Shown here: in pieces, positions 1 to 64,000 of the stretch
Layout of the letters: the number at the start of each line of letters is the position of its first letter
How positions within the stretch are numbered: the first letter of the stretch is position 1
From: Gemmatimonadota bacterium
GTDB lineage: Bacteria; Gemmatimonadota; Gemmatimonadetes; Longimicrobiales; Gaopeijiaceae
DNA: 64,000 nt
Assembly: GCA_030428885.1 (NCBI GenBank)
Contig: JAUIEJ010000004.1
Span: 248,001 to 312,000, forward strand
Reading direction: 5' to 3'
The notes under the pieces: model-generated
Database searches by the model: none
Told to the model about the DNA's origin: nothing
What the model saw: the letters and a program-made list of their open reading frames with translations, nothing else
Position numbers and translations under genes: made by a program

Positions 1-2
1 TG

Positions 3-1067
3 GACCTGATCGCCCTCCTGGTGTCGCGGCACTATCCCCTCACCCGGGCCCAGATCTGGGACGAGGTGGAGGGCTACCGAACCCGGCTCCAGGACAACGA
101 CGACCCGGAGTCGGTGCGCCGGATGTTCGAACGCGACAAGAAGGAGCTGATCGAGCTCGGCTTCCCGCTGAAGGTGGACGAAGACCCGCTGGGCGAGCCG
201 GGCGAGCAGCACCGATACCGCCTCTCCCATCGCGACTTCTACCTGCCCTACCTGCGGCTCATCCGCGAGGGCGCCGCCCTCGACGCACGGCCGAAGAACT
301 CGACCACGCCTCCGGCGGCACTCCCGGCCGAAGACGCGTGGCGGGTGGCGGAGGCCCTGCATGCCTACCGGCTCAATCCGGCGCTCCCGCGGGCGGAGGC
401 GGCCGAGTCTGCTTTCCGCAAGCTCACCTTCGACCTGGCCTCACCCGAGCTCGAATTCGGGTCGGCGCCGATCATTCTCTCGTCGGACGACGACGAAGCC
501 CGCGAGCGGGTCGAACGGCTGAGCGAGGCCATACGCCGGCGCCGTCGCGCCCGCTTCGACTACCACTCCATGGGCCGCGATGCGATCGCTGGGCGCCGGG
601 TCGAGCCCTGGGCGCTGCTCTTCAAGTTCAATCGGTGGTACCTCGTCGCCCGTGACCTCGACCGGGAGGCCCGTCGGACCTTTCGGATCAGTCGCATGTC
701 GGCGCTGGAGATCGAGCCGGACGCCGACACCTGGGCCCCCTTCGACCTCGACCTGTCGGAGTGGACGACGGCCGACGCCTGGAATCTGCCAGGCGACGAC
801 ACGGGCGAGACCACCGTCGACGTCCGCATGACCTTTCCGCGCTCCTTTTGGGCTGATCGGAATGAGCGCGGAACGCTGGTCGAGACCCGGGACGGCGGCA
901 CGACGGTGCGCCGCTTCACCGTGCGGAGCATGGATCCGTTCCTTCGCTGGCTGCTGAGTTTCGGGCGGGAGGTGGAGGTCGAAGCGCCTGCCGGCGTGGC
1001 CACCGCGCTGGGCGAACTCCGGGCCCGTGTGGCCGACCTGCATCGCGACCGGGGAGGCGCGGCGTGA
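3..1067 (+). CDS. WYL-domain transcriptional regulator (5' end cut by window)
   Basis: This is a PafB-like helix-turn-helix regulator with a ligand-sensing WYL domain. The frame is open from base 3, and the residues before the first GTG at 21 (DLIALLV) match the usual N-terminus of the family, so the true start lies outside the window. The winged-helix part includes LTRAQIWDEV and a stretch running to LKVDEDP. The WYL core is around codons 185-240 of the visible frame, with RARFDYHSMGRD, RVEPWALLF, NRWYLVARDLD and a FRISRM strand. The stop overlaps the next start as GTGA, so the two WYL genes are translationally coupled. WYL regulators of this kind often control DNA-damage or defence genes and are thought to sense nucleic-acid ligands (family knowledge); the target here is not visible. 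Confidence 0.9.
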   Translation, partial: DLIALLVSRHYPLTRAQIWDEVEGYRTRLQDNDDPESVRRMFERDKKELIELGFPLKVDEDPLGEPGEQHRYRLSHRDFYLPYLRLIREGAALDARPKNSTTPPAALPAEDAWRVAEALHAYRLNPALPRAEAAESAFRKLTFDLASPELEFGSAPIILSSDDDEARERVERLSEAIRRRRRARFDYHSMGRDAIAGRRVEPWALLFKFNRWYLVARDLDREARRTFRISRMSALEIEPDADTWAPFDLDLSEWTTADAWNLPGDDTGETTVDVRMTFPRSFWADRNERGTLVETRDGGTTVRRFTVRSMDPFLRWLLSFGREVEVEAPAGVATALGELRARVADLHRDRGGAA

Positions 1068-2062
1068 GCCCGTCCGCCGATCAGCTCCTGAGACTCGTGC
1101 GCCTGATTCCCCTCGCCGCTCGCCCGGAGGGGGTCCGCCTTCCCGATGCCGCGCGCATGTGTGGAGTCGAGGAACGCGATATCCAGCGCGACTTCACCCT
1201 GCTCGCCGAGCGCAGCTGGTACCTTCCTCCCGGGCGCACGGACGACTTTCAGATCCTCCTGGAGGGGGACCGCATCCGGGTCTACGCGCCCCCCGCCTTC
1301 CATCGCCCGGTGCGCCTCGTGCTCGCCGAGCTCGTCGCCTGTGCCCTCGCGTTGCGGTGCGCCGGCCTGGGATCGGAAGAAGCCGCAGAGCTCTGCCGTC
1401 GGGTGGAGGCCGCCCTCGCCCTGGAATCGATGGAGTCCGACGGGCCTTCACCGCCCGCCACGGACGAGGTCCAGTTCGCGCTCCGACATACGACGGTCGA
1501 CGAGCTGCACGGCGCGCTGTCGCGGGCGGTGGTGCATCGGCGCCGGGTGCGCTTCGGATACGTGAAGGACGGGGCGGAAGCCCCCGAGGTCCGCCGCCTC
1601 GAGCCGTGGCGGATCGTGCATGCCGAGGGTGAGGCGTACCTGATCGGCCACGACCTCGACCGCGACGAGCCGCGCCTCTTTCGGGTGGATCGGATCCTCG
1701 GGGTGGACGTCACCGACGAGGCCTGTTCAGCGCCCGTCCCCGACACACCCGAGGAGGTCCAGGACGACGGCTCGGTGCGCCTGATCGTCGGCGAGGGCGA
1801 CGAGCGGTGGGCCGAGGTGCGCTACTCGCCGCGGGTCGCACGCTGGGTGCGCGAGCGCTACGAGGGACAGGACGCGGAGGACGGCGCCTACGTCGTGCAG
1901 CACCGCCTGCTCACGGACGGCTGGGTGGTGCGCCACGTGCTCGCGTACGGCGGGGAGGCGGAGGTGGTCGCTCCGGGCGCGCTGAGGACGGCAGTCGTGG
2001 AGGCGGTCGATGGATCAGGGTCGGTTCAACAGGAACCATCTGCGAGAGGATTGAAACCATGA
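1064..2062 (+). CDS. second WYL-domain transcriptional regulator
   Basis: This 332-residue protein is a PafC-like partner of the upstream WYL gene. The N-terminal part has a winged-helix layout (LLRLVRLIPLAARPEGV, then ERDIQRDFTLLAER). The WYL region has RRVRFGYVKDG, RRLEPWRIV, GEAYLIGHDLDRDE and FRVDRI; the WYL tripeptide itself reads AYL. The start GTG at 1064 overlaps the previous TGA, and its own TGA overlaps the next ATG as ATGA. Tandem WYL pairs usually act as heterodimer-like regulators (PafBC precedent). Regulation of the adjacent island is inference from position. Confidence 0.88.
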   Translation: MSPSADQLLRLVRLIPLAARPEGVRLPDAARMCGVEERDIQRDFTLLAERSWYLPPGRTDDFQILLEGDRIRVYAPPAFHRPVRLVLAELVACALALRCAGLGSEEAAELCRRVEAALALESMESDGPSPPATDEVQFALRHTTVDELHGALSRAVVHRRRVRFGYVKDGAEAPEVRRLEPWRIVHAEGEAYLIGHDLDRDEPRLFRVDRILGVDVTDEACSAPVPDTPEEVQDDGSVRLIVGEGDERWAEVRYSPRVARWVRERYEGQDAEDGAYVVQHRLLTDGWVVRHVLAYGGEAEVVAPGALRTAVVEAVDGSGSVQQEPSARGLKP

Positions 2063-3030
2063 TCGAGGTGGCACAGGACGAGTTGGTCTTCCGTTTTCCC
2101 GACGTGCACGCCGACGCGACGTTGTCGATCAGCTTCCAGCGCACGCTGAGAATTCCCGACGACGGCCGCGACTACCCCCTTCCTCCGGGGCTCGGGGCGT
2201 TTCCGCTCCGCCACGTCGACGACTACGGAGCGCGTCTGCCCGAGGCCCGGAAGGCACGCGGGGGAGTGATGCTGCCCATGTACCAGTCCGAGGCCCTCTG
2301 GCTGGCCTTCGGCGGGGGGTATCCCTTCGCCGTGAAGGTCGCCACCGGAGAGATCAACGCCGTGACGGGCGGCGCTTGGGCCGATGGAATCCACCGCGAT
2401 CCCCAGGACTACCTGGTGGTTCCCGACCAGCCGTGGCTGGATGGCTACTGCGTGGAGAGGGGCACGATCCGGCAGTTCGTCGCCATGCCCCTCGGCCGGG
2501 GGTACACCGCCGAGGAGCAGATCACCGGGGCGGCCAAGCACGGCGGCATCCAGATCGCGGTCTACCCCATGAAGTCGGAGGCGTACCGCCAACTCGACAC
2601 CTTCGATGGGCCGACGTCCGGGATGGTTTATGCCGTGCACGAAGAGTCGGCGCCCATGGGACTCGCTCCCGGGGGCCGCATGAAGCAGGAGATCTACGAC
2701 GATCCCCATGCCTTCGACGTGTGGGACACCCGGGAGAGCGGTCACTGCTTCGTTCACATCGCCAACTCGCTGGCGTGGAGGGCGATCACGAGCGAGGAGC
2801 CGCCCACCACTCCCCTGACGGCGCGGGAGTACAGCGAATTCGGCATGCCGTGGTTCGACTACTACGGCGGCGATCGCGCCGCGCTCGAGGGAGCGGCCAC
2901 GCTGGCGGGCCTGAAGAGCGTGAAGGCGTTGGGCGACGAAAAGGGCGAGCAGCCTCTGCCCGAAAACGAGTCGGTGGTGCCGCCCATCGTGATCGAGCTG
3001 GGCCCCGAGGGCAGTGGATCTTCGACCTGA
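2059..3030 (+). CDS. conserved protein of unknown function in WYL operon
   Basis: This is a 323-residue soluble protein with no signal peptide or membrane segment. The ATG at 2059 forms ATGA with the stop of the second WYL gene; a longer open frame from 1807 runs through that gene and is rejected. The centre has a run of short conserved-looking blocks: MLPMYQSEALWLAF, YPFAVKVATGEINAV, DYLVVPDQPWLDGYCV, RQFVAMPLGRGYTAEEQ and GGIQIAVYPMK. I recognise the pattern as a widespread uncharacterised bacterial family but know no assigned function. Coupling to two WYL regulators suggests co-expression with them. It ends 12 bp before a convergent gene. Confidence 0.8.
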   Translation: MIEVAQDELVFRFPDVHADATLSISFQRTLRIPDDGRDYPLPPGLGAFPLRHVDDYGARLPEARKARGGVMLPMYQSEALWLAFGGGYPFAVKVATGEINAVTGGAWADGIHRDPQDYLVVPDQPWLDGYCVERGTIRQFVAMPLGRGYTAEEQITGAAKHGGIQIAVYPMKSEAYRQLDTFDGPTSGMVYAVHEESAPMGLAPGGRMKQEIYDDPHAFDVWDTRESGHCFVHIANSLAWRAITSEEPPTTPLTAREYSEFGMPWFDYYGGDRAALEGAATLAGLKSVKALGDEKGEQPLPENESVVPPIVIELGPEGSGSST

Positions 3031-3042
3031 ATTCGTCGGCGG

Positions 3043-4203
3043 TCACACCTTCCTGGCAACCAGTTGGACCAGGACGCCCATCTGCCCGATCCCCATCAAC
3101 GCATCTCGTACGGCCATCACCTCGTCCCGGGTGACGGGCTCGGCGTGCGCCGCCGGATTCCGCAGCTTCTGCACCTTCTCGAGCTCGCGCGGGAGCTTGT
3201 ACTCATCGGTGAAGTACAACACCTGTCCGGACGCGACCCGCTTCAACCCCTCTTTGACCAGAGGCTCGTCCGCCAGGAGCTTCCGCAGCGCGCCGAGGCC
3301 CTGGTGCGGGAACGCCCGCCCCAGGTCCACCGGTTTGTGGTCCACGTAGGCCATACGTCGATTGATGTCGACGTCGGAGTAGGCCCGGTTCATCAGCCCC
3401 CGCAAGATCGCGTTCACCTCGGTCTCGAGCGCTTTCGCGTATTCGACCGCGGCTCCCGAGAAGTCGAACGCCGGGTCCTCCCGCCGAGCACGAACCACCG
3501 CTTCGGCCGAGGCCAGGAAGGTGCGGGTCGCCGGCTCCATCAGATGCCAGATGCGCTCGCCGAAGAGGTTGTCCCGGAGATCGGCGCTGAGTCGGGCCAC
3601 CTCACCCCGCAGCTCGGCGTCCCGCTCGGCCCAGAGCCGTCCCTCGGTGAGCGCCTCCCGGTCGCCGAACCAGTCCATCTCGGTCTCGCGCCAGACGAGC
3701 AGGGGCAGCTCCACCATCCCCCCATACAGACTCACCGGCTGGTCGTGGTAGCGGGTGTTGTGGAGCTTCCTCAGCTCCTGGATCACAGCCCGCGCGTCCT
3801 GCGCCACGACCCGACGGATGTCCCAGATCCCGAACCAGACGTCGCACTCCTGGTCCTTGTAGTAGCCGGGCACCGCCGCCCGTTCCCGGGTGCGCACGTC
3901 GTCGACCGTGACTTCCGAGAGGTCGGCGACGTAGAGCGAGTGGTAGTCGGTCAGATACAGATAGGTCGGGACCCCGGCCTGGATCTGATCGTCCAGAGCG
4001 AGGACGTCGGCCAGGTGCGGCAGCGGCTCCTTGCGGCGGGGGCTCGTGATGCGGCCCCACCAGACATGGACGTCGTCCTCGCTCGCGAGGCGTTTATCGC
4101 GGTGCGCTCGGGCCCGCTCCACGAGGATGTTCACGTGGGAGTCCACGGCGTCGACAGCGTAGGACGGGTTCCAGACGGAGACGAGGTGGTGCGGGCGTGT
4201 CAC
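3043..4203 (-). CDS. unknown protein with HEPN-like C-terminal RNxxAH motif
   Basis: The 386-residue product starts at GTG 4203, preceded by a GGAGGT ribosome site at the right distance; the frame stays open further upstream but only through the neighbouring gene. Residues 1-180 hold a mixed alpha/beta domain I cannot name (HVWWGRITSP, TYLYLTDYHSLYVADL, DVWFGIWDIRRV). Residues 185-386 are mostly helical and contain R348-NPAA-H353 (KLRNPAAHAEPVTRDEV), which fits the Rx4-6H signature of HEPN RNases. The HEPN assignment is inference from motif and helical context. It lies 46 bp downstream of the RNase-H-fold-like gene on the same strand, so the two are probably one operon. Confidence 0.72.
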   Translation of the reverse strand: MTRPHHLVSVWNPSYAVDAVDSHVNILVERARAHRDKRLASEDDVHVWWGRITSPRRKEPLPHLADVLALDDQIQAGVPTYLYLTDYHSLYVADLSEVTVDDVRTRERAAVPGYYKDQECDVWFGIWDIRRVVAQDARAVIQELRKLHNTRYHDQPVSLYGGMVELPLLVWRETEMDWFGDREALTEGRLWAERDAELRGEVARLSADLRDNLFGERIWHLMEPATRTFLASAEAVVRARREDPAFDFSGAAVEYAKALETEVNAILRGLMNRAYSDVDINRRMAYVDHKPVDLGRAFPHQGLGALRKLLADEPLVKEGLKRVASGQVLYFTDEYKLPRELEKVQKLRNPAAHAEPVTRDEVMAVRDALMGIGQMGVLVQLVARKV

Positions 4204-4249
4204 GGCAGTTCGACCTCCACCATGATCCCGACGCTTCGCGGCTCGGGAG

Positions 4250-5194
4250 TCAATGCGCCTCCAACCCCAGGATCCAACCCTCCACGCTGCGCACCGCCGG
4301 GTCATCGGGCGCCCCTTCGGCGCGATGGCCGAGCACCACCTCCAGCATTCCGAAGAGGCCGAGGGCCGCGTCGAAGGGATCCTCCCCGTCCTTCCGGTCA
4401 CCGAACCCCGCACGGAGCCGATCCACGAGAGCCGGTCTCAGCTCCACGCCTCGCCCTCGAGCCCAATCGAGCAGTCCCGCGCCGATGCGGCGTCGGTCGT
4501 CCTGGTTGCGCTTGCTCCATCCCCGTCCCGGCGGATCGAAGCCCAACTGCACCGCCACATCCGCGGGATAGGTTTCGGCCAGGGTGACGGTGTCCGGAGC
4601 GGTGAGTTCGTCGAGTGACCCGTGGAAAGGCCACAGCCGAACATCCATTGGGGACTGCAGCGCGGGTACGATCACCCCCTTCCACCCGGCGATCGCAGCC
4701 TTGCCGACCTGCTGCCCGCCCAGCGTCCAGAACAGAGGGCTCGCGGGCCCGCGGTAGGGTGTCGGCCGCTCGCATCGCCTCAGCAGGTCGTTCCGCCCCT
4801 CGACTCCCAACCCGTCAAACAGGTGTTGCTGCTTCGTTCCACCCGGGCGCATCGGATAGAACGGCCGCGTCGGCCGAATCTCCTCAGGATGCTCCGCCGG
4901 GTGGTAGAAGCGCTCCCACTCCGCTTCACCCAGCCGCGGCAATAAGGCCGGGAAGTCCGCGACCCCGGCATTCGCGGCCCACGCCACGGGTACCCCGATC
5001 GGGAAGTCGAACCCGACGGTCACAGCGGAGCCGGCATCCGCACGGTTCAGGACACGGTGCCAGAACGTCCCGAGGTCACCAACGGGCTCCGGCGCCTCGG
5101 CCAGAATGGCCCCTCCTCGGATCTCGGCTGCGCACATCCAGCGGCCCTTGGGGCGTGTCGCCCAGTCGGCGTGGATGAGCAGGTGGTTCGTCAT
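4250..5194 (-). CDS. RNase H-fold-like (DUF429-like) protein
   Basis: This is a 314-residue cytoplasmic protein. ATG 5194 is chosen because AGGAAG precedes it and the reading frame above it is helicase debris (see the pseudogene entry). The N-terminus HADWATRPKGRW followed by VGFDFPIGVPVAWA resembles the two acidic strands of DUF429/RNase H-like proteins. The middle has a Trp/Gly-rich block (PLFWTLGGQQVGKAAIAGWKGV) and the C-terminus ends DPFDAALGLFGMLEVVLG, with a late Asp as in that fold. The assignment is a judgement from motif layout. It is first in a probable operon with the HEPN-like gene, transcribed from the promoter remnant at 5314-5342. Confidence 0.68.
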   Translation of the reverse strand: MTNHLLIHADWATRPKGRWMCAAEIRGGAILAEAPEPVGDLGTFWHRVLNRADAGSAVTVGFDFPIGVPVAWAANAGVADFPALLPRLGEAEWERFYHPAEHPEEIRPTRPFYPMRPGGTKQQHLFDGLGVEGRNDLLRRCERPTPYRGPASPLFWTLGGQQVGKAAIAGWKGVIVPALQSPMDVRLWPFHGSLDELTAPDTVTLAETYPADVAVQLGFDPPGRGWSKRNQDDRRRIGAGLLDWARGRGVELRPALVDRLRAGFGDRKDGEDPFDAALGLFGMLEVVLGHRAEGAPDDPAVRSVEGWILGLEAH

Positions 5195-5246
5195 GCCGGA
5201 GTCTTCCTGGACGAGGCGGTCGTGTCGTCGGGTATCGGCGGGGGCC

Positions 5247-5349
5247 ATCGTGGCGCAGCGAGCGCGGGAGCTCGCCATGTTCAGGCGGTCCAGGGGCGCA
5301 TACGCCCCCACGCATGCTACGGGGTTTCCCGGGCCGTAGCAAAGGCGCC
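5247..5349 (-). pseudogene. scar of a second nuclease-helicase gene (3' coding end fused to its promoter)
   Basis: Two short blocks match the intact helicase locus in the same orientation. Bases 5247-5295 align with 7598-7646 (about 42 of 49 identical), which encodes the last SF1 helicase motif; here it reads PLDRLNMASSRARCAT. Bases 5312-5349 align with 10994-11031 (about 34 of 38, including 19 identical bases at 5331-5349), which is the helicase promoter. Everything between the two blocks, about 3.3 kb in the intact gene, is missing. The start codon position is also lost. This is best read as a deleted helicase copy. The debris is in frame with the gene starting at 5194. Confidence 0.7.
5314..5342 (-). 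promoter_or_regulatory. captured helicase-type promoter
   Basis: On the minus strand this reads TTGCTA, 17 bp, TAGCAT, the same hexamers and spacing as the promoter of the intact helicase at 10996-11024. The initiation codon that should follow 6 nt downstream is gone. Transcripts from it would now run into the gene starting at 5194. Confidence 0.6.
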
Positions 5350-5464
5350 GGCCCCGCGACGCCACCGGATTGGCCCGGCCGATCCGGCCATGTCGGCGGT
5401 CGCCGGTGGTGTGCGATCATAGGCTCGCCGTTGAAGGACCGGCCTTTGAGGGTGATCTGTGAGC

Positions 5465-5530
5465 TTGGCAATTTTAACCGAGCGACGTATTTTTCCCAAA
5501 ACGGTTAAAGTGCCCCATAGAGTTAAAATT
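5465..5530 (+). promoter_or_regulatory. promoter and candidate operator of the AbiE-like pair
   Basis: TTGGCA (5465-5470), a 17-bp spacer and TATTTT (5488-5493) form a good sigma-70 promoter. AATTTTAAC (5470-5478) is the exact inverted partner of GTTAAAATT (5522-5530), and CGGTTA (5502-5507) mirrors TAACCG (5475-5480). One arm lies in the promoter spacer and the other ends 2 nt before the start codon. AbiEi antitoxins are known to repress their own promoter through inverted repeats, so an autoregulatory operator is the natural reading. Confidence 0.6.
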
Positions 5531-5532
5531 CC

Positions 5533-6594
5533 ATGGCCACCGCAGTCCGCGATCAGGTAGTCCGCCGGCTCAAGTCGGCGGGAGGAATCGGCGTGCAGTA
5601 CGGCGGGCCGGCCGATCTCGTGCTCACCCTCCAGGGGGCCGAGGTGCCGATCGTTCTCGAGATCAAGCACCGCCTGAATGAGTCCGACCTCGAGCGCTTC
5701 CTGGCCCGTGCCGGCGAGACGAGAGAGCCAACGGTTCTCGCAGTCCCTGCGCTCTCCTCCAGGCGACGCCAGGACCTCAAGCGCCGCAACGTCTCCTGGA
5801 TCGAGTACCACACCGGATTCGTGCACCTGCGGCTGCCGCATCTGGCCATCGACCTCCCCGAAGACCCGGAGTCGAAGGCGGATGCCACCAAGGGGGTGCC
5901 GAGCCTCGCCGGTAAGGCTGGGATCGTCGTGGAGGCTCTCCTCGAACGGGCGCGAAGCCAGGCACTCGTCGAGCAGCCCGATATCGCCGAGCTCTCGGGA
6001 AGCACCCAGGCGTGGACCAGCAAGGTGTTCAGCGCACTCGTCGAGGTCGAGGCGCTTGAGGTGGTGGGCGCGGGTCCCTCGAAGAGGTGGCGCCCTCGAC
6101 CGGACGCGCTGCTGCGTTTGTGGGAGGCCGATGGGGGGCCCGCGCCGACGGCGACCCCCATGTACCTCTGGAGCCGGACATCGGACGACCTGCTCCGGTC
6201 GCTGGGTCGCCTTGACGACGTTGTCGAGACCTACGCCATCGGGGGGGTGGCGGCGGTCAATCTCCACGAACCCACGCTTTCTTCCCTGCCTCTCGTGGAC
6301 GTCTGGATCCCCACATCCGAACCTCCGGCGAGAGTCGCCCAGGAGCTGGACGCCCAACTCATCGAGTCCGGAGCAAACGTCTTTCTCTGGCAAGCGTCCG
6401 ACGACCCCGCGCTGCGCCTGGCCGGACCGCTTCGGCGGTGGCGGGCGGAAGCACCCGAGGCTCTCGGCGGACTCTCGGTAGTCACTCCGGGCCGCGCCGT
6501 GGTGGAAGCGACGAAGGGTCCGGGCCGATCGCCAGAGGTCGGAGAGAACCTCCGGCGGAGAATCCTCGAAGAGAGTCCCATACACGATGGCTGA
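5533..6594 (+). CDS. AbiEi-like antitoxin / winged-helix protein
   Basis: This 353-residue protein precedes a nucleotidyltransferase toxin-like gene with an 8-base overlap, the layout of type IV AbiE systems. Residues 1-110 form an alpha/beta module (VLTLQGAEVPIVLEIKHRL, then VSWIEYHTGFVHLRLP) reminiscent of a degenerate restriction-endonuclease-like or Vsr-like domain. Residues 115-200 look like a winged helix (AGIVVEALLERARSQ ... KVFSALVEVEALEVV). The C-terminal third (IGGVAAVNLH ... VDVWIPTSEPP) fits the AbiEi_4-type antitoxin core. No Shine-Dalgarno is visible: the operator arm ends 2 nt before the ATG. The function as antitoxin and autorepressor is inferred from context. Confidence 0.65.
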   Translation: MATAVRDQVVRRLKSAGGIGVQYGGPADLVLTLQGAEVPIVLEIKHRLNESDLERFLARAGETREPTVLAVPALSSRRRQDLKRRNVSWIEYHTGFVHLRLPHLAIDLPEDPESKADATKGVPSLAGKAGIVVEALLERARSQALVEQPDIAELSGSTQAWTSKVFSALVEVEALEVVGAGPSKRWRPRPDALLRLWEADGGPAPTATPMYLWSRTSDDLLRSLGRLDDVVETYAIGGVAAVNLHEPTLSSLPLVDVWIPTSEPPARVAQELDAQLIESGANVFLWQASDDPALRLAGPLRRWRAEAPEALGGLSVVTPGRAVVEATKGPGRSPEVGENLRRRILEESPIHDG

Positions 6595-7486
6595 ACCCAG
6601 CCCAGGCGTACCGCCGATCCCCATCGAGGCGTACACGCCGGAGGCGCTCGCCGCCTGTGAGAAGGCTCTGAGGACGATCGTCTCACGAATCGGCGCGTGG
6701 GGCCCTCGACTCGTTCTCTTTGGAGGCCTTGCACCGCGCTACATCGTCGATTCCCCGCCTCCCGAGGTGGGCGAGCATTCGGGCACGACCGACCTGGACG
6801 TCGTGGTCGGCCTGGAGATCGGGGTGGATGACGAAGGGGTGTATACCAAGCTACAGCAGGAACTCACCAACGCCGGCTTCGCCGCCAGTGCTGGCGGCAG
6901 TTGGGCGTGGGAGCGTCGCGTCGACGGCGTTCGCGTCGTCCTGGAGTTCTTCTGCCCCGTCGAACCGGGCGGTCAACCGGGCAAGCTCCGAAGGAATCCC
7001 GGGGGCGAAGTCGGCTCCAGTATCTCGGCCATCCAGCTGCAGGGGGCCGAGATCGTCGGAACGGACCACCTCGCCATCGATCTGTCCGGCGAGGTGTTGG
7101 ACCACGGGGGTATCCGTGACGTGACGATCCGGGTGGCAAACATCCTTCCGTTCCTGGTCCTGAAGGCCTTCGCCCTCGAGACCCGGGACAAGGAGAAGGA
7201 TGCCTACGACATCGTGTGGACGCTCGACGCCTTCGGCGAGAAGGGCCCGGAGAGCGCTGCGGAGGCCGCCGCCGAGAGTCCCATCGCGGAGTCGGACGAA
7301 GCATCGGCAGCGTTCGCGATTCTGGAGGCTCGCTTCAGTGCGCCGGAAGGCCAGGGCCCCAGCAACTACGCGCGCTTCTTCCTGGGTGACGGCGGCGACG
7401 ACGACGAGAGGATGCGGCGTCGGAGGCACGCCCAGGGGACGGTTCAGGCGTTCCTGTCCGCTTGGCGGGCGATCCGAGGGGGCTAG
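6587..7486 (+). CDS. AbiEii-like nucleotidyltransferase (toxin candidate)
   Basis: The 299-residue protein has the DNA polymerase beta-type nucleotidyltransferase signature: LFGGLAPRYIV (Gly46-Gly47), then GTTDLDVVVG with the paired aspartates of TDLD at 68-71, and a third carboxylate in VVLEFF near 120. Further on, LKAFALETRDKEKDAYDIVW matches the Lys/Arg/Asp motif of AbiEii/MenA-like enzymes. Members of this family modify tRNA or other targets and are neutralised by the AbiEi partner (family knowledge). It overlaps the antitoxin gene by 8 bases. Its TAG stop sits in GGCTAGCC, which also holds the stop of the convergent helicase gene. Confidence 0.72.
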   Translation: MAEPSPGVPPIPIEAYTPEALAACEKALRTIVSRIGAWGPRLVLFGGLAPRYIVDSPPPEVGEHSGTTDLDVVVGLEIGVDDEGVYTKLQQELTNAGFAASAGGSWAWERRVDGVRVVLEFFCPVEPGGQPGKLRRNPGGEVGSSISAIQLQGAEIVGTDHLAIDLSGEVLDHGGIRDVTIRVANILPFLVLKAFALETRDKEKDAYDIVWTLDAFGEKGPESAAEAAAESPIAESDEASAAFAILEARFSAPEGQGPSNYARFFLGDGGDDDERMRRRRHAQGTVQAFLSAWRAIRGG

Positions 7487-10400
7487 CCTAGCCGCCACTC
7501 CCGCCCCACCTCCCGATACCGCACAAACGCGTTCACCATGCGGATCTGCTCGGGGGTGCGGCACTCGGCCTCGAACACCGCCGGGCTCGACACGATGATC
7601 GTGGCGCACCGGGCGCGGGACGTCGCCACGTTCAGCCGGTCGAGGGCGTACAGGAAGCTCATGCCCCGGGGGGCCTCCTCGGCGCTGGAGCTGGCCAACG
7701 AGTAGATCGCCACCGCTGCCTCCTGCCCCTGGAACTTGTCCACCGTGCCCACGTGGGCGTCGGGGTGGCCGGCCTCCGCCAGCCGCTCCTTCAACAGGTC
7801 GACCTGGGCGTTGTAGGGCGCCACGACCAGCAGGTCACTGCACTCGAGATCCCGGGTCGCGGGGACCTTCTTCGGATTCGTGAACGCCACCCCCGGCACC
7901 AGCAGCCGCCGGTACAGAGCCACCACTGCGGCGGCCTCCTCTTCCGACGCCTTGGCGTTGCCTTCGTGGGGCACCGGCACGTGGTACAGCCCGTGGAGCT
8001 CCGCCGCGTCGGGATGCGCCAGGCGCTGTTCTTCGAGATGCGCCCGCCAGCCCAGCTGCCCCTTGTAGAACAGCTCCGAGGTGTACGCCGTGATCTCGGG
8101 GCGCATGCGCCAGGTTTCCTCCAGAAACAGCCCGCGCTCGGCCGTCACGATCCCTCCCTCCCCCGCCAGGTGCTCCAGCACCGACGCCTCCGTGCCCGGC
8201 GGGTGGACGCCCTGCTGCGGCTGGGCCAGCTGCTGGGGGTCTCCGAGCAACACGAGGTTTCTGGCCGACGGGGCCACGGCCAGGGCGTCGGCCAGGGAGA
8301 ACTGCCCCGCCTCGTCGATGAACAGCACGTCCACCGGATCGTCGAGCCAGTGGTCGCTGCACCACATCCACGACGTGCCGGCGAAGAGGTTGAAGGGCGG
8401 CTCGCCGTCCTCCGCCCGCTTGGCGACCTCCCGGGCCACCTTGCCGCCGCTGGCCACCTGGGTGAAGCGGTCGTCCTCGCAGTGCTCGCCCGTGCCCACC
8501 TGGAGTCCCGCGAACGACCTTGCACCGTCATCGCCGTCGGCCTTGCACACCTCGTCAAGCAGATTGGTGATCACTTTGTGGCTGACGGCAGTCACCCCCA
8601 CGCGGTATCCGGCCCGGAGCAAGGCTCGGATCATGCGGGCCCCGGTGAAGGTCTTACCCGTGCCCGGCGGACCCTGCACGGGCAGCACTCCGTCGTCCAA
8701 CGCGAGGGCGGCTTCCCTCGCCCGCTCCAGCGACGGCGCACCTGGGGCGATCTCGGGGAGGCGATGGCCCCCCTTAAGACGGGGCGGGTCGCGTCTGAGG
8801 AGTCCCATGGATGTGCTGCTCCACTCCCGAAGCGGGTCCTCTCCGGCGAGCAGGCGCTCCGCCGTGGTCCGCAGACGCTTCCGGTGGCCCGGTGTGCGCA
8901 TGAGCTCGTTGGGCGTCACGCGCCGGATGCGGCGCACTTCGGCCTCGTCGACCGACTTCCCGATCTTCAGATCCAGGTGTCCCGCCTCGTCGTCGACGGC
9001 CCACACCGACCACGACTTGGTGTCGTCGCGATCCAGGTCCGCCGCGTCGCCCCCCGACTTGAGCCCGTGCTCCTGGGGCGCGAAGCGGAAGCGATGGGCC
9101 AGCGATCGATCCGCCGGGCCGATGCACCCGACGTATTCGAGATCCCCCAGGGGCTTCCGCTCGGCCACCAACTCGTCGGGCGACAGGTCGCGTAGCCGGT
9201 AGTACTCCCACCACCAGTTCTTCGCCTCGCGCCGGTGCCACTCGATCATGTGCGCTGCGAGCCAGCGCACGTGCTGCTGGTCGGTGCGATCGCCCGGCTC
9301 GTCGGGCACGTCGGCAAGCAGTCCCTCCATGAGCTCGCGCACCTCGCGGGCGGTGTCGGACTCGTCGGCCGCCTCCGTCTCGCCGGACCGCGGCTCCGGC
9401 CGCCCCAGCGGTTCCCCGTCCCGCGCCTCCAGCTCCCGGCGACGATGCTCGAGCCAGTCCCGGAGCGCCCGGGTCGAGATGCAGTCGTCCTTGTTGTAGC
9501 CCTCCACCACGGGGCGGGTGTCGCGCAGCGGGGCGCCGTCGGCCTTCAACGCCAGCGCCTTCTCCAGCACGCCCCGGGCGCGGTTGGCGTCGAGCAGCGC
9601 CACCGTCCGCTCGAATCCGTACAGCGGCTCGATCAGCTTGAGAGAGTACCCCTCCAGGCCCGCCCGGAGTCCCTGCTTCACGACGCGGAGCAGATCGACG
9701 AACGCCTCGGCCTTGAGCAGGGCGTCGAGTTCGTCGGTACCCTCGCCATAGCGAGCGGTGAGGCGCTTCAGGGTGCTGGGTTCCTTGGCGCCGTAGTGGT
9801 AGATGTGGGCGTCGGGGTGGTCTTCGATGTGGTTCAGCGCCCGGCGCAGGAACCCGATCAGCGCCCGCTTCTCGTGGGGCGCGGTGAGGGCCCACTCGGC
9901 GTCGTACGTGTCGTCGGCATACGAGACGCCCCACAGGTACTCGAGCCCGTGGTCGGTGGCGAGGCTCGCGGTCTCGAGATCGAAGAACCAGTCGTGGGGC
10001 GAGGGGTCGGGGAGGGCGGCGAGTCCGAGTCCCCGCCCCGTGTCGTCGTGGGCCCGATCGAGCAGTTCGTAGAGGGGCGTCTCGGTTTCGCGGGACTCCC
10101 ACTGGATCCGCGCCTGCTCCCGGATCGTCTCGAAACTCGCGGGGCGGAGCGGCTCGGGCACCGCGTCCAGCGGGTGCTTCGCGAGGGACTCCAGCGTCGT
10201 GATGCCCGCGGCTTCGAGCGCATGGCGATGGTCGCGCCGGATGCCCGCCACGAGAGACAGGTGGTCGACGTCGCGCCGTTCGCCGTCGCAGCGCTCCCGC
10301 CAGTTGCAGATGCCGCAGAGATCGACGGGCTCGGGGGCGCGTTCCGGGCCTTCGGCCCCTGGACCGTGTTCGGCGAGGAAGCGCGCCTTCAGGGCCCGGT

Positions 10401-10989
10401 AGTAGGCCCCGAAGTGGGCGAGGCGGAAGCTCTCCTTGCGAGCGTTCGGGCCGCCCAGGTAGAGGTGGATCTCCCGGGGCGTGGCTCCCTGCACTTGCTC
10501 GAGAAGCTCGGAGTACACGCAGCACTGGAAGATGGCCGTGGCCTTGGCCTCGCGGCTCAGCTTCGTGTCGAGCACCTCGTACGAGTACGGGCCGAAGTCG
10601 CTGGGCAGATCGTCGGTGCGGATCAGGAAGTCGACGAGGCCCAGCCACCGGCCGTCGTACAGAGTGCCCTGGTAGATGACGTCGGCGCCCGCGGCCATGG
10701 CCGCGCGGGTCTCTTCGGCCCGGCGGGTGTGGCCGGCGGCGTTGTATTCGTGCTTCGGGAGGGGCTCGAAGGCGATGACCGTCTTGCCCTCGCCTCGCAG
10801 CTTGTCGAGGTAGGCCCGTTCGTGCTCGATGCCCTTGGCCTGGAGCAGCTCGAGCAGCGGGTCCTCGTACTTGGCGTACGAGGCCTCGCCGTGGGCTCGG
10901 AGCCGGTCCAGGATCGTGCGCTGGCGGCAGCCCGAAAAGGCGGCGAGGTCGGTGGGCGAGAAGCGGAGGGTGTCGTCGTCGAGGCGCAT
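7483..10989 (-). CDS. RecB-like Fe-S nuclease / DnaQ-like exonuclease / SF1 helicase fusion
   Basis: The 1168-residue protein joins three enzymes. Residues 1-240 are a TM0106-type RecB nuclease: GLVDF (Asp120) and YEVLDTK (Asp141, Lys143) are the catalytic motifs, and Cys21 with Cys225, Cys228 and Cys234 match the four-cysteine Fe-S cluster of Cas4, AddB and Dna2. Residues 330-515 are an RNase H_2/YprB DEDD exonuclease (FFDLET at 335-340, YNKDD at 498-502). From about 745 there is a Dna2/UPF1-like SF1 helicase with GPPGTGKT (773-780), DVLFIDEAGQ, LVLLGDPQQLA and NVATSRARC. Such fusions process DNA ends in repair or phage defence. The start follows a -10 hexamer by 6 nt, so the mRNA is probably leaderless. 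Confidence 0.88.
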   Translation of the reverse strand: MRLDDDTLRFSPTDLAAFSGCRQRTILDRLRAHGEASYAKYEDPLLELLQAKGIEHERAYLDKLRGEGKTVIAFEPLPKHEYNAAGHTRRAEETRAAMAAGADVIYQGTLYDGRWLGLVDFLIRTDDLPSDFGPYSYEVLDTKLSREAKATAIFQCCVYSELLEQVQGATPREIHLYLGGPNARKESFRLAHFGAYYRALKARFLAEHGPGAEGPERAPEPVDLCGICNWRERCDGERRDVDHLSLVAGIRRDHRHALEAAGITTLESLAKHPLDAVPEPLRPASFETIREQARIQWESRETETPLYELLDRAHDDTGRGLGLAALPDPSPHDWFFDLETASLATDHGLEYLWGVSYADDTYDAEWALTAPHEKRALIGFLRRALNHIEDHPDAHIYHYGAKEPSTLKRLTARYGEGTDELDALLKAEAFVDLLRVVKQGLRAGLEGYSLKLIEPLYGFERTVALLDANRARGVLEKALALKADGAPLRDTRPVVEGYNKDDCISTRALRDWLEHRRRELEARDGEPLGRPEPRSGETEAADESDTAREVRELMEGLLADVPDEPGDRTDQQHVRWLAAHMIEWHRREAKNWWWEYYRLRDLSPDELVAERKPLGDLEYVGCIGPADRSLAHRFRFAPQEHGLKSGGDAADLDRDDTKSWSVWAVDDEAGHLDLKIGKSVDEAEVRRIRRVTPNELMRTPGHRKRLRTTAERLLAGEDPLREWSSTSMGLLRRDPPRLKGGHRLPEIAPGAPSLERAREAALALDDGVLPVQGPPGTGKTFTGARMIRALLRAGYRVGVTAVSHKVITNLLDEVCKADGDDGARSFAGLQVGTGEHCEDDRFTQVASGGKVAREVAKRAEDGEPPFNLFAGTSWMWCSDHWLDDPVDVLFIDEAGQFSLADALAVAPSARNLVLLGDPQQLAQPQQGVHPPGTEASVLEHLAGEGGIVTAERGLFLEETWRMRPEITAYTSELFYKGQLGWRAHLEEQRLAHPDAAELHGLYHVPVPHEGNAKASEEEAAAVVALYRRLLVPGVAFTNPKKVPATRDLECSDLLVVAPYNAQVDLLKERLAEAGHPDAHVGTVDKFQGQEAAVAIYSLASSSAEEAPRGMSFLYALDRLNVATSRARCATIIVSSPAVFEAECRTPEQIRMVNAFVRYREVGREWRLG

Positions 10990-10995
10990 CCGGGC

Positions 10996-11024
10996 ATGCT
11001 ACGCGCTTTCGTGGGCCGTAGCAA
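10996..11024 (-). promoter_or_regulatory. promoter of the nuclease-helicase gene
   Basis: On the minus strand this reads TTGCTA, a 17-bp spacer and TAGCAT, ending 6 nt before the ATG at 10989. With initiation about 7 nt after the -10 element the transcript would begin at or next to the start codon. No Shine-Dalgarno is present. Confidence 0.65.
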
Positions 11025-11041
11025 AGGCGCCCGCAGGGGAC

Positions 11042-11359
11042 TCAGCCCTCCGGATCCGACCCGGCGCGTTCCAGCACCTGAATCCGCCCCTCGTGATCGG
11101 CGAAACCGCGGCGAACGCTCTCGCCGAGGGCCTCGACCGCCCGCTCGATACGCAGTTCCAGACCCTCGGCCACCCCCTTCAGATTGGCCTGGGACTGCTC
11201 GAAGAGAACCGTCGCGTGGCGGCGAGCCTCGTGGCGGATTTCCTGGCGCTCGTTCCGGGCCTCCTCGAGCCGGCGATCGACGTGCTCGAACCTTCGGTCG
11301 ATCCGATCGAACTTGCCGCCGAGAAAGTCGACGAGTTCCGTGTACTGGTCGCTGGTCAT
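11042..11359 (-). CDS. small coiled-coil protein, paralogue 1
   Basis: This 105-residue charged helical protein has no signal peptide. It starts MTSDQYTELVDFLGGKFDRI, continues with a heptad-rich Arg/Glu segment (about 20-45), then RRHATVLFEQSQANLKGVAEG and a second short coil. The N-terminal block and the RHAxVLFEQSQANLxxVAEG block recur in two further genes of this window (16692-17054 and 18266-18649), so it is one of three paralogues. I know no function; the layout suggests an oligomerising adaptor. It lies between the helicase and the cysteine-rich/SNF2 pair and has its own promoter with a leaderless start. Confidence 0.75.
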   Translation of the reverse strand: MTSDQYTELVDFLGGKFDRIDRRFEHVDRRLEEARNERQEIRHEARRHATVLFEQSQANLKGVAEGLELRIERAVEALGESVRRGFADHEGRIQVLERAGSDPEG

Positions 11360-11365
11360 TCCCCC

Positions 11366-11394
11366 ATCCTACGGTGCTCACGGGGGCTCGTCCA
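11366..11394 (-). promoter_or_regulatory. promoter of coiled-coil paralogue 1
   Basis: On the minus strand this reads TGGACG, a 17-bp spacer and TAGGAT, ending 6 nt before the ATG at 11359. It shares hexamers, spacing and the GCCC stretch inside the spacer with the promoters of the other two paralogues. The -35 part lies inside the 3' end of the cysteine-rich protein gene. Confidence 0.65.
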
Positions 11395-13276
11395 TGCGCG
11401 AGAGGGACGTCAGCCGCCTCGTGAAGATCCTCCCGTGGAAGACGCCGGAGGTCACGACCTCGCTCCGGTGATCCAGGGCGAAGATCACGCTGCGGCCCCA
11501 GGAGGAGAGCTTCACCCGGGCGACGCGGCGGGTGGCGTCGCGGGCCACCGACCACTCGGCGGGGCGGCCCAGACCCGGGTCGACCAGGGCGGAAAAGGCC
11601 TCGATCAAGGCCTCGTCGGGATCGGCAGTGGGCTCGAGCCGGCCGCAGGTGCGGCACTCCTGCGACGACGGGTCCACGTCGCGGGTGCAGGCCCAGCCGC
11701 CGCATGACGCGCACGCGGCCCGGTGGCCGGCCGACACCCACTCTCCGCAGACCGGGCACGGGTCCAGTTCCGTGATCTTCCGGCGGCGTCCGTCCACCAC
11801 GCAGACCCCCTGGTGGGGGGGGCAGGCGAACTCGCCGGCCTCCAACTCCACCACGTGCTCCCGGCAGTGGGGCTCGCCGCACACGGCGCACACCTCCCGG
11901 TGCCGGGGGCAGACGTCGGCGCCGCACGTCCCGCAGGGGGCCACCTCGTCGACCCCCCGCACCTCGTCGTCCCGGCCGCGGCAGTACCGTACGCACGCCG
12001 GGCACAACGGCCGGGGCTCGGTGGCCGTGGGGGTCGTGCACGCCCGACACACCGCCTGGCCGCACGAGGCGCACGCCCCCAGACAGGTCGAGCAGACCGG
12101 TTGGTCGCACGAGAGGCAGAGCCCGGCGTGGTGGGCGCAGGTCGTGCCCGCACACGACGGACACCGCTGCCCGTGGGCGTCGCACACGGTGTGCGCCGGC
12201 ACCCCCTCCCCGCCCGGGCACGCGCCTCCGCCGTGATCCCCACAGCTCGTCGCCCCGCAGAGGCTGCACGACTCCGTACAGGCCGAGCAGACCATGTGGC
12301 CTCCGGTGCAGACCGCCCAGGCCTCGGGCGCGGGTGTGTGGCAGGTGGGGCACGGCAGCGCCCACCCCGCCTCGCCCACGAGCAGGCGCCGGCCCGTCAG
12401 CGTCGCCTCGGCCGCGCCGTCGTCCAGCACCATGAGGGCCCGTTCGGTCAGCACATAGCCCAGCTCCAGTTGCACGGGCCGCAGCTCGGCGCTGGCCTGA
12501 TTCCGGGCGATCTGTTCGGCGGTGCGCCGCTCGTGTTCCTGGCGGTACGCCCGCACGGCGTCCTCCGCGCCCTCGCCGTCGCCCGCCTCCTCCACGAGAC
12601 GGCCGTAGTAGGCGTCCAGCCGGGCGAGCTCCCGCTGGAGGGTCCGCTCCGCCTCCGCGCCCGCCCCCGCCAGCCACTGGGCGAGGCGGTCCTCGATGTC
12701 GTCCAGGAATCCGGGCAGCAGGGTCTCGAGGGGTCGAGGCTCGAGCACGGGGTGCGATCCGGAGTCCCATACCATCGCTTCTCCGCCTCCGATTCCCTCC
12801 GGCGCCTCCCCCAGGGGCTGCCCCGCGGTGAGGTCGAACCACCCGGTCTGGACGAGGCGGTCTTCGACCTGGCTTCCGGTGCGCACCGACGCGGCCAGGT
12901 GCAGGCGGCCCACGGGGAGCCATCCGGCCTCGACCCGAACCTCGCGCACCCGACCCCGCCGGAGCACGAGAGACGCCGTGGGCTGCACCGATCCCGGCGC
13001 ATCCGACGGCGCCACGAACCCCCGGTGCAGCCGCGCGCCCCGGCTCCGCACCGCGGCCAGGAGGTCGTGGGCGAAGCGGCTTCCCGCCACCGCCACCTCG
13101 GCGTCGGGATGCAGGTCCATGCTCTCGATGTCCAGCGCCAGCACCCGCGCCTCGCCCCCGAACCACGCCGCCTCCGAGGGGGCCGGACGGAAGACCCGGA
13201 GTCCCCCTTCGGGACGCTCCACGGAGCCTCCGGCCACCGCCACGTAGGCGTCCAGCAGACGCAGGACCTCGCTCAC
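11378..13276 (-). CDS. cysteine-rich multi-zinc-finger partner of the SNF2 ATPase
   Basis: The 632-residue protein starts at GTG 13276, overlapping the SNF2 stop as GTGA; the much longer open frame upstream is a shadow of the SNF2 gene. Residues 1-300 form a mixed domain with few cysteines (one stretch, 185-265, is helical and probably coiled). Residues 309-544 hold 39 cysteines, mostly as CxxC pairs with interspersed His (CPTCHTP, CSACTESCSLC, CPRHREVCAVCGEPHC), like a chain of treble-clef or B-box-like zinc ribbons. The last 90 residues (WSVARDATRRVARVKLSSWGR) form a separate basic domain. The tight coupling to SNF2 implies they work as a complex. The role is unknown; nucleic-acid or protein binding by the fingers is inference. 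Confidence 0.8.
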   Translation of the reverse strand: MSEVLRLLDAYVAVAGGSVERPEGGLRVFRPAPSEAAWFGGEARVLALDIESMDLHPDAEVAVAGSRFAHDLLAAVRSRGARLHRGFVAPSDAPGSVQPTASLVLRRGRVREVRVEAGWLPVGRLHLAASVRTGSQVEDRLVQTGWFDLTAGQPLGEAPEGIGGGEAMVWDSGSHPVLEPRPLETLLPGFLDDIEDRLAQWLAGAGAEAERTLQRELARLDAYYGRLVEEAGDGEGAEDAVRAYRQEHERRTAEQIARNQASAELRPVQLELGYVLTERALMVLDDGAAEATLTGRRLLVGEAGWALPCPTCHTPAPEAWAVCTGGHMVCSACTESCSLCGATSCGDHGGGACPGGEGVPAHTVCDAHGQRCPSCAGTTCAHHAGLCLSCDQPVCSTCLGACASCGQAVCRACTTPTATEPRPLCPACVRYCRGRDDEVRGVDEVAPCGTCGADVCPRHREVCAVCGEPHCREHVVELEAGEFACPPHQGVCVVDGRRRKITELDPCPVCGEWVSAGHRAACASCGGWACTRDVDPSSQECRTCGRLEPTADPDEALIEAFSALVDPGLGRPAEWSVARDATRRVARVKLSSWGRSVIFALDHRSEVVTSGVFHGRIFTRRLTSLSRMDEPP

Positions 13277-15438
13277 GGCCCGCGGCCCCCGGAGAGGATC
13301 CGGTCCGTCTCGTCGGTGAGGGGCGCCTCCGGCTCGGCGTCGACTTCCAGCAGCGTCACGGGGAGTCGATCCGCGGCGACCCGGAGCGAGACCCCCCGGG
13401 CCCGGCCCGTGGCCGAGTGGATCCAGACCGCGGGGCCGTAGTCGCTCATACCGGCGTCTTCGAGGCCGGCGGGCACGGGCGCGAGGCGCAGCGCTTCCTG
13501 GATCTCCGAGACGGCCAGGCCGAGGCCGAAGCGCGCCGCCTCGACGCCGGGGGCGAGGTTCATGAGGCGGGTGCCGTACGCCAACCGCACCCGGGCCGGG
13601 ATGGACAGCGCCGCAAACTCCCGCTCCAGGCGCTCGGCGTTGTCCAGAGGCGCGATGAAGCTCGAGCGCGCCTCGGCCTCCCGGGCCTCGGCGTAGCTCT
13701 CCTCCACCTCCCGCTCGATGGCTTCGACCTCCCGCTCGAAGGCCTCGTCGCTGGAGGCCGAAAGCCAGGCCTGGAGGAACCGCTGCTCGAGGTCCGAGGC
13801 GTCGTCGAAGCGGCCCAGAATCAGGTCGAGTTCGCCCACCACGAGTTCGAAGAGGCGGATCTTGTCCTGGAGCACCCTCAGGATCCGGTCTTCCACCGTG
13901 CCCGACGCGGCGAAGTTGTAGATCACCACCTCCCGCTTCTGGCCGATGCGATGCAGCCGGCCGATGCGCTGCTCCACCACGAGGGGGTTCCACGGCAGTT
14001 CGTAGTTCACCAGGACGTGGGCGAACTGGAGGTTCAGTCCCTCGGCCCCCGACCGGGAACTCAGGAGCACACTCCCGGGGGTGTCGCGAAACCGGCCCTT
14101 GAGGCGCGCGCGCCGGGCGCGATCGATGCCGCCGTGGTACGGGAACACCGGAATCCCCTGGGCCTCGAGGTGCCGGTGGATGAGGTCGATGGTGGGCCGG
14201 TGTTCGCTGAACACCACCAGGCGTTCGCCGTCGTGGGCCCGGACCACGGCGTCCAGCGCCCGGAGCTTGGCATGCGAGGTCACGGCCCGGGCCTGGCGCG
14301 CCAGCTCCTCGGCGCGATCGCGGAACTCTGGCCGCACCTCGGGTTTGTTCGAGAGGTTTTCCAGGGACTCGGCGATGGCGTGGCCCGACGAGCAGCTGCG
14401 CTGGGCCATCATGGTCCACACGAACTGGGCCGAGCGGCCGGTCCCTTCGTCCGGGAACATCCCCACCGCGTAGAGCTCCCGGAGGAACGACGTCACCGCC
14501 GTGTACAGGGCCCGCTCCGGCGCCTCGAGGTGGATCTCGGGACGATGGGGCCGGCGGGGCGGCAGATGGAGGTTCACGTTGGCCCGCTTGTTCCGGACCA
14601 TGACCTGGGCCGCCACGTCGCGAATCCCCGTGGGGTCGCGGGGCACCTGGGGATCGGAACCCATGTAGCGGCGCCGGAACTCCCGCCACGTCCCGAACTG
14701 CCCGGGCCGCAGAAGGGTGACCAGGTTGTAGAACTCCCGGAGGTCGTTCTGGAGCGGTGTGGCCGTGAGGAGTAGCAGGAAGTCCCGGGTGATGGTCTGG
14801 AGCGTGCGGTAGAGGGCCGTGCGGTGGTTCTTCGCCTTGTGGGCCTCGTCGACGATGACCATGTCCCAGGCCCGGCCCGTCACCAGGGGGCGGTTGCTCG
14901 CGTGCCGGGCCCGGGCGTGGCTGGCGATGAGGAGGTCGTGGCTGCTCCAGTCGTCCTTCTCGTCGACGATATGGAACTCCCGAAAGAACTTCTCGCTCAT
15001 CTCTTCCTGCCACTGATCCACGAGGGACGCCGGGCAGAGCACGAGCACCGATTTCACCAGGCGCCGGGCGAGAAGCTCGTTGAGCACGAGGCCCGCTTCG
15101 ATGGTCTTGCCCAGCCCCACCTCGTCGGCCAGCAGCGCCCGCCCCGACATCTCCCGCAGCACCCGGATCGCCGTGTCGGTCTGGTGCGGGAACTCCTCGA
15201 TGGTGTTGGCATCGAGGGCGATGAGTTCTTCGAACCCGGGGCGGAGGGCGAGCCGTTCGGCCTGCTGGCGAAGGCGAAACCAGGGCTGGGCGTCGGGGTC
15301 GGGCCGCGCCGCGTCCATCGGCCCCGACACCGCCCCCAGGAATTCCCGGATCTGCTGCTCCGCGAACCGGAACCGCACCTGCCCTTCCCGGAGGCGGACG
15401 CGCTCGTGGAGCCAGTTGAGATCGCCGTGGAACTCCAT
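13273..15438 (-). CDS. SNF2-family ATPase/helicase
   Basis: The 721-residue protein starts at ATG 15438 behind a GGAGAGGAGAGG ribosome site. The N-terminal 80 residues are helical. The ATPase has DEVGLGKT (105-112), VLVLCPASL (132-139), the DEAH box at 197-200 and TATPLQND (225-232). The second RecA lobe includes VVFSEHR, VLLSSRSGAEGLNLQ, LVNYELPWNPLVVEQRIGR and LHRIGQKR. The last 200 residues have a Glu-rich helical segment (FEREVEAIEREVEESYAEA). The layout is RapA/HepA-like, lacking an obvious nuclease domain. SNF2 ATPases translocate on double-stranded DNA and remodel bound proteins; relatives occur in DISARM-type defence. The partner is the downstream cysteine-rich protein. Confidence 0.92.
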   Translation of the reverse strand: MEFHGDLNWLHERVRLREGQVRFRFAEQQIREFLGAVSGPMDAARPDPDAQPWFRLRQQAERLALRPGFEELIALDANTIEEFPHQTDTAIRVLREMSGRALLADEVGLGKTIEAGLVLNELLARRLVKSVLVLCPASLVDQWQEEMSEKFFREFHIVDEKDDWSSHDLLIASHARARHASNRPLVTGRAWDMVIVDEAHKAKNHRTALYRTLQTITRDFLLLLTATPLQNDLREFYNLVTLLRPGQFGTWREFRRRYMGSDPQVPRDPTGIRDVAAQVMVRNKRANVNLHLPPRRPHRPEIHLEAPERALYTAVTSFLRELYAVGMFPDEGTGRSAQFVWTMMAQRSCSSGHAIAESLENLSNKPEVRPEFRDRAEELARQARAVTSHAKLRALDAVVRAHDGERLVVFSEHRPTIDLIHRHLEAQGIPVFPYHGGIDRARRARLKGRFRDTPGSVLLSSRSGAEGLNLQFAHVLVNYELPWNPLVVEQRIGRLHRIGQKREVVIYNFAASGTVEDRILRVLQDKIRLFELVVGELDLILGRFDDASDLEQRFLQAWLSASSDEAFEREVEAIEREVEESYAEAREAEARSSFIAPLDNAERLEREFAALSIPARVRLAYGTRLMNLAPGVEAARFGLGLAVSEIQEALRLAPVPAGLEDAGMSDYGPAVWIHSATGRARGVSLRVAADRLPVTLLEVDAEPEAPLTDETDRILSGGRGP

Positions 15439-15615
15439 CAGGCTCGTGCCTCTCCTCTCCAGCGTGCGCGCGTCCGAACACCCCGCCGAACTGCCGCGCG
15501 CAGAATGCCCATCGACTCGCCCCCCGGGCAAGCATGTGAGCGGTCGGGTCCCGTGATCGCTTTCAGCCCGCTTTCCGGCGTGTAGGGGTGAACGCACCCT
15601 CACCCGGAGACTGCC

Positions 15616-16716
15616 ATGCCCTCGCCGCGCTCCCGCTTCGACGCCTTCGTCCACGCCCTGGTCCGCCATCTGGCGGTGTGTGCGGCGCTGGCCCTGGCCC
15701 TTCCCACCCGGCGCTACATTCGCGGGCAGGTCTACAGCTACACGGCCCGGGCCGAGGCCGGCATGTACTACAAGCAGGCGGCGAAGCTGCAGGCGGCCTG
15801 GAATGCCGTCTACGCGGGGGTCGCCGGGCTGTGCACCATGTATCTCGGGGGACTCATCATGGGCGCCTTCGCCCGGAGCGCGGGGGTCGGTGCCCAGGCA
15901 GCCCGGGGTGCTGCAAGCGCGGCGGCCACGACCACGGGGGAGGTGACGGCGGTGAGCACCGCGGGAGCGGCCGCCACCGAGACCACGGTGGCGGTGGGAT
16001 CGACGGCCGGCCGAGGCCTGCTGGCCCGCACCGTCTCACGGATCGTGGCCGCCCTCGGTCGCGTCGCCCCGTGGAATCCGGCGGTGGTGGAGACCACGAT
16101 TCTGGAGATGACCCTGGGCGTGCCCGTGCGCGGCGCGTTGAGCCTCGCCGGTGCCACGGTCACCGACGAGGTCATCGGCCGGGCCCGCTTCGGGAAGCTC
16201 GCTTCCGCACCGGTGGCCGGAGCGTTGGGCGGGGTGGCGAGGGTGGGCCCGGTGGCTCCCCTGGTGATGAACCACATGGCGGGCGCGGCCGAGGACGAAC
16301 TCCGGCGACGGTGGGCCGAAGAGATCTCCCGGCCCGAAGCCGAGGCCGTGGTCGCCGACGCGCTGGAGTGTGCCGGCCGGGTGCTCGACGCGCGGGTCAA
16401 GGCGTGCGGCCGATTCGCCCCCCTCCTGCTGGTCCCCCCCAGCACCCTCGACTCGACGATCCGCCTCGCAGCCGAGAACCGCGCCCGCGGAATCACGCAC
16501 CGCATCGTGAAGGCCAACACGGGGCTCTTCTGGGGTCCGGACCGACAGGAGGTTCGGACCGAGGTCGACGCCCGGTTCGGCGCCGAGATCTGGGCCCCCA
16601 TCGCCCGCGACACCGACGCCGCCTTCAACGCGCTCCATCAGGAGTTCCTTCACACCCGCATCGCCATGGACCGGGCGTTTCGCCGGTGGGCCTACGCCCC
16701 GCCCTCCGGCAACTGA
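15616..16716 (+). CDS. predicted membrane protein of unknown function
   Basis: This 366-residue protein has two N-terminal hydrophobic segments (about 14-30, HLAVCAALALALPT; about 65-85, YAGVAGLCTMYLGGLIMGAF) and then an Ala/Thr/Gly-rich stretch (90-150) with hydrophobic character. The C-terminal half is soluble and helical, with regularly spaced charged residues (EDELRRRWAEEISRPEAEAV). I recognise no family. It runs divergently from the SNF2 gene, and its last 25 bases overlap the convergent coiled-coil gene. Confidence 0.65.
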   Translation: MPSPRSRFDAFVHALVRHLAVCAALALALPTRRYIRGQVYSYTARAEAGMYYKQAAKLQAAWNAVYAGVAGLCTMYLGGLIMGAFARSAGVGAQAARGAASAAATTTGEVTAVSTAGAAATETTVAVGSTAGRGLLARTVSRIVAALGRVAPWNPAVVETTILEMTLGVPVRGALSLAGATVTDEVIGRARFGKLASAPVAGALGGVARVGPVAPLVMNHMAGAAEDELRRRWAEEISRPEAEAVVADALECAGRVLDARVKACGRFAPLLLVPPSTLDSTIRLAAENRARGITHRIVKANTGLFWGPDRQEVRTEVDARFGAEIWAPIARDTDAAFNALHQEFLHTRIAMDRAFRRWAYAPPSGN

Positions 16717-17054
16717 GTTCGCTCCGCCCCACCGGTGAGGGCCTCGACGACCTGCTCCAGCGATTCCACCCTTCCGGTGAGACGGACGAGCCCGTTCTCC
16801 ACCCCCTCCATCCGCAGGCCCAGGCCTTCGGCCACCGTGTTGAGGTTGGCCTGCGACTGCTCGAAGAGCACCAGGGCGTGGCGCCGGGACTCCTCGAACA
16901 GCCTCTCGCGCTCGTGCCGCGCCTCGGCGCGGATCTCCTCGCGCTCACGCTTCGCCTCTTGGCGCTCGCGCTTCGCCTCATCGAACTGTTCATCGATGCG
17001 GGCGAACTTCCGGCCCAGGAAGTCGACGAGCTGGGTGTACTGGTCGGTGGTCAT
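16692..17054 (-). CDS. small coiled-coil protein, paralogue 2
   Basis: This 120-residue protein begins MTTDQYTQLVDFLGRKFARI and has a long Lys/Arg/Glu heptad region (22-60, QEAKREREEIRAEARHERER). The shared block RRHALVLFEQSQANLNTVAEG follows, and a final coil ends in VESLEQVVEAL. It is a paralogue of the genes at 11042-11359 and 18266-18649; this copy has the longest central coil without the repeated aspartate heptads of paralogue 3. The start ATG lies 6 nt after a -10 hexamer (leaderless). The function is unknown. Confidence 0.75.
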   Translation of the reverse strand: MTTDQYTQLVDFLGRKFARIDEQFDEAKRERQEAKREREEIRAEARHERERLFEESRRHALVLFEQSQANLNTVAEGLGLRMEGVENGLVRLTGRVESLEQVVEALTGGAERTQLPEGGA

Positions 17055-17060
17055 GCTCCC

Positions 17061-17089
17061 ATCCTATGGTGAGCGCCCGGGCCCGTCCA
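17061..17089 (-). promoter_or_regulatory. promoter of coiled-coil paralogue 2
   Basis: On the minus strand this reads TGGACG, a 17-bp spacer and TAGGAT, ending 6 nt before ATG 17054. The element is shared in sequence and spacing with the promoters at 11366 and 18657. Confidence 0.65.
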
Positions 17090-17140
17090 TGTGGGAATCG
17101 GCCCGCGGTCCCCCATGCACCCGCTCTCCAACGACGCACC

Positions 17141-18253
17141 GTGGCCGAACCCCTCAAGAACGCCTTCGGGCCCGACGTGCCGGCCCGGATCGCCCGCATG
17201 ATCTCGGCCGTCGCTCCCGACTTCGACGACCGGCGTTTCCTGGCCCTCGCCCTGGACGGATTCGACGACCTCGAGCTCACCCCCCGGGCGCGTCGCATCT
17301 CCGACGCCCTGGCCCAGACCCTGCCCGGGGACCGGGCCGCCGCCCTCGACCTCCTCGTGGCGTCTCTCGGCCCCGAATCCGGCGACGCCAAGCTCACGGG
17401 CATGGCCGCCTTTCTGTACCTGCCCCACGTCTTCTTCGTGGCCGACCACGGCATCGGGCATTTCGAAGAGTCGATGCGGGCCCAGCACGAACTCACCCGG
17501 CGTTTCACCGCCGAGTTTTCCATCCGCGCGTTCCTGGAGCGCTATCCCCGGCGCACGCTGGACCGGCTGGCCCAGTGGGCCACCGATCCGAACGTCCACG
17601 TCCGGCGGCTCGTCTCCGAGGGCACCCGCCCTCGCCTGCCCTGGGCCCCCCGGCTGCCCGCCTTTCAGAACGACCCGTCTCCGGTGCTGGAACTGCTCGA
17701 GATGCTCAAGGACGATCCCGAGGAGTACGTCCGGCGCTCCGTGGCCAACAATTTGAACGACATCGCCAAGGATCACCCCGAACTCGTGGTGGAGGTGGCC
17801 CGGCGATGGTGGAGATCGGGGACTCCGGATCGGCGCCGCCTCGTGCGCCACGGGCTCCGCACCCTCATCAAGGCCGCCCACCCCGGGGCCCTGGGGGTCA
17901 TGGGCTTCGGAGCCGACTCCCCGGCCCGCGTCCGCGAGATCCGGTGCACGCCCACCGTGCTGAAGATCGGCGACAAGATCCGCATCGAGGTCGTGGTGGA
18001 GAATCCCGACACCCAGGATGCGGCGGCCCTGGTGGACCTGCGGGTACACTTCGTGAAGGCCACCGGCGGCACCCGCCCGAAGGTCTTCAAGGGCGCCGAG
18101 CTCGAACTCGCCCCCGGAGGCGAGGCCACGGTGCGCAAGACCATCTCCCTGGCCCAGCGCACCACCCGCACCCACTACCCCGGCACCCACCGCGTCGACG
18201 TCCTTCTCAACGGACGCACCGTGGACGGGCCGGAGTTCGAGCTGGGGGGCTGA
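17141..18253 (+). CDS. DNA alkylation repair protein, AlkC type, with Ig-like tail
   Basis: The 370-residue protein starts at GTG 17141, where the family N-terminus VAEPLKNAFGP appears; an upstream ATG at 17066 would add unrelated sequence. Residues 1-260 are HEAT-like repeats of the AlkC/AlkD glycosylase superfamily. Characteristic stretches are MAAFLYLPHVFFVADHG, FEESMRAQHELTRRFTAEF, DPNVHVRRLVSEGTRPRLPW and RRSVANNLNDIAKDHPE. These enzymes excise alkylated bases such as 3-methyladenine. Residues 280-370 form a beta-rich Ig/CARDB-like domain (KIGDKIRIEVVVENPDTQDAA), an extension known in some AlkC proteins. It sits between two coiled-coil paralogues on the opposite strand. Confidence 0.9.
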   Translation: MAEPLKNAFGPDVPARIARMISAVAPDFDDRRFLALALDGFDDLELTPRARRISDALAQTLPGDRAAALDLLVASLGPESGDAKLTGMAAFLYLPHVFFVADHGIGHFEESMRAQHELTRRFTAEFSIRAFLERYPRRTLDRLAQWATDPNVHVRRLVSEGTRPRLPWAPRLPAFQNDPSPVLELLEMLKDDPEEYVRRSVANNLNDIAKDHPELVVEVARRWWRSGTPDRRRLVRHGLRTLIKAAHPGALGVMGFGADSPARVREIRCTPTVLKIGDKIRIEVVVENPDTQDAAALVDLRVHFVKATGGTRPKVFKGAELELAPGGEATVRKTISLAQRTTRTHYPGTHRVDVLLNGRTVDGPEFELGG

Positions 18254-18265
18254 GTACCCTCCCCG

Positions 18266-18649
18266 TCAGGATCCCTCGCGCACGGTCTCTCTCAGGTCGC
18301 GAACGATCTCTTCGAGCCTGTCGATGCGGAACCCGATGCCCTCGGCCACCGCCGCGAGGTTGGCCTGGGACTGCTCGAAGAGCACGACCGCGTGGCGGCG
18401 AGTCTCCTCGAACTGTCGATCGATGCTCTCGAACCGCCGGTCGTGGTCGTCGAACCGCCGGTCGTGGTCGTCGAACCGCCGGTCGTGGTCGTCGAACCGG
18501 CGGTCGTGGTCGTCGAGGCGCTGATCGTGGCCGTCGAGGCGCTGCTCGATGCGGTCGAACCGGCGGTCCATGCCGTCGAACCGGCGATCGATCCCGTCGA
18601 ACTTCCGCCCGAGGAACCCGATCAGTTCCGAGTACTGGTCGCTCGTCAT
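18266..18649 (-). CDS. small coiled-coil protein, paralogue 3, with heptad repeats
   Basis: The 127-residue protein starts MTSDQYSELIGFLGRKFDGI, then carries about nine near-identical heptads of the type DRRFDDH, then RRHAVVLFEQSQANLAAVAEG and a final coil. The start ATG 18649 is preferred over ATG 18658 because both paralogues begin at the same residue and because the -10 hexamer then lies 7 nt upstream, as in the other copies. The heptads predict a rigid, Asp/His/Arg-rich coiled coil and could vary in number by slippage. The function is unknown. The gene lies 44 bp beyond the end of the M14 peptidase gene. Confidence 0.75.
   Translation of the reverse strand: MTSDQYSELIGFLGRKFDGIDRRFDGMDRRFDRIEQRLDGHDQRLDDHDRRFDDHDRRFDDHDRRFDDHDRRFESIDRQFEETRRHAVVLFEQSQANLAAVAEGIGFRIDRLEEIVRDLRETVREGS
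18410..18598 (-). repeat. nine 21-bp tandem units inside coiled-coil paralogue 3
   Basis: The plus strand shows 21-bp units beginning GAACCGCCGG or variants, at 18410, 18431, 18452, 18473, 18494, 18515, 18536, 18557 and 18578. The units at 18431, 18452 and 18473 are identical and the one at 18494 differs by one base. Each unit encodes one heptad, so copy-number change keeps the frame. Confidence 0.85.
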
Positions 18650-18656
18650 GAAGTCC

Positions 18657-18685
18657 ATGCTACGACGGGTTCCGGGGCTCGTCCA
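18657..18685 (-). promoter_or_regulatory. promoter of coiled-coil paralogue 3
   Basis: On the minus strand this reads TGGACG, a 17-bp spacer and TAGCAT, ending 7 nt before ATG 18649. It has the same architecture as the two other paralogue promoters. Confidence 0.62.
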
Positions 18686-18697
18686 TGGGGCGATGGG

Positions 18698-19954
18698 TCA
18701 CCCGCCGTCCTCCGCCGCAGCCCGCTCCAGGAGGATCTGCATCGTGCCTCGCGCGGCGGTGCGGGCCACCTCGGCGATGAGCTCCCGGGGCGTGTTGTCG
18801 CCCACCTCGTAGACCATGCCCGGGGCCTGATGCTCGCGCCACGCCCAGTCCCGTGAGACCACACCGTAGCCGCCGTCGGAGGGATCTTCTTCGAGTGCGT
18901 AGTCGGGCAGCGCGGTGCGGATGTGCTCGATCCAGGGGTCCAATACGCCCGCAGGACGGGTCTCCAGCGCCCGGTCCAGGGTGTAGAACACGTCGCGGTT
19001 GGTGGAGTGGAAGTCGGCGAAGAACCACAACTCCCGTCCCTCTTCGGCCAGGATCCGCCCCATCTCGTCGCGAACGAACCGGGTCTCGGGCTGATGAAAA
19101 GCCACCCAATCGCGGTTGAGATCCACGCCCCCCGTGTTGTGCCGCCAGTGCCCCAGGTCCACCCCGTCGGGGTTCATGAGGGGCACCACGTGAATGCGGA
19201 AGCGGTCGCGAAAGTCTGCGGCCAGGGGCGAATCCCCCAGCATCTCGGCCATGTAGGCCACCAGAGCGAACGTGCCCGTGACCTCGGGCGGGTGCTGGCG
19301 GCTGATAAACAGCACGTGGCGCCGGGCGTCGGGATTGCCCGATTCCACCATGGACATGTCCCGGCCTCGGGGTGTGGTCCCGATGCTGCGACGGGTCACG
19401 TCGTCGCGGGCGGCGAGGGTCGCCGTCCATTCCTCGAAGAACGAGGAGGTGCGCATTTCCTGACCCGCCACCTGGATCGTATCGGGCCCCACGGGCAGCC
19501 GAAGAAGGGCGTCGCGGGTCTCCTCGTCGAGGCGCACCGCCTCGCTGTCCAGGAGCGTCCACTCCGGGGCCGCCGCCGTGCGTACCTTGGGGACGTACCG
19601 GTGACGGCCGTCGGTGTAGGTGAGGCGCACCGTGAGGGTGTCGGGTTCGTTCGCCCACAGGCGGAAGGCGTACCACGCGCTGTTGTTGATGGGCGCGTTC
19701 TCGGGCCGCAGGTGGAGCACCAGCACCGAGTCGCCGTCGGTCGTGGCCTCCGAAAACCGCCCCCCGGCGAAGTCGTTGCTCACCGTGACGCCCAGGGCGT
19801 CGAAGACGAACGTGCCCCGCTCCACGTCGGTGATGGGACGCGTTGCCGAAATGGTGTAGGCGTCGTCGGGAAAGGGCGAGGCCGAATCCGGGGGACTGCA
19901 GGCCGACGCCGTGACGGCGAGGGAGAGGGCGACGGTGGGGGCGAGGGTGCGCAT
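18698..19954 (-). CDS. M14-family zinc carboxypeptidase, lipoprotein
   Basis: The 418-residue protein starts at ATG 19954 (GGAG upstream). The N-terminus LSLAVTASAC ends in a lipobox, so it is probably an outer-membrane lipoprotein acting outside the cytoplasm. Residues 30-190 form a beta-rich domain. The catalytic domain has RQHPPEVTG (the HxxE zinc ligands), VVPLMNPDGVDLGHWRHN, GGVDLNRDW, FADFHST (third zinc ligand His) and YEVGDNTPRE with the catalytic Glu. M14 enzymes cleave C-terminal residues or peptidoglycan peptides; the substrate here is not visible. It is divergent from the leu operon, with both 5' regions in 19955-20128. Confidence 0.88.
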   Translation of the reverse strand: MRTLAPTVALSLAVTASACSPPDSASPFPDDAYTISATRPITDVERGTFVFDALGVTVSNDFAGGRFSEATTDGDSVLVLHLRPENAPINNSAWYAFRLWANEPDTLTVRLTYTDGRHRYVPKVRTAAAPEWTLLDSEAVRLDEETRDALLRLPVGPDTIQVAGQEMRTSSFFEEWTATLAARDDVTRRSIGTTPRGRDMSMVESGNPDARRHVLFISRQHPPEVTGTFALVAYMAEMLGDSPLAADFRDRFRIHVVPLMNPDGVDLGHWRHNTGGVDLNRDWVAFHQPETRFVRDEMGRILAEEGRELWFFADFHSTNRDVFYTLDRALETRPAGVLDPWIEHIRTALPDYALEEDPSDGGYGVVSRDWAWREHQAPGMVYEVGDNTPRELIAEVARTAARGTMQILLERAAAEDGG

Positions 19955-20038
19955 GGGGGCTCCGAAGGGAGGAGGAGACGCCGGGGCATGGTACGGGTTC
20001 GAGGCAACCCGGCACAACGCCGCCGCAGGCACCCGCCC

Positions 20039-20068
20039 TTGACACCCTGCACTGCCAGGGCCTAGCCT
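20039..20068 (+). promoter_or_regulatory. leu operon promoter
   Basis: A consensus -35 TTGACA (20039-20044), 18 bp, and TAGCCT (20063-20068; T, A and final T match) predict initiation near 20075. The transcript then begins with an 8-bp hairpin (20077-20084 with 20090-20097) before the leader peptide gene. Confidence 0.6.
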
Positions 20069-20128
20069 CGCGAACCCGCCGCGACGCCTTCGCGGCGCTG
20101 ATCGCACCACCGGCTCTCGTTCCCTCAC

Positions 20129-20245
20129 ATGCTGATCATGATCCCGCTGTCGGCGCTCCTTCTCGGCCTCCTTACGCTTCCCGTCCTCCTTCTTGGAGCG
20201 ACGGGAGAGGCCCTGCGCGCGCCTGCACCGGATCGAACCGCCTGA
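20129..20245 (+). CDS. leuL: leucine-rich leader peptide of the leu operon
   Basis: This is a 38-codon open frame, ATG 20129 to TGA 20245. Twelve of its 38 residues are leucine, eleven within the first 22 (for example SALLLGLL and LPVLLLG). It ends 23 nt before the terminator hairpin. Such a peptide acts as the sensor in ribosome-mediated attenuation: stalling at Leu codons when charged tRNA-Leu is scarce keeps the downstream terminator from forming. No good Shine-Dalgarno is seen before the ATG, the one weak point. A hydrophobic peptide could by chance be leucine-rich, but the terminator and alternative pairings around it argue against chance. Confidence 0.75.
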   Translation: MLIMIPLSALLLGLLTLPVLLLGATGEALRAPAPDRTA

Positions 20246-20307
20246 GCGAACCGATCCACCGGCGCCCCGAGGCCCTCTCCCCCGCGGAGAGGGCCTCTTT
20301 TCGTTTC
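20203..20307 (+). terminator. leu attenuator: antiterminator segment and intrinsic terminator
   Basis: The terminator is a perfect 12-bp stem, 20269-20280 with 20286-20297, a 5-nt loop and a TTTTCGTTT tract. Upstream, GGGAGAGG (20203-20210, inside the leader codons Thr-Gly-Glu) can pair with CCTCTCCC (20274-20281), which is the left arm. The overlapping GAGGCCCT (20207-20214) equals part of the left arm and could pair with the right arm AGGGCCTC (20290-20297). Either pairing breaks the terminator. A ribosome finishing the leader covers 20203-20214 and frees the terminator; a ribosome stalled at the Leu codons leaves it exposed. Confidence 0.78.
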
Positions 20308-20326
20308 CCTCATTCCGACGCGTTCC

Positions 20327-21925
20327 ATGCCTGCCGACCTTCGTCCGACCTCCACGCCCGACGCGCCTCCCTCCCGAGTCATCGTCTTCGACACGACGCT
20401 CCGGGACGGGGAGCAGTCACCCGGTTCCACCATGACCGGTCCCGAGAAGCTCCAGGTGGCCCGGGCCCTGGACCAGCTCGGGGTCGACGTCATCGAGGCG
20501 GGCTTTCCCGTGAGTTCGCCCCACGAGCTCGAGTCCGTGCAGGAGGTGGCCCGAGTGGTGGAGTCGGCCACGGTGGCGGCGCTGGCGCGGGCCCTCCCGG
20601 CCGACGTGGAACGGGCGGCCGAAGCGCTGGCCGACGCCCGCCGACCCCGCATCCACACCTTCCTGGCCACCTCCGACCTCCACCTGGAGCGCAAGCTGGG
20701 CATCGACCGCGACCAGGCTCTCCACCGCATCGCCCAGTCGGTGGAGGCCGCGCGCCGCCACGTGGACGACGTGGAGTTCAGCGCCGAAGACGCCACCCGC
20801 ACCGACCCGTCCTTTCTCGTGCAAGCGGTGCGGACCGCGGTGGAGGCGGGCGCCACCACCATCAACCTCCCGGACACGGTGGGCTACGCCCATCCCCACG
20901 ACGTGGCCCGCATGTTCGATGCGGTCCGCGACGGGGTCCCCGACGTGGATCGGGTGGTGCTCAGCTTCCACGGCCACGACGACCTGGGGCTGGCCACGGC
21001 CAACTCCCTGGCCGCCCTGGAGCACGGGGCCCGCCAGGTGGAGTGCACCCTGAACGGCATCGGCGAGCGGGCGGGCAACGCCGCCCTGGAGGAGGTGGTC
21101 ATGGCGCTCCGGGTCCTGCCCCGCTTCCGGGAGCGTTTCGTCACCCACGTGCGCACCGAACGGCTCTGCCCCGCCAGCCAGCTCCTGGCCCGCATCACCG
21201 GAGTCCGCCCCCAGCCCAACAAGGCCATCGTGGGCGCCAACGCCTTCGCCCACGAAGCGGGCATCCACCAGCACGGCATGCTGGCCGACCGCCGCACCTA
21301 CGAGATCATGACGCCGGCCGCCGTGGGAGCCCGGGACACGACCCTGGTGCTGGGCAAACACTCGGGGCGCCACGCCCTGGTACGGCGGTACGAGGAACTG
21401 GGCTTCACCCTCACCCCCGAGGAGACCAACCGGGCCTACGAGCTCTTCGTCATGCTGGCCGACCGCAAGAAGGTGATCCACGACGAGGACCTGCTGGCCA
21501 TCTACTACGGGGGCACCATGGAGCGCGTGCCCCGCACCTTCCGCCTGGAGCATCTGGACGTGCGCTGCGGGCGCAGTCCCTCGTGGGCCCGGGTGCGGGT
21601 GGCCCGGGGCGACGACGAGACGGCCGAGGCCGAGGGCACGGGCGACGGGCCCATCGACGCCACCTTCGCGGCCCTGGCCGAGCTGGCGCCGTGGGAGGTG
21701 CGCCTCGACGACTTCGCCATCCGGGCGGCGGGAGGCGGATCCGACGCCGTGGGCGAGGCCCACCTCCAGCTCCGGATCGAGGGGCGCCCCTTCACGGGCC
21801 GGAGCGCCAGCACCGACATCGTCGACGCCGCGGCGCGGGCCTACCTCCATGCCCTGGACAAGGCGAGCCACGCCGACAGGCTCGAGGCCCGGGCCTTCGA
21901 GCGCCTTCAACTGTGGGGGGTGTGA
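20327..21925 (+). CDS. leuA: 2-isopropylmalate synthase
   Basis: The 532-residue enzyme condenses acetyl-CoA with 2-oxoisovalerate, the first committed step of leucine synthesis, in the cytoplasm. FDTTLRDGEQSPG (21-33) carries the metal-binding Asp and catalytic Arg; FHGHDDLGLATANS supplies the HxD motif and NGIGERAGNAALEEV the conserved Gly-rich loop. Residues 400-532 are the LeuA dimerisation/allosteric domain, so leucine feedback inhibition is expected. The gene follows the attenuator by about 20 bp and is followed by leuB with one base between. Its length is typical of the longer, regulated LeuA class. Confidence 0.97.
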   Translation: MPADLRPTSTPDAPPSRVIVFDTTLRDGEQSPGSTMTGPEKLQVARALDQLGVDVIEAGFPVSSPHELESVQEVARVVESATVAALARALPADVERAAEALADARRPRIHTFLATSDLHLERKLGIDRDQALHRIAQSVEAARRHVDDVEFSAEDATRTDPSFLVQAVRTAVEAGATTINLPDTVGYAHPHDVARMFDAVRDGVPDVDRVVLSFHGHDDLGLATANSLAALEHGARQVECTLNGIGERAGNAALEEVVMALRVLPRFRERFVTHVRTERLCPASQLLARITGVRPQPNKAIVGANAFAHEAGIHQHGMLADRRTYEIMTPAAVGARDTTLVLGKHSGRHALVRRYEELGFTLTPEETNRAYELFVMLADRKKVIHDEDLLAIYYGGTMERVPRTFRLEHLDVRCGRSPSWARVRVARGDDETAEAEGTGDGPIDATFAALAELAPWEVRLDDFAIRAAGGGSDAVGEAHLQLRIEGRPFTGRSASTDIVDAAARAYLHALDKASHADRLEARAFERLQLWGV

Positions 21926-21926
21926 G

Positions 21927-22988
21927 GTGAAGCTCGCCGTACTTCCCGGCGACGGCGTCGGCCCCGAGGTGACGGACGCCGCGGTGCGGGTGCTCGAGGC
22001 GGCCCTCGAGCATCGGGGACTCCCTCTGGACCTCGTGACCCGCCCCGTGGGATGGGCGGCGGTGCAGTCCCACGGCACTCCCCTTCCCGACCCCACCCTG
22101 GAGGCGTGCCGCCAGGCCGACGCCGTGCTGCTGGGGGCCGTGGGCCACCCCGGCGCCGCCGACGCTCCGCCCCACCTCCGTCCCGAAGCCGGCCTTCTGG
22201 GCCTGCGCCGGGCCCTGGGCTGCTGGGCCAACCTGCGTCCGGTCCGGGTGCCCGACGCCCTGCTGGACGCCTCGGCCCTGCGCCCCGAGCGGGTGCGGGG
22301 CACCGATCTCCTGGTGGTGCGGGAGCTGGGGGGCGGGCTGTACTACGGCGAGCCCAGGGGCGACGACGGCCACCGGGCGTGGAACACCCTGACCTACGAC
22401 CGCGACGAGGTGCGGCGCATCGCCGAGTTGGCGTTCCGGTTGGCCGCGCAGCGCCGGGGGCGGGTGACCTCCATCGACAAGGCCAACGTGCTGGAGACGT
22501 CCCGGCTGTGGCGTCGGGTCGTGGAGGAGGAGTCCCATGCCCACCCCGACGTGACCCTGGACTCCATGCTCGTGGACCGGGCCGCCATGGAACTGGTGCT
22601 CCACCCCACCCGCTTCGACGTGATCCTCACCTCCAACCTCATGGGCGACATCCTGAGCGATCAGGCCGCGGGGCTGGTGGGCTCCCTGGGGGCCCTGGGC
22701 TCGGCGAGCCTGGGGGGCACCACCGATCTGTACGAGCCGGTGCACGGATCCGCCCCCGAAATCGCCGGCACGGGGCGCGCCAATCCCATGGGCGCCCTGG
22801 CCTCCGTGAGCCTGATGCTCCGCACCACGGTCGATCTCCCCGCGGTGGCCGACGACGTCGACGCCGCCGTGGAGGCCTGCCTGGGCGACGGCATCCGCAC
22901 CGACGATCTGGCGGCCGGGGGTCGCCCACCCGTGGGCACCGACGCCTTCACCGCCGCCGTTGTCGAGCGGCTGGGAGGTGGGGCATGA
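21927..22988 (+). CDS. leuB: 3-isopropylmalate dehydrogenase
   Basis: The 353-residue NAD-dependent oxidative decarboxylase starts at GTG 21927, one base after the leuA stop, where [13 protein letters not shown] begins. Other family marks are [24 protein letters not shown], the substrate Lys in [13 protein letters not shown], the metal-binding [10 protein letters not shown] and [14 protein letters not shown], and the NAD-site [13 protein letters not shown]. It forms 2-oxoisocaproate. The ATGA overlap with leuC couples translation. Confidence 0.96.
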
Positions 22989-24418
22989 GCGCCCGTCCCC
23001 GCACCCTCTTCGACAAGCTGTGGGACGCCCACGTCGTGGGAGAGGGCGAGCCGCCGCTGCTCTACATCGATCTCCACCTGGTCCATGAAGTGACGTCGCC
23101 CCAGGCCTTCGAGGGACTCCGGGTGGCCGGACGCCGGGTGCGGCGTCCCGAGCGAACGGTAGCCACCATCGACCACAACGTGCCCACCACCGACCGCTCG
23201 CTGCCCATCGTCGACGACACGGCCCGGATTCAGATCGAGGCGCTGCGGAGCAACGCCCGGGAGTTCGGCGTGACGCTCCACGACGTGGGCACGCTGGAGC
23301 AGGGCATCGTCCACGTCATGGGACCCGAGATGGGCTACACCCAGCCCGGCATGACCGTGGTGTGCGGCGACAGCCACACGTCGACCCACGGCGCGTTCGG
23401 CGCCCTGGCCTTCGGCATCGGCACCTCCCAGGTGGAGCACGTGCTGGCCACCCAGTGCCTGCCCATGGCCCGACCCCGGACCCTCGAGGTGCGCGTCGAC
23501 GGCGCGCTGTCGCCCGGCGTGACCGCCAAGGACCTCATTCTCGCCATCATCGCCGAGATCGGCGTGGACGGGGGCCGGGGCCACGTCATCGAATACACGG
23601 GCGAGGCCGTGCGGCGCCTCTCCATGGAGGAGCGCATGACCGTGTGCAACATGTCCATCGAGGCCGGGGCCCGGGCCGGCATGATCGCCCCCGACGACAC
23701 GACCTTCGCGTGGCTCGAGGGGCGTCCCATGGCACCCGCCGGCGAGGCGTGGACTGCGGCGGTGGAGCGGTGGCGCGGCCTGGCCACCGACGAGGGCGCG
23801 CGCTACGACCGCACCGTGCGGGTGGATGCGTCCCGGGTGGCCCCCATGGTCACATGGGGCACCACCCCCGCCACGGCGGTGCCCGTCATGGGGCGGGTGC
23901 CGGCGGTGCCCGAGGGCGGGCCGGAGCGGGAGGCGGCGCTCCGGGCGCTGGAGTACATGGGACTCGAAGCGGGCACGCCCGTGGAGAGCGTGGAGATCGA
24001 CCGGGTGTTCATCGGGTCGTGCACCAACGGGCGCCTGGACGACCTCCGGGCGGCGGCGGCGGTGATCCGGGCGGCGGGCGGCCGGGTGCACCCCCGGGTG
24101 GGGGCCATGGTGGTGCCCGGCTCCACCCGGGTGAAGGCCCAGGCCGAGGCCGAGGGGCTGGACCGGGTGTTCACCGACGCGGGCTTCGAGTGGCGCGAAT
24201 CGGGCTGCTCCATGTGCCTGGGCATGAACCCCGACGTATTGGCCCCGGGCGAGCGGTGCGCCTCGACGTCGAACCGCAATTTCGAGGGACGCCAGGGCCG
24301 GAACGGCCGCACCCATCTGGTGAGCCCGGCCATGGCCGCGGCGGCGGCGCTGAACGGCCGATTCGTCGACGTGCGCACGATCACCGGTGACGCCGGCGTG
24401 CCGGCGGGGAGGGCGTGA
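22985..24418 (+). CDS. leuC: 3-isopropylmalate dehydratase, large subunit
   Basis: The 477-residue Fe-S isomerase subunit converts 2- to 3-isopropylmalate together with LeuD. The N-terminus [12 protein letters not shown] and [20 protein letters not shown] are diagnostic. The cluster cysteines are in FIGSCTNGR and in GCSMCLGMN, followed by [12 protein letters not shown]. The start ATG overlaps the leuB stop. The stop TGA overlaps the leuD ATG as TGATG. Confidence 0.97.
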
Positions 24419-25038
24419 TGGAGGCGGTTCGAGAGGTGAACGGGATCGTGGCGGCGCTGGACCGGGCCGACGTGGACACCGACCAGATCATTCCCAAGCA
24501 GTTCCTGAAACGCATCGAGCGCACGGGGTACGGGCGGTTTCTCTTCCACGACTGGCGCACCCGGGGCGACGGCACCCCCGATCCCGATTTCGTGCTGAAC
24601 CGGCCGCCGTGGAACGAGGCCCGGATCCTGGTGGCCGGGCGCAATTTCGGGTGCGGATCGTCGCGGGAGCACGCGGCGTGGGCGCTGCGGGACTTCGGGA
24701 TCGGGGCCGTGGTGGCGCCGAGCCTGGCCGACATCTTCCGGTCGAACTGCGTGCAGACCGGTATCGTGCCCGTGGTCCTGCCCGAGGCGGCGGTGGTCGG
24801 GCTGCTGGAGCGGGCCGGGCGGGCGGAGGCCGGCGCGCCGCTCCGGGCCCGGGTGGATCTGGAGACCATGCAGGTCACGCTCGAGGGGGGTGAGCACCAC
24901 CCCTTCGACCTCGACCCCCACGCCCGCCGCCGCCTCATGGAGGGCCTCGACGACATCGCCCTGACCCTGGAGCGGGAAGCCGAGATCGCCGCGTACGAGG
25001 CCCTCACCCCCCGAGGCGCTCCAGCAGCGCCCGGTTGA
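24418..25038 (+). CDS. leuD: 3-isopropylmalate dehydratase, small subunit
   Basis: The 206-residue swivelling subunit has DVDTDQIIPKQFLKR near the N-terminus and GRNFGCGSSREHAAWAL, which holds the substrate-recognition loop. ATG 24418, overlapping the leuC stop and behind GGGGAGGG, is preferred to the GTG three bases earlier. It is the last gene of leuABCD; no ilv genes are attached. Its 3' end overlaps the convergent DUF2911 gene by 35 bases, and no terminator is seen there. Confidence 0.96.
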   Translation: MEAVREVNGIVAALDRADVDTDQIIPKQFLKRIERTGYGRFLFHDWRTRGDGTPDPDFVLNRPPWNEARILVAGRNFGCGSSREHAAWALRDFGIGAVVAPSLADIFRSNCVQTGIVPVVLPEAAVVGLLERAGRAEAGAPLRARVDLETMQVTLEGGEHHPFDLDPHARRRLMEGLDDIALTLEREAEIAAYEALTPRGAPAAPG

Positions 25039-25876
25039 GCCGGGTGTACTCATCCCGCAGCTCCGGAGCCGCTGATCGGGCCCCCTCCAAGGAGGCGCGA
25101 GCGGCGGCCCGGGCTCCGTCCAGGTCGCCGGCATCCGCCAGGATCAGGGCCTGGCGATGGAGCATGCCGATGTGCCCCGGGGACTGCTCCAGGGCCAGGG
25201 CCATGAGTTCGGCGGCCCGGTGCACGTTCAGGTCATTCTCCCAGTAGAACATGGCCGCCAGGAAGTACGGGGGTCGCTCGGTCCGGGCCAGCTCGGCCTC
25301 CACCTCGGGCACCAGCGCCGCCACGTCCACGGCGATCTCCACGGGCACCCGGGTGCGGTCCCACGCCAGCACCAGGGTGGCCCGGTCCCGGCCCACGTCC
25401 TCCACCGAGAGGGTGAACGATTCCACCGGGGACGGGGCCTCCTCGGGCGTGGCGGGGACGCGCGCCACGTCGTACGCCGGGTCGTAGGTGTACGACCCCC
25501 ACTGGGAGCGGTGCTCGTGGATGATCACCGTCCACACCTCCCGCCCCGGGATCGTGAAGAGCTCGTACTCCCCCGCCGGGACCGCCACGCCGCCGAGGGT
25601 CACGTCGCGGCTGAACGAGATGCGGGTGGCGTTGTCGGCCCCGGTGCGCCACACCCGGTCCCACGGCACCAGGGCGCCGAAGATCTCCCGGCCCCTGACC
25701 CGCGGACGGTGGTAGGCGATCTGGACGTCGGTGGCGGCGATGCGCTCGTGGACCTCGGCGGGCGGGTTCGTGCCGGGGATGGTGAAGGCTCGCTCCTGGG
25801 CGTGGAGCCGTGGCGAACCGGCCAGGACGACGGTGGCCAGGGCGGCGGCGACGAGAGAGGGAAAGGCACGAGGCAT
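25004..25876 (-). CDS. secreted DUF2911 protein
   Basis: The 290-residue protein has a signal peptide ending in SPRLHAQ (ATG 25876). The DUF2911 domain covers about 30-180: VQIAYHRPRVRGREIFG, LVPWDRVWRTGADNAT, GVAVPAGEYELFTIPG and VIIHEHRSQWGSYTY are characteristic. The last 100 residues are helical and TPR-like (YWENDLNVHRAAELMALAL). DUF2911 proteins are common in Bacteroidota and Gemmatimonadota, periplasmic or surface exposed, with no known reaction. Confidence 0.88.
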   Translation of the reverse strand: MPRAFPSLVAAALATVVLAGSPRLHAQERAFTIPGTNPPAEVHERIAATDVQIAYHRPRVRGREIFGALVPWDRVWRTGADNATRISFSRDVTLGGVAVPAGEYELFTIPGREVWTVIIHEHRSQWGSYTYDPAYDVARVPATPEEAPSPVESFTLSVEDVGRDRATLVLAWDRTRVPVEIAVDVAALVPEVEAELARTERPPYFLAAMFYWENDLNVHRAAELMALALEQSPGHIGMLHRQALILADAGDLDGARAAARASLEGARSAAPELRDEYTRLNRALLERLGG

Positions 25877-25987
25877 GGGGGTCTCCGGCGAAGGTTCCCC
25901 GGGATTCGGTAAGGACCGTCCGGGATCGTTGTATATGCAAGTACGTGGTGCGGGCCCCGCACCTTTCACGTCCACCCCGAGTCCCTC

Positions 25988-26704
25988 GTGCCTCTCTCCA
26001 GGATCCTCGTCGGCACCGTCGGTCTGACCCTGGCGCTCCTCGGCCCCAGGGCCGCGCGGAGCCAGGGCCCCACCCTCATCGTCGAGGTCGGCTACGGGGC
26101 CCTGGGGGGCACGTTCGAAGACCTGCGCTCCAACGGAAAGCGGGTACATGCCGACCTGACCGGCGGTCCGTCGGTGGCGCTGGGGCTGGCCGTCACCGTG
26201 GGAGGCCGGGACGTGGAGGCGGGGGTGCTCCACCTCGCCGACGCCTCCGTGGTCATCGCCCAGGAGTTTCCCGACGGAGGGCGCTTCCGGGCCGCGGAAC
26301 CCACGGCGTGGACCGGCGCCTGGCTGGCGGTGCCGTGGACCGTGGCCCGTTTCGGGGGACTCCGCCTCGACCTGTCGCCCCGGGCCGTGGTGGGCCGATG
26401 GCGCGAGGTCACCCTGGCCAGCGCCGGACCGCCGTGGGACCGGACCCGGCCTCTGGACCTCGCTCCCGGAACGAGTGTGGGACTGGGCCTCGGCGCCGCC
26501 GTCCGGGGCGGGCTCTCCCGGAGCGTGGAGGCGGGTCTCACCGCCACCCTGCTGCGACTGCGGTTCCACGCCGACATCGCCGACGATCCGGTCGATCCGG
26601 GGACGGGGGGCGACGTGGATCTCGACGCCAATCCCCTCACCCTGGCCGTGTCGCTCCGCTGGACGCCGGGGGCCCCGCCCCCTACTCGGGCACCCGGGGA
26701 TTGA
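25988..26704 (+). CDS. secreted beta-rich protein, possible outer-membrane barrel
   Basis: The 238-residue protein starts at GTG 25988 with a signal peptide ending RAARSQG. The mature part alternates hydrophobic and polar residues with many Gly (TLIVEVGYGALGG, VALGLAVTVGG, SVGLGLGAAVRGG), ending in a strand-like LAVSLRWTPG, as in small outer-membrane barrels. No named family is recognised. The 3' end overlaps the convergent MarR gene by 23 bases. Confidence 0.65.
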   Translation: MPLSRILVGTVGLTLALLGPRAARSQGPTLIVEVGYGALGGTFEDLRSNGKRVHADLTGGPSVALGLAVTVGGRDVEAGVLHLADASVVIAQEFPDGGRFRAAEPTAWTGAWLAVPWTVARFGGLRLDLSPRAVVGRWREVTLASAGPPWDRTRPLDLAPGTSVGLGLGAAVRGGLSRSVEAGLTATLLRLRFHADIADDPVDPGTGGDVDLDANPLTLAVSLRWTPGAPPPTRAPGD

Positions 26705-27179
26705 GCCGGTGGGTGAGGGCCCGGACCGAAGCGGCGCCGTCGTCGCCGAAGAGCTCCTGCGCCCAGTGATGGGCGCGCTCCCACGCCGGGCGGGCCGCCG
26801 CCAGGCGCCGGTAGCCCTCGGGAGCCACCACGAGTTGATGGCTACGCCGGTCGTCGGCGGGCAGGGTCGCGAGCCACGCGTTGTCGATCATGCGGGTCAC
26901 GTTCCGGGAGATGGTGGAGGCGTCCATCATGAGGAACGGCTGCATGTCCGACGGCGTGGTCTGCTCGAGCATGGCCACCACCGACAGGATCGTCACCTGG
27001 TTGGCCGTGAGCCCCACCTCCCGGAGTTCCTGGTCGTAGCGGGCCGTCACCACGCGGCTCAACATGCGCAGGCGGCCGGCCAGGCACTCGTGGATCACCT
27101 GGCGGGCCAGGTCGTGTCCTTCGGCGTGGGAATCGTGGGCCATGACGGGCGGCGGCGGCAGGGTGGAGCGGCGACCCAT
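26682..27179 (-). CDS. MarR-family transcriptional regulator
   Basis: The 165-residue regulator (153 if ATG 27143 is used) has the MarR winged helix: LTANQVTILSVVAML, then MDASTISRNVTRMIDNAWLAT as recognition helix and LPADDRRSHQLVVAPEGYRRL as wing. It is divergent from the membrane-protein gene at 27215. The short gap contains TGCATGTACA, an AT-richer semi-palindromic stretch that could be its operator, though the symmetry is weak. MarR proteins usually repress divergent genes and respond to small phenolic or antibiotic-like ligands. Confidence 0.85.
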   Translation of the reverse strand: MGRRSTLPPPPVMAHDSHAEGHDLARQVIHECLAGRLRMLSRVVTARYDQELREVGLTANQVTILSVVAMLEQTTPSDMQPFLMMDASTISRNVTRMIDNAWLATLPADDRRSHQLVVAPEGYRRLAAARPAWERAHHWAQELFGDDGAASVRALTHRLNPRVPE

Positions 27180-27214
27180 GCATGTACAACCATTCGACCC
27201 CGGAGTGCCCTGGC

Positions 27215-27875
27215 ATGAGCTCCCGACCCTCCGTCGCCCCGGGCCGTCTCCCGGGGGCCGCGACCCTGGCCTTCGTGGCCCTCTGGTTCTCGGGGGCCCT
27301 CGCCGCCGCCCATGCCGGCGCCTTCACCACCTGGGGCGGGCTGGGCCCCCTCTCGGCCGTGCAGACGGCCATCGTGCTCCCGGTGGTGGCGTTCTGGGTC
27401 GCCTGGGCCAGCCTCGGATCGGTGCGCCGCTGGGTCGCCGAACTCGACCTGGTGTTCCTCTCCGCGATCCAGTGCACCCGGATTCTCGGCACGGGCCACC
27501 TGCTGTGGTGGGGCTTCGGGCTCATGACCGGCCGCTTCGCCTTCCCCGTGGCCCTGGGCAACTTCACGGTCACCGTCCTGGCCGTGGCCACCCACGGTGC
27601 GGGTGGCCCGGCGCAGCGCCGAGTACCGGCGCTGGCTGTGGGGCCTCACGGTGGTGGGCACGGCCGAGTTTCTCATGACCATCGGCCTGGCCGTGGCGGG
27701 GATGATGGCCATCCCGGCGTCGTTCGACCCGCCGGTCAATCCGGCGGGGCTGGCCGATTTCCGGCGCCTGCCCCTGTCGGTGTTCCCGACGTTCCTCATT
27801 CCGTTCTTCCTGGTGATCCACTCCGCCACCATCGCCCGCCTCGGAGTCCCCCGCCCTGGCGCGGCCCGGGAGTGA
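27215..27875 (+). pseudogene. membrane-protein gene with an apparent frameshift
   Basis: The first part (ATG 27215, CGGAG upstream) encodes four hydrophobic segments: TLAFVALWFSGALAAAHAG, VQTAIVLPVVAFWVAWASLG, ILGTGHLLWWGFGL and NFTVTVLAVATHG. In that frame the sequence then turns into low-complexity Gly/Arg text running to 28060. The next frame takes over at about 27597 with RRSAEYRRWLWGLTVVG, FLMTIGLAVAGMMAIPA and VFPTFLIPFFLVIHSATIARL, ending at 27875. The join near 27580-27610 needs one base skipped, in a GGG/CCC-rich stretch. It may be a real mutation or a sequencing error. The function is unknown; it is divergent from a MarR regulator. Confidence 0.65.
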
Positions 27876-27885
27876 CCCGACGCCC

Positions 27886-28791
27886 TCAGTCTCCGCCCCC
27901 GCCTCCACCCCCGAAGGCGTACGAGAAGTTCACCATGGGGAGGCAGCACCCGCCGCCGTCGCCCCCGATGCCCGCCACGCCGATGTCGGTGCTGAGGCGT
28001 TCGCCGATGAGGCGCACCCCGAACGAGACGATGTTGCCCACGTCGTCGGGCAGGAGGTAGTTCTCGGTGAGAAGCTTGACCCGGGCCGACATGCGGGCTT
28101 CGGCCCCCACCAGGGCCACCGGTTCGTCGGTGAAGTCGTCGCCCGAGTAGCCGTAGCCCAGGCCGAGGTGGAGGGCGACGTCGGGGGTGCCGAAGGAGCC
28201 CACCCCGTAGGCGATCCCGCCGAATTGATCGTCGAAGAGGAAGGCCAGGGTGCCCACCGCCACCTGGGCCTTGTCCGTCCGCACCACCTGGACCTTGGGC
28301 GCCAGGTAGACGGGCTGGAACTCGCCGAAGAGCACCGGCGCTCCGGCGGCCAGGGTGATCCGGTCCGTCACCCCCACGGCCACGAACGGAAGGAAGATGA
28401 TGTAGGTGCCCACGTACCCCTCGCCCTTCCGGAGCGAGCGACCGGTGGAGGTGAAGTAGAGGCGGGTGTCGCTCCGGTCCCGGGTCCAGTAGCGGCCCTC
28501 CACCACCGACCCGTCGGCGAGGGCGACGCTGCGGATCTGGGAGCGCTCCAGGGTGATGCGGGCCCCGCCCACGGTCTCCAACACCACCGATTGGGGGGTC
28601 ACCTCCCGGAGGGTCCCCACGATGCTCGTGCCGTCCACGAGTTCGACGCGCACCAGGTCGTCGCCGGGCGGGGGAATCTCCACCGGGTCCTGGGCTCGCA
28701 GGGGCGCGGCCGCCGCGAGGGCCACCAGGAGAAGGACCCCCCGAAGGATCCGACAGCGGCGGGGAAGGAGTGGAGCGGTCACGCAGGACAT
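27886..28791 (-). CDS. secreted beta-rich outer-membrane protein
   Basis: The 301-residue protein starts at ATG 28791 (CGGAG 6 nt upstream) with a signal peptide ending AAAAPLRAQ. Residues 30-90 form a small SH3/Hfq-like beta unit (DLVRVELVDGTSIVGTLREV ... LERSQIRSVAL). The rest reads as an outer-membrane barrel with Gly-flanked strands and an aromatic near the C-terminus (VNFSYAF) followed by a run of seven glycines. No exact family is known. It converges on the frameshifted gene with 10 bp between. Confidence 0.72.
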   Translation of the reverse strand: MSCVTAPLLPRRCRILRGVLLLVALAAAAPLRAQDPVEIPPPGDDLVRVELVDGTSIVGTLREVTPQSVVLETVGGARITLERSQIRSVALADGSVVEGRYWTRDRSDTRLYFTSTGRSLRKGEGYVGTYIIFLPFVAVGVTDRITLAAGAPVLFGEFQPVYLAPKVQVVRTDKAQVAVGTLAFLFDDQFGGIAYGVGSFGTPDVALHLGLGYGYSGDDFTDEPVALVGAEARMSARVKLLTENYLLPDDVGNIVSFGVRLIGERLSTDIGVAGIGGDGGGCCLPMVNFSYAFGGGGGGGD

Positions 28792-28895
28792 CGAGGACTC
28801 CGCGGTCCATGGGCGGACGACCAACCGTTCCGAAGGTAGGGAGAGTCCGATCGCCGGAGCCAGGATTTCCGTGGGGCTGGCGGCCCGGCTCCAAT

Positions 28896-28931
28896 GTGAC
28901 CATCATGGTCATGGACCTATGATCATGGAGG
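28896..28931 (+). promoter_or_regulatory. promoter/operator of the VapBC-like pair
   Basis: GTGACC (28896-28901), 16 bp, and TATGAT (28918-28923) form the promoter. GACCATCATGGTC (28898-28910) is a perfect palindrome around one central base and overlaps the -35 element; TCAT/ATGA arms (28909-28912 and 28919-28922) follow. GGAGG (28927-28931) lies 4 nt before the GTG start. Antitoxin autorepression at such palindromes is the family rule. Confidence 0.6.
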
Positions 28932-28935
28932 CATC

Positions 28936-29229
28936 GTGGAGCGAACCGTGAGCGTGGCCACCTTGAAGGCGCGCTTGAGCGAGTTCCTGCGTTCGGCCCG
29001 GGCTGGAGAGACCGTGATCGTCACCGATCGGGGCACGCCGGTGGCCCGACTCGCACCGCTGGAGGGGACCTCGGCATTGACGGGACGTCTGGAGTCGTTG
29101 GAAGCGTCCGGCCTCGTTCGGCGGCCCAACCGCGTCCTCGACCCGGCCTTCGCCGACGGGTCGCGTCCACCCGACCCGGAAGGCCGCAGCCTCGAGAGCG
29201 TTCTCGAGGAACGAGGCGAGGGCTGGTGA
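28936..29229 (+). CDS. Phd/YefM-type antitoxin
   Basis: The 97-residue protein has the Phd/YefM fold N-terminus: VSVATLKARLSEFLRSARAG, then ETVIVTDRGTPVARLAPL, which bind DNA and dimerise. The C-terminal 40 residues (LDPAFADGSRPPDPEGRSL) are polar and probably disordered, as in toxin-neutralising tails. It starts at GTG 28936 and overlaps the PIN gene as GTGA. Confidence 0.85.
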   Translation: MERTVSVATLKARLSEFLRSARAGETVIVTDRGTPVARLAPLEGTSALTGRLESLEASGLVRRPNRVLDPAFADGSRPPDPEGRSLESVLEERGEGW

Positions 29230-29654
29230 GGTTCTGGGACACGTCGGCGGTGGTACCCCTGCTCCTGCAGCAGCCGTCGACCCCTGCCATCCGCGCCCTG
29301 GTTCTGCAGGACCCCGAGATGGCGGCGTGGTGGGGTACCCCTGTGGAGTGCGCCTCGGCCGCGGCCCGTCTTCGGCGCGAAGACCGGTTGAGCGCCGTGG
29401 AGGAGGGCCGGGTTCTGGACCTCCTGTCCGAACTGCAGGCCGCCTGGCTCGAGGTGCTCCCCTCCGAGGAAGTCCGGACCCGCGCCCTGCGCCTCCTCCG
29501 AGTTCATTCCCTGAAGGCTGCGGACGCGCTCCAACTCGCCGCGGCGGGGGTGTGGGCCGGAGAACACGGGGACGCGGAGTTCGTCACCCTGGACGAGCGC
29601 CTCGCCCTCGCCGCCCGCCTCGAGGGATTCCGGGTTCTGCCGGAAGAGGGGTAG
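29226..29654 (+). CDS. PIN-domain toxin (VapC-like RNase)
   Basis: The 142-residue PIN RNase shows all four acidic positions: FWDTSA (Asp5), TPVECASA (Glu near 41), KAADALQLAAA (Asp near 99) and FVTLDERLALAA (Asp near 117). These coordinate the metal used to cut RNA, often tRNA or rRNA. It pairs with the upstream antitoxin. The stop lies in the 14-bp palindrome GGGGTAGCTACCCC (29648-29661), which also holds the stop of the convergent permease and may act as a short bidirectional terminator stem. Confidence 0.88.
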   Translation: MRFWDTSAVVPLLLQQPSTPAIRALVLQDPEMAAWWGTPVECASAAARLRREDRLSAVEEGRVLDLLSELQAAWLEVLPSEEVRTRALRLLRVHSLKAADALQLAAAGVWAGEHGDAEFVTLDERLALAARLEGFRVLPEEG

Positions 29655-31751
29655 CTACCCCCGATACCGCCGCCCCAGCTCGTCCAGGCCGGCCTCTTCA
29701 CCGATGAAGCACACCCGGTCGCCTTCGAGCAGCAGGGTGTCGCCCCGGGGGAAGACCACATCGGGGCCGCGGCGCACCAGGGCCACCAGCACGCCGTCGG
29801 GCAGCGTGCAGTCGCGGATCATGCGGCCCACCAGCTCGCCCGAACGGGCCTCGGGGTCGAGGCGAACCGAGAGCAGGTCCCGGTCGTGGAGCAGGGCGTC
29901 GCGCAGTTCCGTCTCGTCCCGGGCCCCGAGCCACCGCTCCAGAAAGTCGTCGGCGTCGACCCGGGCGGCGATCTGGGCCAGGATGCGCAGGTGTTGCCCC
30001 GGATTGCGGTGGGGGCTCACCAGGAAGAACAGCGCCCGCACCCGATGCCCCTCCTCCCTGGCCTGCACCGGGACTCCGTTGCGGGAGCGCATGATGACCA
30101 GGCGGTGTCCCTCGGCCTCGTCGGTTCGGAAATGGGGCAACATGGCGTGGTCGGACACCGGCGTGGCCCCGATCCGGGCCTCCTCGATGAACGACTCCCG
30201 GATCGTTTCGGGAGGGAGTCCCAGATCCGCACCCAGCAGCTCCGAGGCCACCGTGGCGACTTCCGAAAACGTGTGGGCCGTTTCCAGGTCGCGGACCGGC
30301 GCGGCCACCACCACCTCATCGAAGGGATCGCTGTCCCGGACGCCCTTCTCCTTGAGGATCTCCCGGAGTTCCCGTTCGAGCCCGGCGTAGCGCTGGCGGC
30401 CGAGCCGCTCGAAGACGTGATAGAGCGCCCCCTCCCGCTCCAGCCGCTCCCGGGCGTAGAAGTGGTACCAGGCGATGCCCACCACCGTGACGCCCATGGT
30501 GAAGAGGATCGCCAGCCATCCCATCTGGAAGATGAGCAGGATGGGGATCAGCACTCCGGCCAACTGCATCCAGGGGTAGAGAGGCGAGCGGAACCCCGGG
30601 TCGTAGGCGTCGATGCGGCTCTCGCGCATGACGATCACGGCCAGGTTGACCAGGCTGAAGATCAGGAGCTGGAACGCACTGGCGAGCTTGGCCACCGAAT
30701 CCACCGGAAGGGTGACCAGGGCCACGGCCATGGCGGCGCCCGTGGCCACCAGCGCCAGGGTGGGGGTCTGGAACCGCCCGAGCCGGCTGAAGCCGCTCCA
30801 GATGTGTTTGTCCCGGGCCATGGCCAGGAGGTAGCGCGAGGCCGACATGACGCCGGCGTTGCCCGTGGAGGCGAAGGCCGCGAAGGCCGCCAGCACGATG
30901 AGACCCACGGCCACCGTGGCCGCGGGTCCATCGAGGAGCGTGCTGGCCGTGGTGGCCACCGGAGCCAGATCCGAGCGCAGCTCGTCGGGATCCAGGAGGG
31001 TGACCATGAGGAACACCCCCACCACGTAGAAGAGGGTGGCCGTGGCCAGGGACAGGAACATGCCCAGGGGAATGTTGCGGTCCGGGTCCCGCACCTCTTC
31101 GGCCACGCTGGCCACCTTGGTCAGCCCGGCGTAGGAGACGAAGACGAGTCCCACGGTGCCCACCAACCCCTCGATGCCGAAGGGCATGAAGGGCGTCAAC
31201 TGGGTGCGCATGCCTCCGAGCCCCACGTCGGGGAGCCGCCAACCGCCCAGGAGTACGAAGCCCGCGAGCACACCCAGGAGGGTCCAGACCAGCAGGCGCT
31301 GGAGCCGCGTCGTCTCCTTGGCGCCCACGATGTTGAGGACGACGAAGGCCAGGGTGAGGATGAGGGCCACCTCCAGGGTGGGCACCTCGACGTACACGGC
31401 CAGATAGGCGCCCACCCCGATGAGGGCGAAGGCGCTCTTGAACACGAGGGCGATCCAGGTCCCCAGCCCCCCCACCGTGCCCGCCATGGGCCCGAGGCTG
31501 CGGTCCAGGAAGTAGTAGGTGCCCCCCGCCCGGGGCATGGCCGTGCTCAACTCGGCCTTGGACAGCATGGCCGGGATGATGAGGAACCCCGCCAGCAGGT
31601 AGGCCAGGATCACCGAGGGTCCCGCCTGGGCCGCCGCGAGCCCGGGGAGAAGGAAGAACCCCGAGCTGAACATGGCGCCGGTGCTGATGGCGTAGACGTC
31701 GGCCAGGCCCAGTTCCTTCCGGAGCTTCTGGCCTCCGTCGACGGCGCTCAC
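29655..31751 (-). CDS. APC-family permease with EIIA-like and TrkA-C tails
   Basis: The 698-residue protein starts at GTG 31751 (GGAG 7 nt upstream). Residues 10-440 hold about 12 membrane segments of the amino acid/polyamine/organocation family, beginning ADVYAISTGAMFSSGFFLLPG; AELSTAMPRAGGTYYFLDRS and VSYAGLTKVASVAEEVRDPDR are typical. Residues 475-620 resemble a PTS EIIA type-2 domain, with His in AMLPHFRTDEAEGHRLVIM near the phosphorylation position. Residues 625-695 are a TrkA-C-like ligand domain (GVLVALVRRGPDVVFPRGDT). The tails suggest gating by phosphate relay or nucleotide; the substrate is unknown. Confidence 0.85.
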   Translation of the reverse strand: MSAVDGGQKLRKELGLADVYAISTGAMFSSGFFLLPGLAAAQAGPSVILAYLLAGFLIIPAMLSKAELSTAMPRAGGTYYFLDRSLGPMAGTVGGLGTWIALVFKSAFALIGVGAYLAVYVEVPTLEVALILTLAFVVLNIVGAKETTRLQRLLVWTLLGVLAGFVLLGGWRLPDVGLGGMRTQLTPFMPFGIEGLVGTVGLVFVSYAGLTKVASVAEEVRDPDRNIPLGMFLSLATATLFYVVGVFLMVTLLDPDELRSDLAPVATTASTLLDGPAATVAVGLIVLAAFAAFASTGNAGVMSASRYLLAMARDKHIWSGFSRLGRFQTPTLALVATGAAMAVALVTLPVDSVAKLASAFQLLIFSLVNLAVIVMRESRIDAYDPGFRSPLYPWMQLAGVLIPILLIFQMGWLAILFTMGVTVVGIAWYHFYARERLEREGALYHVFERLGRQRYAGLERELREILKEKGVRDSDPFDEVVVAAPVRDLETAHTFSEVATVASELLGADLGLPPETIRESFIEEARIGATPVSDHAMLPHFRTDEAEGHRLVIMRSRNGVPVQAREEGHRVRALFFLVSPHRNPGQHLRILAQIAARVDADDFLERWLGARDETELRDALLHDRDLLSVRLDPEARSGELVGRMIRDCTLPDGVLVALVRRGPDVVFPRGDTLLLEGDRVCFIGEEAGLDELGRRYRG

Positions 31752-31895
31752 GAGGGACTCCGGTGAGGGACGGCGACGCGACGGGTACTGGAGAACGTGT
31801 GCACGGCGGGGTGGACTCCCCCCGCGGCGTGGGGCCGGGAGCCCCACCGCGGGTCCAACGGAAACGAGGGTGGGAGCCCTCGAACCCGAGGACTC

Positions 31896-32345
31896 CTACG
31901 CGACGCTGCGGGACGGCGGGGGAGGCGGAGGGACCGACGTGCACCAGGTGGAGCAGCGGCCCAACCGGGCCCTCCGGGCTGCCGGCGTGAGGCCCCTCGC
32001 CGCCCGGTCGCTGCCCAGGGCCCGGGCCCTGGCGCGGCTGCCCCGGAGCCGATCGGCGGCGGGGGAGCGGGCCGCGGCGTCGGGGTCGGCGCCCCGGGAG
32101 AGCCGGGGCGGAACGAGGCGGGGCCGGCGGCGCTTCACCCGGTGGCGCCGAGCCGTGGGCCGGGCCGCGGGGCGGGCGTCGACCTCGGGGGGCGCGGCGG
32201 GCGCCTCGGAGGCAAGGTCCGTGGCGAGACCGACGGGGTGTCGCGCCGGCCCGTCCGTTGCTCGAGCGCCGACCTCCATGCCGAACACACCGCCCCCCAG
32301 GAGGGCGACACAGGCGAAGGCGGTGACGCGAGGGCGGAAGGCCAT
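31896..32345 (-). CDS. hypothetical secreted Arg/Pro-rich protein
   Basis: The 149-residue frame starts at ATG 32345 with a plausible signal segment (VTAFACVALLGGGVFGMEV). The rest is low-complexity, rich in Arg, Ala and Pro, with a Pro run near the C-terminus (TSVPPPPPPSR). There is no homology I recognise. The open frame may be a by-product of high GC; if it is not a gene, 31752-32424 is a 670-base stretch in which I see no other coding sequence. Confidence 0.35.
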   Translation of the reverse strand: MAFRPRVTAFACVALLGGGVFGMEVGARATDGPARHPVGLATDLASEAPAAPPEVDARPAARPTARRHRVKRRRPRLVPPRLSRGADPDAAARSPAADRLRGSRARARALGSDRAARGLTPAARRARLGRCSTWCTSVPPPPPPSRSVA

Positions 32346-32424
32346 GGAGGTGCGCGGGATCGCGGGGGACAACGGGGCAGGCAAGATGCCCCGAGGTCCC
32401 GGGGTGGGGCAACCGCGGGGGCGG

Positions 32425-34371
32425 CTACCGGCTCACCACGAAGGGCGCTCGGGCCTGGCCGGCGTAGAAGGTGAGATTCTGCGGGCGACTCCATCGCCGA
32501 CGGCCCTGGAGGAAGAGTTCCTCGTCCCCCGTGCGCCAACTCCGATAGAGCACCCGCTCGTCGTCTACCCACTGGCAGTAATCATCCCGGCCTGCGGAGG
32601 TCAGCCGCCGAGGCGGCCCCTGGCCCTCGAGATCGGCCACCACGATGTCGGCCTCCCAGTGCCCCCGCTCCTTGGATGTCCAGCAGAGGTGGCGCTCGTC
32701 GGGGGAGAGGTCGGGAGAGGTCTGGTTCCAGGAGGTGGGGTACCGAGCCGTCACCTCGCCGGTCTCGTTGTTCAGCACCATGATCTGTTCGGGATCGCCC
32801 TCGGTGGCCGAGCCGATCTGGAACACCGTCCATCGGCGCCCCACCACCGGGTGGCGGGCCATGCGGGGGTCGTGGGTGAGGCGGGTAGTGCGGCCCGAGA
32901 TCAGGTCGGTGCGGTACAGGTCGCCGCCGCCCGTTTCGTCGCTGGCGTAGACGACGCTTCGGCCGTCGGGGGCGAAGCGGGCGTCCCAGAGGTTGGCGTC
33001 GGCCGGCCCGATGGAGCGGGCCGCTCCCGAGGCGACGTCCACCACCACCACGTCCCAGTCGGCGGGAGGGTCGCGACGGAGTCCCTCGACACCCGGAATC
33101 GGTCCCTCGTCGGCCAGACCGTCCAGCGCCGGATCGGTCTCCCGGGGGCGGTCGGGCCGCTCAACCCCAAGCACCACGGTGCGGCCGTCGGGACTCACCA
33201 CTCCGTCCTGGCGCCCCGCCGCGCGGAAGGGAATGCGGCTGGCGATGCGGGGCGCCCGGTAGACCACCCGGGTTCCGGTGGGGCCCTCCAGCTCCAGGCG
33301 CATCTCGGGGTCGTCGTACCCTCGCACCACCAGGAGGGAGTCGGCACCGAGGGGCAGGATGGGGCACCCGGCTTCGGTCAACACGCCGTGGGTGGCGCCC
33401 TCGGGCAATTCGATCACCAGGCCGTGGTGGGTCTCACGCTGGCTGCAGAACCAGATGGACAACTCGTCCAGCGGCGCGGGCCCGAGGAAGCCGATGAGGG
33501 CGATCGCCAGGGCCACGGCGCCGACGGCCGCGCCGGCGAGGCGGCGGGCCGGCCGAGGGTGGGCGAGCGAAGGGGTCGGGAGCGGCTCCGGCGCCTCCTT
33601 CGCCCCCTGGAGGGCGAACGCTCCGGCAGGCATGACGGGGCCGGGGTCGGTGCGGCGCACGCGCTTGCGGAGCCCCGTGACCCGGGCGTCGGCGGGATCG
33701 AGGTCGAGGCTCGCCAGCCGGGCCTCGGCTTCGTGGGGCCGACCCAGCTCCACCAGGAGCTCGGCGGCGTCCACGGCCAGTCCGCGGTCCCCCGGAACAC
33801 ACTCCTGCAGTCGATCGGCCAGGGTCAGGGCCCCCTCGAAGTCTTCCTCCCGCATGAGGGCGCGGACGGCGCCTCGCCCCGTGTCCAGAAGCACGCCCTC
33901 GAGTTCGCGGCGGCGGCGGTCCACCCACTCCGAGAGTTCCCACGGGAGTCCCCCGGCCGCGCCGTTGAGGAACAGGCCCTGGCAGAGGTCCAGTGCCGCG
34001 GCGAGGTCGCTGCGCTGCAGGGCCGCGGTGAAGTGATCCACGTCCCAGTCCACGAGGGCCCCGTCGACCGCCACCGGGTCCGACCCCACCAGGACGTCGG
34101 CCCCCAGCACCTTCCGGATGCGGGACAGGGCCTGCCGCAGCCCGTGGCGCGCCCGGACCGCATCCACGTCGGGCCAGAAGAGGGTGGCGAGTTCGGCCCG
34201 GGATTGAGCCGCGCCCCGGTCGACCAGGTAGGTGAAGAGCAGCGCCGGCTGACCGACCAGGGCCTCACCCGCCCCGGCGCCCTCCCGGCGAGCCGAGAGG
34301 ACGCCCAGGGACGAGAGGCGGACGGGTGGGGGGCTGGACGACATGGGGGGCGCGGGGGGAAGGGGGCTCAC
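32425..34371 (-). CDS. SARP-like winged helix - BTAD - membrane helix - TolB propeller regulator
   Basis: In this 648-residue protein residues 18-105 form an OmpR/SARP-type winged helix (LSSLGVLSARREG ... LLFTYLVDRGAAQSRAELA ... RHGLRQALSRIRKVLG). Residues 110-240 are a helical bacterial transcriptional-activation (TPR-like) domain. A single membrane helix is at about 277-296, and residues 305-648 make a TolB/WD40-like propeller (VSPDGRTVVLG, DARFAPDGRSVVYAS, LSPDERHLCWTS). The layout is ToxR-like: cytoplasmic DNA binding, extracytoplasmic sensor. The start may be GTG 34371 or ATG 34344; neither has a strong ribosome site. The target genes are unknown. Confidence 0.82.
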   Translation of the reverse strand: MSPLPPAPPMSSSPPPVRLSSLGVLSARREGAGAGEALVGQPALLFTYLVDRGAAQSRAELATLFWPDVDAVRARHGLRQALSRIRKVLGADVLVGSDPVAVDGALVDWDVDHFTAALQRSDLAAALDLCQGLFLNGAAGGLPWELSEWVDRRRRELEGVLLDTGRGAVRALMREEDFEGALTLADRLQECVPGDRGLAVDAAELLVELGRPHEAEARLASLDLDPADARVTGLRKRVRRTDPGPVMPAGAFALQGAKEAPEPLPTPSLAHPRPARRLAGAAVGAVALAIALIGFLGPAPLDELSIWFCSQRETHHGLVIELPEGATHGVLTEAGCPILPLGADSLLVVRGYDDPEMRLELEGPTGTRVVYRAPRIASRIPFRAAGRQDGVVSPDGRTVVLGVERPDRPRETDPALDGLADEGPIPGVEGLRRDPPADWDVVVVDVASGAARSIGPADANLWDARFAPDGRSVVYASDETGGGDLYRTDLISGRTTRLTHDPRMARHPVVGRRWTVFQIGSATEGDPEQIMVLNNETGEVTARYPTSWNQTSPDLSPDERHLCWTSKERGHWEADIVVADLEGQGPPRRLTSAGRDDYCQWVDDERVLYRSWRTGDEELFLQGRRRWSRPQNLTFYAGQARAPFVVSR

Positions 34372-34435
34372 AACCTATGGGCCTACCCTTCTGGACGGCC
34401 ACCACTCGCCGTTTTTCCACCTCCGGCCCTGGCGC

Positions 34436-35872
34436 CTACCTCTCTCCGCCCGGTTGGATCTGGAGCGTGAAGGTGTGGGGGACGACGTCGCCGATGGTGA
34501 GGATCACGGTGCGGGGCGTGCTGGTGACCTGAGCCCCCACGATGAGTTCGCCGGAGGTCTGGCCGGCGGGGATCGTGAGGGAGACGGGAGAGAGGGCCGC
34601 CACGTCGCTGACCTGGATCGGTACCGCGTACCCCCCGGCCTGGGCGGGCTGGGAGAGGGTGATCTCGAGGCGCGCCGCGTCGCCGCCCACGATGGACACC
34701 GACGTGCACGATCCGCAGGTGTCCTCTTCGAGCCCGATGACGAACACCTGGTCGGGCCACACCTCCACCGACTCCGAGACCTGCTCGCCGTACCCGTGGA
34801 CGGTGATGACCGCTTGCTGAGGCGTGGTCACGGATTGGAAGGTGACGTCGGCGGTCATCACGCGGTCGGGGCCGAGGCTGCCCAGGGTCAGACGTCCCGT
34901 GGGCACGCTCACGGGCCCGGTGGCCGTGAGGTAGATCGAACCGCCCAGGCTCGGGTGTGCCGCGAGGCGGATCTTCAGCGTCCGGCTCGCGCCCGACCGC
35001 ACCGGGAAGGCCTCGGGCGGCCCCCCGTAGCCGTTGTCGCCCAGGTCGAATCCGTCGCCCATGTTCGTGTTGTGGAGCACCGCGACCTCGGGGGCCGGGG
35101 CCGGATACACCCGCACGGGGTGGCTAGGGCCGCTTGTGAACGGGACCTTCCGGGCCTGGACCGAGAACTGTCCCGCGGAGGCGCCGAACGGGGCGATGGC
35201 CCGCAGGTCGAACTCGGCCTCCAGGGATCCGGCCGGCACGACGATCACCCCCGGCGACTCCAGGGAGCCGGGCTGGGCGCTCACGATCTCCACCTCCACC
35301 GGCCCCGACGAAACCGCGGTGAGGCGCACGCTTCCCTTCCGGGACTCGCCCTCGTAGACGCCCACGGGATCGATCTCGATGCTCTCGACCTGGATCGAGG
35401 GGTCGGAGGGCGAGGGGTCGGGTGCGGGCAGCCGCGACGGCCCCGGCATCTTCCCGCCGTCGGTCTTGGAGGGCTCGAGTCCCCCGACCGCCCGGACCTG
35501 CAGCTTCGCCGGCACGCGGAGCGGCTGACGGATGCGGGGACCCCGGAGTTCGATGTCCACGCCTTCCAGGGGATTCAGGAGCCGATCGGCCACGATGTGG
35601 ACGGTGACGGACCGGGCCGTGGCCCGGAGTTCGCCCCGGAGTCCCCTCACCTCTCGACCGTCCTTCAGAAACCGCACCTCGGTGATCCCGTCGAGGCCCG
35701 CGCCGTCGATGCGGAGCGACAGAGCGTCGCCGCCGGGCACCAGGATGGGCTCGGCGTCGGACACGGTGCGGATGGACTGGGCGCTCAGCGGAGCCCCGAT
35801 CAGAAGCGCGGCGGCGAGCGCCGGAAGCAGGGCGAGGAGCCGCGGACGGGTGAACGGACGCAGAGACGACAT
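34436..35872 (-). CDS. secreted protein of several Ig-like beta domains
   Basis: The 478-residue protein has a signal peptide (LLALLPALAAALLIGAPLSAQ). The mature part is beta-rich, with at least three repeated Ig/IPT-like units: about 40-130 (GGDALSLRIDGAGLDGITEV), 155-260 (VESIEIDPVGVYEGESRKG) and 380-478 (VSLTIPAGQTSGELIVGAQ). A Pro-rich linker is near 140-160 and a CGSC pair near 395. No catalytic motif is seen, so surface or adhesion-like function is only a guess. It lies just upstream of the SARP-TolB regulator on the same strand, 64 bp apart. Confidence 0.7.
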   Translation of the reverse strand: MSSLRPFTRPRLLALLPALAAALLIGAPLSAQSIRTVSDAEPILVPGGDALSLRIDGAGLDGITEVRFLKDGREVRGLRGELRATARSVTVHIVADRLLNPLEGVDIELRGPRIRQPLRVPAKLQVRAVGGLEPSKTDGGKMPGPSRLPAPDPSPSDPSIQVESIEIDPVGVYEGESRKGSVRLTAVSSGPVEVEIVSAQPGSLESPGVIVVPAGSLEAEFDLRAIAPFGASAGQFSVQARKVPFTSGPSHPVRVYPAPAPEVAVLHNTNMGDGFDLGDNGYGGPPEAFPVRSGASRTLKIRLAAHPSLGGSIYLTATGPVSVPTGRLTLGSLGPDRVMTADVTFQSVTTPQQAVITVHGYGEQVSESVEVWPDQVFVIGLEEDTCGSCTSVSIVGGDAARLEITLSQPAQAGGYAVPIQVSDVAALSPVSLTIPAGQTSGELIVGAQVTSTPRTVILTIGDVVPHTFTLQIQPGGER

Positions 35873-35993
35873 GACGACCTCCGGATGCCGGAAACGAGAG
35901 GGGGTGTCGGTCCCTAGCGAATCCGGCCCGGGTGGGGATCACGGGCTCCCGGAGATTGCCCCGGGCCGGGCCCCCGTGGCATCGTCTTCGGCC

Positions 35994-36320
35994 ATGCCCC
36001 GTCCGCCCCGCCACAGCGTCTACGTCGTGCTCCTCGACCCCGAGGTGCTCCACGAGAGGAAGTTCGCCGAGGCCAACCCCCGGCACCGTCGCGGGCAGCC
36101 CTGCGTGTACGTGGGCATGACGGGCCTAACCCCCGATCAGCGGTTCCAGAACCACAAGGACGGGGTGAAGGCCAACCGCTACGTGACGCGCTACGGATTG
36201 CGGCTCGAGCGGCGCCTGTACCGGCACCTGAACCCCATGACGTACCGGGACGCCGCCGAGTGGGAAGTGAAGCTCGCCGAGAGCCTGCGCCGGCGGGGGT
36301 ACGCGGTCTGGCAGCATTGA
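35994..36320 (+). CDS. GIY-YIG-like small protein
   Basis: In this 108-residue protein, HSVYVVLLDPEVL and CVYVGMTGLTPDQRFQNHKDG correspond to the GIY and YIG strands followed by the catalytic-type Arg and His. WEVKLAESLRRRGYAVWQ carries the conserved Glu near the C-terminus. This matches an uncharacterised family of compact GIY-YIG-like proteins; endonuclease activity is inference. ATG 35994 is used because the frame further upstream is a shadow of the opposite-strand gene. The stop lies within the first unit of the repeats described at 36317-36556. Confidence 0.65.
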   Translation: MPRPPRHSVYVVLLDPEVLHERKFAEANPRHRRGQPCVYVGMTGLTPDQRFQNHKDGVKANRYVTRYGLRLERRLYRHLNPMTYRDAAEWEVKLAESLRRRGYAVWQH

Positions 36321-36452
36321 GGCTCCGGAACGCCACCAACTCTCCACAACTCGACCGGGTCGGCCGGTTGTGGAGGATTCAGGCGTCCAGGCCGCACGAA
36401 CTCTCCACAACGGCCTCGCCCTATGTGAGTTGTGGAACGTTGAGGCGACCTG
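36317..36452. repeat. two and a half 61-bp imperfect repeats with inverted TCCACAAC arms
   Basis: Units begin near 36317, 36378 and 36440 (TTGAGGC or TTCAGGC). The first two contain AACTCTCCACAAC followed by the mirrored arm: CTCCACAAC 36342-36350 with GTTGTGGAG 36367-36375, and TCCACAAC 36404-36411 with GTTGTGGA 36429-36436. There is no coding sequence here. Each unit could form an RNA or DNA hairpin with a loop of about 16 nt. It lies between two convergent genes. Confidence 0.75.
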
Positions 36453-36453
36453 G

Positions 36454-36509
36454 CGCCCCCAAATCGACACTCATGGCCACCGACGGTCCGGAGTGGAGAC
36501 TTGGGGGCG
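36454..36509. repeat. long inverted repeat with nested arms
   Basis: CGCCCCCAA (36454-36462) and TTGGGGGCG (36501-36509) are perfect mirrored arms. Between them CACTC and GAGTG form a second, inner pair. The element could fold as one 56-nt stem structure on either strand. No T-tract follows on the plus strand. Confidence 0.6.
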
Positions 36510-36556
36510 GCCCGCGTCGGCCGAAGTGAGGGGCGGCCCGCGTCGGCGGAAGTGAG
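36505..36556. repeat. 26-bp tandem repeat, two copies
   Basis: Bases 36505-36530 and 36531-36556 are identical but for one base. The first copy overlaps the right arm of the inverted repeat. Together with 36317-36509 this fills most of the 271-bp convergent gap 36321-36591. Confidence 0.8.
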
Positions 36557-36591
36557 GTGCCGCACCGCACGGCGGGTAGCGAACAGGCCGT

Positions 36592-38133
36592 CTACGGCCC
36601 CCCACCCCCCGCGGCCCGCTGGATCAGGTCGAAGAGTCCCTCGCTGCTCGTGGTGGCGCCGAAGATCCAGCCGGCCTCGGGCGAGGTCTCGATGACGGAG
36701 AGGGCCCGGCCGCTGGTGAAGAACACGATGCGCACCCCCGGGTCGCGGGCCCGGAGGGCGCGGACCATCTCCAGGCCGGCGGTGGCGTTGTAGGCGCCGA
36801 GTTCGGTGCGTCCGAGGTCGCTCACCACCAGGTCGTGGGTGGCCGGGTCGTAGGTGGCCAGCGCTTCGGCGGTGGAGAGGGCCCGACTCACCCGGTAGCC
36901 GCCCCGGGCCAGGGCGCCCTCTTCGCCCGCACTGAGGGCCGGATCGTCGTCCACCCAGAGCACGTGGCCCCGGCTCCCCACATCGGCGGGGGGCAGGGGC
37001 GGTGCCTCACGGGTGGACCACCAGGCCACCGCCGCCACCAGCGCCAGGCCACCGGCCAGGACGCCCCACCGACGGCCCCGGGATGGGCGCGGAGGCGCGC
37101 CGGACACGAACCCCCCGGCCGTGCCGACGCGTGACTCCTCCAACGCCTTCAACATCCCGGATCCATCGACGAAGCGGTCGTCCGGATCGAGAGCGAGCAT
37201 CCGCTCCAGCACCGGCACCACCGCCTCGCCGCGAGGATCGTCCAGAGGCGGAGACCCGCGTTCCACCTCGCCTGGCCGGCGACCCCACACCATCTCGTGG
37301 AGCACCACCCCCAGCGCCCAGACGTCGGCCCGGGGGTCGGGGGGGCTGCCCGTTTCGGCCTCGGGGGGCATGTAGGCCGGCGTCCCGAAGGCCGGCCCCA
37401 TGCCCGCCGCCGCCGGGCGTCGGGCGATGCCGAAGTCGGTGAGGCGAACCGTGCCGTCGTCGCCCACGAGGATGTTGGACGGCTTCACGTCGCGGTGCAC
37501 CACGCCCCGGTCGTGGGCTGCCGCCAGCGCCCGGGCCACCCCCACCGCCACATCCAACGCAAAAGGCACCGGCACGGCGCCATCCCGCTCCAGGCGGGCC
37601 TTCAGCGTCTCGCCCGGCGTGTAGCCGAACACCAGGAAGAGGGACCCCTCGTCGTCGACCCCCATCTCGTGGATGGGCACGATGTTGGGGTGGTCCAGGG
37701 AGGCCACGGTGCGGGCCTCCTGGAGCAGCCGGCGGCGGGCACGGGGGGAGGAGGCCACGTCGGCGGCCAGCGTCTTGATGGCCACCCGGCGCCCCAGGGA
37801 CCGGTCTTCGGCCAGGTGGACCACGCCCATGCCCCCCCGGCCGAGCTCGGCGACGCGGTGCCAGCGCCGGCCCGGATCGCCCACCACCACCGTGCCCTCG
37901 TCGCCGTCGCCCGAGGCGTCGCCGAACCCGGCCGTCTGGCCGGCCAGGGCCGCCTCCAACTGGTCGAAGGGGCCGGATGCCATGGCGTGACCGTCCAGGA
38001 GCGCCTGGACCGTGGCCGCCACCTCGGGGTCGGTCACGCCGAGCCGCTCCAGGGTGTGGAGCCGCTCACCGTCGTCCAGATCGGCGACGGCCTGAAAGAC
38101 CCGATGGGCCCGGCTCCACTCGTCTCGGTTCAC
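36592..38133 (-). CDS. Ser/Thr kinase - membrane helix - degenerate receiver fusion
   Basis: The 513-residue protein starts at GTG 38133 behind GGGAGGA. Residues 95-335 are a Hanks-type kinase: GRGGMG, Lys120, Glu139, HRDVKPSN (213-220), DFG (233-235) and FGTPAYMPPE are all present, so it should be active. A membrane helix lies at 356-372. Residues 389-508 read as a response-regulator receiver (VLWVDDDPAL, Asp439 in VVSDLGR, VFFTSGRA), but the conserved Lys near the end is missing. If the helix is real, the receiver would be outside the membrane, which is odd. It is divergent from the ECF sigma factor, a pairing common in this phylum. Confidence 0.88.
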   Translation of the reverse strand: MNRDEWSRAHRVFQAVADLDDGERLHTLERLGVTDPEVAATVQALLDGHAMASGPFDQLEAALAGQTAGFGDASGDGDEGTVVVGDPGRRWHRVAELGRGGMGVVHLAEDRSLGRRVAIKTLAADVASSPRARRRLLQEARTVASLDHPNIVPIHEMGVDDEGSLFLVFGYTPGETLKARLERDGAVPVPFALDVAVGVARALAAAHDRGVVHRDVKPSNILVGDDGTVRLTDFGIARRPAAAGMGPAFGTPAYMPPEAETGSPPDPRADVWALGVVLHEMVWGRRPGEVERGSPPLDDPRGEAVVPVLERMLALDPDDRFVDGSGMLKALEESRVGTAGGFVSGAPPRPSRGRRWGVLAGGLALVAAVAWWSTREAPPLPPADVGSRGHVLWVDDDPALSAGEEGALARGGYRVSRALSTAEALATYDPATHDLVVSDLGRTELGAYNATAGLEMVRALRARDPGVRIVFFTSGRALSVIETSPEAGWIFGATTSSEGLFDLIQRAAGGGGP

Positions 38134-38306
38134 GCCCGTCCTCCCGCGGCCTGCGGCTCCACGATCCCGTAGCAGAGGGGTCACGGAGAGCCCCCGACCC
38201 CGCCGCGCGAGCTTGCGCGGTGGGCCCCGGGGCCTCCATTTCGCACCACGATGGTATGGCCCAACCGTGCAAAGCGACCTTTCTGGCCGAAGGGGCTCAC
38301 GGACCC

Positions 38307-38927
38307 ATGAACGCCGGTCCCCACCCGACCTCTCCCGTCGACCCTCCCCCCGGCGACATCACGCGCCTGCTCAACGCCCATCCGGGCGCCCACGCCGACG
38401 CGGTGGTGGCGCTGGCGCCCCTGGTCTACGAGGAACTGCGCTCCATCGCCCACGGCCAGCTTCGCCGCGAGGCCCGGGGCCACACCCTCCAGACCACCGA
38501 CCTGGTCCACGAGGCGTTCCTGAAGCTGGTCCGGGCCGACGAGATTTCGTTCACCGGCCGAGCCCATTTCTTCGCCATCTCGGCCCGGGTCATGCGGCAG
38601 ATCCTCATCGACTACGCCAAGCGGCGGCAGACCCTGAAGCGGGGCGGCGACGCCGAACGCCTCTCCCTGGACGAGGGGCTCGACGCCTCGCCCTCGGCCC
38701 TCACCGACCGTCACATCACCGACCTCGTGGCCCTGGACCGGGCGCTGGAGGAGCTGGAGGCGTTGGACGAACGTCAGGCCCGGGTCGTGGAGTACCGCTT
38801 CTTCGCCGGGATGAGCGTGGAGGAGACCGCCGAGGTGCTGGACATCTCCAAGGCCACCGTGAAGCGCGACTGGAGCGTGGCCCGGGCGTGGCTCAACCAC
38901 CGCCTGGCCGGCGACGCCGCCGATTGA
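38307..38927 (+). CDS. ECF-type RNA polymerase sigma factor (PF07638/TIGR02999 type)
   Basis: The 206-residue sigma factor has region 2 as HTLQTTDLVHEAFLKLV and FTGRAHFFAISARVMRQILIDYA, and region 4 as ARVVEYRFFAGMSVEETAEVL plus ISKATVKRDWSVARAWL. KRRQTLKRGG in the linker is typical of the class linked to Ser/Thr kinases. ATG 38307 is preferred; ATG 38256 would add 17 residues. The gap to the divergent kinase holds a 6-bp GC hairpin (38203-38208 with 38215-38220). Control by the neighbouring kinase, instead of a classical anti-sigma factor, is inferred. Confidence 0.9.
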   Translation: MNAGPHPTSPVDPPPGDITRLLNAHPGAHADAVVALAPLVYEELRSIAHGQLRREARGHTLQTTDLVHEAFLKLVRADEISFTGRAHFFAISARVMRQILIDYAKRRQTLKRGGDAERLSLDEGLDASPSALTDRHITDLVALDRALEELEALDERQARVVEYRFFAGMSVEETAEVLDISKATVKRDWSVARAWLNHRLAGDAAD

Positions 38928-38963
38928 GGGGAACCCGCCCGACGGCGGGCGACTACCACCGGT

Positions 38964-39362
38964 ATGCGTGTGTTCCTGCGTTCCACCTCGGCCGTGGCGC
39001 TCCTCGCCACGCTCGGCGCCTGCGACCTCACCGGCCCGGACAACTGCACCACTCAGGCGGTGGCGGGCGTGCGGGTGGAGGTCGTCAACGCCCAGACCGG
39101 GACGCCGGTCACCCAGGGCCTCGAGGGAAGCCTCCGGGAGGGCGACTACCAGGAAGTCCTGGAGTCGTTCGACAACGTCCTCACCGGCGCCTGGGAGCGG
39201 GCCGGCCGCTACACCCTCCGCATCACCGCCGGGGGATTCGAGCCGCTGGAGGTGCCGGGCCTCCGGGTGTCCCGGAACGACTGCCACGTGAACACCCTGG
39301 CCATCCGGGCCGAGTTGGACCCGGTGGTGGCCGCCCTCCACCTGCGGGTCGCCGCCCGCTGA
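38964..39362 (+). CDS. small lipoprotein with carboxypeptidase-regulatory-like fold
   Basis: The 132-residue protein has a lipobox at LLATLGAC. The mature part AGVRVEVVNAQTGTPVTQGL ... GRYTLRITAGGFEPLEVPGL fits a transthyretin-like CarboxypepD_reg domain, with two further cysteines that could pair. It follows the sigma-factor gene by 36 bp; a CCCGCC/GGCGGG hairpin (38934-38949, no T-tract) lies in the gap. Confidence 0.72.
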   Translation: MRVFLRSTSAVALLATLGACDLTGPDNCTTQAVAGVRVEVVNAQTGTPVTQGLEGSLREGDYQEVLESFDNVLTGAWERAGRYTLRITAGGFEPLEVPGLRVSRNDCHVNTLAIRAELDPVVAALHLRVAAR

Positions 39363-39449
39363 CGCACCCCCGGTCACGGCCGTGGCCGTTTCCGGACCGG
39401 GACCCCGCGTTATTGTTCGGAGCCCTCCCCCTCTTCCGCCCCGAGCACC

Positions 39450-41027
39450 ATGCGTCGTCGCTCCTGCGCCGTACCGTCCCGCGCCGTCCTGGTCACCGCC
39501 GGCCTGGCCCTGGCCCTCACCGCCTGTGGCGGCTCCACCGCCGCCTCCCGACCCGCGGTGGAGTCCCCTGGCTCGGATGCCGCCACCCGGCGACTGCCGG
39601 CCACCACGGCCACCGACATCCGGGTGACCCTCGTCCAGCTCAACGACCTGTACGAGATCACGCCCGTGGGCGGCGGACGCTGGGGTGGACCCGCCCGGGT
39701 CGCCACCCTGCTCCGGCGACTCGAGGCGTGGAATCCCAATACCTTCGCCATCATCGCCGGCGACTTCTTCAGCCCCTCGGCCCTGGGCACGGCCCGCGTC
39801 GACGGCGAGCGCCTGGCGGGACGTCAGATGGTGGCGGTGCTCAACACCATGGGCCTGGACTACGCCACCTTCGGCAACCACGAGTTCGACCTGGACGAGG
39901 GCCCCTTCCGGCATCGCCTCGCCGAGTCGGAGTTCGAGTGGTTCTCCAGCAACGTCTTCGACGCCCAGGGCGATCCCTGGCCCGGCGTGGGCGGCGTGAA
40001 AGTGCTCCACTTCGTGGGCACCGCCGGCGACACCCTCCGAGTGGGGCTCGTGGGCGTGACATACGGCGACATGGCGCCGGACTACGTCTCCCTCACCGAC
40101 CCCGTGACGGAGGTGCAGAACGCCGTGGGACTGCTGGGGGACTCGGTGCAGGCGAAGATCGCGGTCACCCACCTGCCCCTGCCCCAGGACATCGCCCTGG
40201 CCGAAGCCGTGCCCCAGCTCGACCTCATCATGGGCGGCCACGAGCACGAGAACTGGATGGCGCTCCGCGGGGAGGACCTGACCCCCATCGCCAAGGCCGA
40301 CGCCAACGTCCGCACCGTGTACGTCCACGAACTGCGCTGGGACCCCTCGGTGCAGAAGCTCGAGATCGAGTCGCGCCTCGTGCCCATCACCTCGGACCTT
40401 CCCGCCGATCCCGCCACCGCCGCCGAGGTTCGGCGCTGGCTCGACGCGGGGTGGGCCGGCTTCCGGGAAGCGGGATTCGAGCCCGAGGCGGTGGTCACCA
40501 CCACCACCGAGACCCTGGACGGCCTGGAGTCCAGCGTTCGGTACCGCCCCACCAACCTCTCCGACCTCATCGCCCGGGGCATGCTGGCCGAAGTGGAGGG
40601 AGCGGACGTGTCCATGGTGAGCGGAGGCTCGATCCGCATCGACGACGAGGTGCCCGCCGGGGCGGTCACCCAGTACGACGTGATCCGCATGCTGCCCTTC
40701 GGCGGCGCCGTGGTGGAAGTGGAGATGGGCGGCGCGCTCCTGGCCCAGGTGCTGGACCAGGGGGTGGCCAACCAGGGCAGCGGCGGATACCTGCAGACCG
40801 CCGGGGTGGTTCGGAGCGCCGACGGATCGACGTGGGAGGTGGGCGGGGCACCGGTGGACCCGGCGGCCACCTACCGGGTCGCCATCTCCGACTTCCTCCT
40901 CACCGGTCGGGAGACGGGCCTCGACTACCTGGTGCCCGACCACCCGGAGCTGACCGTGGTGCGGGATCACCGGGACGTGCGCCAGGCCCTCATCGACGAG
41001 CTGCGGCGCCGGTTCGGGGGGGCGTGA
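39450..41027 (+). CDS. 5'-nucleotidase/UDP-sugar hydrolase family lipoprotein
   Basis: The 525-residue protein has a lipobox LALALTAC. The N-terminal metallophosphatase has VTLVQLNDLYEI, IIAGDFFSPS, FGNHEFDLDEGPF, VTHLPLPQD and MGGHEHENW. The first motif has Tyr where UshA has the metal-ligand His (NDxH), a variant I recall in other members. The C-terminal 5_nucleotid_C domain (about 345-520) includes NLSDLIARGML, VSMVSGGSIRID and VIRMLPFGGAVVEV. It should hydrolyse extracellular nucleotides; metal use may differ because of the Tyr. The gene converges on the clan CD lipoprotein gene. Confidence 0.9.
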   Translation: MRRRSCAVPSRAVLVTAGLALALTACGGSTAASRPAVESPGSDAATRRLPATTATDIRVTLVQLNDLYEITPVGGGRWGGPARVATLLRRLEAWNPNTFAIIAGDFFSPSALGTARVDGERLAGRQMVAVLNTMGLDYATFGNHEFDLDEGPFRHRLAESEFEWFSSNVFDAQGDPWPGVGGVKVLHFVGTAGDTLRVGLVGVTYGDMAPDYVSLTDPVTEVQNAVGLLGDSVQAKIAVTHLPLPQDIALAEAVPQLDLIMGGHEHENWMALRGEDLTPIAKADANVRTVYVHELRWDPSVQKLEIESRLVPITSDLPADPATAAEVRRWLDAGWAGFREAGFEPEAVVTTTTETLDGLESSVRYRPTNLSDLIARGMLAEVEGADVSMVSGGSIRIDDEVPAGAVTQYDVIRMLPFGGAVVEVEMGGALLAQVLDQGVANQGSGGYLQTAGVVRSADGSTWEVGGAPVDPAATYRVAISDFLLTGRETGLDYLVPDHPELTVVRDHRDVRQALIDELRRRFGGA

Positions 41028-41043
41028 GCGGCAGGCCCCTCGG

Positions 41044-43431
41044 TCAGCCCTTCGTCTGGAGCGTGGGCGGCTCGGTGGCCACGATATCCGTCCAGTCCAG
41101 GGTGTAGCGGGCTCCGTCTTCGGTGTGCACGCGTTGGCCCGCGGGAATCGTGTAGCTCCCGTCCATGGGGAGGGCGATACACCCCAGGGCCCGGTCCACC
41201 CGGTCCACGAGTTCCTCGAACAGGAACAGCAGGGTGGTGGTCACGGAGGAGGTGGTACCGTCGGCCCCCGTGACCGTCACCGTGGCTCGCCCGCTGATGA
41301 ACATGCAGAGCTCGGCGGTGAAGGCCTCGCCGTCGAGATAGACGATGCCACCGAACTGGGACGTGAAGGGCAGGGCGCCCCCCTCGTCCACGAAAAACTT
41401 CGATAGCACGTCCATGGGTTCGTCGCCCGAGTAGGTGACGAAGCTCCCGTTGGGGGCGTCGTAGCGGCCCCGGCCCAGGACGTCGCCTCCGCTGGCCCCG
41501 TTGATGTAGGCCGAGGGGGCCCGGGCCTGGACCTCTCCCTCCACGTCGAAACGGGGCCTGTGAATGTCGGCCCGGAAGACCACGTCCATGAGGGCCTGAG
41601 TCACCAGGTCGCCATCGCCCGGTTCGAAGGTCAGGGTCATCCGACCTCGCCACTCCGTGAGGGGCACCGGGTTGCTCTTCAGCCCCCCGGGAGCCTCGAT
41701 CTCCACCAGTCCCTTGTGGTCGAACGGGAGCTCGGCTTCGATGTAGAACGGGTCCCACGTGCTCGTGGCCACGGTCTGTCCGCCCACCCGCAGCACCCCG
41801 GGGTCGTCGCTGAAGGTGCCCTGGATCTGGAGGGTGCCGGCGGGACGATTGGCGTCGTCCACCACCTCCATGGAGGCGATGGTGGGCTTGCCTGCGATCC
41901 AGTCGGGGGGATCGCGATGGAAGAAGCGGAACGGGATCACCTTGCCGCTGGGCCAGCTCGCCGACATCAGGCCCCGAGCCTCCATCTCGGGCTCGATGTC
42001 GGCCACGGAAAAGGGCCGGCGATCGGGCTGGACGGACGGTGCGATCTGGTTGACCCCCAGGGTGCGGTCCAGGAAGTAGGTCACCGCTTCGGTGGTGAAG
42101 ACGGCGTTGGTGTAGTTGCCGAACGCCATAACCACCGAGGCTCCCACGTCCAGGAGCGCGTCCCGGTTGGGCCGGGCGTCGTAGAAGGTGCTCTGGGCCA
42201 TGGCGCAGGCCCCGAAGCAGGTGCCGCTCTTCGTGAATTCGTCGGCGCCGCCGAAGCAGGTCGCCATGACCACGATGGCGTCATCGAGGCTCCAGTAGCG
42301 ACGGATGAACGACTCGGTGACGGCGAGCTTCGTGCGCCGGTATCGGTTCTGAAGCCAGCCGTCGTGGTTGCCCTCGATGGCCGCGACCAGGTCGCCGTTC
42401 CTCAGCTCCGTCTCGTAGGCATCCAGGTTGCCCAGGGTGGTCTCGGTGGCCGTCTGGTAGGCGTAGCGGGCCGGGCCCATGACCCCGCCGACGATGACGC
42501 CGTTGGCGTCCCGGGTGAGGGAGGAGACGGGATTGAAGCTCGCCCCGTGGGAGTCGTAGTAGAGCACCCCCAGGTCGTTGAAGCCCCGGAGTTCCTCCAC
42601 CGTGCCCGCCAACCGTTCGGTCTGGAAGCCACCCTGATCCAGAACGGCCGCCACCTGGTCGGCGTACTCGTCGCCGCCGTCGATGGCGATGGCCACGGCC
42701 CTTCGGCTACCCGGAACCGCTCGCGCCGGGGGACTCCAGGGTGCTCGGCGTGGATGGGGGGCACCCTCCGGGGCGGGCATCCGGGAGTGATCCACCACCA
42801 CGGACATGCCCGACGACAGCACGAGCTGCATGGATCCGGCCTGCTCGTGGACGATGGCCGCCACCACGTCGGGAATCTCCACGAGGTCCGGAGCCACGGC
42901 CAGGAGTTCCTGTCCCGGGTCGCGTTGCCCCAGCGGGGTGTTGCCGGCAGGAAGCCGCTCGGTGAGCAGCGCCTCGAGGGCTTGGAGGGTGGTGTGGAGA
43001 GGCTCGGGGGTGGTGATGGCCACCGTGTTGGAGGGGTCGGACACGCCCCCGGCATTGGCGGCCCGGACCCGGAACTGATACCGCGTGGCGTCGGCCACGG
43101 AGGTGTCGACGAACGCGGTGTCGCCCGCACTCGCCGTCCCCACACCGGCGAAATCGCCGGACCCGTCCAGCCGCCGTTCCACCACGAACGAGGTTTCGTC
43201 ACTGCTGGCATCGGTCCACTTCAGGGCGACCTCGCCTTCGGCGATGCCTCGAATCGACAACCCCGTGGGCGCCGTGGGAGCCGCCGTGCCGCCCCCGGAC
43301 CCGCCGCCGTCGCCCCCTCCGTTCCCGCCTCCCGCCCCGGGTCCCGTGCCCCCGTCGCCTCCGCACGCGGCGATGGCCAGGAGGAGCGCGAGACTGGCTC
43401 GAAAAATGCAACTGCGGCATTGCGTCGGCAT
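41044..43431 (-). CDS. lipoprotein with FN3 domain and caspase-like (clan CD) catalytic dyad
   Basis: The 795-residue protein starts at ATG 43431. A lipobox (LAIAAC, Cys23) is followed by a Gly-rich linker. Residues 53-142 are fibronectin type III (PTGLSIRGIAEGEVALKW ... YQFRVRAANAGG). Residues 244-450 have the order of caspase-like peptidases: a strand AVAIAIDGGDEYADQV, then DLGVLYYDSHGASF (His295-Gly296), then AIVVMATCFGGADEF (Cys392). This His-Gly/Cys pairing marks clan CD (caspase, gingipain, C11). The C-terminal 300 residues are beta-rich domains. Location is the outer membrane or surface; substrate unknown. The dyad assignment is inference from motifs. Confidence 0.75.
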   Translation of the reverse strand: MPTQCRSCIFRASLALLLAIAACGGDGGTGPGAGGGNGGGDGGGSGGGTAAPTAPTGLSIRGIAEGEVALKWTDASSDETSFVVERRLDGSGDFAGVGTASAGDTAFVDTSVADATRYQFRVRAANAGGVSDPSNTVAITTPEPLHTTLQALEALLTERLPAGNTPLGQRDPGQELLAVAPDLVEIPDVVAAIVHEQAGSMQLVLSSGMSVVVDHSRMPAPEGAPHPRRAPWSPPARAVPGSRRAVAIAIDGGDEYADQVAAVLDQGGFQTERLAGTVEELRGFNDLGVLYYDSHGASFNPVSSLTRDANGVIVGGVMGPARYAYQTATETTLGNLDAYETELRNGDLVAAIEGNHDGWLQNRYRRTKLAVTESFIRRYWSLDDAIVVMATCFGGADEFTKSGTCFGACAMAQSTFYDARPNRDALLDVGASVVMAFGNYTNAVFTTEAVTYFLDRTLGVNQIAPSVQPDRRPFSVADIEPEMEARGLMSASWPSGKVIPFRFFHRDPPDWIAGKPTIASMEVVDDANRPAGTLQIQGTFSDDPGVLRVGGQTVATSTWDPFYIEAELPFDHKGLVEIEAPGGLKSNPVPLTEWRGRMTLTFEPGDGDLVTQALMDVVFRADIHRPRFDVEGEVQARAPSAYINGASGGDVLGRGRYDAPNGSFVTYSGDEPMDVLSKFFVDEGGALPFTSQFGGIVYLDGEAFTAELCMFISGRATVTVTGADGTTSSVTTTLLFLFEELVDRVDRALGCIALPMDGSYTIPAGQRVHTEDGARYTLDWTDIVATEPPTLQTKG

Positions 43432-43594
43432 GGCGATCCCGGAACGAGGCGTCGGTGCGTCATTCTTGCGAACGCACCCCCGGGGTCGGGGCCGCCACGT
43501 CTTCCTCCGGAACCCGGGGAAACATATGTCTTGCCCGACCCCGGGGTTCGACGGATCTTCCGGCACCCCCCGCACGCAGGAAGGAAGGAACACC

Positions 43595-44362
43595 GTGAAT
43601 CCCATGTCGCGCTCCCGGCGCCGGCGTGTGCTTCCCGCGACGGCCCTCGCCCTGGCCGTGGCGGCGTCCCCTCTCCACGCCCAAACCACCATCACGTCCG
43701 ACCGACCCGGCCTGGGAAGCGGCTCGGCGGTGGTGGACCCCGGAATCCTCCAGTTCGAACTCGGCGGAGAGTTCGCCGACGACGACGTCACCCACCGCAT
43801 CAGCCTGGGCCAGGGCCTCGTGCGCTACGGCGTGAGTGACGGCCTGGAGTTCCAGGGAATCCTGGGATCGTTCACGGTGCTCCCCGACGACGAGGTCGAC
43901 GCCCGGGGTCTGCAGGACGTGGGCCTCGGGGCCAAGGTGCGGTTGCCCGCGCCCGGGAGCGCCTGGTCGTGGTCGCTGTTGGGCACGGTCACGTTTCCCA
44001 CGGGTGACGACGCCCTCACCGCCGACGCCGTGGTGCCGGCCGCCGTCCTCCTGGCCGACGTGGGGCTGGGCCCCGGATTCGGGGTCACGCTGAACGTGGG
44101 TTCGTCGGGGTGGGCGTCGGACGCCGGCGATCAGACATCGGTCATCGTGACGCCGTCCCTGGCGGTGGGGTCGTCGTCGGCCCTCTACGCCGGGTACGCC
44201 GGGTACTACGCCCGGGGCGACGCCGACCTCCACTACGCCGAAGCCGGCCTCACCTGGCTTCGGGACCCGGATCTGCAGGTGGACGTCAACGGCGGGGTGG
44301 AGGTGGAGTCCGGGGGGTTCTTCGTGGGACTCGGGGTCGCCAAACGGTGGCCCACCCGATGA
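43595..44362 (+). CDS. secreted outer-membrane transporter-like barrel protein
   Basis: This 255-residue protein uses GTG 43595, with AGGAAGGAA just before; ATG 43604 is the alternative. The signal peptide ends SPLHAQ. The mature protein begins TTITSDRPGLGSGSAVVDPG and continues with repeated amphipathic strands (LGAKVRLPAPGSAWSWSLLG, GTVTFPTGDD), ending in a strand FFVGLGVAKRW. This fits the Phenol_MetA_deg/transporter-like barrel family (PF13557). Its stop overlaps the glycosyltransferase start as ATGA. Confidence 0.75.
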   Translation: MNPMSRSRRRRVLPATALALAVAASPLHAQTTITSDRPGLGSGSAVVDPGILQFELGGEFADDDVTHRISLGQGLVRYGVSDGLEFQGILGSFTVLPDDEVDARGLQDVGLGAKVRLPAPGSAWSWSLLGTVTFPTGDDALTADAVVPAAVLLADVGLGPGFGVTLNVGSSGWASDAGDQTSVIVTPSLAVGSSSALYAGYAGYYARGDADLHYAEAGLTWLRDPDLQVDVNGGVEVESGGFFVGLGVAKRWPTR

Positions 44363-45270
44363 GTCCCGAGGCCGACGCTCCACCCGACGGCCGACTGGCG
44401 GTGGTGATTCCCTGCTACCGCCAGGCCCACTTCCTTCCCGACGCCCTGGAGTCGCTACGCCGCCAGCGCCGGCGCCCCGATCGTATCGTGGTGGTGGACG
44501 ACGGCTCTCCCGACGACGTGGCGGCGGCCGTGGCCCCCTATCCGGAAGTCGACCTGATCCGGCAGGAGAATCGGGGGCTCTCGGGGGCCCGCAACCGGGG
44601 GCTCGCGGAGGTGCACGCCGAGTTCGTGCTGTTCCTCGACTCCGACGATCGCCTTCTTCCCGACGCCCTGGCCTCGCTGGAGGCGGCGCTCCATGAGCGG
44701 CCCGACGCCGGGTTCGCCTGGGGCTTCAACGAGCCCGTGGATTCGACCTGGAGTCCCATGCCCTGGGGCCCCACCTCGTTTCGCGGGGAGCCCACCTACG
44801 CCCGCCTTCTCGAAGGCAACTGCGTGGGCGCCCCACTGGGCGTGCTCTTCCGGACCGCCCACGTCGCGGCCGCCGGGGGCTTCGACGAGTCGCTGGACGC
44901 CGCCGAGGACTACGAGATCTTCCTGCGCCTCGCACGGGAACACCCGTACCTGTGCGTCCACGAGATCGTGGCCCAGTACCGGCACCACGGCAGCAACATG
45001 TCCAGCAACCACGACCTCATGTACCGGGCCCACGTCCAGGTGCTGGAGATGCAGGATCCGTGGGTGGTGGGAGACCCGATGCGGGAGGCTGCCCGCCGGC
45101 GCGGCATCCACGAGGCCCAGCGCCACTACGTATCGCCGGCGCGCCTGGAGCGGCTGAAGGCCGCGGTCCGGGGCGGGCAGCCCGTCACGGCCCTCCGGGA
45201 AGCCACCGACCTCCTGGCGGCCGACCCCCGCTCCCTCCTCCGGTCGGTGGCGGGCTGGCTGGGAATCTGA
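44359..45270 (+). CDS. family 2 glycosyltransferase
   Basis: The 303-residue GT-A enzyme has LAVVIPCYRQAHFLPDALES at the N-terminus, VVVDDGSPDD for nucleotide binding, NRGLSGARNRGL, the DxD-type FLDSDDRLLPDA and FDESLDAAEDYEIFLRL near the catalytic base. It transfers a sugar from a nucleotide donor, probably to a cell-surface glycan; donor and acceptor are unknown. It converges on the phosphodiesterase gene with 4 bp between. Confidence 0.9.
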   Translation: MSPEADAPPDGRLAVVIPCYRQAHFLPDALESLRRQRRRPDRIVVVDDGSPDDVAAAVAPYPEVDLIRQENRGLSGARNRGLAEVHAEFVLFLDSDDRLLPDALASLEAALHERPDAGFAWGFNEPVDSTWSPMPWGPTSFRGEPTYARLLEGNCVGAPLGVLFRTAHVAAAGGFDESLDAAEDYEIFLRLAREHPYLCVHEIVAQYRHHGSNMSSNHDLMYRAHVQVLEMQDPWVVGDPMREAARRRGIHEAQRHYVSPARLERLKAAVRGGQPVTALREATDLLAADPRSLLRSVAGWLGI

Positions 45271-45274
45271 GGCG

Positions 45275-46906
45275 TCAGCCCCCCGACGTCAGCGCCTCCA
45301 GCAGCTCGGGCACCGGCGCCCCTTCGGCGCCGGGCATGGACACGCCCAGGGCGGCGGCGAAGGTCGGCGCGAGATCGATGATGGACAGGGTGCGGGGAAG
45401 GGTGGCCGGGCGGGTGCCCGGGCCCACGGCCACCACCAGACCGTCGGGGCGGTGCTCCCCGGTGCGGCAGTAGTCGTTCACCGCCTCCAGCCGCCCAACG
45501 GCGGGGGACTCCACACTCCACCGGGACTCCCGGCCGTCGGCCACCGCCGCGGTGCCCCGGGGGGGCTCCATGGTCCACTCCACCAGGAGATCCGGGAGGT
45601 GGTCCACCCGGGGGCCGTGGAAGAGGTCGCGGGAGCGCACGACCCGGGCCACGGCGGGCTCGCCGGTGCGGGGGTCCACCAGCGCCTCGAGTTCGGCGTT
45701 CAGCTCGGCCACGAAGGCGTCGGCCTCGGCGCCGGGCCGCAGGGTCCCGGTGGGCTCCCGTCCCACCAGGTTGAGACGGATCGACGAGAAGGGCGCGCCC
45801 GTGCCCAGTCCCACGTGGAAGGCCCGGGTCACCGACATGTCCCTCCCCAGGGGCGAGCCGCGACCCATGCGCTGGTTCGCGCCCTGGCGCCACTCGTAGA
45901 CCCGGGTGCGCACGGATTCGGGAAGGAGATGGTAGGCGGCTCGGAGCCACTCCTTCGGCGACCGCCCGGGCGACGGGGCGGGCCGGGGTCCCCCGGAATC
46001 GTCGGTGGGATCCGGCGCCGCACCCCCACCCCCCTCGGGGACGTCGACCCCCAGGCGCTGGAGCAGGGGCTCCAGGAGCAGGCTCGACCCTCCGGAGGCG
46101 CCCATGCCGTGGAGGTCCACCAGGACCACGGCCGTCTCGGGCCCCACCCCGTCGACGATGCGGCCCACGGCGGCGTCCACGGCGGCGTAGACCTCCCGGA
46201 GCAGATCGTCGCCCTCCGGATCGTGGGCCGGGTGGCGGGGATCGTGGGTGTGCCAGAGCTGGTGCCCGGCGCAGTGGGTCTCGCTGAACACCTGGATGGC
46301 GAAGCGCCAGTCCGGGGTGCGCTCCAGGAGATCGAGGGTGAGCTCGGCCCGAGCCCCCGCGCCGGCCACGAGCTGGTCGGCGAAGGAGCGGTAGTCGGCG
46401 GCGTTTCGTTTCGCGTCGCAGTGGGGCGGCGCCGGGTGGCGGCCGTGGCGGGCGGTGAGTTCGGCGGCCAGTTCGGGAGGACGGGTGGTGAAGCCGAAGA
46501 CGGCGTCGTGGACCCCCCACTCCACCACCTGGGGACCGGTGACCCGAGCCGAGAGGGGCGTCAGGGGCACGTCCAGCACCACGCAGGTGTGGCCCGCCTC
46601 GCTGAGCACGTCCTGGAGGCCCGGTTCGGGGGCCAGAGCCTGGTCGTCGGCCCGCTGCATGCGATAGGTGCCGGGCACGACGCGGTCGAGCCAGTACACG
46701 CCGTGATGCCCCGGCCCCCGGCCCATGATGAACGACGGCCAGGTGCCGCCGACGTACACGCCCTCCACGCTGCGGGTGGGCGCCTGGACGCCCCGGGCCA
46801 GGAGGTCGGCCAGGCGGGGCATGGTGCCGTCGGCCGCCCACGCCCGGAGGCGGTGGGGGCTGGCGGCGTCCAGGGCGAGAACCAATAGTTTCTGCGGTCT
46901 CGTCAC
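45275..46906 (-). CDS. alkaline phosphatase-superfamily phosphodiesterase/pyrophosphatase
   Basis: The 543-residue protein starts at GTG 46906. LLVLALDAASP supplies the first metal Asp, VGGTWPSFIMGRGPGHHG the nucleophile Thr, and FSETHCAGHQLWH, AVVLVDLHGMG and VNDYCRTGEHRPDG the further metal ligands. This is the type I phosphodiesterase/nucleotide pyrophosphatase layout. No signal peptide is evident, so it probably acts in the cytoplasm. Neighbouring GT2 and GMC genes suggest a surface-glycan or small-molecule context. The substrate is unknown. Confidence 0.85.
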   Translation of the reverse strand: MTRPQKLLVLALDAASPHRLRAWAADGTMPRLADLLARGVQAPTRSVEGVYVGGTWPSFIMGRGPGHHGVYWLDRVVPGTYRMQRADDQALAPEPGLQDVLSEAGHTCVVLDVPLTPLSARVTGPQVVEWGVHDAVFGFTTRPPELAAELTARHGRHPAPPHCDAKRNAADYRSFADQLVAGAGARAELTLDLLERTPDWRFAIQVFSETHCAGHQLWHTHDPRHPAHDPEGDDLLREVYAAVDAAVGRIVDGVGPETAVVLVDLHGMGASGGSSLLLEPLLQRLGVDVPEGGGGAAPDPTDDSGGPRPAPSPGRSPKEWLRAAYHLLPESVRTRVYEWRQGANQRMGRGSPLGRDMSVTRAFHVGLGTGAPFSSIRLNLVGREPTGTLRPGAEADAFVAELNAELEALVDPRTGEPAVARVVRSRDLFHGPRVDHLPDLLVEWTMEPPRGTAAVADGRESRWSVESPAVGRLEAVNDYCRTGEHRPDGLVVAVGPGTRPATLPRTLSIIDLAPTFAAALGVSMPGAEGAPVPELLEALTSGG

Positions 46907-46944
46907 GTGGGATTCCGGTGGGGTGGACACCCGATGGAGCGCGC

Positions 46945-48519
46945 ATGGTAACTCCCCCCGGAAGGCCGGCGGAAGCGGACGTCTGCGTCGTGGGGGGCGG
47001 ACCCGTGGGACTCGCCCTGGCCCATGCCCTCGTGGAGACGGGCTTGCGGGTGGTGGTGCTGGAGAGCGGCGGCGACGAGGCCCCCGGCGTCGGGGCCTTC
47101 GAAGACGACGCCCTGGACGCCGAGGTGGTGGACCACGGAGCCGGCCTCCGGCTGGCGCCCCTCTGGACGAGCCGGGCCCGGGGCGTGGGGGGCACGGGCC
47201 GCCTCTGGAACACCGAGGTGGGGGGCGTGCCGTCGGCCAAGTACCTCCCCCTGGACCCCGTGGACTTCGAGGCCCGTCCCCGTGTGCCCTGGACCGGCTG
47301 GCCCTTCGGTGCCGAGACCCTGGCGCCGTGGCTCGACGGTGTGGCCGAACTGTGCGGGTTCGACGCCGGGTTGTGGGAGGCTCCCCCTCCACCGGAGGCG
47401 GGGGACGCCGGGCCCTTCCGGATCGGCGTCTACCCGTTCGGTCCCCGCACCGCCTTCACCCACGATCTGCCCCGGCGTCTGGAGGCGGCCTCCGGCGCCA
47501 CGGTCCTGCCCCGGGCCACGGCCACGGGCCTGCTCTGGCACCCCGACGAGAGCCGGGTGGGGGGCGTGGCATGGCGGGACGCCGCGGGGGCGGAGCACCG
47601 CCTGGAGGCCCGGTCCACCGTCCTGGCCGCCGGCGCCCTGGAAAACGCCCGGATCCTCCTGGAGGCCGCTCACCGGGATCCCGGCGTGCCGTGGGCCGAC
47701 GCCGGGTGGCTCGGCCGGGGCCTCATGGAGCACCCCATCGACCGCTCCCTGCGGCTCCGCACCCGGGACCCCCGCCTCTGTCCCGTGCCCGGCTTCTTCG
47801 GGCCCCACCGGGTGGAGAGCGGGCCCCCCGACGCGCCCGGCTCCTGGCGGCTGGGGCGCCTGTCGCTGCCCCCCGACCGGCTCCGGGCCGAGGGGCTGCC
47901 CAACCTCTCGGTGCGCTTCACGGCCCAGGCCGCCGGGGCGGCGGTGCTGGAGGCGCCGGCGGCCCGGAGCTGGGCCCGGCGCGTGGTGCCCGGGAGCGCG
48001 CTGCGGCGGCAGGTGGGCGACGTGGTGCGATGGGGGGGACGGCAGCTCCGGCGGCGGCGGGGGGTGGAGTACACGCTCCACGTGGACCTGGAGCAGTGGC
48101 CCGATCCCCGCAACCGGGTCACCCTGGGCGACACCGTGGACGCCGCAGGTCGGCGCCGCCTCGCCGTGGACTGGCGGTGGTCGGAGGCCGACGAGGCCCG
48201 GCGCCTCCGGCTGCTGGACGCCGTGGCCCGGGGGTTGGCGGCCGCGGGCCTGGGGGAGGTGCACCGGGACTCGTCGGTGCCCCTCCTTCCCGACGCCCAC
48301 CATCACGCCGGCACGACGCGCATGCACGCCGATCCGGCGCAGGGGGTGGTGGACCCGGACCTGAAGGTGCACGGTACCGGGGGGCTGTTCGTGTGCGGCG
48401 CCTCGGCCTTTCCCACCGCCGGGGTCGCCAACCCCACCCTCACGGCCCTGGCCCTGGCCCTGCGCCTGGCCCATCACCTCACCTCGACCACTTCCGCCTC
48501 CCCCACCGCGACGCCCTGA
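46945..48519 (+). CDS. GMC-family FAD-dependent oxidoreductase
   Basis: The 524-residue protein starts at ATG 46945 (GGAG upstream; GTG 46918 is less likely). The FAD-binding Rossmann motif is VCVVGGGPVGLALAHALVE with VVVLESGG. The middle has TVLAAGALENARILL. The C-terminal GMC region includes HHAGTTRMHADPAQGVVD, LFVCGASAFPTAGVANPTLT and a terminal helix. GMC enzymes oxidise alcohols or sugars. It is divergent from the phosphodiesterase gene with 38 bp between, and one base separates it from the first ZIP gene. Confidence 0.9.
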   Translation: MVTPPGRPAEADVCVVGGGPVGLALAHALVETGLRVVVLESGGDEAPGVGAFEDDALDAEVVDHGAGLRLAPLWTSRARGVGGTGRLWNTEVGGVPSAKYLPLDPVDFEARPRVPWTGWPFGAETLAPWLDGVAELCGFDAGLWEAPPPPEAGDAGPFRIGVYPFGPRTAFTHDLPRRLEAASGATVLPRATATGLLWHPDESRVGGVAWRDAAGAEHRLEARSTVLAAGALENARILLEAAHRDPGVPWADAGWLGRGLMEHPIDRSLRLRTRDPRLCPVPGFFGPHRVESGPPDAPGSWRLGRLSLPPDRLRAEGLPNLSVRFTAQAAGAAVLEAPAARSWARRVVPGSALRRQVGDVVRWGGRQLRRRRGVEYTLHVDLEQWPDPRNRVTLGDTVDAAGRRRLAVDWRWSEADEARRLRLLDAVARGLAAAGLGEVHRDSSVPLLPDAHHHAGTTRMHADPAQGVVDPDLKVHGTGGLFVCGASAFPTAGVANPTLTALALALRLAHHLTSTTSASPTATP

Positions 48520-48520
48520 C

Positions 48521-49261
48521 GTGCTCGATCTGGATCCCATTCTCACCGTGCTCGCCTGGGCGTCGCTGGCGGCGTTCGCCGCGGGGCTGGGCGTGCTGCC
48601 CCGGGCCGTGCTCGGGCGCCTGCCCCGGGCGGTGCTGGGGTGGGGCAACGCCCTGGCCGCGGGGCTCATGCTGGGCGTGGCCTTCGTGCTCCTCACCGAA
48701 GGGCTGCCCACCGGCATCGGCTATGGCGCCCTGGGCGGGGCCCTGGGGGTGGGGGTGGTGCTCTTCACCCACGCCCTCACGGGCACCGCCGAACTCGACC
48801 TCAACGCCCTGGACGACCTGGATCCGGCCTACGGCTATCAGGTCGTGCTCGTGAACACCCTCCACGCGGCGTGGGAGGGGGTGGCCATCGGCGCCGCCAT
48901 GCTGGTGTCGGTGCCCTTCGGGGTCTCCATGGCCGTGGCCCTGGCGATCCACAACGTGCCCGAGGCCATGGTGCTCACCGAGATCCTGGCGGGTCGGGGG
49001 GTGCGCCTGACCCACGCCGCGGCGCTGGCCGTGGGGGCCAACCTCAACCAGGTGATGATGGCGGTGGTGACCTTCGCCGTGGTGAGCGCGGCGCCGGCGG
49101 CCTTGCCGTGGGTGGTGGGGCTGGCGGTGGGGGCCCTGCTCCAGTTGCTCCTCTCGGAGCTGCTCCCGGAGTCGTACCACCAGGCGGGCCACACCAGCAT
49201 CGCCCTGGTGGCCCTCCTGGCCATGGGCATGGTGGTGGCGTTCCACGGGGCCACCCCGTGA
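48521..49261 (+). CDS. ZIP-family metal transporter, copy 1
   Basis: The 246-residue membrane protein has about 7-8 helices. VNTLHAAWEGVAIGAAML and VALAIHNVPEAMVLTEIL are the ZIP metal-binding helices with His, Asn and Glu; LLSELLPESYHQAGH follows. ZIP proteins import Zn, Fe or other divalent metals. It starts at GTG 48521 directly after the GMC stop and overlaps the second ZIP gene as TGATG. Confidence 0.85.
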   Translation: MLDLDPILTVLAWASLAAFAAGLGVLPRAVLGRLPRAVLGWGNALAAGLMLGVAFVLLTEGLPTGIGYGALGGALGVGVVLFTHALTGTAELDLNALDDLDPAYGYQVVLVNTLHAAWEGVAIGAAMLVSVPFGVSMAVALAIHNVPEAMVLTEILAGRGVRLTHAAALAVGANLNQVMMAVVTFAVVSAAPAALPWVVGLAVGALLQLLLSELLPESYHQAGHTSIALVALLAMGMVVAFHGATP

Positions 49262-50016
49262 TGGCCGCGCTCCAGGGGCTGCCCGACGTGGCCCTGGTCT
49301 TCGTCTACGCCCTGGTGACGGCCCTGGCCACGGGGCTGGGCGCGGTGCCGTTCTACTTCGTGAAGACCATCTCCGAGCGCTTCGTGGCCTATTCCAACGC
49401 CATCGCCGCGGGCCTCATGGCCGGGGCCAGCTTCGGCCTGGTGTCGGAGGGGTCGGGCCACGGGCGCCTGGAGACGCTGGGGGGCGCGGTGCTGGGCGTG
49501 CTGTTCATCCTGGGCACCCAGCGGGTGCTGGGGGACCACGACGAGGAGGAGCTGGTGTTCGGCGCCGCCACCGGCGAGAGCGCCCGGCGCATGCTCCTCA
49601 TGCTGGTGGTCATGACGGTCCACTCCTTCTCGGAGGGGGTGGCCGTGGGGGTGTCGTTCGGCGGGGGCATGACCCTGGCGACCCTCATCACCGTGGCCAT
49701 CGCCATCCACAACGTGCCCGAGGGGGTGGCCATCACGGCGGTGATGCGCCCCCGGGGCGTGAGCGTGACGAAATGTGCCGGGTGGAGCATCGTGTCGTCC
49801 CTGCCCCAACCCCTCATGGCGGTGCCGGCGTTCCTCTTCGTGGAAGCCTTCCGACCCGCCCTTCCCTGGGGACTGGGCTTCGCCGCCGGGGCCATGCTTT
49901 TCATGGTCCTGGTGGAACTGCTCCCCGAAGCGTATCACCAGGGCCGCCGCGCCCGGGTCGCCACCCTCACGACCCTCTCCATCATCAGCATGGTGCTGTT
50001 TCAGCGGCTCCTGTAG
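49261..50016 (+). CDS. ZIP-family metal transporter, copy 2
   Basis: The 251-residue paralogue of copy 1 has VVMTVHSFSEGVAVGVSFG and VAIAIHNVPEGVAITAVM as metal-binding helices and LVELLPEAYHQGRRAR near the end. Its N-terminus GLGAVPFYFVKTISERF is closer to the classical ZIP pattern. Both copies keep the His and Glu residues, so both may transport or form a heterodimer. The gene ends the run that starts with the GMC oxidoreductase. Confidence 0.87.
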   Translation: MAALQGLPDVALVFVYALVTALATGLGAVPFYFVKTISERFVAYSNAIAAGLMAGASFGLVSEGSGHGRLETLGGAVLGVLFILGTQRVLGDHDEEELVFGAATGESARRMLLMLVVMTVHSFSEGVAVGVSFGGGMTLATLITVAIAIHNVPEGVAITAVMRPRGVSVTKCAGWSIVSSLPQPLMAVPAFLFVEAFRPALPWGLGFAAGAMLFMVLVELLPEAYHQGRRARVATLTTLSIISMVLFQRLL

Positions 50017-50157
50017 GGGACCGGCCGGGGGGGGCGGCGAGGCGCCGGCGAGGGCTCGGGCGCGGCCGGGGCGCTCGCCCCCGGGCGGTGGGCCATTCCA
50101 TGAAGTACCTTGGGCGGCGTCACCCCTCCCCCTGCGTCGCTCCCGCCCCCCACCCCC

Positions 50158-52449
50158 GTGACCCATGCCGCCCTCCGGCCGCCCCTGGCGGCGGCCGTTC
50201 TGAGCCTCGTCCTCGCTGCTGTTCCGGGGGCGGGCCTTCGGGCCCAGACCCCCACGCCCCCCGCCGCCACGGCCTACGCCGCCCCCCAGGCTCCGGTGGT
50301 GGACGGACGCCTGGACGATGCCGTGTGGGCCGATGCACCGGCCCTGGACGGCTTCGTTCAGCGGGAGCCCGCCGAGGGACGCCCGGCGTCGGAACGCACC
50401 GAGGTGCGGGTGGCGTACGACGACGAGGCGCTGTACGTGGCGGCGTGGCTCTGGGACCGCGCCCCCGACGGCATCGTCCTGGGGCAGACCCTCCGGGACG
50501 CCTCCCTCACCGACGCCGACGCCTTCCTGGTGATCCTGGACACCTACCGGGACCGCCAGAACGGCTTCGTCTTCGCCACGACGCCCGCCGGAATCGAGTA
50601 CGACGGGCAGGTGGTCAACGAGGGCCAGGGGGGCACGGGCAACAACCGCCGCCAGCAGACCGCCTCGGCCGGCGGCTTCAACCTCAACTGGGACGGCGCG
50701 TGGCAGGTGGCCACGAGCACCGACGGCGAGGGGTGGTACGCCGAGATGCGCATCCCGTTCTCGACGCTGCGATACGGGCGGGGGGGCGACCAGACCTGGG
50801 GCGTGAACTTCGAGCGCCGCATCCGCCGCAACAACGAGCAGTCGGTGTGGGCGCCCATTCCCCGGCAGTTCGACCTCTACCGCGTGTCGCTGGCCGGCAG
50901 CCTCGAGCTCCGGGCCCCGGCTCGCCGGCGCATCAGCGTCACGCCCTACGCCCTGGCCGACGCCTTCAAGGACTACACGGTGGCCGACCCCGAAGCCGAC
51001 CTGGGAGGCCAGGTGGGCGTCGACGCCAAGATCGGTCTGAACCAGAGCCTCACCCTCGACCTCACGGTGAACACCGACTTCGCCCAGGCCGAGGTGGACG
51101 ATCAGCAGGTCAACCTCACGCGCTTCAGCCTCTTCTTTCCGGAGAAGCGGGCCTTCTTCCTGGAGAACGCCGGCACGTTCTCCGTGGGCGAGGCCCAGTC
51201 GGCGGAGCTGTTCTTCAGTCGGCGCATCGGCCTGGACCAGGGCGTCGAGGTGCCCATCCGGGCCGGCGCCCGCCTCACGGGGCGGGCCGGAGGCTTCCAG
51301 ATCGGCGTGCTGGACATCCAGACCGGGAGCACGGAGGCGCCGGACCCCGAGACGGGACTCGCCACCACCCTGGCCCGCGCCGAGAATTTCGCCGTGGTCC
51401 GAGCGTTTCGGGAGCTGGGCAACCGCACCCGCCTCGGGGGCATCGCGGTCTCCCGGGTGGACACCGACGACCCCGACGACCACAACCTCACCTTCGGCGT
51501 GGACGGCCGTCTGGGCCTGGGGGAGTCCCTCACCCTGGACGGCTGGGCCGCCACCACCCGCACCTCGGAGCCCGACGGCGGCGAGGCCCCGGAGTCGGAC
51601 GACGGGGGCGAGTACGGCTTCGGCCTCACCGGCGACTACACGACCCGGGACTGGGAGGTCTCGGCGGGCTACCGGGAGATCGGTGACGCCCTCAACCCCG
51701 AAGTGGGCTTCCTCAACCGCCGGGACTATCGCTTCGCCAGCGTCCGGGTCCTGCGCCACGTGCGCACGCCGGCCACCTCGTGGTTCCGGGAGTTCCGACC
51801 CCACGTCACGTGGCGCCAGTTCTGGTCCCTCGACGGCTTCATGGAGTCCTATCTGCTCCACATCGACAACCACTTCGCCTTCGAGAACGGCGCCTTCTTC
51901 CAGCTCCCGGGCCTCAACTTCACCGGCGAGGGGCTGGACGAACCCTTCGAGATCCACGACGGCGTGGTGATTCCCGCAGGCACCTACCACAACGTGGAGT
52001 GGTCCTTCCGGGCCAACACCAACACCTCGGCGCCCCTCTCGGCCACCGGCGGCTGGACCCTGGGCGGGTTCTACTCGGGCACCCAGTTCGCACCCAACGT
52101 CACGGTGGACTACCGGTGGAGCGACACCTTCGCCGCGGCCCTGCGCTTCGACTGGTTCGACGTGCGCCTCGACGAGGGGGACTTCACCACGGCCGTCGTC
52201 GGCCTCACCGCGTCGTACTCCTTCACGCCCCGGCTTTACGTCCGGGCCAACCTCCAGTACAACGACGACACGGAGAACCTGGGCGCCAACTTCCGCCTGG
52301 GATGGCTCGACACGGCGGGCACCGGCCTCTTCATCGTGTACAACGACACCGACCACCTGGGTCGCTTCCGCCGCACCGGGGTCCCCGCGGGGCCCCTCCA
52401 GCGTCAGTTCGTCATCAAGTACACGAAGCGCTTCGACGTGCTGCGCTGA
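50158..52449 (+). CDS. CBM9-like/DUF5916 outer-membrane protein
   Basis: The 763-residue protein starts at GTG 50158, giving a signal peptide (AAVLSLVLAAVPGAGLRAQ); a TTG at 50110 is the alternative. Residues 45-225 are the CBM9-like domain (APVVDGRLDDAVWADAP, RVAYDDEALYVAAWLWD, GWYAEMRIPFSTLRYG). Residues 240-763 are the DUF5916 region with TDFAQAEVDDQQVNLTRFSL, FFPEKRAFFLENAG and a C-terminal barrel ending YTKRF. The family is abundant in Gemmatimonadota and Bacteroidota and looks like an outer-membrane channel or enzyme. The role is not established. Its stop directly abuts the next gene's stop (TGATCA). Confidence 0.9.
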   Translation: MTHAALRPPLAAAVLSLVLAAVPGAGLRAQTPTPPAATAYAAPQAPVVDGRLDDAVWADAPALDGFVQREPAEGRPASERTEVRVAYDDEALYVAAWLWDRAPDGIVLGQTLRDASLTDADAFLVILDTYRDRQNGFVFATTPAGIEYDGQVVNEGQGGTGNNRRQQTASAGGFNLNWDGAWQVATSTDGEGWYAEMRIPFSTLRYGRGGDQTWGVNFERRIRRNNEQSVWAPIPRQFDLYRVSLAGSLELRAPARRRISVTPYALADAFKDYTVADPEADLGGQVGVDAKIGLNQSLTLDLTVNTDFAQAEVDDQQVNLTRFSLFFPEKRAFFLENAGTFSVGEAQSAELFFSRRIGLDQGVEVPIRAGARLTGRAGGFQIGVLDIQTGSTEAPDPETGLATTLARAENFAVVRAFRELGNRTRLGGIAVSRVDTDDPDDHNLTFGVDGRLGLGESLTLDGWAATTRTSEPDGGEAPESDDGGEYGFGLTGDYTTRDWEVSAGYREIGDALNPEVGFLNRRDYRFASVRVLRHVRTPATSWFREFRPHVTWRQFWSLDGFMESYLLHIDNHFAFENGAFFQLPGLNFTGEGLDEPFEIHDGVVIPAGTYHNVEWSFRANTNTSAPLSATGGWTLGGFYSGTQFAPNVTVDYRWSDTFAAALRFDWFDVRLDEGDFTTAVVGLTASYSFTPRLYVRANLQYNDDTENLGANFRLGWLDTAGTGLFIVYNDTDHLGRFRRTGVPAGPLQRQFVIKYTKRFDVLR

Positions 52450-52950
52450 TCAGCCGCCGGGAAGGCGCCGCAGGGTGTAGACCACCGGGTCGCGGCCGGG
52501 GCGGTCCAGGACCGCCGTCCAGGTGTCGGCGTCCTCCCGGATCCAGGTGAACCCGTTCCGCCCCGGCGGGAGGCGCTGGAAGCGGATCGTGTCGCCGGCC
52601 AGGCGCACCACCGCCGATTCGGCCCGCCCGTCGCGATGTTTCAGCACCTGCCCGCCGCGGAGCTCCATGGTGGAGCGCCCGTCGGGGTCGGCGAAGCCGT
52701 CGTCGGGGTAGGTGGTCTGCTCCAGGGTGGAGTCGTTGACGAATCGGTAGGCCTCGTAGAACGCGTCGTAGCCGCCTCCCGATCCCACCCAGCGCCCCTC
52801 GAGCCATCCCAGGCCGCGGAACGCCTCGGCGCTCACCGCGGCGGGCTCGGGCGCGGCGTCGCTCTGGGCCGCGGCGGGCGCGGCCCCTCCCATGCCCGCG
52901 AGGATCACCGCCGCCACCACGTTCCTCCGTCGTACCCCGGTCCTCGTCAC
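52450..52950 (-). CDS. secreted DUF6265-like protein
   Basis: The 166-residue protein starts at GTG 52950 (GAGGAG upstream) with a signal peptide ending APAAAQ. FRGLGWLEGRWVGSGGG and YEAYRFVNDSTLEQTTYPDD match the DUF6265/lipocalin-like pattern; later strands include LAGDTIRFQRLPPG and WTAVLDRPG. A small secreted beta-barrel that binds an unknown ligand is the likely class. Confidence 0.75.
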   Translation of the reverse strand: MTRTGVRRRNVVAAVILAGMGGAAPAAAQSDAAPEPAAVSAEAFRGLGWLEGRWVGSGGGYDAFYEAYRFVNDSTLEQTTYPDDGFADPDGRSTMELRGGQVLKHRDGRAESAVVRLAGDTIRFQRLPPGRNGFTWIREDADTWTAVLDRPGRDPVVYTLRRLPGG

Positions 52951-53122
52951 GTCGCGCTCCTCGTCGTCGTCCCGGGCTCGGCCCCCGCCGCGCCCTACCG
53001 GGCGACCCTACGCGCCGGGCCCCGGAAGGTTGCACCGGCAGGTTCCGCCACAGGTGTAGTTGCGCCCCACGGGCCGGGCCCGCACACTTCCCGCCCTCCC
53101 GTCCCCACGCCCCCGTGCCGCC

Positions 53123-54340
53123 ATGCCCGCTTCCGCCTCGTATTCCGGCGCCCGCCTCGGGGCCTCGGCCCTCGCCGCCGCCCTTCTCGTGGGCTGCGCC
53201 GGCAGCGACACCTCCGACTCGGCCTCCGGCGCCGTCGTCACCGACAGCGCCGGTGTGCGCATCGTCTCGTTTCCCGCCGACCCCGACCCGCCCGCGGAGG
53301 TCTCGGCGGCGCCGGTGGTCGCGCTGGAGCGGGAGGGCCAGGAGGACTACCTCTTCGCCGGCATCACGGGCCTGGTGGCCCGGGCCGACGGCGGGGTGGT
53401 GGTGGCGGAGCGGGACGGCACCCTGCGCTTCTTCGACGCCGCGGGCACCCTGGTGCGCCGGGCCGGAGGCGAGGGCGACGGCCCCGGCGAGTTCGCGTTC
53501 CTGAGCCGGCTCTTCCGCCTCCCGGGCGACACGCTGGCGGCCACCGACGGGCGCCGGGGCAGAACGATGTTCTTCGCCCCCGACGGCACGTACCTCCGGG
53601 AGACCGTCTTCGCCGGCCGAACGCCGGCCATGCCCCAGGGGGCGTCCCAGTGTTTCGGCCCCAACGTCCAGGGGGTGCTGGACGACGGGCGGCTCGCACT
53701 GTGGGGCTTCCAGTGTGTGGTGGGCGAGGGGTCGCCGGGGAAGCGGGACTACATGTCCGACGTGCTGGTGGAGTCGGGCGACGGATTCCGGACCGTGACC
53801 ACCGAGCCCATTCTGTCGGCCACGGAGAACCCCGGAGCCGAACCCATGCGCCGCTTCGTCACGGCCCCGGTCTACGGTCGGCCCGCTCTGGCCGCCGAGG
53901 GCACGAACGTCCTGGTGGCCATTCCGAGTCTGGGACTGCGACTCCGGGGATTCGGGGCCGATGGCAGCCGGGTCCTGGATCTCCGGGACGCCACCCCCGA
54001 GCCTCCCCTCACCCCCGAGATCCGGGCCGTGGTGGAAGGGGGATGGTCCGACGAGCTGGCCGAGATCCACGCCGACGCCGTGTGGCCCGAGACCCTGGAA
54101 GGATGGGACGCCATCCGGGTCGTGGCCGACGGGACGGTGTGGTTGCGCAACCTGCAGGTCTGGGGATCGGACGGGGGCGAACTCTGGACGTCGGTCTCCC
54201 TCGACGGCTCCACGCACCGCCGCTGGCGGTTTCCGTCGGGCTTCGAACTCCACGACGTGCGCGACGGGCGGGCGTGGGGGATCCAGCGCGACGAATTCGA
54301 CGTGGAAGACGTGGTGGCCCTGCCCCTGAACGGAGGATAG
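53123..54340 (+). CDS. lipoprotein with six-bladed beta-propeller
   Basis: The 405-residue protein has a lipobox ALLVGCAGS. The mature domain has repeated blade motifs: GLVARADGGVVVAERDGTLRF, FFDAAGTLVRRAGGEGDGPGEF, DTLAATDGRRGRTMFFAPDG. These match the 6-bladed NHL-like proteins common in this phylum. No catalytic residues are identified. It ends 12 bp before the convergent ABC exporter gene. Confidence 0.78.
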   Translation: MPASASYSGARLGASALAAALLVGCAGSDTSDSASGAVVTDSAGVRIVSFPADPDPPAEVSAAPVVALEREGQEDYLFAGITGLVARADGGVVVAERDGTLRFFDAAGTLVRRAGGEGDGPGEFAFLSRLFRLPGDTLAATDGRRGRTMFFAPDGTYLRETVFAGRTPAMPQGASQCFGPNVQGVLDDGRLALWGFQCVVGEGSPGKRDYMSDVLVESGDGFRTVTTEPILSATENPGAEPMRRFVTAPVYGRPALAAEGTNVLVAIPSLGLRLRGFGADGSRVLDLRDATPEPPLTPEIRAVVEGGWSDELAEIHADAVWPETLEGWDAIRVVADGTVWLRNLQVWGSDGGELWTSVSLDGSTHRRWRFPSGFELHDVRDGRAWGIQRDEFDVEDVVALPLNGG

Positions 54341-54352
54341 GCCCGGCCCGGT

Positions 54353-56119
54353 TCACCCCCGGGCGTCCACCAGCGCCGGATCGGCGGAGTGCTGAAGCTC
54401 CCAGAGGGTGGCGTAGCGGCCGCCCCGGGGCAGGAGTTCGGCATGGGACCCCGATTCGACCCGGCGTCCCTGTTCCAGGACGTGGATCACGTCGGCGGCC
54501 TCGATGGTGGAGAGCCGATGGGCGATGACCAGGCTGGTGAGGCCCGAGGTCCGGGCGAACAGCCCCCCCAGGGCGTCCTGGATGATGGCCTCGGACTCGG
54601 AATCCAGGGCGCTGGTGGCCTCGTCCAGCACCAGGATGTGGGCGTCCTTCAGGATGGCCCGGGCGATGGCGATGCGCTGCTTCTGGCCCCCCGACAGCTT
54701 CACGCCCCGCTCGCCCAGGGGGGTGTCGTAGCCCTGGGGCAGGGTGTCGATGAACTCCTGGGCGTTGGCGAGGCGCGCCGCCCGCTCGATGCGCTCCCGG
54801 GACGCCCCGGGGTCGGCGTAGCCGATGTTTTCGGCCACCGACCCGCTGAAGAGGGCCGGCTCCTGGGGCACCACGGCGATGGCCCGGCGCAGGGCGGCCA
54901 GCTCGAACTCCCGGAGATCGATGCCCCCCAGGGTGACCTGCCCCACATCGGGGTCGTGGAACCGGGTCAGGAGCCGGGTGACGGTGGTCTTGCCCGACCC
55001 CGACGAGCCCACCAGCGCCGCGGTCCGGCCCCGGTCCAGGCGCAGGTCGAGGCCGTCCAGCGCCCGCCGTTCGGCCCCGGGGTAGGTGAACGACACGCCC
55101 TCGAAGACGAGATCGCCCACGGGCACCTCGGTGCGGCTGCCCTGGGCCTCGGGGCTGGAATCCAGGAGTTCCGAGACCCGGTCCAGAGCCGCCATCCCGG
55201 CCTGGAGCTGGTTGTTGAAGAACATGACCGAGATCACGGGGCGCTGGAGCTGACGCTGGTAGAGAATGAACGCCGTGAGCTCACCCACGCTGAGGGAGCC
55301 CCGGACCACCATCCAGCCGCCCAGAATTAGGAGGGCCCCCACGCCCCAGTTGGCCACCAGGGTGATGAGGCCCTCCATGGCCCCCACGTCCTTGCGGCGG
55401 TCCAGATTCTGGGCCACGTAGGCATCGTTCTCCCGGGCGAAGCGGGCCGCCTCCTGCTCCTCGGCCACGAACGATTTCACCACCTGGATGTTGCCCACGG
55501 CCTCGGTGGAGACGGCGTTCATCTCGCCCACCCGCTTCCGGATCTCCCGGGCGGCCCGGCGCAGGGGGCCCTGGTAGTAGCGGGTCACCCCGGCCACGAG
55601 GGGCATGACCACCAGGTTCACCAGGGCCAGCTTCCAGTGCATGGCCACCAGGATCGCGCCGATGACCAGGATGCTGAAGAGCTGCCCCGCCAGACGCGTG
55701 GCCCCGGCCTGGATCATGCCCTCCAGGGCGTTGACGTCGTTCACCACCCGGGACGTGAGGGACCCGGAGCGCTCCTCGGCGAAGTGGGGCACGGGCAGGG
55801 TGAGGAGCCGCCGATAGGCCTGCATGCGGATGTCGCTCACCACCGACTGGGTGAAGGCGAAGCTCTGGAACATGCCGGCGTACTGCAGCAGCACCTGGAC
55901 CACGTAGAAGGCGGCGAACACGCCGCCGAAGACGGCGAAGGTGCGCACCTCGCCCGACGGGATCACCACGTCCAGGGCGTACCGCACGAACTGGGGCGAC
56001 GCGGCCGCCAGGGCCGCGGTGGTGGAGATGAGGGCCGAGAGGCCCAGGATCCGCCAGCGATAGGGCCGCAGGAGGGCCCAGAGGCGGGACAGGGCGGCGG
56101 ATTCGTCGGAGGCACTCAC
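54353..56119 (-). CDS. ABC exporter with fused membrane and ATPase domains
   Basis: The 588-residue half-transporter starts at GTG 56119; the open frame above it overlaps the neighbouring permease gene. Residues 20-310 hold six membrane helices (TQSVVSDIRMQAYRRLLTLP, SGSLTSRVVNDVNALEGMI). The ATPase has the Walker A GSSGSGKTT, the signature KLSGGQKQR, the Walker B HILVLDEATSALD and the H-loop VIAHRLST. Type IV exporters of this class move lipids, peptides or drugs. The gene follows the ADOP permease gene by 55 bp on the same strand. Confidence 0.93.
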   Translation of the reverse strand: MSASDESAALSRLWALLRPYRWRILGLSALISTTAALAAASPQFVRYALDVVIPSGEVRTFAVFGGVFAAFYVVQVLLQYAGMFQSFAFTQSVVSDIRMQAYRRLLTLPVPHFAEERSGSLTSRVVNDVNALEGMIQAGATRLAGQLFSILVIGAILVAMHWKLALVNLVVMPLVAGVTRYYQGPLRRAAREIRKRVGEMNAVSTEAVGNIQVVKSFVAEEQEAARFARENDAYVAQNLDRRKDVGAMEGLITLVANWGVGALLILGGWMVVRGSLSVGELTAFILYQRQLQRPVISVMFFNNQLQAGMAALDRVSELLDSSPEAQGSRTEVPVGDLVFEGVSFTYPGAERRALDGLDLRLDRGRTAALVGSSGSGKTTVTRLLTRFHDPDVGQVTLGGIDLREFELAALRRAIAVVPQEPALFSGSVAENIGYADPGASRERIERAARLANAQEFIDTLPQGYDTPLGERGVKLSGGQKQRIAIARAILKDAHILVLDEATSALDSESEAIIQDALGGLFARTSGLTSLVIAHRLSTIEAADVIHVLEQGRRVESGSHAELLPRGGRYATLWELQHSADPALVDARG

Positions 56120-56174
56120 CTCTGCCAGAACCCGCCACCCCCCGGAACGATCCCTTTTCGCAGGGGACTCCGGA

Positions 56175-58835
56175 TCAGCCGTCCCGCATGGATTCGATGG
56201 GATCCACCCGGGACGCCCGCAGCGCCGGGACCCAACTGGCCAGCGCCCCCACCGCCCCCATGACCGCCGCCATGGCGCCGAAGGTCCACGGATCCACGGC
56301 CGCCACCTCGTAGAGGAGGCTCGAGAGGGCTCCCGTGGCGAGGAAGGCGATGGCCAGTCCCAGGACGATGCCCACGGCCACGACTCCCACGCCCTGACGC
56401 ACCACCATCCGGCGTACCCGGCCCGCCTCGGCCCCCAGGGCCATGCGCACGCCGATCTCCCGGGTGCGCTGCCCCACCACGTACGAGAGCACGCCGTACA
56501 GCCCCACGGCACCCAGGATCAGCGCCAGGCCGGCGGCCACCGCCAGGGTCAGCATGGTGAAGCGGAGCTGCACCGTGGAGCGGTCCAGGAGGGCCTCCAT
56601 GGTGTGGATGCGGTAGATGGGGGCTTCGGGCGCGGCCTCGCGGATCAGCCCCCGGATCTCGGGCATGAGACCGTCGGCCCGGCGGGAGCGGACCACGTAC
56701 CCCGGCGACCCCAGCGCCCACGAATCGACCTCGGGGCCCACCAGGGGATAGTAGGCCAGGGCGTCGGGCGGCGAGCGGAGGTCGTTCTGGACCACGTCGT
56801 CCACCACCCCCACCACCTCGTGCCAGGCGTCCAGGGCGCTGTTGGAGAGGCGCCGCCCCACCGGGTCCTCCCCGGGCCAGAGGGCCTCGGCCAGGGACCG
56901 GGACACCACCACGTGACCGGGCTCCAGGGCGTCGTCGTCGGTGAACGGCCGCCCCTGGAGCACCTCGATGCCCATGGCCTGGAAATAGTCGCCCCCGGCG
57001 AAGGTGAGGCTGCCCCGAGCGCCGCCTTCGGCGTCGGCGGCTCGATCCTGGGCGAAGTACTCCACGCCCCGGGTGCCCTCGTCCATGGGGACGTTCTCCA
57101 CGATCCCCACGGCGTCGACCCCGGGGAGGGCCCGGAGCCGGTCCATCATGTCGAGGTGGAACCGGGCCCAGGTGGGACCGTCGATGAGATGGTCCTGATC
57201 CGGCGCGTACTGGAAGGTGAGGATGTCGGATCGATCGAAGCCCGGATCCACCGACTGGAGGCCGTGGACGCTGCGCAGGAGCAGGCCCGATCCCACCAGG
57301 AGCACCAGGGCCAGGGCGGTCTGGGTCACCACCAGGGCGTTGCGTCCCCAGGCGCGACGGCTCGTGGACCCCCGGGTGCCGTCCCGGAGCCGGCCCAGGT
57401 CGGCGTTCGCACCCCGGAGCGCGGGCACGAGCCCGCAGATCAGGGCGGTGGCCAGGGCGGCCAGGGCCGTGAAGGCCACGGTGCGTCCCGACAGGTGCAC
57501 GTCTTCGATGCGGGGCACGCCGTCGGGCGCCGCGGCCACGTAGAGCGGGAGGGCCACCGCGGCCAGAAGCACCGCAAGGAGCCCCGCCGCCACCGCCACC
57601 ACCACCGCCTCGGAGAGGAGTCCCCCCACCAGACGACCCCGATCGGCGCCCATGGCCCGCTGCACCGCCAGATCGCGGGTGCGGCTCTCGGCCCGCACCG
57701 TGAAGAGGTTGGCCACGTTGGCGCAGGCGATGAGGAGCACCACGGCCACGGCGGCCATGAGCACCTGGAGGGCGGTGCGCACCGGCCCCAACAGGGCTTC
57801 GGTGGCCGAGCGCACCACGGGCACGTGGGCCTCGATGAGCCTCGCATAGGCGGGGGAACCGCCGTAGAGCTCGGGAAGTCGGCGGGCCAGCACCGCCAGT
57901 TCGTCCCGGAGCGACTCCACGTCGGCGTCGGGGGTCATCCTCCCCACCAGGCTCATGCCGAACTGCCCGGGGGTGATGTCGCCGGCGGTCATCTCGGTGG
58001 GGACCCACCCCGCCATCTGATCCTGGGGAAAACGGAAGTCGGCGGGCATGACGCCCACGACCTCCTTCGGTCCGTTCACCATCCAGACCATGCGCCCCAG
58101 GACCTCGGGGTCGCTCCCGAACCAGGTCTCCCAGAGGGAGTGGGAGATGAGGGCGACCCGGCCCCCCTCCCCTTCCCGGGGCAGACGGCCCAGTTCGGGT
58201 TCCACCCCCAGGGTCTCGAAGAGGGACATGGAGGGCATGGACATGCGCATGCGCTCCACCCGGTCGTCGGTGCGGACCGTGGCGGTGAAGGAGTTGAAGC
58301 TGGCCAGGCTCTCCAACTGCCGGGCCTCCTCACCGTAGTGGACGAAGAACTCGGCCGAGACCGGGAACTCGTCGGGGAAGTCCGACCCGGGGGCCGACGC
58401 CGCGATGGTCACGAGGCGGTCGGGCTCCGGATACGGGAGCGGCTCGAGGAGCACGGCGTCGACGATGCTGAAGATCCCGGCGTTGGCGCCCAGGGCGAGG
58501 GCCAGGGTGCCCACCGTGGCCGCGGTGAAGCCGGGCGCGCGGCGCAGCGTACGGCCGGCGTGGCGAAGGTCCCGCAGAATCCGCTCGATCATCATCCCCA
58601 CTCCCGTTTCGGTTCGTCCGTTGTCGTCCACCCGCCACGCGGGATCCCATCGTTCCGCCACGCCCGCCACCACCAGGTCCACGGCCGTCGCCGCCACCGC
58701 GCTCCACCCCGCGAGCCCGCTCCGTCGGAACGCCCGGGCGCAGTCCTCCACCGCCTGATCCACCACCTCCCGCCCGAACCGCTCCCGGAACGCCCGGGGG
58801 TAGGCCCGGAGCAGAAGCCGGAAGAGGGTGTTCAC
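56175..58835 (-). CDS. ADOP-type MacB/FtsX-like permease
   Basis: The 886-residue protein starts at GTG 58835, overlapping the PadR stop. The first 80 residues carry the ADOP N-terminal helix domain (LLLRAYPRAFRERFGREVVDQ). A MacB periplasmic core (GVEPELGRLPREGEGG, ISHSLWETWFGSDPEVLG) and two FtsX blocks follow, each with about four helices; repeated marks are ANVANLFTVRAESRTRDLAVQ and SYVVGQRTREIGVRMALGA. The family is typical of Acidobacteria and Gemmatimonadota and is thought to be an export or mechanotransmission unit. No dedicated ATPase gene of the MacB type is adjacent. Confidence 0.92.
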   Translation of the reverse strand: MNTLFRLLLRAYPRAFRERFGREVVDQAVEDCARAFRRSGLAGWSAVAATAVDLVVAGVAERWDPAWRVDDNGRTETGVGMMIERILRDLRHAGRTLRRAPGFTAATVGTLALALGANAGIFSIVDAVLLEPLPYPEPDRLVTIAASAPGSDFPDEFPVSAEFFVHYGEEARQLESLASFNSFTATVRTDDRVERMRMSMPSMSLFETLGVEPELGRLPREGEGGRVALISHSLWETWFGSDPEVLGRMVWMVNGPKEVVGVMPADFRFPQDQMAGWVPTEMTAGDITPGQFGMSLVGRMTPDADVESLRDELAVLARRLPELYGGSPAYARLIEAHVPVVRSATEALLGPVRTALQVLMAAVAVVLLIACANVANLFTVRAESRTRDLAVQRAMGADRGRLVGGLLSEAVVVAVAAGLLAVLLAAVALPLYVAAAPDGVPRIEDVHLSGRTVAFTALAALATALICGLVPALRGANADLGRLRDGTRGSTSRRAWGRNALVVTQTALALVLLVGSGLLLRSVHGLQSVDPGFDRSDILTFQYAPDQDHLIDGPTWARFHLDMMDRLRALPGVDAVGIVENVPMDEGTRGVEYFAQDRAADAEGGARGSLTFAGGDYFQAMGIEVLQGRPFTDDDALEPGHVVVSRSLAEALWPGEDPVGRRLSNSALDAWHEVVGVVDDVVQNDLRSPPDALAYYPLVGPEVDSWALGSPGYVVRSRRADGLMPEIRGLIREAAPEAPIYRIHTMEALLDRSTVQLRFTMLTLAVAAGLALILGAVGLYGVLSYVVGQRTREIGVRMALGAEAGRVRRMVVRQGVGVVAVGIVLGLAIAFLATGALSSLLYEVAAVDPWTFGAMAAVMGAVGALASWVPALRASRVDPIESMRDG

Positions 58836-59176
58836 GAGGGCCTCCGCCCCAGCCGCTTCTCGGCCAGGGCCACGGCGCCCTTCCACCGACGCGCCTCGTC
58901 GGCGAGGACGCCGCGGCCCGCCGGGGTGAGGGCGTAGTACCGGCGCTCCCGCCCCGGATGGGGCCCGGGGTCCGGGGCGTCGGTTTCGGTGAGCCATCCC
59001 GCCGAGGTCAGGCGGGCGATCACCCGGTAGAGGCTGCCGGCCCGGGGGTTCAGCACGCCTCGGGAATCGGCCTCCACGGCGTCGCGGATCGCGTAGCCGT
59101 GCAGGGGGCCCGGGGCCACGGCGAGGAGAACGTGGTATTCGAGGCCGGTCAGGGTCGGATCGGAATCGGGGGCCAT
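58832..59176 (-). CDS. PadR-family transcriptional regulator
   Basis: The 114-residue regulator has the PadR winged helix: LTGLEYHVLLAVAPGPLHGYAI, GVLNPRAGSLYRVIARLTSAG and ERRYYALTPAGRGVL. It is coupled to the ADOP permease by a GTGA overlap, the usual arrangement for this permease class. It probably represses the operon through the inverted repeat at 59231-59251. Confidence 0.9.
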   Translation of the reverse strand: MAPDSDPTLTGLEYHVLLAVAPGPLHGYAIRDAVEADSRGVLNPRAGSLYRVIARLTSAGWLTETDAPDPGPHPGRERRYYALTPAGRGVLADEARRWKGAVALAEKRLGRRPS

Positions 59177-59230
59177 GGCGCCGGTGGGTCGGGGGGATCG
59201 CACGAGATGAATGCGCACGATGCGTATACA

Positions 59231-59251
59231 CGTCTCGAGTATATAGAGACG
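59231..59251 (-). promoter_or_regulatory. candidate operator/promoter of the PadR-ADOP operon
   Basis: CGTCTC (59231-59236) and GAGACG (59246-59251) are mirrored arms around an AT-rich core that contains TATACT on the minus strand, a good -10 element. The position, 55-75 nt before the PadR start, suits autorepression. No convincing -35 is assigned. Confidence 0.5.
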
Positions 59252-59289
59252 AGAGGACTCCGGAAAAGGTTGCAGCGGCCGACTCGGCC

Positions 59290-60141
59290 TCACCCCTCGA
59301 GGAGCGCCTTCAGACCCTCGACGTAGGTGGGATACCGCAGCCGATAGCCCAGTTCTCGGGTGAGGCGGGCCGGCGCGACGCGGCGATCTTCCGCGTAGAA
59401 GCTCCGGCCCATGGGAGACAGGCCGGCGGCGTCGAACGGCACCTCCGGCGGGGGCTCGACCCCCAGCAGCTCGGCGGCGGCCGTCAGGACCTCGTGGCTC
59501 GACGCCGGGTGCTCGTCGGTGACGTTGACCGGGCCCGCGACCTCGGGATGGGCCAGGCCCGCCTCCACGGCCCCCACGATGTCGTCGACGTGGATCCGGT
59601 TGAAGACCGATCCCGGCTTCACGATACGCCGGGCACCGGGAGCCCGGACCCGGTCGAGGGGACTCCGGCCCGGGCCGTAGATGCCCGACAGCCGGAAGAT
59701 CTGGAGGGGCACGCCCCGGCTCCTGGCGAACTCCGTCCACGCCTCCTCCTGGGCCACGCGGCGGCGCGCCCGGGCGGTGCCGGGGAGGAGCGGAGCGGCC
59801 TCGTCGACCCAGCCGCCCCCGGTGTCCCCGTAGACCCCGGTCGTGGAGAAGAGGCCGACCCACGCGAGGTCGGCCGCGGCCTCGAGGTCCAGGCGATGAT
59901 GGCGCAGGACGGGGTCGCCGTCCTCGTCGGGGGGCACGGAGACCAGGACGTGGGTCGCGGACCGGACGGCCGCGCCCGTGGTGTCGCGTCGCGTCGTGCC
60001 GTCGAACACGAAGGCCGCGACGCCACCGGAGGCCGACTCGGGGGTCCGGTGGGTGCCCGACACCCGCCACCCCGCGGCGATCCGACTCGCGCCCAACCGG
60101 GCCGCCGCGTAGCCGTAGCCGAAGGCGAAGAGGTGGGTCAC
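59290..60141 (-). CDS. NAD(P)-dependent SDR/epimerase-type protein
   Basis: The 283-residue protein starts at GTG 60141, overlapping the methyltransferase stop. The Rossmann start THLFAFGYGYAAARLGASR is of the extended-SDR type; later marks are VGLFSTTGVYGDTGGGWVDE, LQIFRLSGIYGPGRSPLDRV, FNRIHVDDIVGAVEAGL and GPVNVTDEHPASSHEVL. The usual YxxxK catalytic motif is altered (RRRVAQEEAW in its place), as in YeeZ-like SDRs. The substrate is unknown. Confidence 0.85.
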   Translation of the reverse strand: MTHLFAFGYGYAAARLGASRIAAGWRVSGTHRTPESASGGVAAFVFDGTTRRDTTGAAVRSATHVLVSVPPDEDGDPVLRHHRLDLEAAADLAWVGLFSTTGVYGDTGGGWVDEAAPLLPGTARARRRVAQEEAWTEFARSRGVPLQIFRLSGIYGPGRSPLDRVRAPGARRIVKPGSVFNRIHVDDIVGAVEAGLAHPEVAGPVNVTDEHPASSHEVLTAAAELLGVEPPPEVPFDAAGLSPMGRSFYAEDRRVAPARLTRELGYRLRYPTYVEGLKALLEG

Positions 60142-60746
60142 GACGCGGGGCGACGAGCCACGACCTGCACGACCTCCGCGAGCCCCGAGTGGCGGTCGCC
60201 TTCGTGAACCTCGCGCTGCCTCTCCACGGCGTGCTCGAAGAGCAGACCTCGAAGCTCGGCTCGGAGGTCCCGCAGAGACATCAGGAGATCCGGGTCCCTC
60301 GGCCCGCCGGTGCCGCACACAAGCTGTCCCTTCGCGTACGCTTCGAGGATCAGGATGCCCCCGGGACGGAGGGCCTCCACGAGGCGACCGTGCAGGGCGG
60401 CCCGGCTGTCCGGACCCAGGTGGGCGAACGTCGAGACGATGTCGTCCCATCGGTCCACGCCCGGATCCCAATGGGCCAGATCGGCGGCCACGACCTCGAT
60501 GGTCACACCCTTCTCGGCCGCGAGTTGCCGCGCCCCTTCGAGGGCCACGGTGGAGCGGTCGACCGCAGTCACGACGTGCCCGAGGCCGGCCAGGAAGACC
60601 GCGTTCCGCCCCTGCCCTTCCGCTACGCAGAGGATGGCCCCACCCGGCCGCAGATCTCCGGCCCTCTCCCGAACGAAGTCGTTGGGCTCGGTGCCGTACA
60701 ACCAGCCCTGGGCGTACCGGGAGTCCCAGTTCGGATCCGGTTCCAC
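60138..60746 (-). CDS. SAM-dependent methyltransferase
   Basis: The 202-residue class I methyltransferase begins DPNWDSRYAQGWLYGTEPNDFV; the SAM loop is AILCVAEGQGRNAVFLAGLG, followed by VTAVDRSTVALEGARQLA and VAADLAHWDPG. This resembles TehB/thiopurine-type small-molecule methyltransferases. GTG 60746 lies 8 bp after the transglycosylase stop, so it is the second gene of a three-gene operon. The substrate is unknown. Confidence 0.88.
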   Translation of the reverse strand: MEPDPNWDSRYAQGWLYGTEPNDFVRERAGDLRPGGAILCVAEGQGRNAVFLAGLGHVVTAVDRSTVALEGARQLAAEKGVTIEVVAADLAHWDPGVDRWDDIVSTFAHLGPDSRAALHGRLVEALRPGGILILEAYAKGQLVCGTGGPRDPDLLMSLRDLRAELRGLLFEHAVERQREVHEGDRHSGLAEVVQVVARRPAS

Positions 60747-60754
60747 CGCCGATG

Positions 60755-62329
60755 TCAGCGCCGTTCGAGCTGGCGTTGAGCTTCCGTCGCCCGCAACTGC
60801 ATACCCCGCTCGAAGAGGGCCCCGATCTGGGGATCGCTGCGGTATTCGGCGAGTTGCCGGTGCAGGAGGGGAATCTCCTGGATCACGTAGCCCAGCACCG
60901 CGTCCATGACCCGCCCCTCCTCGCTCTCCGTGGCCCGGAAGCGCTCCCGGAACCCCTGGAGCACCGACTCGAAGGCCGGGGAGTCCCACTCTTCGAGGGG
61001 CGCGCCCAGATGGAGGAAGTCCAGGAGGATCTCCTGGAAGTCGGCCGGGGCCGGGCGGTGCCAGAAGGCCACGTCCCGCCCGAGGTCGTCGACCTGCATG
61101 GGCAGGTAGAGGGTGGCGTAGCGGGGCACCCGCCGCACCAGAGCCGGGTTGAAGCGCTTCACTTCGCGCTCCGACAGCCCCGTGGCCCGGACCACCTCCG
61201 AAAGGGACACGTCGCGCTGCACCCGCATGGCGTGGATCGGCTCCTGCTCGTGCAGGGTGCGCACCCGCTCCACGGTGGCGGTGTTGCCGAAGATCATCTC
61301 GGCGTACCGGTACGACCGGGGGCCGTAGGTGCCCACCACGTCGCTGAAGGTGCGGGGCGAGAGCTCCCGGACGTCCACGGCGAACTGGGCGCCCATGAGG
61401 TAGCGGTCCCGGATGTCGTCGCCGCCCATGCGCCCGCCGTTGATGACCGTACGCCCCACGTTGGTGCTCCCGGCGTGATGCTCCGAGAGGGCCGGTAGGA
61501 AGCTGCCGTACTTCGTGGCCAGCACCGTGAGATACGCCGCGCAGTAGGCCGCCTGGGTGGTCTGGTTCTCCACCTCGATGGTCTGGGGCGTGAGGCCGTC
61601 GAGACGGCGCCAGTTCCGGGGCAGCCACTGGCAGAAGCCGATGGCACGGGCCTCGGACTTCACCTCGCCCGAGAACCCCGACTCGATCATGGCCTGGGCC
61701 AGCCCGAGCTCGGCGGGCACGCCGAAGCGCTCGTAGATGCGTCCCCACTCCTCCATGAACCCGCCGTAGAGGCGCAGGTTGGGCGTCACGAAATCGCCCC
61801 GGGTGGGGTTGTGGAGCACGGGGCCCGTCACGGGCTCCAGCACCTCGGCCACCAGATCCCGGCGGTCGGTGAGGCGCCGGGGCATGGGCCGGTCGCCCAC
61901 GACGTCGGCCAGGGCCGGGTTCACCCACGTCCCGTCCCGCACCCAGTCGCCCCGGGAGGGGAACGACGCCAGCAGCGCACCGGTCTCGGCGCTGCCGTAC
62001 ACCACCTCGCCGTCGGGCCGGCTGAACACGTGGGTCCAGAACCGGAAGCCCGGGCGGTACCGCTCCATGGCCAGCACGTCGCCGTGCATACGGGCGTCCA
62101 CGAGGAACGCCACGGGATCGTCGCCGGGACCGGGCACCGCGTCGGCGGGCGCCGCCGTCCGGGCGATCCGAAGCGCCTCGGCTTCCACGGGGTCGACGTC
62201 GGCCGCGGTCCGCACCACCGGGGTCGCCGGCGCCGGCGGTCGCTGCCCGGCCACGGGGTGGCTCGGGACGACGACGACGAGGCCGACGAATGCGACGAAG
62301 GAGGCGGCGGAGGAGCGCACGGAAATCAC
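60755..62329 (-). CDS. secreted lytic transglycosylase (MltD-like)
   Basis: The 524-residue protein (GTG 62329; GTG 62320 is also possible) has a signal peptide ending HPVAGQ. Residues 200-330 are an SLT lysozyme-like domain: LGLAQAMIESGFSGEVKSEA holds the catalytic Glu, GFCQWLPRNWRRL follows, and QAAYCAAYLTVLATKYGSFLPAL completes the site. A LysM-like stretch (RDVSLSEVVRATGLSEREVKRFNPAL) follows. It cleaves peptidoglycan in the periplasm. Confidence 0.85.
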   Translation of the reverse strand: MISVRSSAASFVAFVGLVVVVPSHPVAGQRPPAPATPVVRTAADVDPVEAEALRIARTAAPADAVPGPGDDPVAFLVDARMHGDVLAMERYRPGFRFWTHVFSRPDGEVVYGSAETGALLASFPSRGDWVRDGTWVNPALADVVGDRPMPRRLTDRRDLVAEVLEPVTGPVLHNPTRGDFVTPNLRLYGGFMEEWGRIYERFGVPAELGLAQAMIESGFSGEVKSEARAIGFCQWLPRNWRRLDGLTPQTIEVENQTTQAAYCAAYLTVLATKYGSFLPALSEHHAGSTNVGRTVINGGRMGGDDIRDRYLMGAQFAVDVRELSPRTFSDVVGTYGPRSYRYAEMIFGNTATVERVRTLHEQEPIHAMRVQRDVSLSEVVRATGLSEREVKRFNPALVRRVPRYATLYLPMQVDDLGRDVAFWHRPAPADFQEILLDFLHLGAPLEEWDSPAFESVLQGFRERFRATESEEGRVMDAVLGYVIQEIPLLHRQLAEYRSDPQIGALFERGMQLRATEAQRQLERR

Positions 62330-62410
62330 CGGCGGGGCGTGGGGAACGTGTGGAAGGGAGGATCGGCAGTCCGGCCTCCAATTCCAACATGAGACGCCTG
62401 CCCCCGCCTC

Positions 62411-62427
62411 TGCAACATTTGTTTGCA
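62411..62427. promoter_or_regulatory. TGCAA-N7-TTGCA inverted repeat in a divergent gap
   Basis: This AT-rich inverted repeat stands out in the 245-bp gap between the transglycosylase gene (minus strand) and the MscS gene (plus strand). Its size fits a dimeric regulator site. Nothing else identifies the regulator. Confidence 0.3.
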
Positions 62428-62574
62428 CCGAGGGCGGTGGGCCGGGGTTCCCGGGGCCTCTACCTTTCGTGTGCGGAGTCCCCTCATCCCCCACCCCGGC
62501 CCCGATCCCCCGTGCTTCCCACCGCCCCCCTGCCCCAACCGCCCACCGGGAGTCCCAATCCCGCCGGCGAGGCC

Positions 62575-63516
62575 ATGGACCGGACCGGGGCGTTCGTGGA
62601 GTCGCTGCTGGGCATGGGCCCCGAGGTGCAGCGGAAGATCCTGTGGTCGGTGGCGGCGGTGCTGGTGGTGTGGCTGGTACGGCGCATCGTGGTGCGGATC
62701 GTGTCGTCGCAGCTCGAGGAACCCCGGACCCGCTACGCCTGGGTCAAGGGCACGGCGTACGTCGCCTACGGGTTGGCGTTCCTGCTGCTGGGCCAGATCT
62801 GGCTCGAGTCGGTGCGCAACGTGGGCACCTTCCTGGGACTCCTCACCGCCGGTCTCGCCATCGCCCTGAAGGACCTGGTGTCCAACGTGGCGGGGTGGGC
62901 GTTCATCCTCATGCGACACCCCTTCACCGTAGGGGACCGCATCCAGGTGGGCGACCACAAAGGCGACGTGGTGGACATCCGGCTCTTCCAGTTCACCCTC
63001 CTGGAGGTGGGCAACTGGGTGCACGCGGACCAGAGCACCGGCCGGATCATCCACGTGCCCAACAGCACGCTCTTCTCCGAGCCCCTGGCCAACTACACCG
63101 ACGAGTTCGCCTACGTGTGGCACGAACTCGAGGTGCTCCTGACCTTCGAGAGCGACTGGCGGCGGGCCAAGGAGCGGTTTCAGGAGATCCTCGACGCCAC
63201 CGCCCGGGACATCGCCCTGGAGGCCGCCACCGCCCTGCGCCGGGGCAGCCGCAAGTTCCTCATCTCGTACCGCCACTTCTCGCCCCGGGTGTACACCTCG
63301 GTGCAGGATTCGGGGGTGCTGCTCACCCTGCGCTTCCTGGCCCCGGTGCGGGGACGCCGGGGGCTCAACGAGACCCTGTGGGAGGCGATCCTGGACGCCC
63401 TCCACGACGACGACGGCATCGACCTGGCCTACCCCACCCAGCGGGTGTACCTCAACCCCGTGGAGGGGAAGGAAGGGGCCCGGGCGCCCTGGCCGCCGGA
63501 GCAGCCCGAGGTTTGA
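62575..63516 (+). CDS. MscS-family mechanosensitive channel
   Basis: The 313-residue protein starts at ATG 62575. It has three membrane helices: about 22-38, WSVAAVLVVWLVRRIVV; about 55-75, YVAYGLAFLLLGQIWL; and the pore-type helix 80-105, GTFLGLLTAGLAIALKDLVSNV. The MscS beta domain follows with RHPFTVGDRIQVGDHKGDVVDI and RIIHVPNSTLFSEPLANY. It releases solutes on hypo-osmotic shock. The C-terminus is short, without a regulatory extension. Confidence 0.9.
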   Translation: MDRTGAFVESLLGMGPEVQRKILWSVAAVLVVWLVRRIVVRIVSSQLEEPRTRYAWVKGTAYVAYGLAFLLLGQIWLESVRNVGTFLGLLTAGLAIALKDLVSNVAGWAFILMRHPFTVGDRIQVGDHKGDVVDIRLFQFTLLEVGNWVHADQSTGRIIHVPNSTLFSEPLANYTDEFAYVWHELEVLLTFESDWRRAKERFQEILDATARDIALEAATALRRGSRKFLISYRHFSPRVYTSVQDSGVLLTLRFLAPVRGRRGLNETLWEAILDALHDDDGIDLAYPTQRVYLNPVEGKEGARAPWPPEQPEV

Positions 63517-63596
63517 CGGGGGCCGCCCGGCTCGTCAACATCGGCTCCAGGCCCGTCCGAGGGCCCTGCGCCGTCTCACCTCGTCGGAGTCTCCCG

Positions 63597-64000
63597 ATGC
63601 GCATCCGCACCACCATCATGTCGGCGGCCGTGGCCGCCCTCGTCCTGCCGACGCTGGCGTCGGCCCAGGGGCGGGCCTTCGAGCCCGAGGACTGGTACCG
63701 CCTCACGACCCTGTCGTCTCCCGCCATGTCGCCCGACGGACGGGCCGTGGCCTTCACGGTCACCACGGTGAACGAGGAGGCGAACCGGAGACACTCGGAG
63801 GTGTGGCTGGTGGACACGTCCGGTGGGGAGCCGCGCCGACTCACCTCGCCGGGCACCGAGTCGTCGAATCCGCGCTGGTCGCCCGACGGCGACCTCCTGT
63901 TCTTCACCTCCCGCCGGGACGGAGGCCAGGGCAGCACCTGGGCGCTGCGCATGGACGGCCCCGGGGGCGAGGCGTTCCAGCCCGAGGGGTGGGAATCGGG
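63597..64000 (+). CDS. S9-family peptidase, N-terminal part (cut by window end)
   Basis: The frame opens at ATG 63597, GGAG 7 nt upstream, and is still open at the last base (134 codons). A signal peptide (MSAAVAALVLPTLASAQ) is followed by FEPEDWYRLTTLSSPAMSPDG, VWLVDTSGGEPRRLTSPG and PRWSPDGDLLFFTSRRDGG, the TolB/WD40-like propeller found in front of the alpha/beta-hydrolase of secreted prolyl-oligopeptidase-like enzymes. The catalytic domain lies outside the window. Confidence 0.82.
   Translation, partial: MRIRTTIMSAAVAALVLPTLASAQGRAFEPEDWYRLTTLSSPAMSPDGRAVAFTVTTVNEEANRRHSEVWLVDTSGGEPRRLTSPGTESSNPRWSPDGDLLFFTSRRDGGQGSTWALRMDGPGGEAFQPEGWES

Follow-up and report, generated by a model that had tools for sequence, protein, structure and literature searches.

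A multi-block promoter-like element precedes dispersed coiled-coil genes in two families of Longimicrobiales

The window, that is, the whole stretch of 64,000 nucleotides that was analysed from a Gemmatimonadota bacterium (contig JAUIEJ010000004.1, positions 248,001 to 312,000), carries three short coiled-coil genes and a fused nuclease-helicase gene on its minus strand. The start codons of these genes are backed by homologues, and a -10 box lies 6-7 nt before the start codon at all four. The features are as follows.

11366..11396, minus strand: predicted promoter A, with CATGG at 11392-11396, GCCC at 11384-11387 and the -10 TAGGAT at 11366-11371, 6 nt from the ATG
11042..11359, minus strand: coiled-coil gene A, 105 aa, beginning MTSDQYTELVDFLGGKF
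17061..17101, minus strand: predicted promoter B, the full element CCGAT-N5-CATGG-N4-GCCC-N12-TAGGAT, 6 nt from the ATG
16692..17054, minus strand: coiled-coil gene B, 120 aa
18657..18697, minus strand: predicted promoter C, the full element CCCAT-N5-CATGG-N4-GCCC-N12-TAGCAT, 7 nt from the conserved ATG
18266..18658, minus strand: coiled-coil gene C, with the conserved start MTSDQY at 18649
10996..11024, minus strand: promoter-like site of the helicase gene, TTGCTA-N17-TAGCAT, 6 nt from the ATG
7483..10989, minus strand: TM0106-type RecB-like nuclease fused to an SF1 helicase, 1168 aa
5314..5342, minus strand: second copy of the helicase upstream site, preceding a helicase remnant at 5247-5295

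The three coiled-coil paralogues are mutually 61-62% identical, and their upstream homology runs on continuously from the genes. PADLOC (known anti-phage defence families) returned no match for the three proteins, and Pfam gave generic coiled-coil matches with no confident family. A viral origin was rejected, as viral contigs hold no relatives. Gene C has a further in-frame ATG at 18658 that overlaps the -10, and contains a run of 21-base repeats at 18399-18614 (seven-residue units, RRFDDHD), which suggests length change through repeat expansion. With one profile, coiled-coil genes of this kind were found in 12 of 154 genomes of the order, where they are dispersed and mostly occur in genomes lacking the helicase. 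At four loci of the genus (L098, L100, L101 and L102) they have close by a short gene that by eye resembles a PadR-type regulator and is paired with a large permease-like gene of ~900 aa.

Other genes of the window were noted alongside. A two-gene pair on the plus strand (5533-7486), the second member of which is by eye nucleotidyltransferase-like (AbiEii-like), gave no hit in Pfam, PADLOC or NCBIfam under the thresholds applied. On the minus strand, a SNF2/RapA-like helicase (13273-15438) scores below the DISARM DrmD and DpdE cut-offs and is followed by a cysteine-rich protein with no assigned family (11378-13276).

A sequence-only reading of this DNA had described the four sites as one element, and the features on which it relied are all present: the hexamer TTGCTA or TGGACG, a 17-base spacer, the -10 TAGSAT and 6, 6, 6 and 7 nt to the ATG. 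A genome search of the kind that it proposed, with TGGACG-N17-TAGSAT, gives exactly three matches in 5.39 Mb, all before the coiled-coil paralogues, and none in the reversed control. The -10 and its distance from the ATG carry no such specificity, as TAGSAT-N6/7-ATG occurs 13 times genome-wide against 13 in the reversed control, with 4 of the 13 in the window. Comparison with relatives redefines the upstream block as CATGG rather than TGGACG, because ACG is missing from most homologues outside the genus. In a background sample of 444 kb of own-genome stretches, CATGG-N20-TAnnnT is found only at the three coiled-coil genes; CATGG is thus not a general -35, and it was rejected as such. Adding GNCC to the genome-wide search brought one extra match (C1:84049), which lacks the CCCAT block and is read as chance. 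Elsewhere in the genome, one more coiled-coil gene, the fourth, retains CCGAT-N5-CATGG-N4-GCCC, followed by a -10 that is weak. As far as this genome was searched, the element therefore marks only coiled-coil genes, three strictly and one with a weak -10.

The element extends well beyond this genome. Among the upstream sequences of 26 coiled-coil homologues, selected by protein and not by motif, 16 contain CATGG-N19-21-TAnnnT, against a mean of 0.03 and a maximum of 1 in 1000 dinucleotide shuffles, and in many CC[CG]A[TA] stands ten bases before CATGG. The combined pattern CC[CG]A[TA]-N5-CATGG-N20-TAnnnT has 70 matches in 121 genomes of the same bacterial family against 3 in the reversed control; the 70 include mutual orthologues and some matches inside coding sequence (for example L219, L223 and L234), so that independent sites number fewer than 70, and the few in coding sequence are probably chance. 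In a class-wide sample, the sister family f3 yields 4 matches against 0 in the control, family f2 yields 0 against 2 and the remainder 7 against 7 (elsewhere in the class together 7 against 9). Outside f1 and f3 the pattern is thus about as frequent as in the control, which argues against a composition artefact.

Positions that the query left free still show a consensus, with T at 5, G at 20 and C at 22-23. A GNCC block four bases after CATGG emerges from these unconstrained positions, and the other spacer bases are near background. This block accounts for the shared spacer bases from which the sequence-only reading had argued for common origin or a common extra factor: GCCC is present at the three coiled-coil sites and belongs to the family-wide consensus, but at the helicase site it stands one base off register. 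The promoter predicted to be shared by the three coiled-coil genes, and the spacer bases as a pointer to an extra factor, hold across genera. The dyad in the element is only partial (CCAT-N6-ATGG), the position that follows CATGG has no preference for G and the flanking base is asymmetric. Promoter A lacks the upstream CC[CG]AT block and the copy at L009 (genome G045) lacks CATGG, which means that the upstream part is not an absolute requirement. A coiled-coil copy in the same-genus genome G042 that lies directly behind other genes has neither promoter nor element, as expected if the element is a promoter. Taken together, these comparisons establish, at the level of sequence, a multi-block promoter-like element with fixed spacing that is limited to two families of one order.

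The distance between the -10 and the start codon is a separate matter. Within the 444 kb sample, distances in TAnnnT-ATG-ORF arrangements peak at 6 and 7 nt (8 + 8 cases, against ~1-2 at most others). Twelve of these 16 cases lie outside the window before unrelated genes, and several of the other 6-7 nt promoters have TTG near the -35, like the helicase site. The arrangement is therefore a general leaderless-type signature that does not link genes, and co-regulation should not be concluded from similar -10/ATG spacing alone. The leaderless starts predicted earlier are plausible given this enrichment, but the spacing is not conserved: among the 16 element-bearing homologues the -10 lies 6-7 nt from the ATG in just 8 and 32-42 nt in 8, and the helicase orthologues are without the -10/ATG arrangement. 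In this genus, the coiled-coil genes may be transcribed as leaderless mRNAs. At another locus (L055, ~10799-10845), the predicted leaderless-type -10 boxes of a divergent gene pair are no more than ~50 bp apart.

To account for the demonstrated conservation, specificity and spacing, the best explanation, which we consider reasonably probable, is that each coiled-coil gene is served by a separate copy of a lineage-specific promoter, CC[CG]AT-N5-CATGG-N4-GCCC-N12-TAnnnT, with the site of a dedicated regulator near -40. TAnnnT would serve as a sigma-70-type -10 at which transcription initiates, and CATGG would replace the usual TTG-type -35. We infer that CATGG and the CCCAT block one helical turn upstream most likely bind this regulator, with the dyad near -40, and that it is probably an activator touching RNA polymerase. 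With the -10 usually 6-7 nt before the ATG in the genus, the 5' end of the mRNA would fall on or beside the start codon. Selection would keep the element across genera, where it would also serve other small accessory genes, and the helicase would be transcribed separately, from a promoter of the type general in this genome, perhaps under the control of the palindrome there.

The genes behind the element are varied. It precedes soluble and membrane-anchored coiled-coils, Uma2 genes, a nucleotidyltransferase-like gene, antitoxin genes (MazE type and two Unstab_antitox) and a family of ~187 aa proteins without a Pfam match; further matches precede ssb, M42 peptidases, asparaginases and efflux genes. 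The short coiled-coil genes, a widespread family with no assigned function, thereby share a promoter class with antitoxin genes. Tentatively, two Longimicrobiales families could possess an undescribed regulator, or an undescribed alternative sigma factor, that controls through this three-block promoter a dispersed regulon of soluble and membrane-anchored coiled-coils, antitoxins, Uma2 nucleases and other short genes that repeatedly picks up mobile genes. We consider this broader proposal possible, and the element offers a testable promoter class for Gemmatimonadota, a phylum for which our literature search found no promoter map.

A dedicated regulator would be superfluous if these were plain vegetative promoters whose -35 happens to be CATGG-like. 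The position and spacing of CATGG do fit a -35, and the -10 is ordinary. We nevertheless regard this as unlikely: CATGG at this spacing is absent from the other sampled regions of the genome, where several leaderless-type promoters have TTG at -35, the blocks CCCAT and GCCC are conserved outside the -35, and the element is restricted to two families of one order. It is more doubtful still that the upstream likeness was simply carried along when the coiled-coil genes were duplicated, leaving a plain promoter with no special function. The 61-62% identity of the paralogues and the continuity of the upstream homology with the genes are what such duplication would leave, yet in other genera the blocks are still present before homologues of ~35-40% protein identity, where the spacer is no longer alike, and they also stand before unrelated genes. 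By these sequence comparisons, the common upstream sequence is not only a product of recent duplication.

The proposal that one promoter and factor join the nuclease-helicase and the coiled-coil genes into one expression unit, and the island into a working system, fares much worse, and we consider it very improbable. The -10 type, the 17 bp spacing and the ATG distance are indeed common to all four sites, but these are the only features that the helicase site shares, and they are found before unrelated genes. It has neither CATGG nor CCCAT, and its TTGCTA-N17-TAGCAT is a predicted TTG/TAnnnT promoter overlain by the inverted repeat TGCTACG...CGTAGCA. The palindrome, TTGCTACG-N8..14-CGTAGCA, is confined to the two helicase copies; it was not found in the same-genus orthologue (57% identical) or in three further near-full-length homologues. 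It may be the helicase's own operator; a stem-loop function was rejected, since RNA folding gave z-scores of only -1.1 to -1.3. The second copy of the site, reported earlier as a fifth, is present within a duplicated upstream stretch (5303-5352, 82% identity over 50 nt), but it has no ATG at the expected distance and is followed immediately by a piece of the helicase C-terminus. Two more short stretches that match the C-terminal half of the helicase at 70-84% identity lie ~2.2 kb before window base 1 (G000:C11:245546-245787), so that more than one decayed helicase copy is present nearby.

Gene distribution leads to the same view. Helicase relatives occur in 33 of 154 genomes of the order, only five of them essentially full-length, and the helicase and the coiled-coil genes each occur in genomes without the other. 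Both are clearly present only in this genome and in G042, where a partly conserved neighbourhood offers the island some support: a WYL pair, an HP0729-like gene, the helicase, an M14 peptidase and one coiled-coil gene lie within ~30 kb, with the helicase and the coiled-coil gene ~20 kb apart. A search of G042 for the SNF2 gene gave no match, and the coiled-coil gene of this neighbourhood is the copy noted above that has no such promoter. In relatives the coiled-coil genes are scattered, and most belong to genomes that lack the helicase; neither the expression unit nor the working system is supported by this evidence.

Of the family matches, two precede recA and two precede ssb, which might suggest an SOS (LexA) box and DNA-damage inducible genes, but this has next to no credibility, as the full element occurs in only 2 of 31 scanned recA upstreams, both roughly at least 150 nt before the start, and recA of the same genus is preceded by another conserved sequence (ACTTTCGCATTCTCTTCGGGT...TAGAAT in G000), without the CCCAT/CATGG element. 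The recA upstreams of G000, G045 and G046 (L272, L269 and L266) share ACTTTCG(C/T)ATTCT(C/G)TTCGGGT and, after it, a TAGA-type -10; in this genus the sequence is a candidate site for an SOS or damage response.

Among known systems, the helicase gene matches TIGR03491 above the cut-off and is of the same kind as the TM0106 family, a RecB-like nuclease with an IGHMBP2-like SF1 helicase; its upstream site differs from the coiled-coil promoter. In class II activator-dependent sigma-70 promoters of the CRP/FNR type, the activator site is centred near -41.5. The coiled-coil element resembles these in that a partly symmetric, conserved site near -40 overlaps and replaces the normal -35 where no consensus -35 is present, and differs in its half-site (CCCAT/ATGG), its extra GCCC block and its incomplete symmetry. 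Leaderless-type TAnnnT promoters have been described in Actinobacteria and Deinococcus (Zheng et al. 2011, PMC3160421; Deinococcus-Thermus, PMC12340547), and the main text of both papers is without Gemmatimonadota. As in those high-GC promoters, TAnnnT lies ~12 bp before the start codon here, and this genome has the same 6-7 nt peak. Unlike them, the coiled-coil promoters add the conserved CCCAT, CATGG and GCCC blocks, and keep these blocks even with a leader of 32-42 nt.
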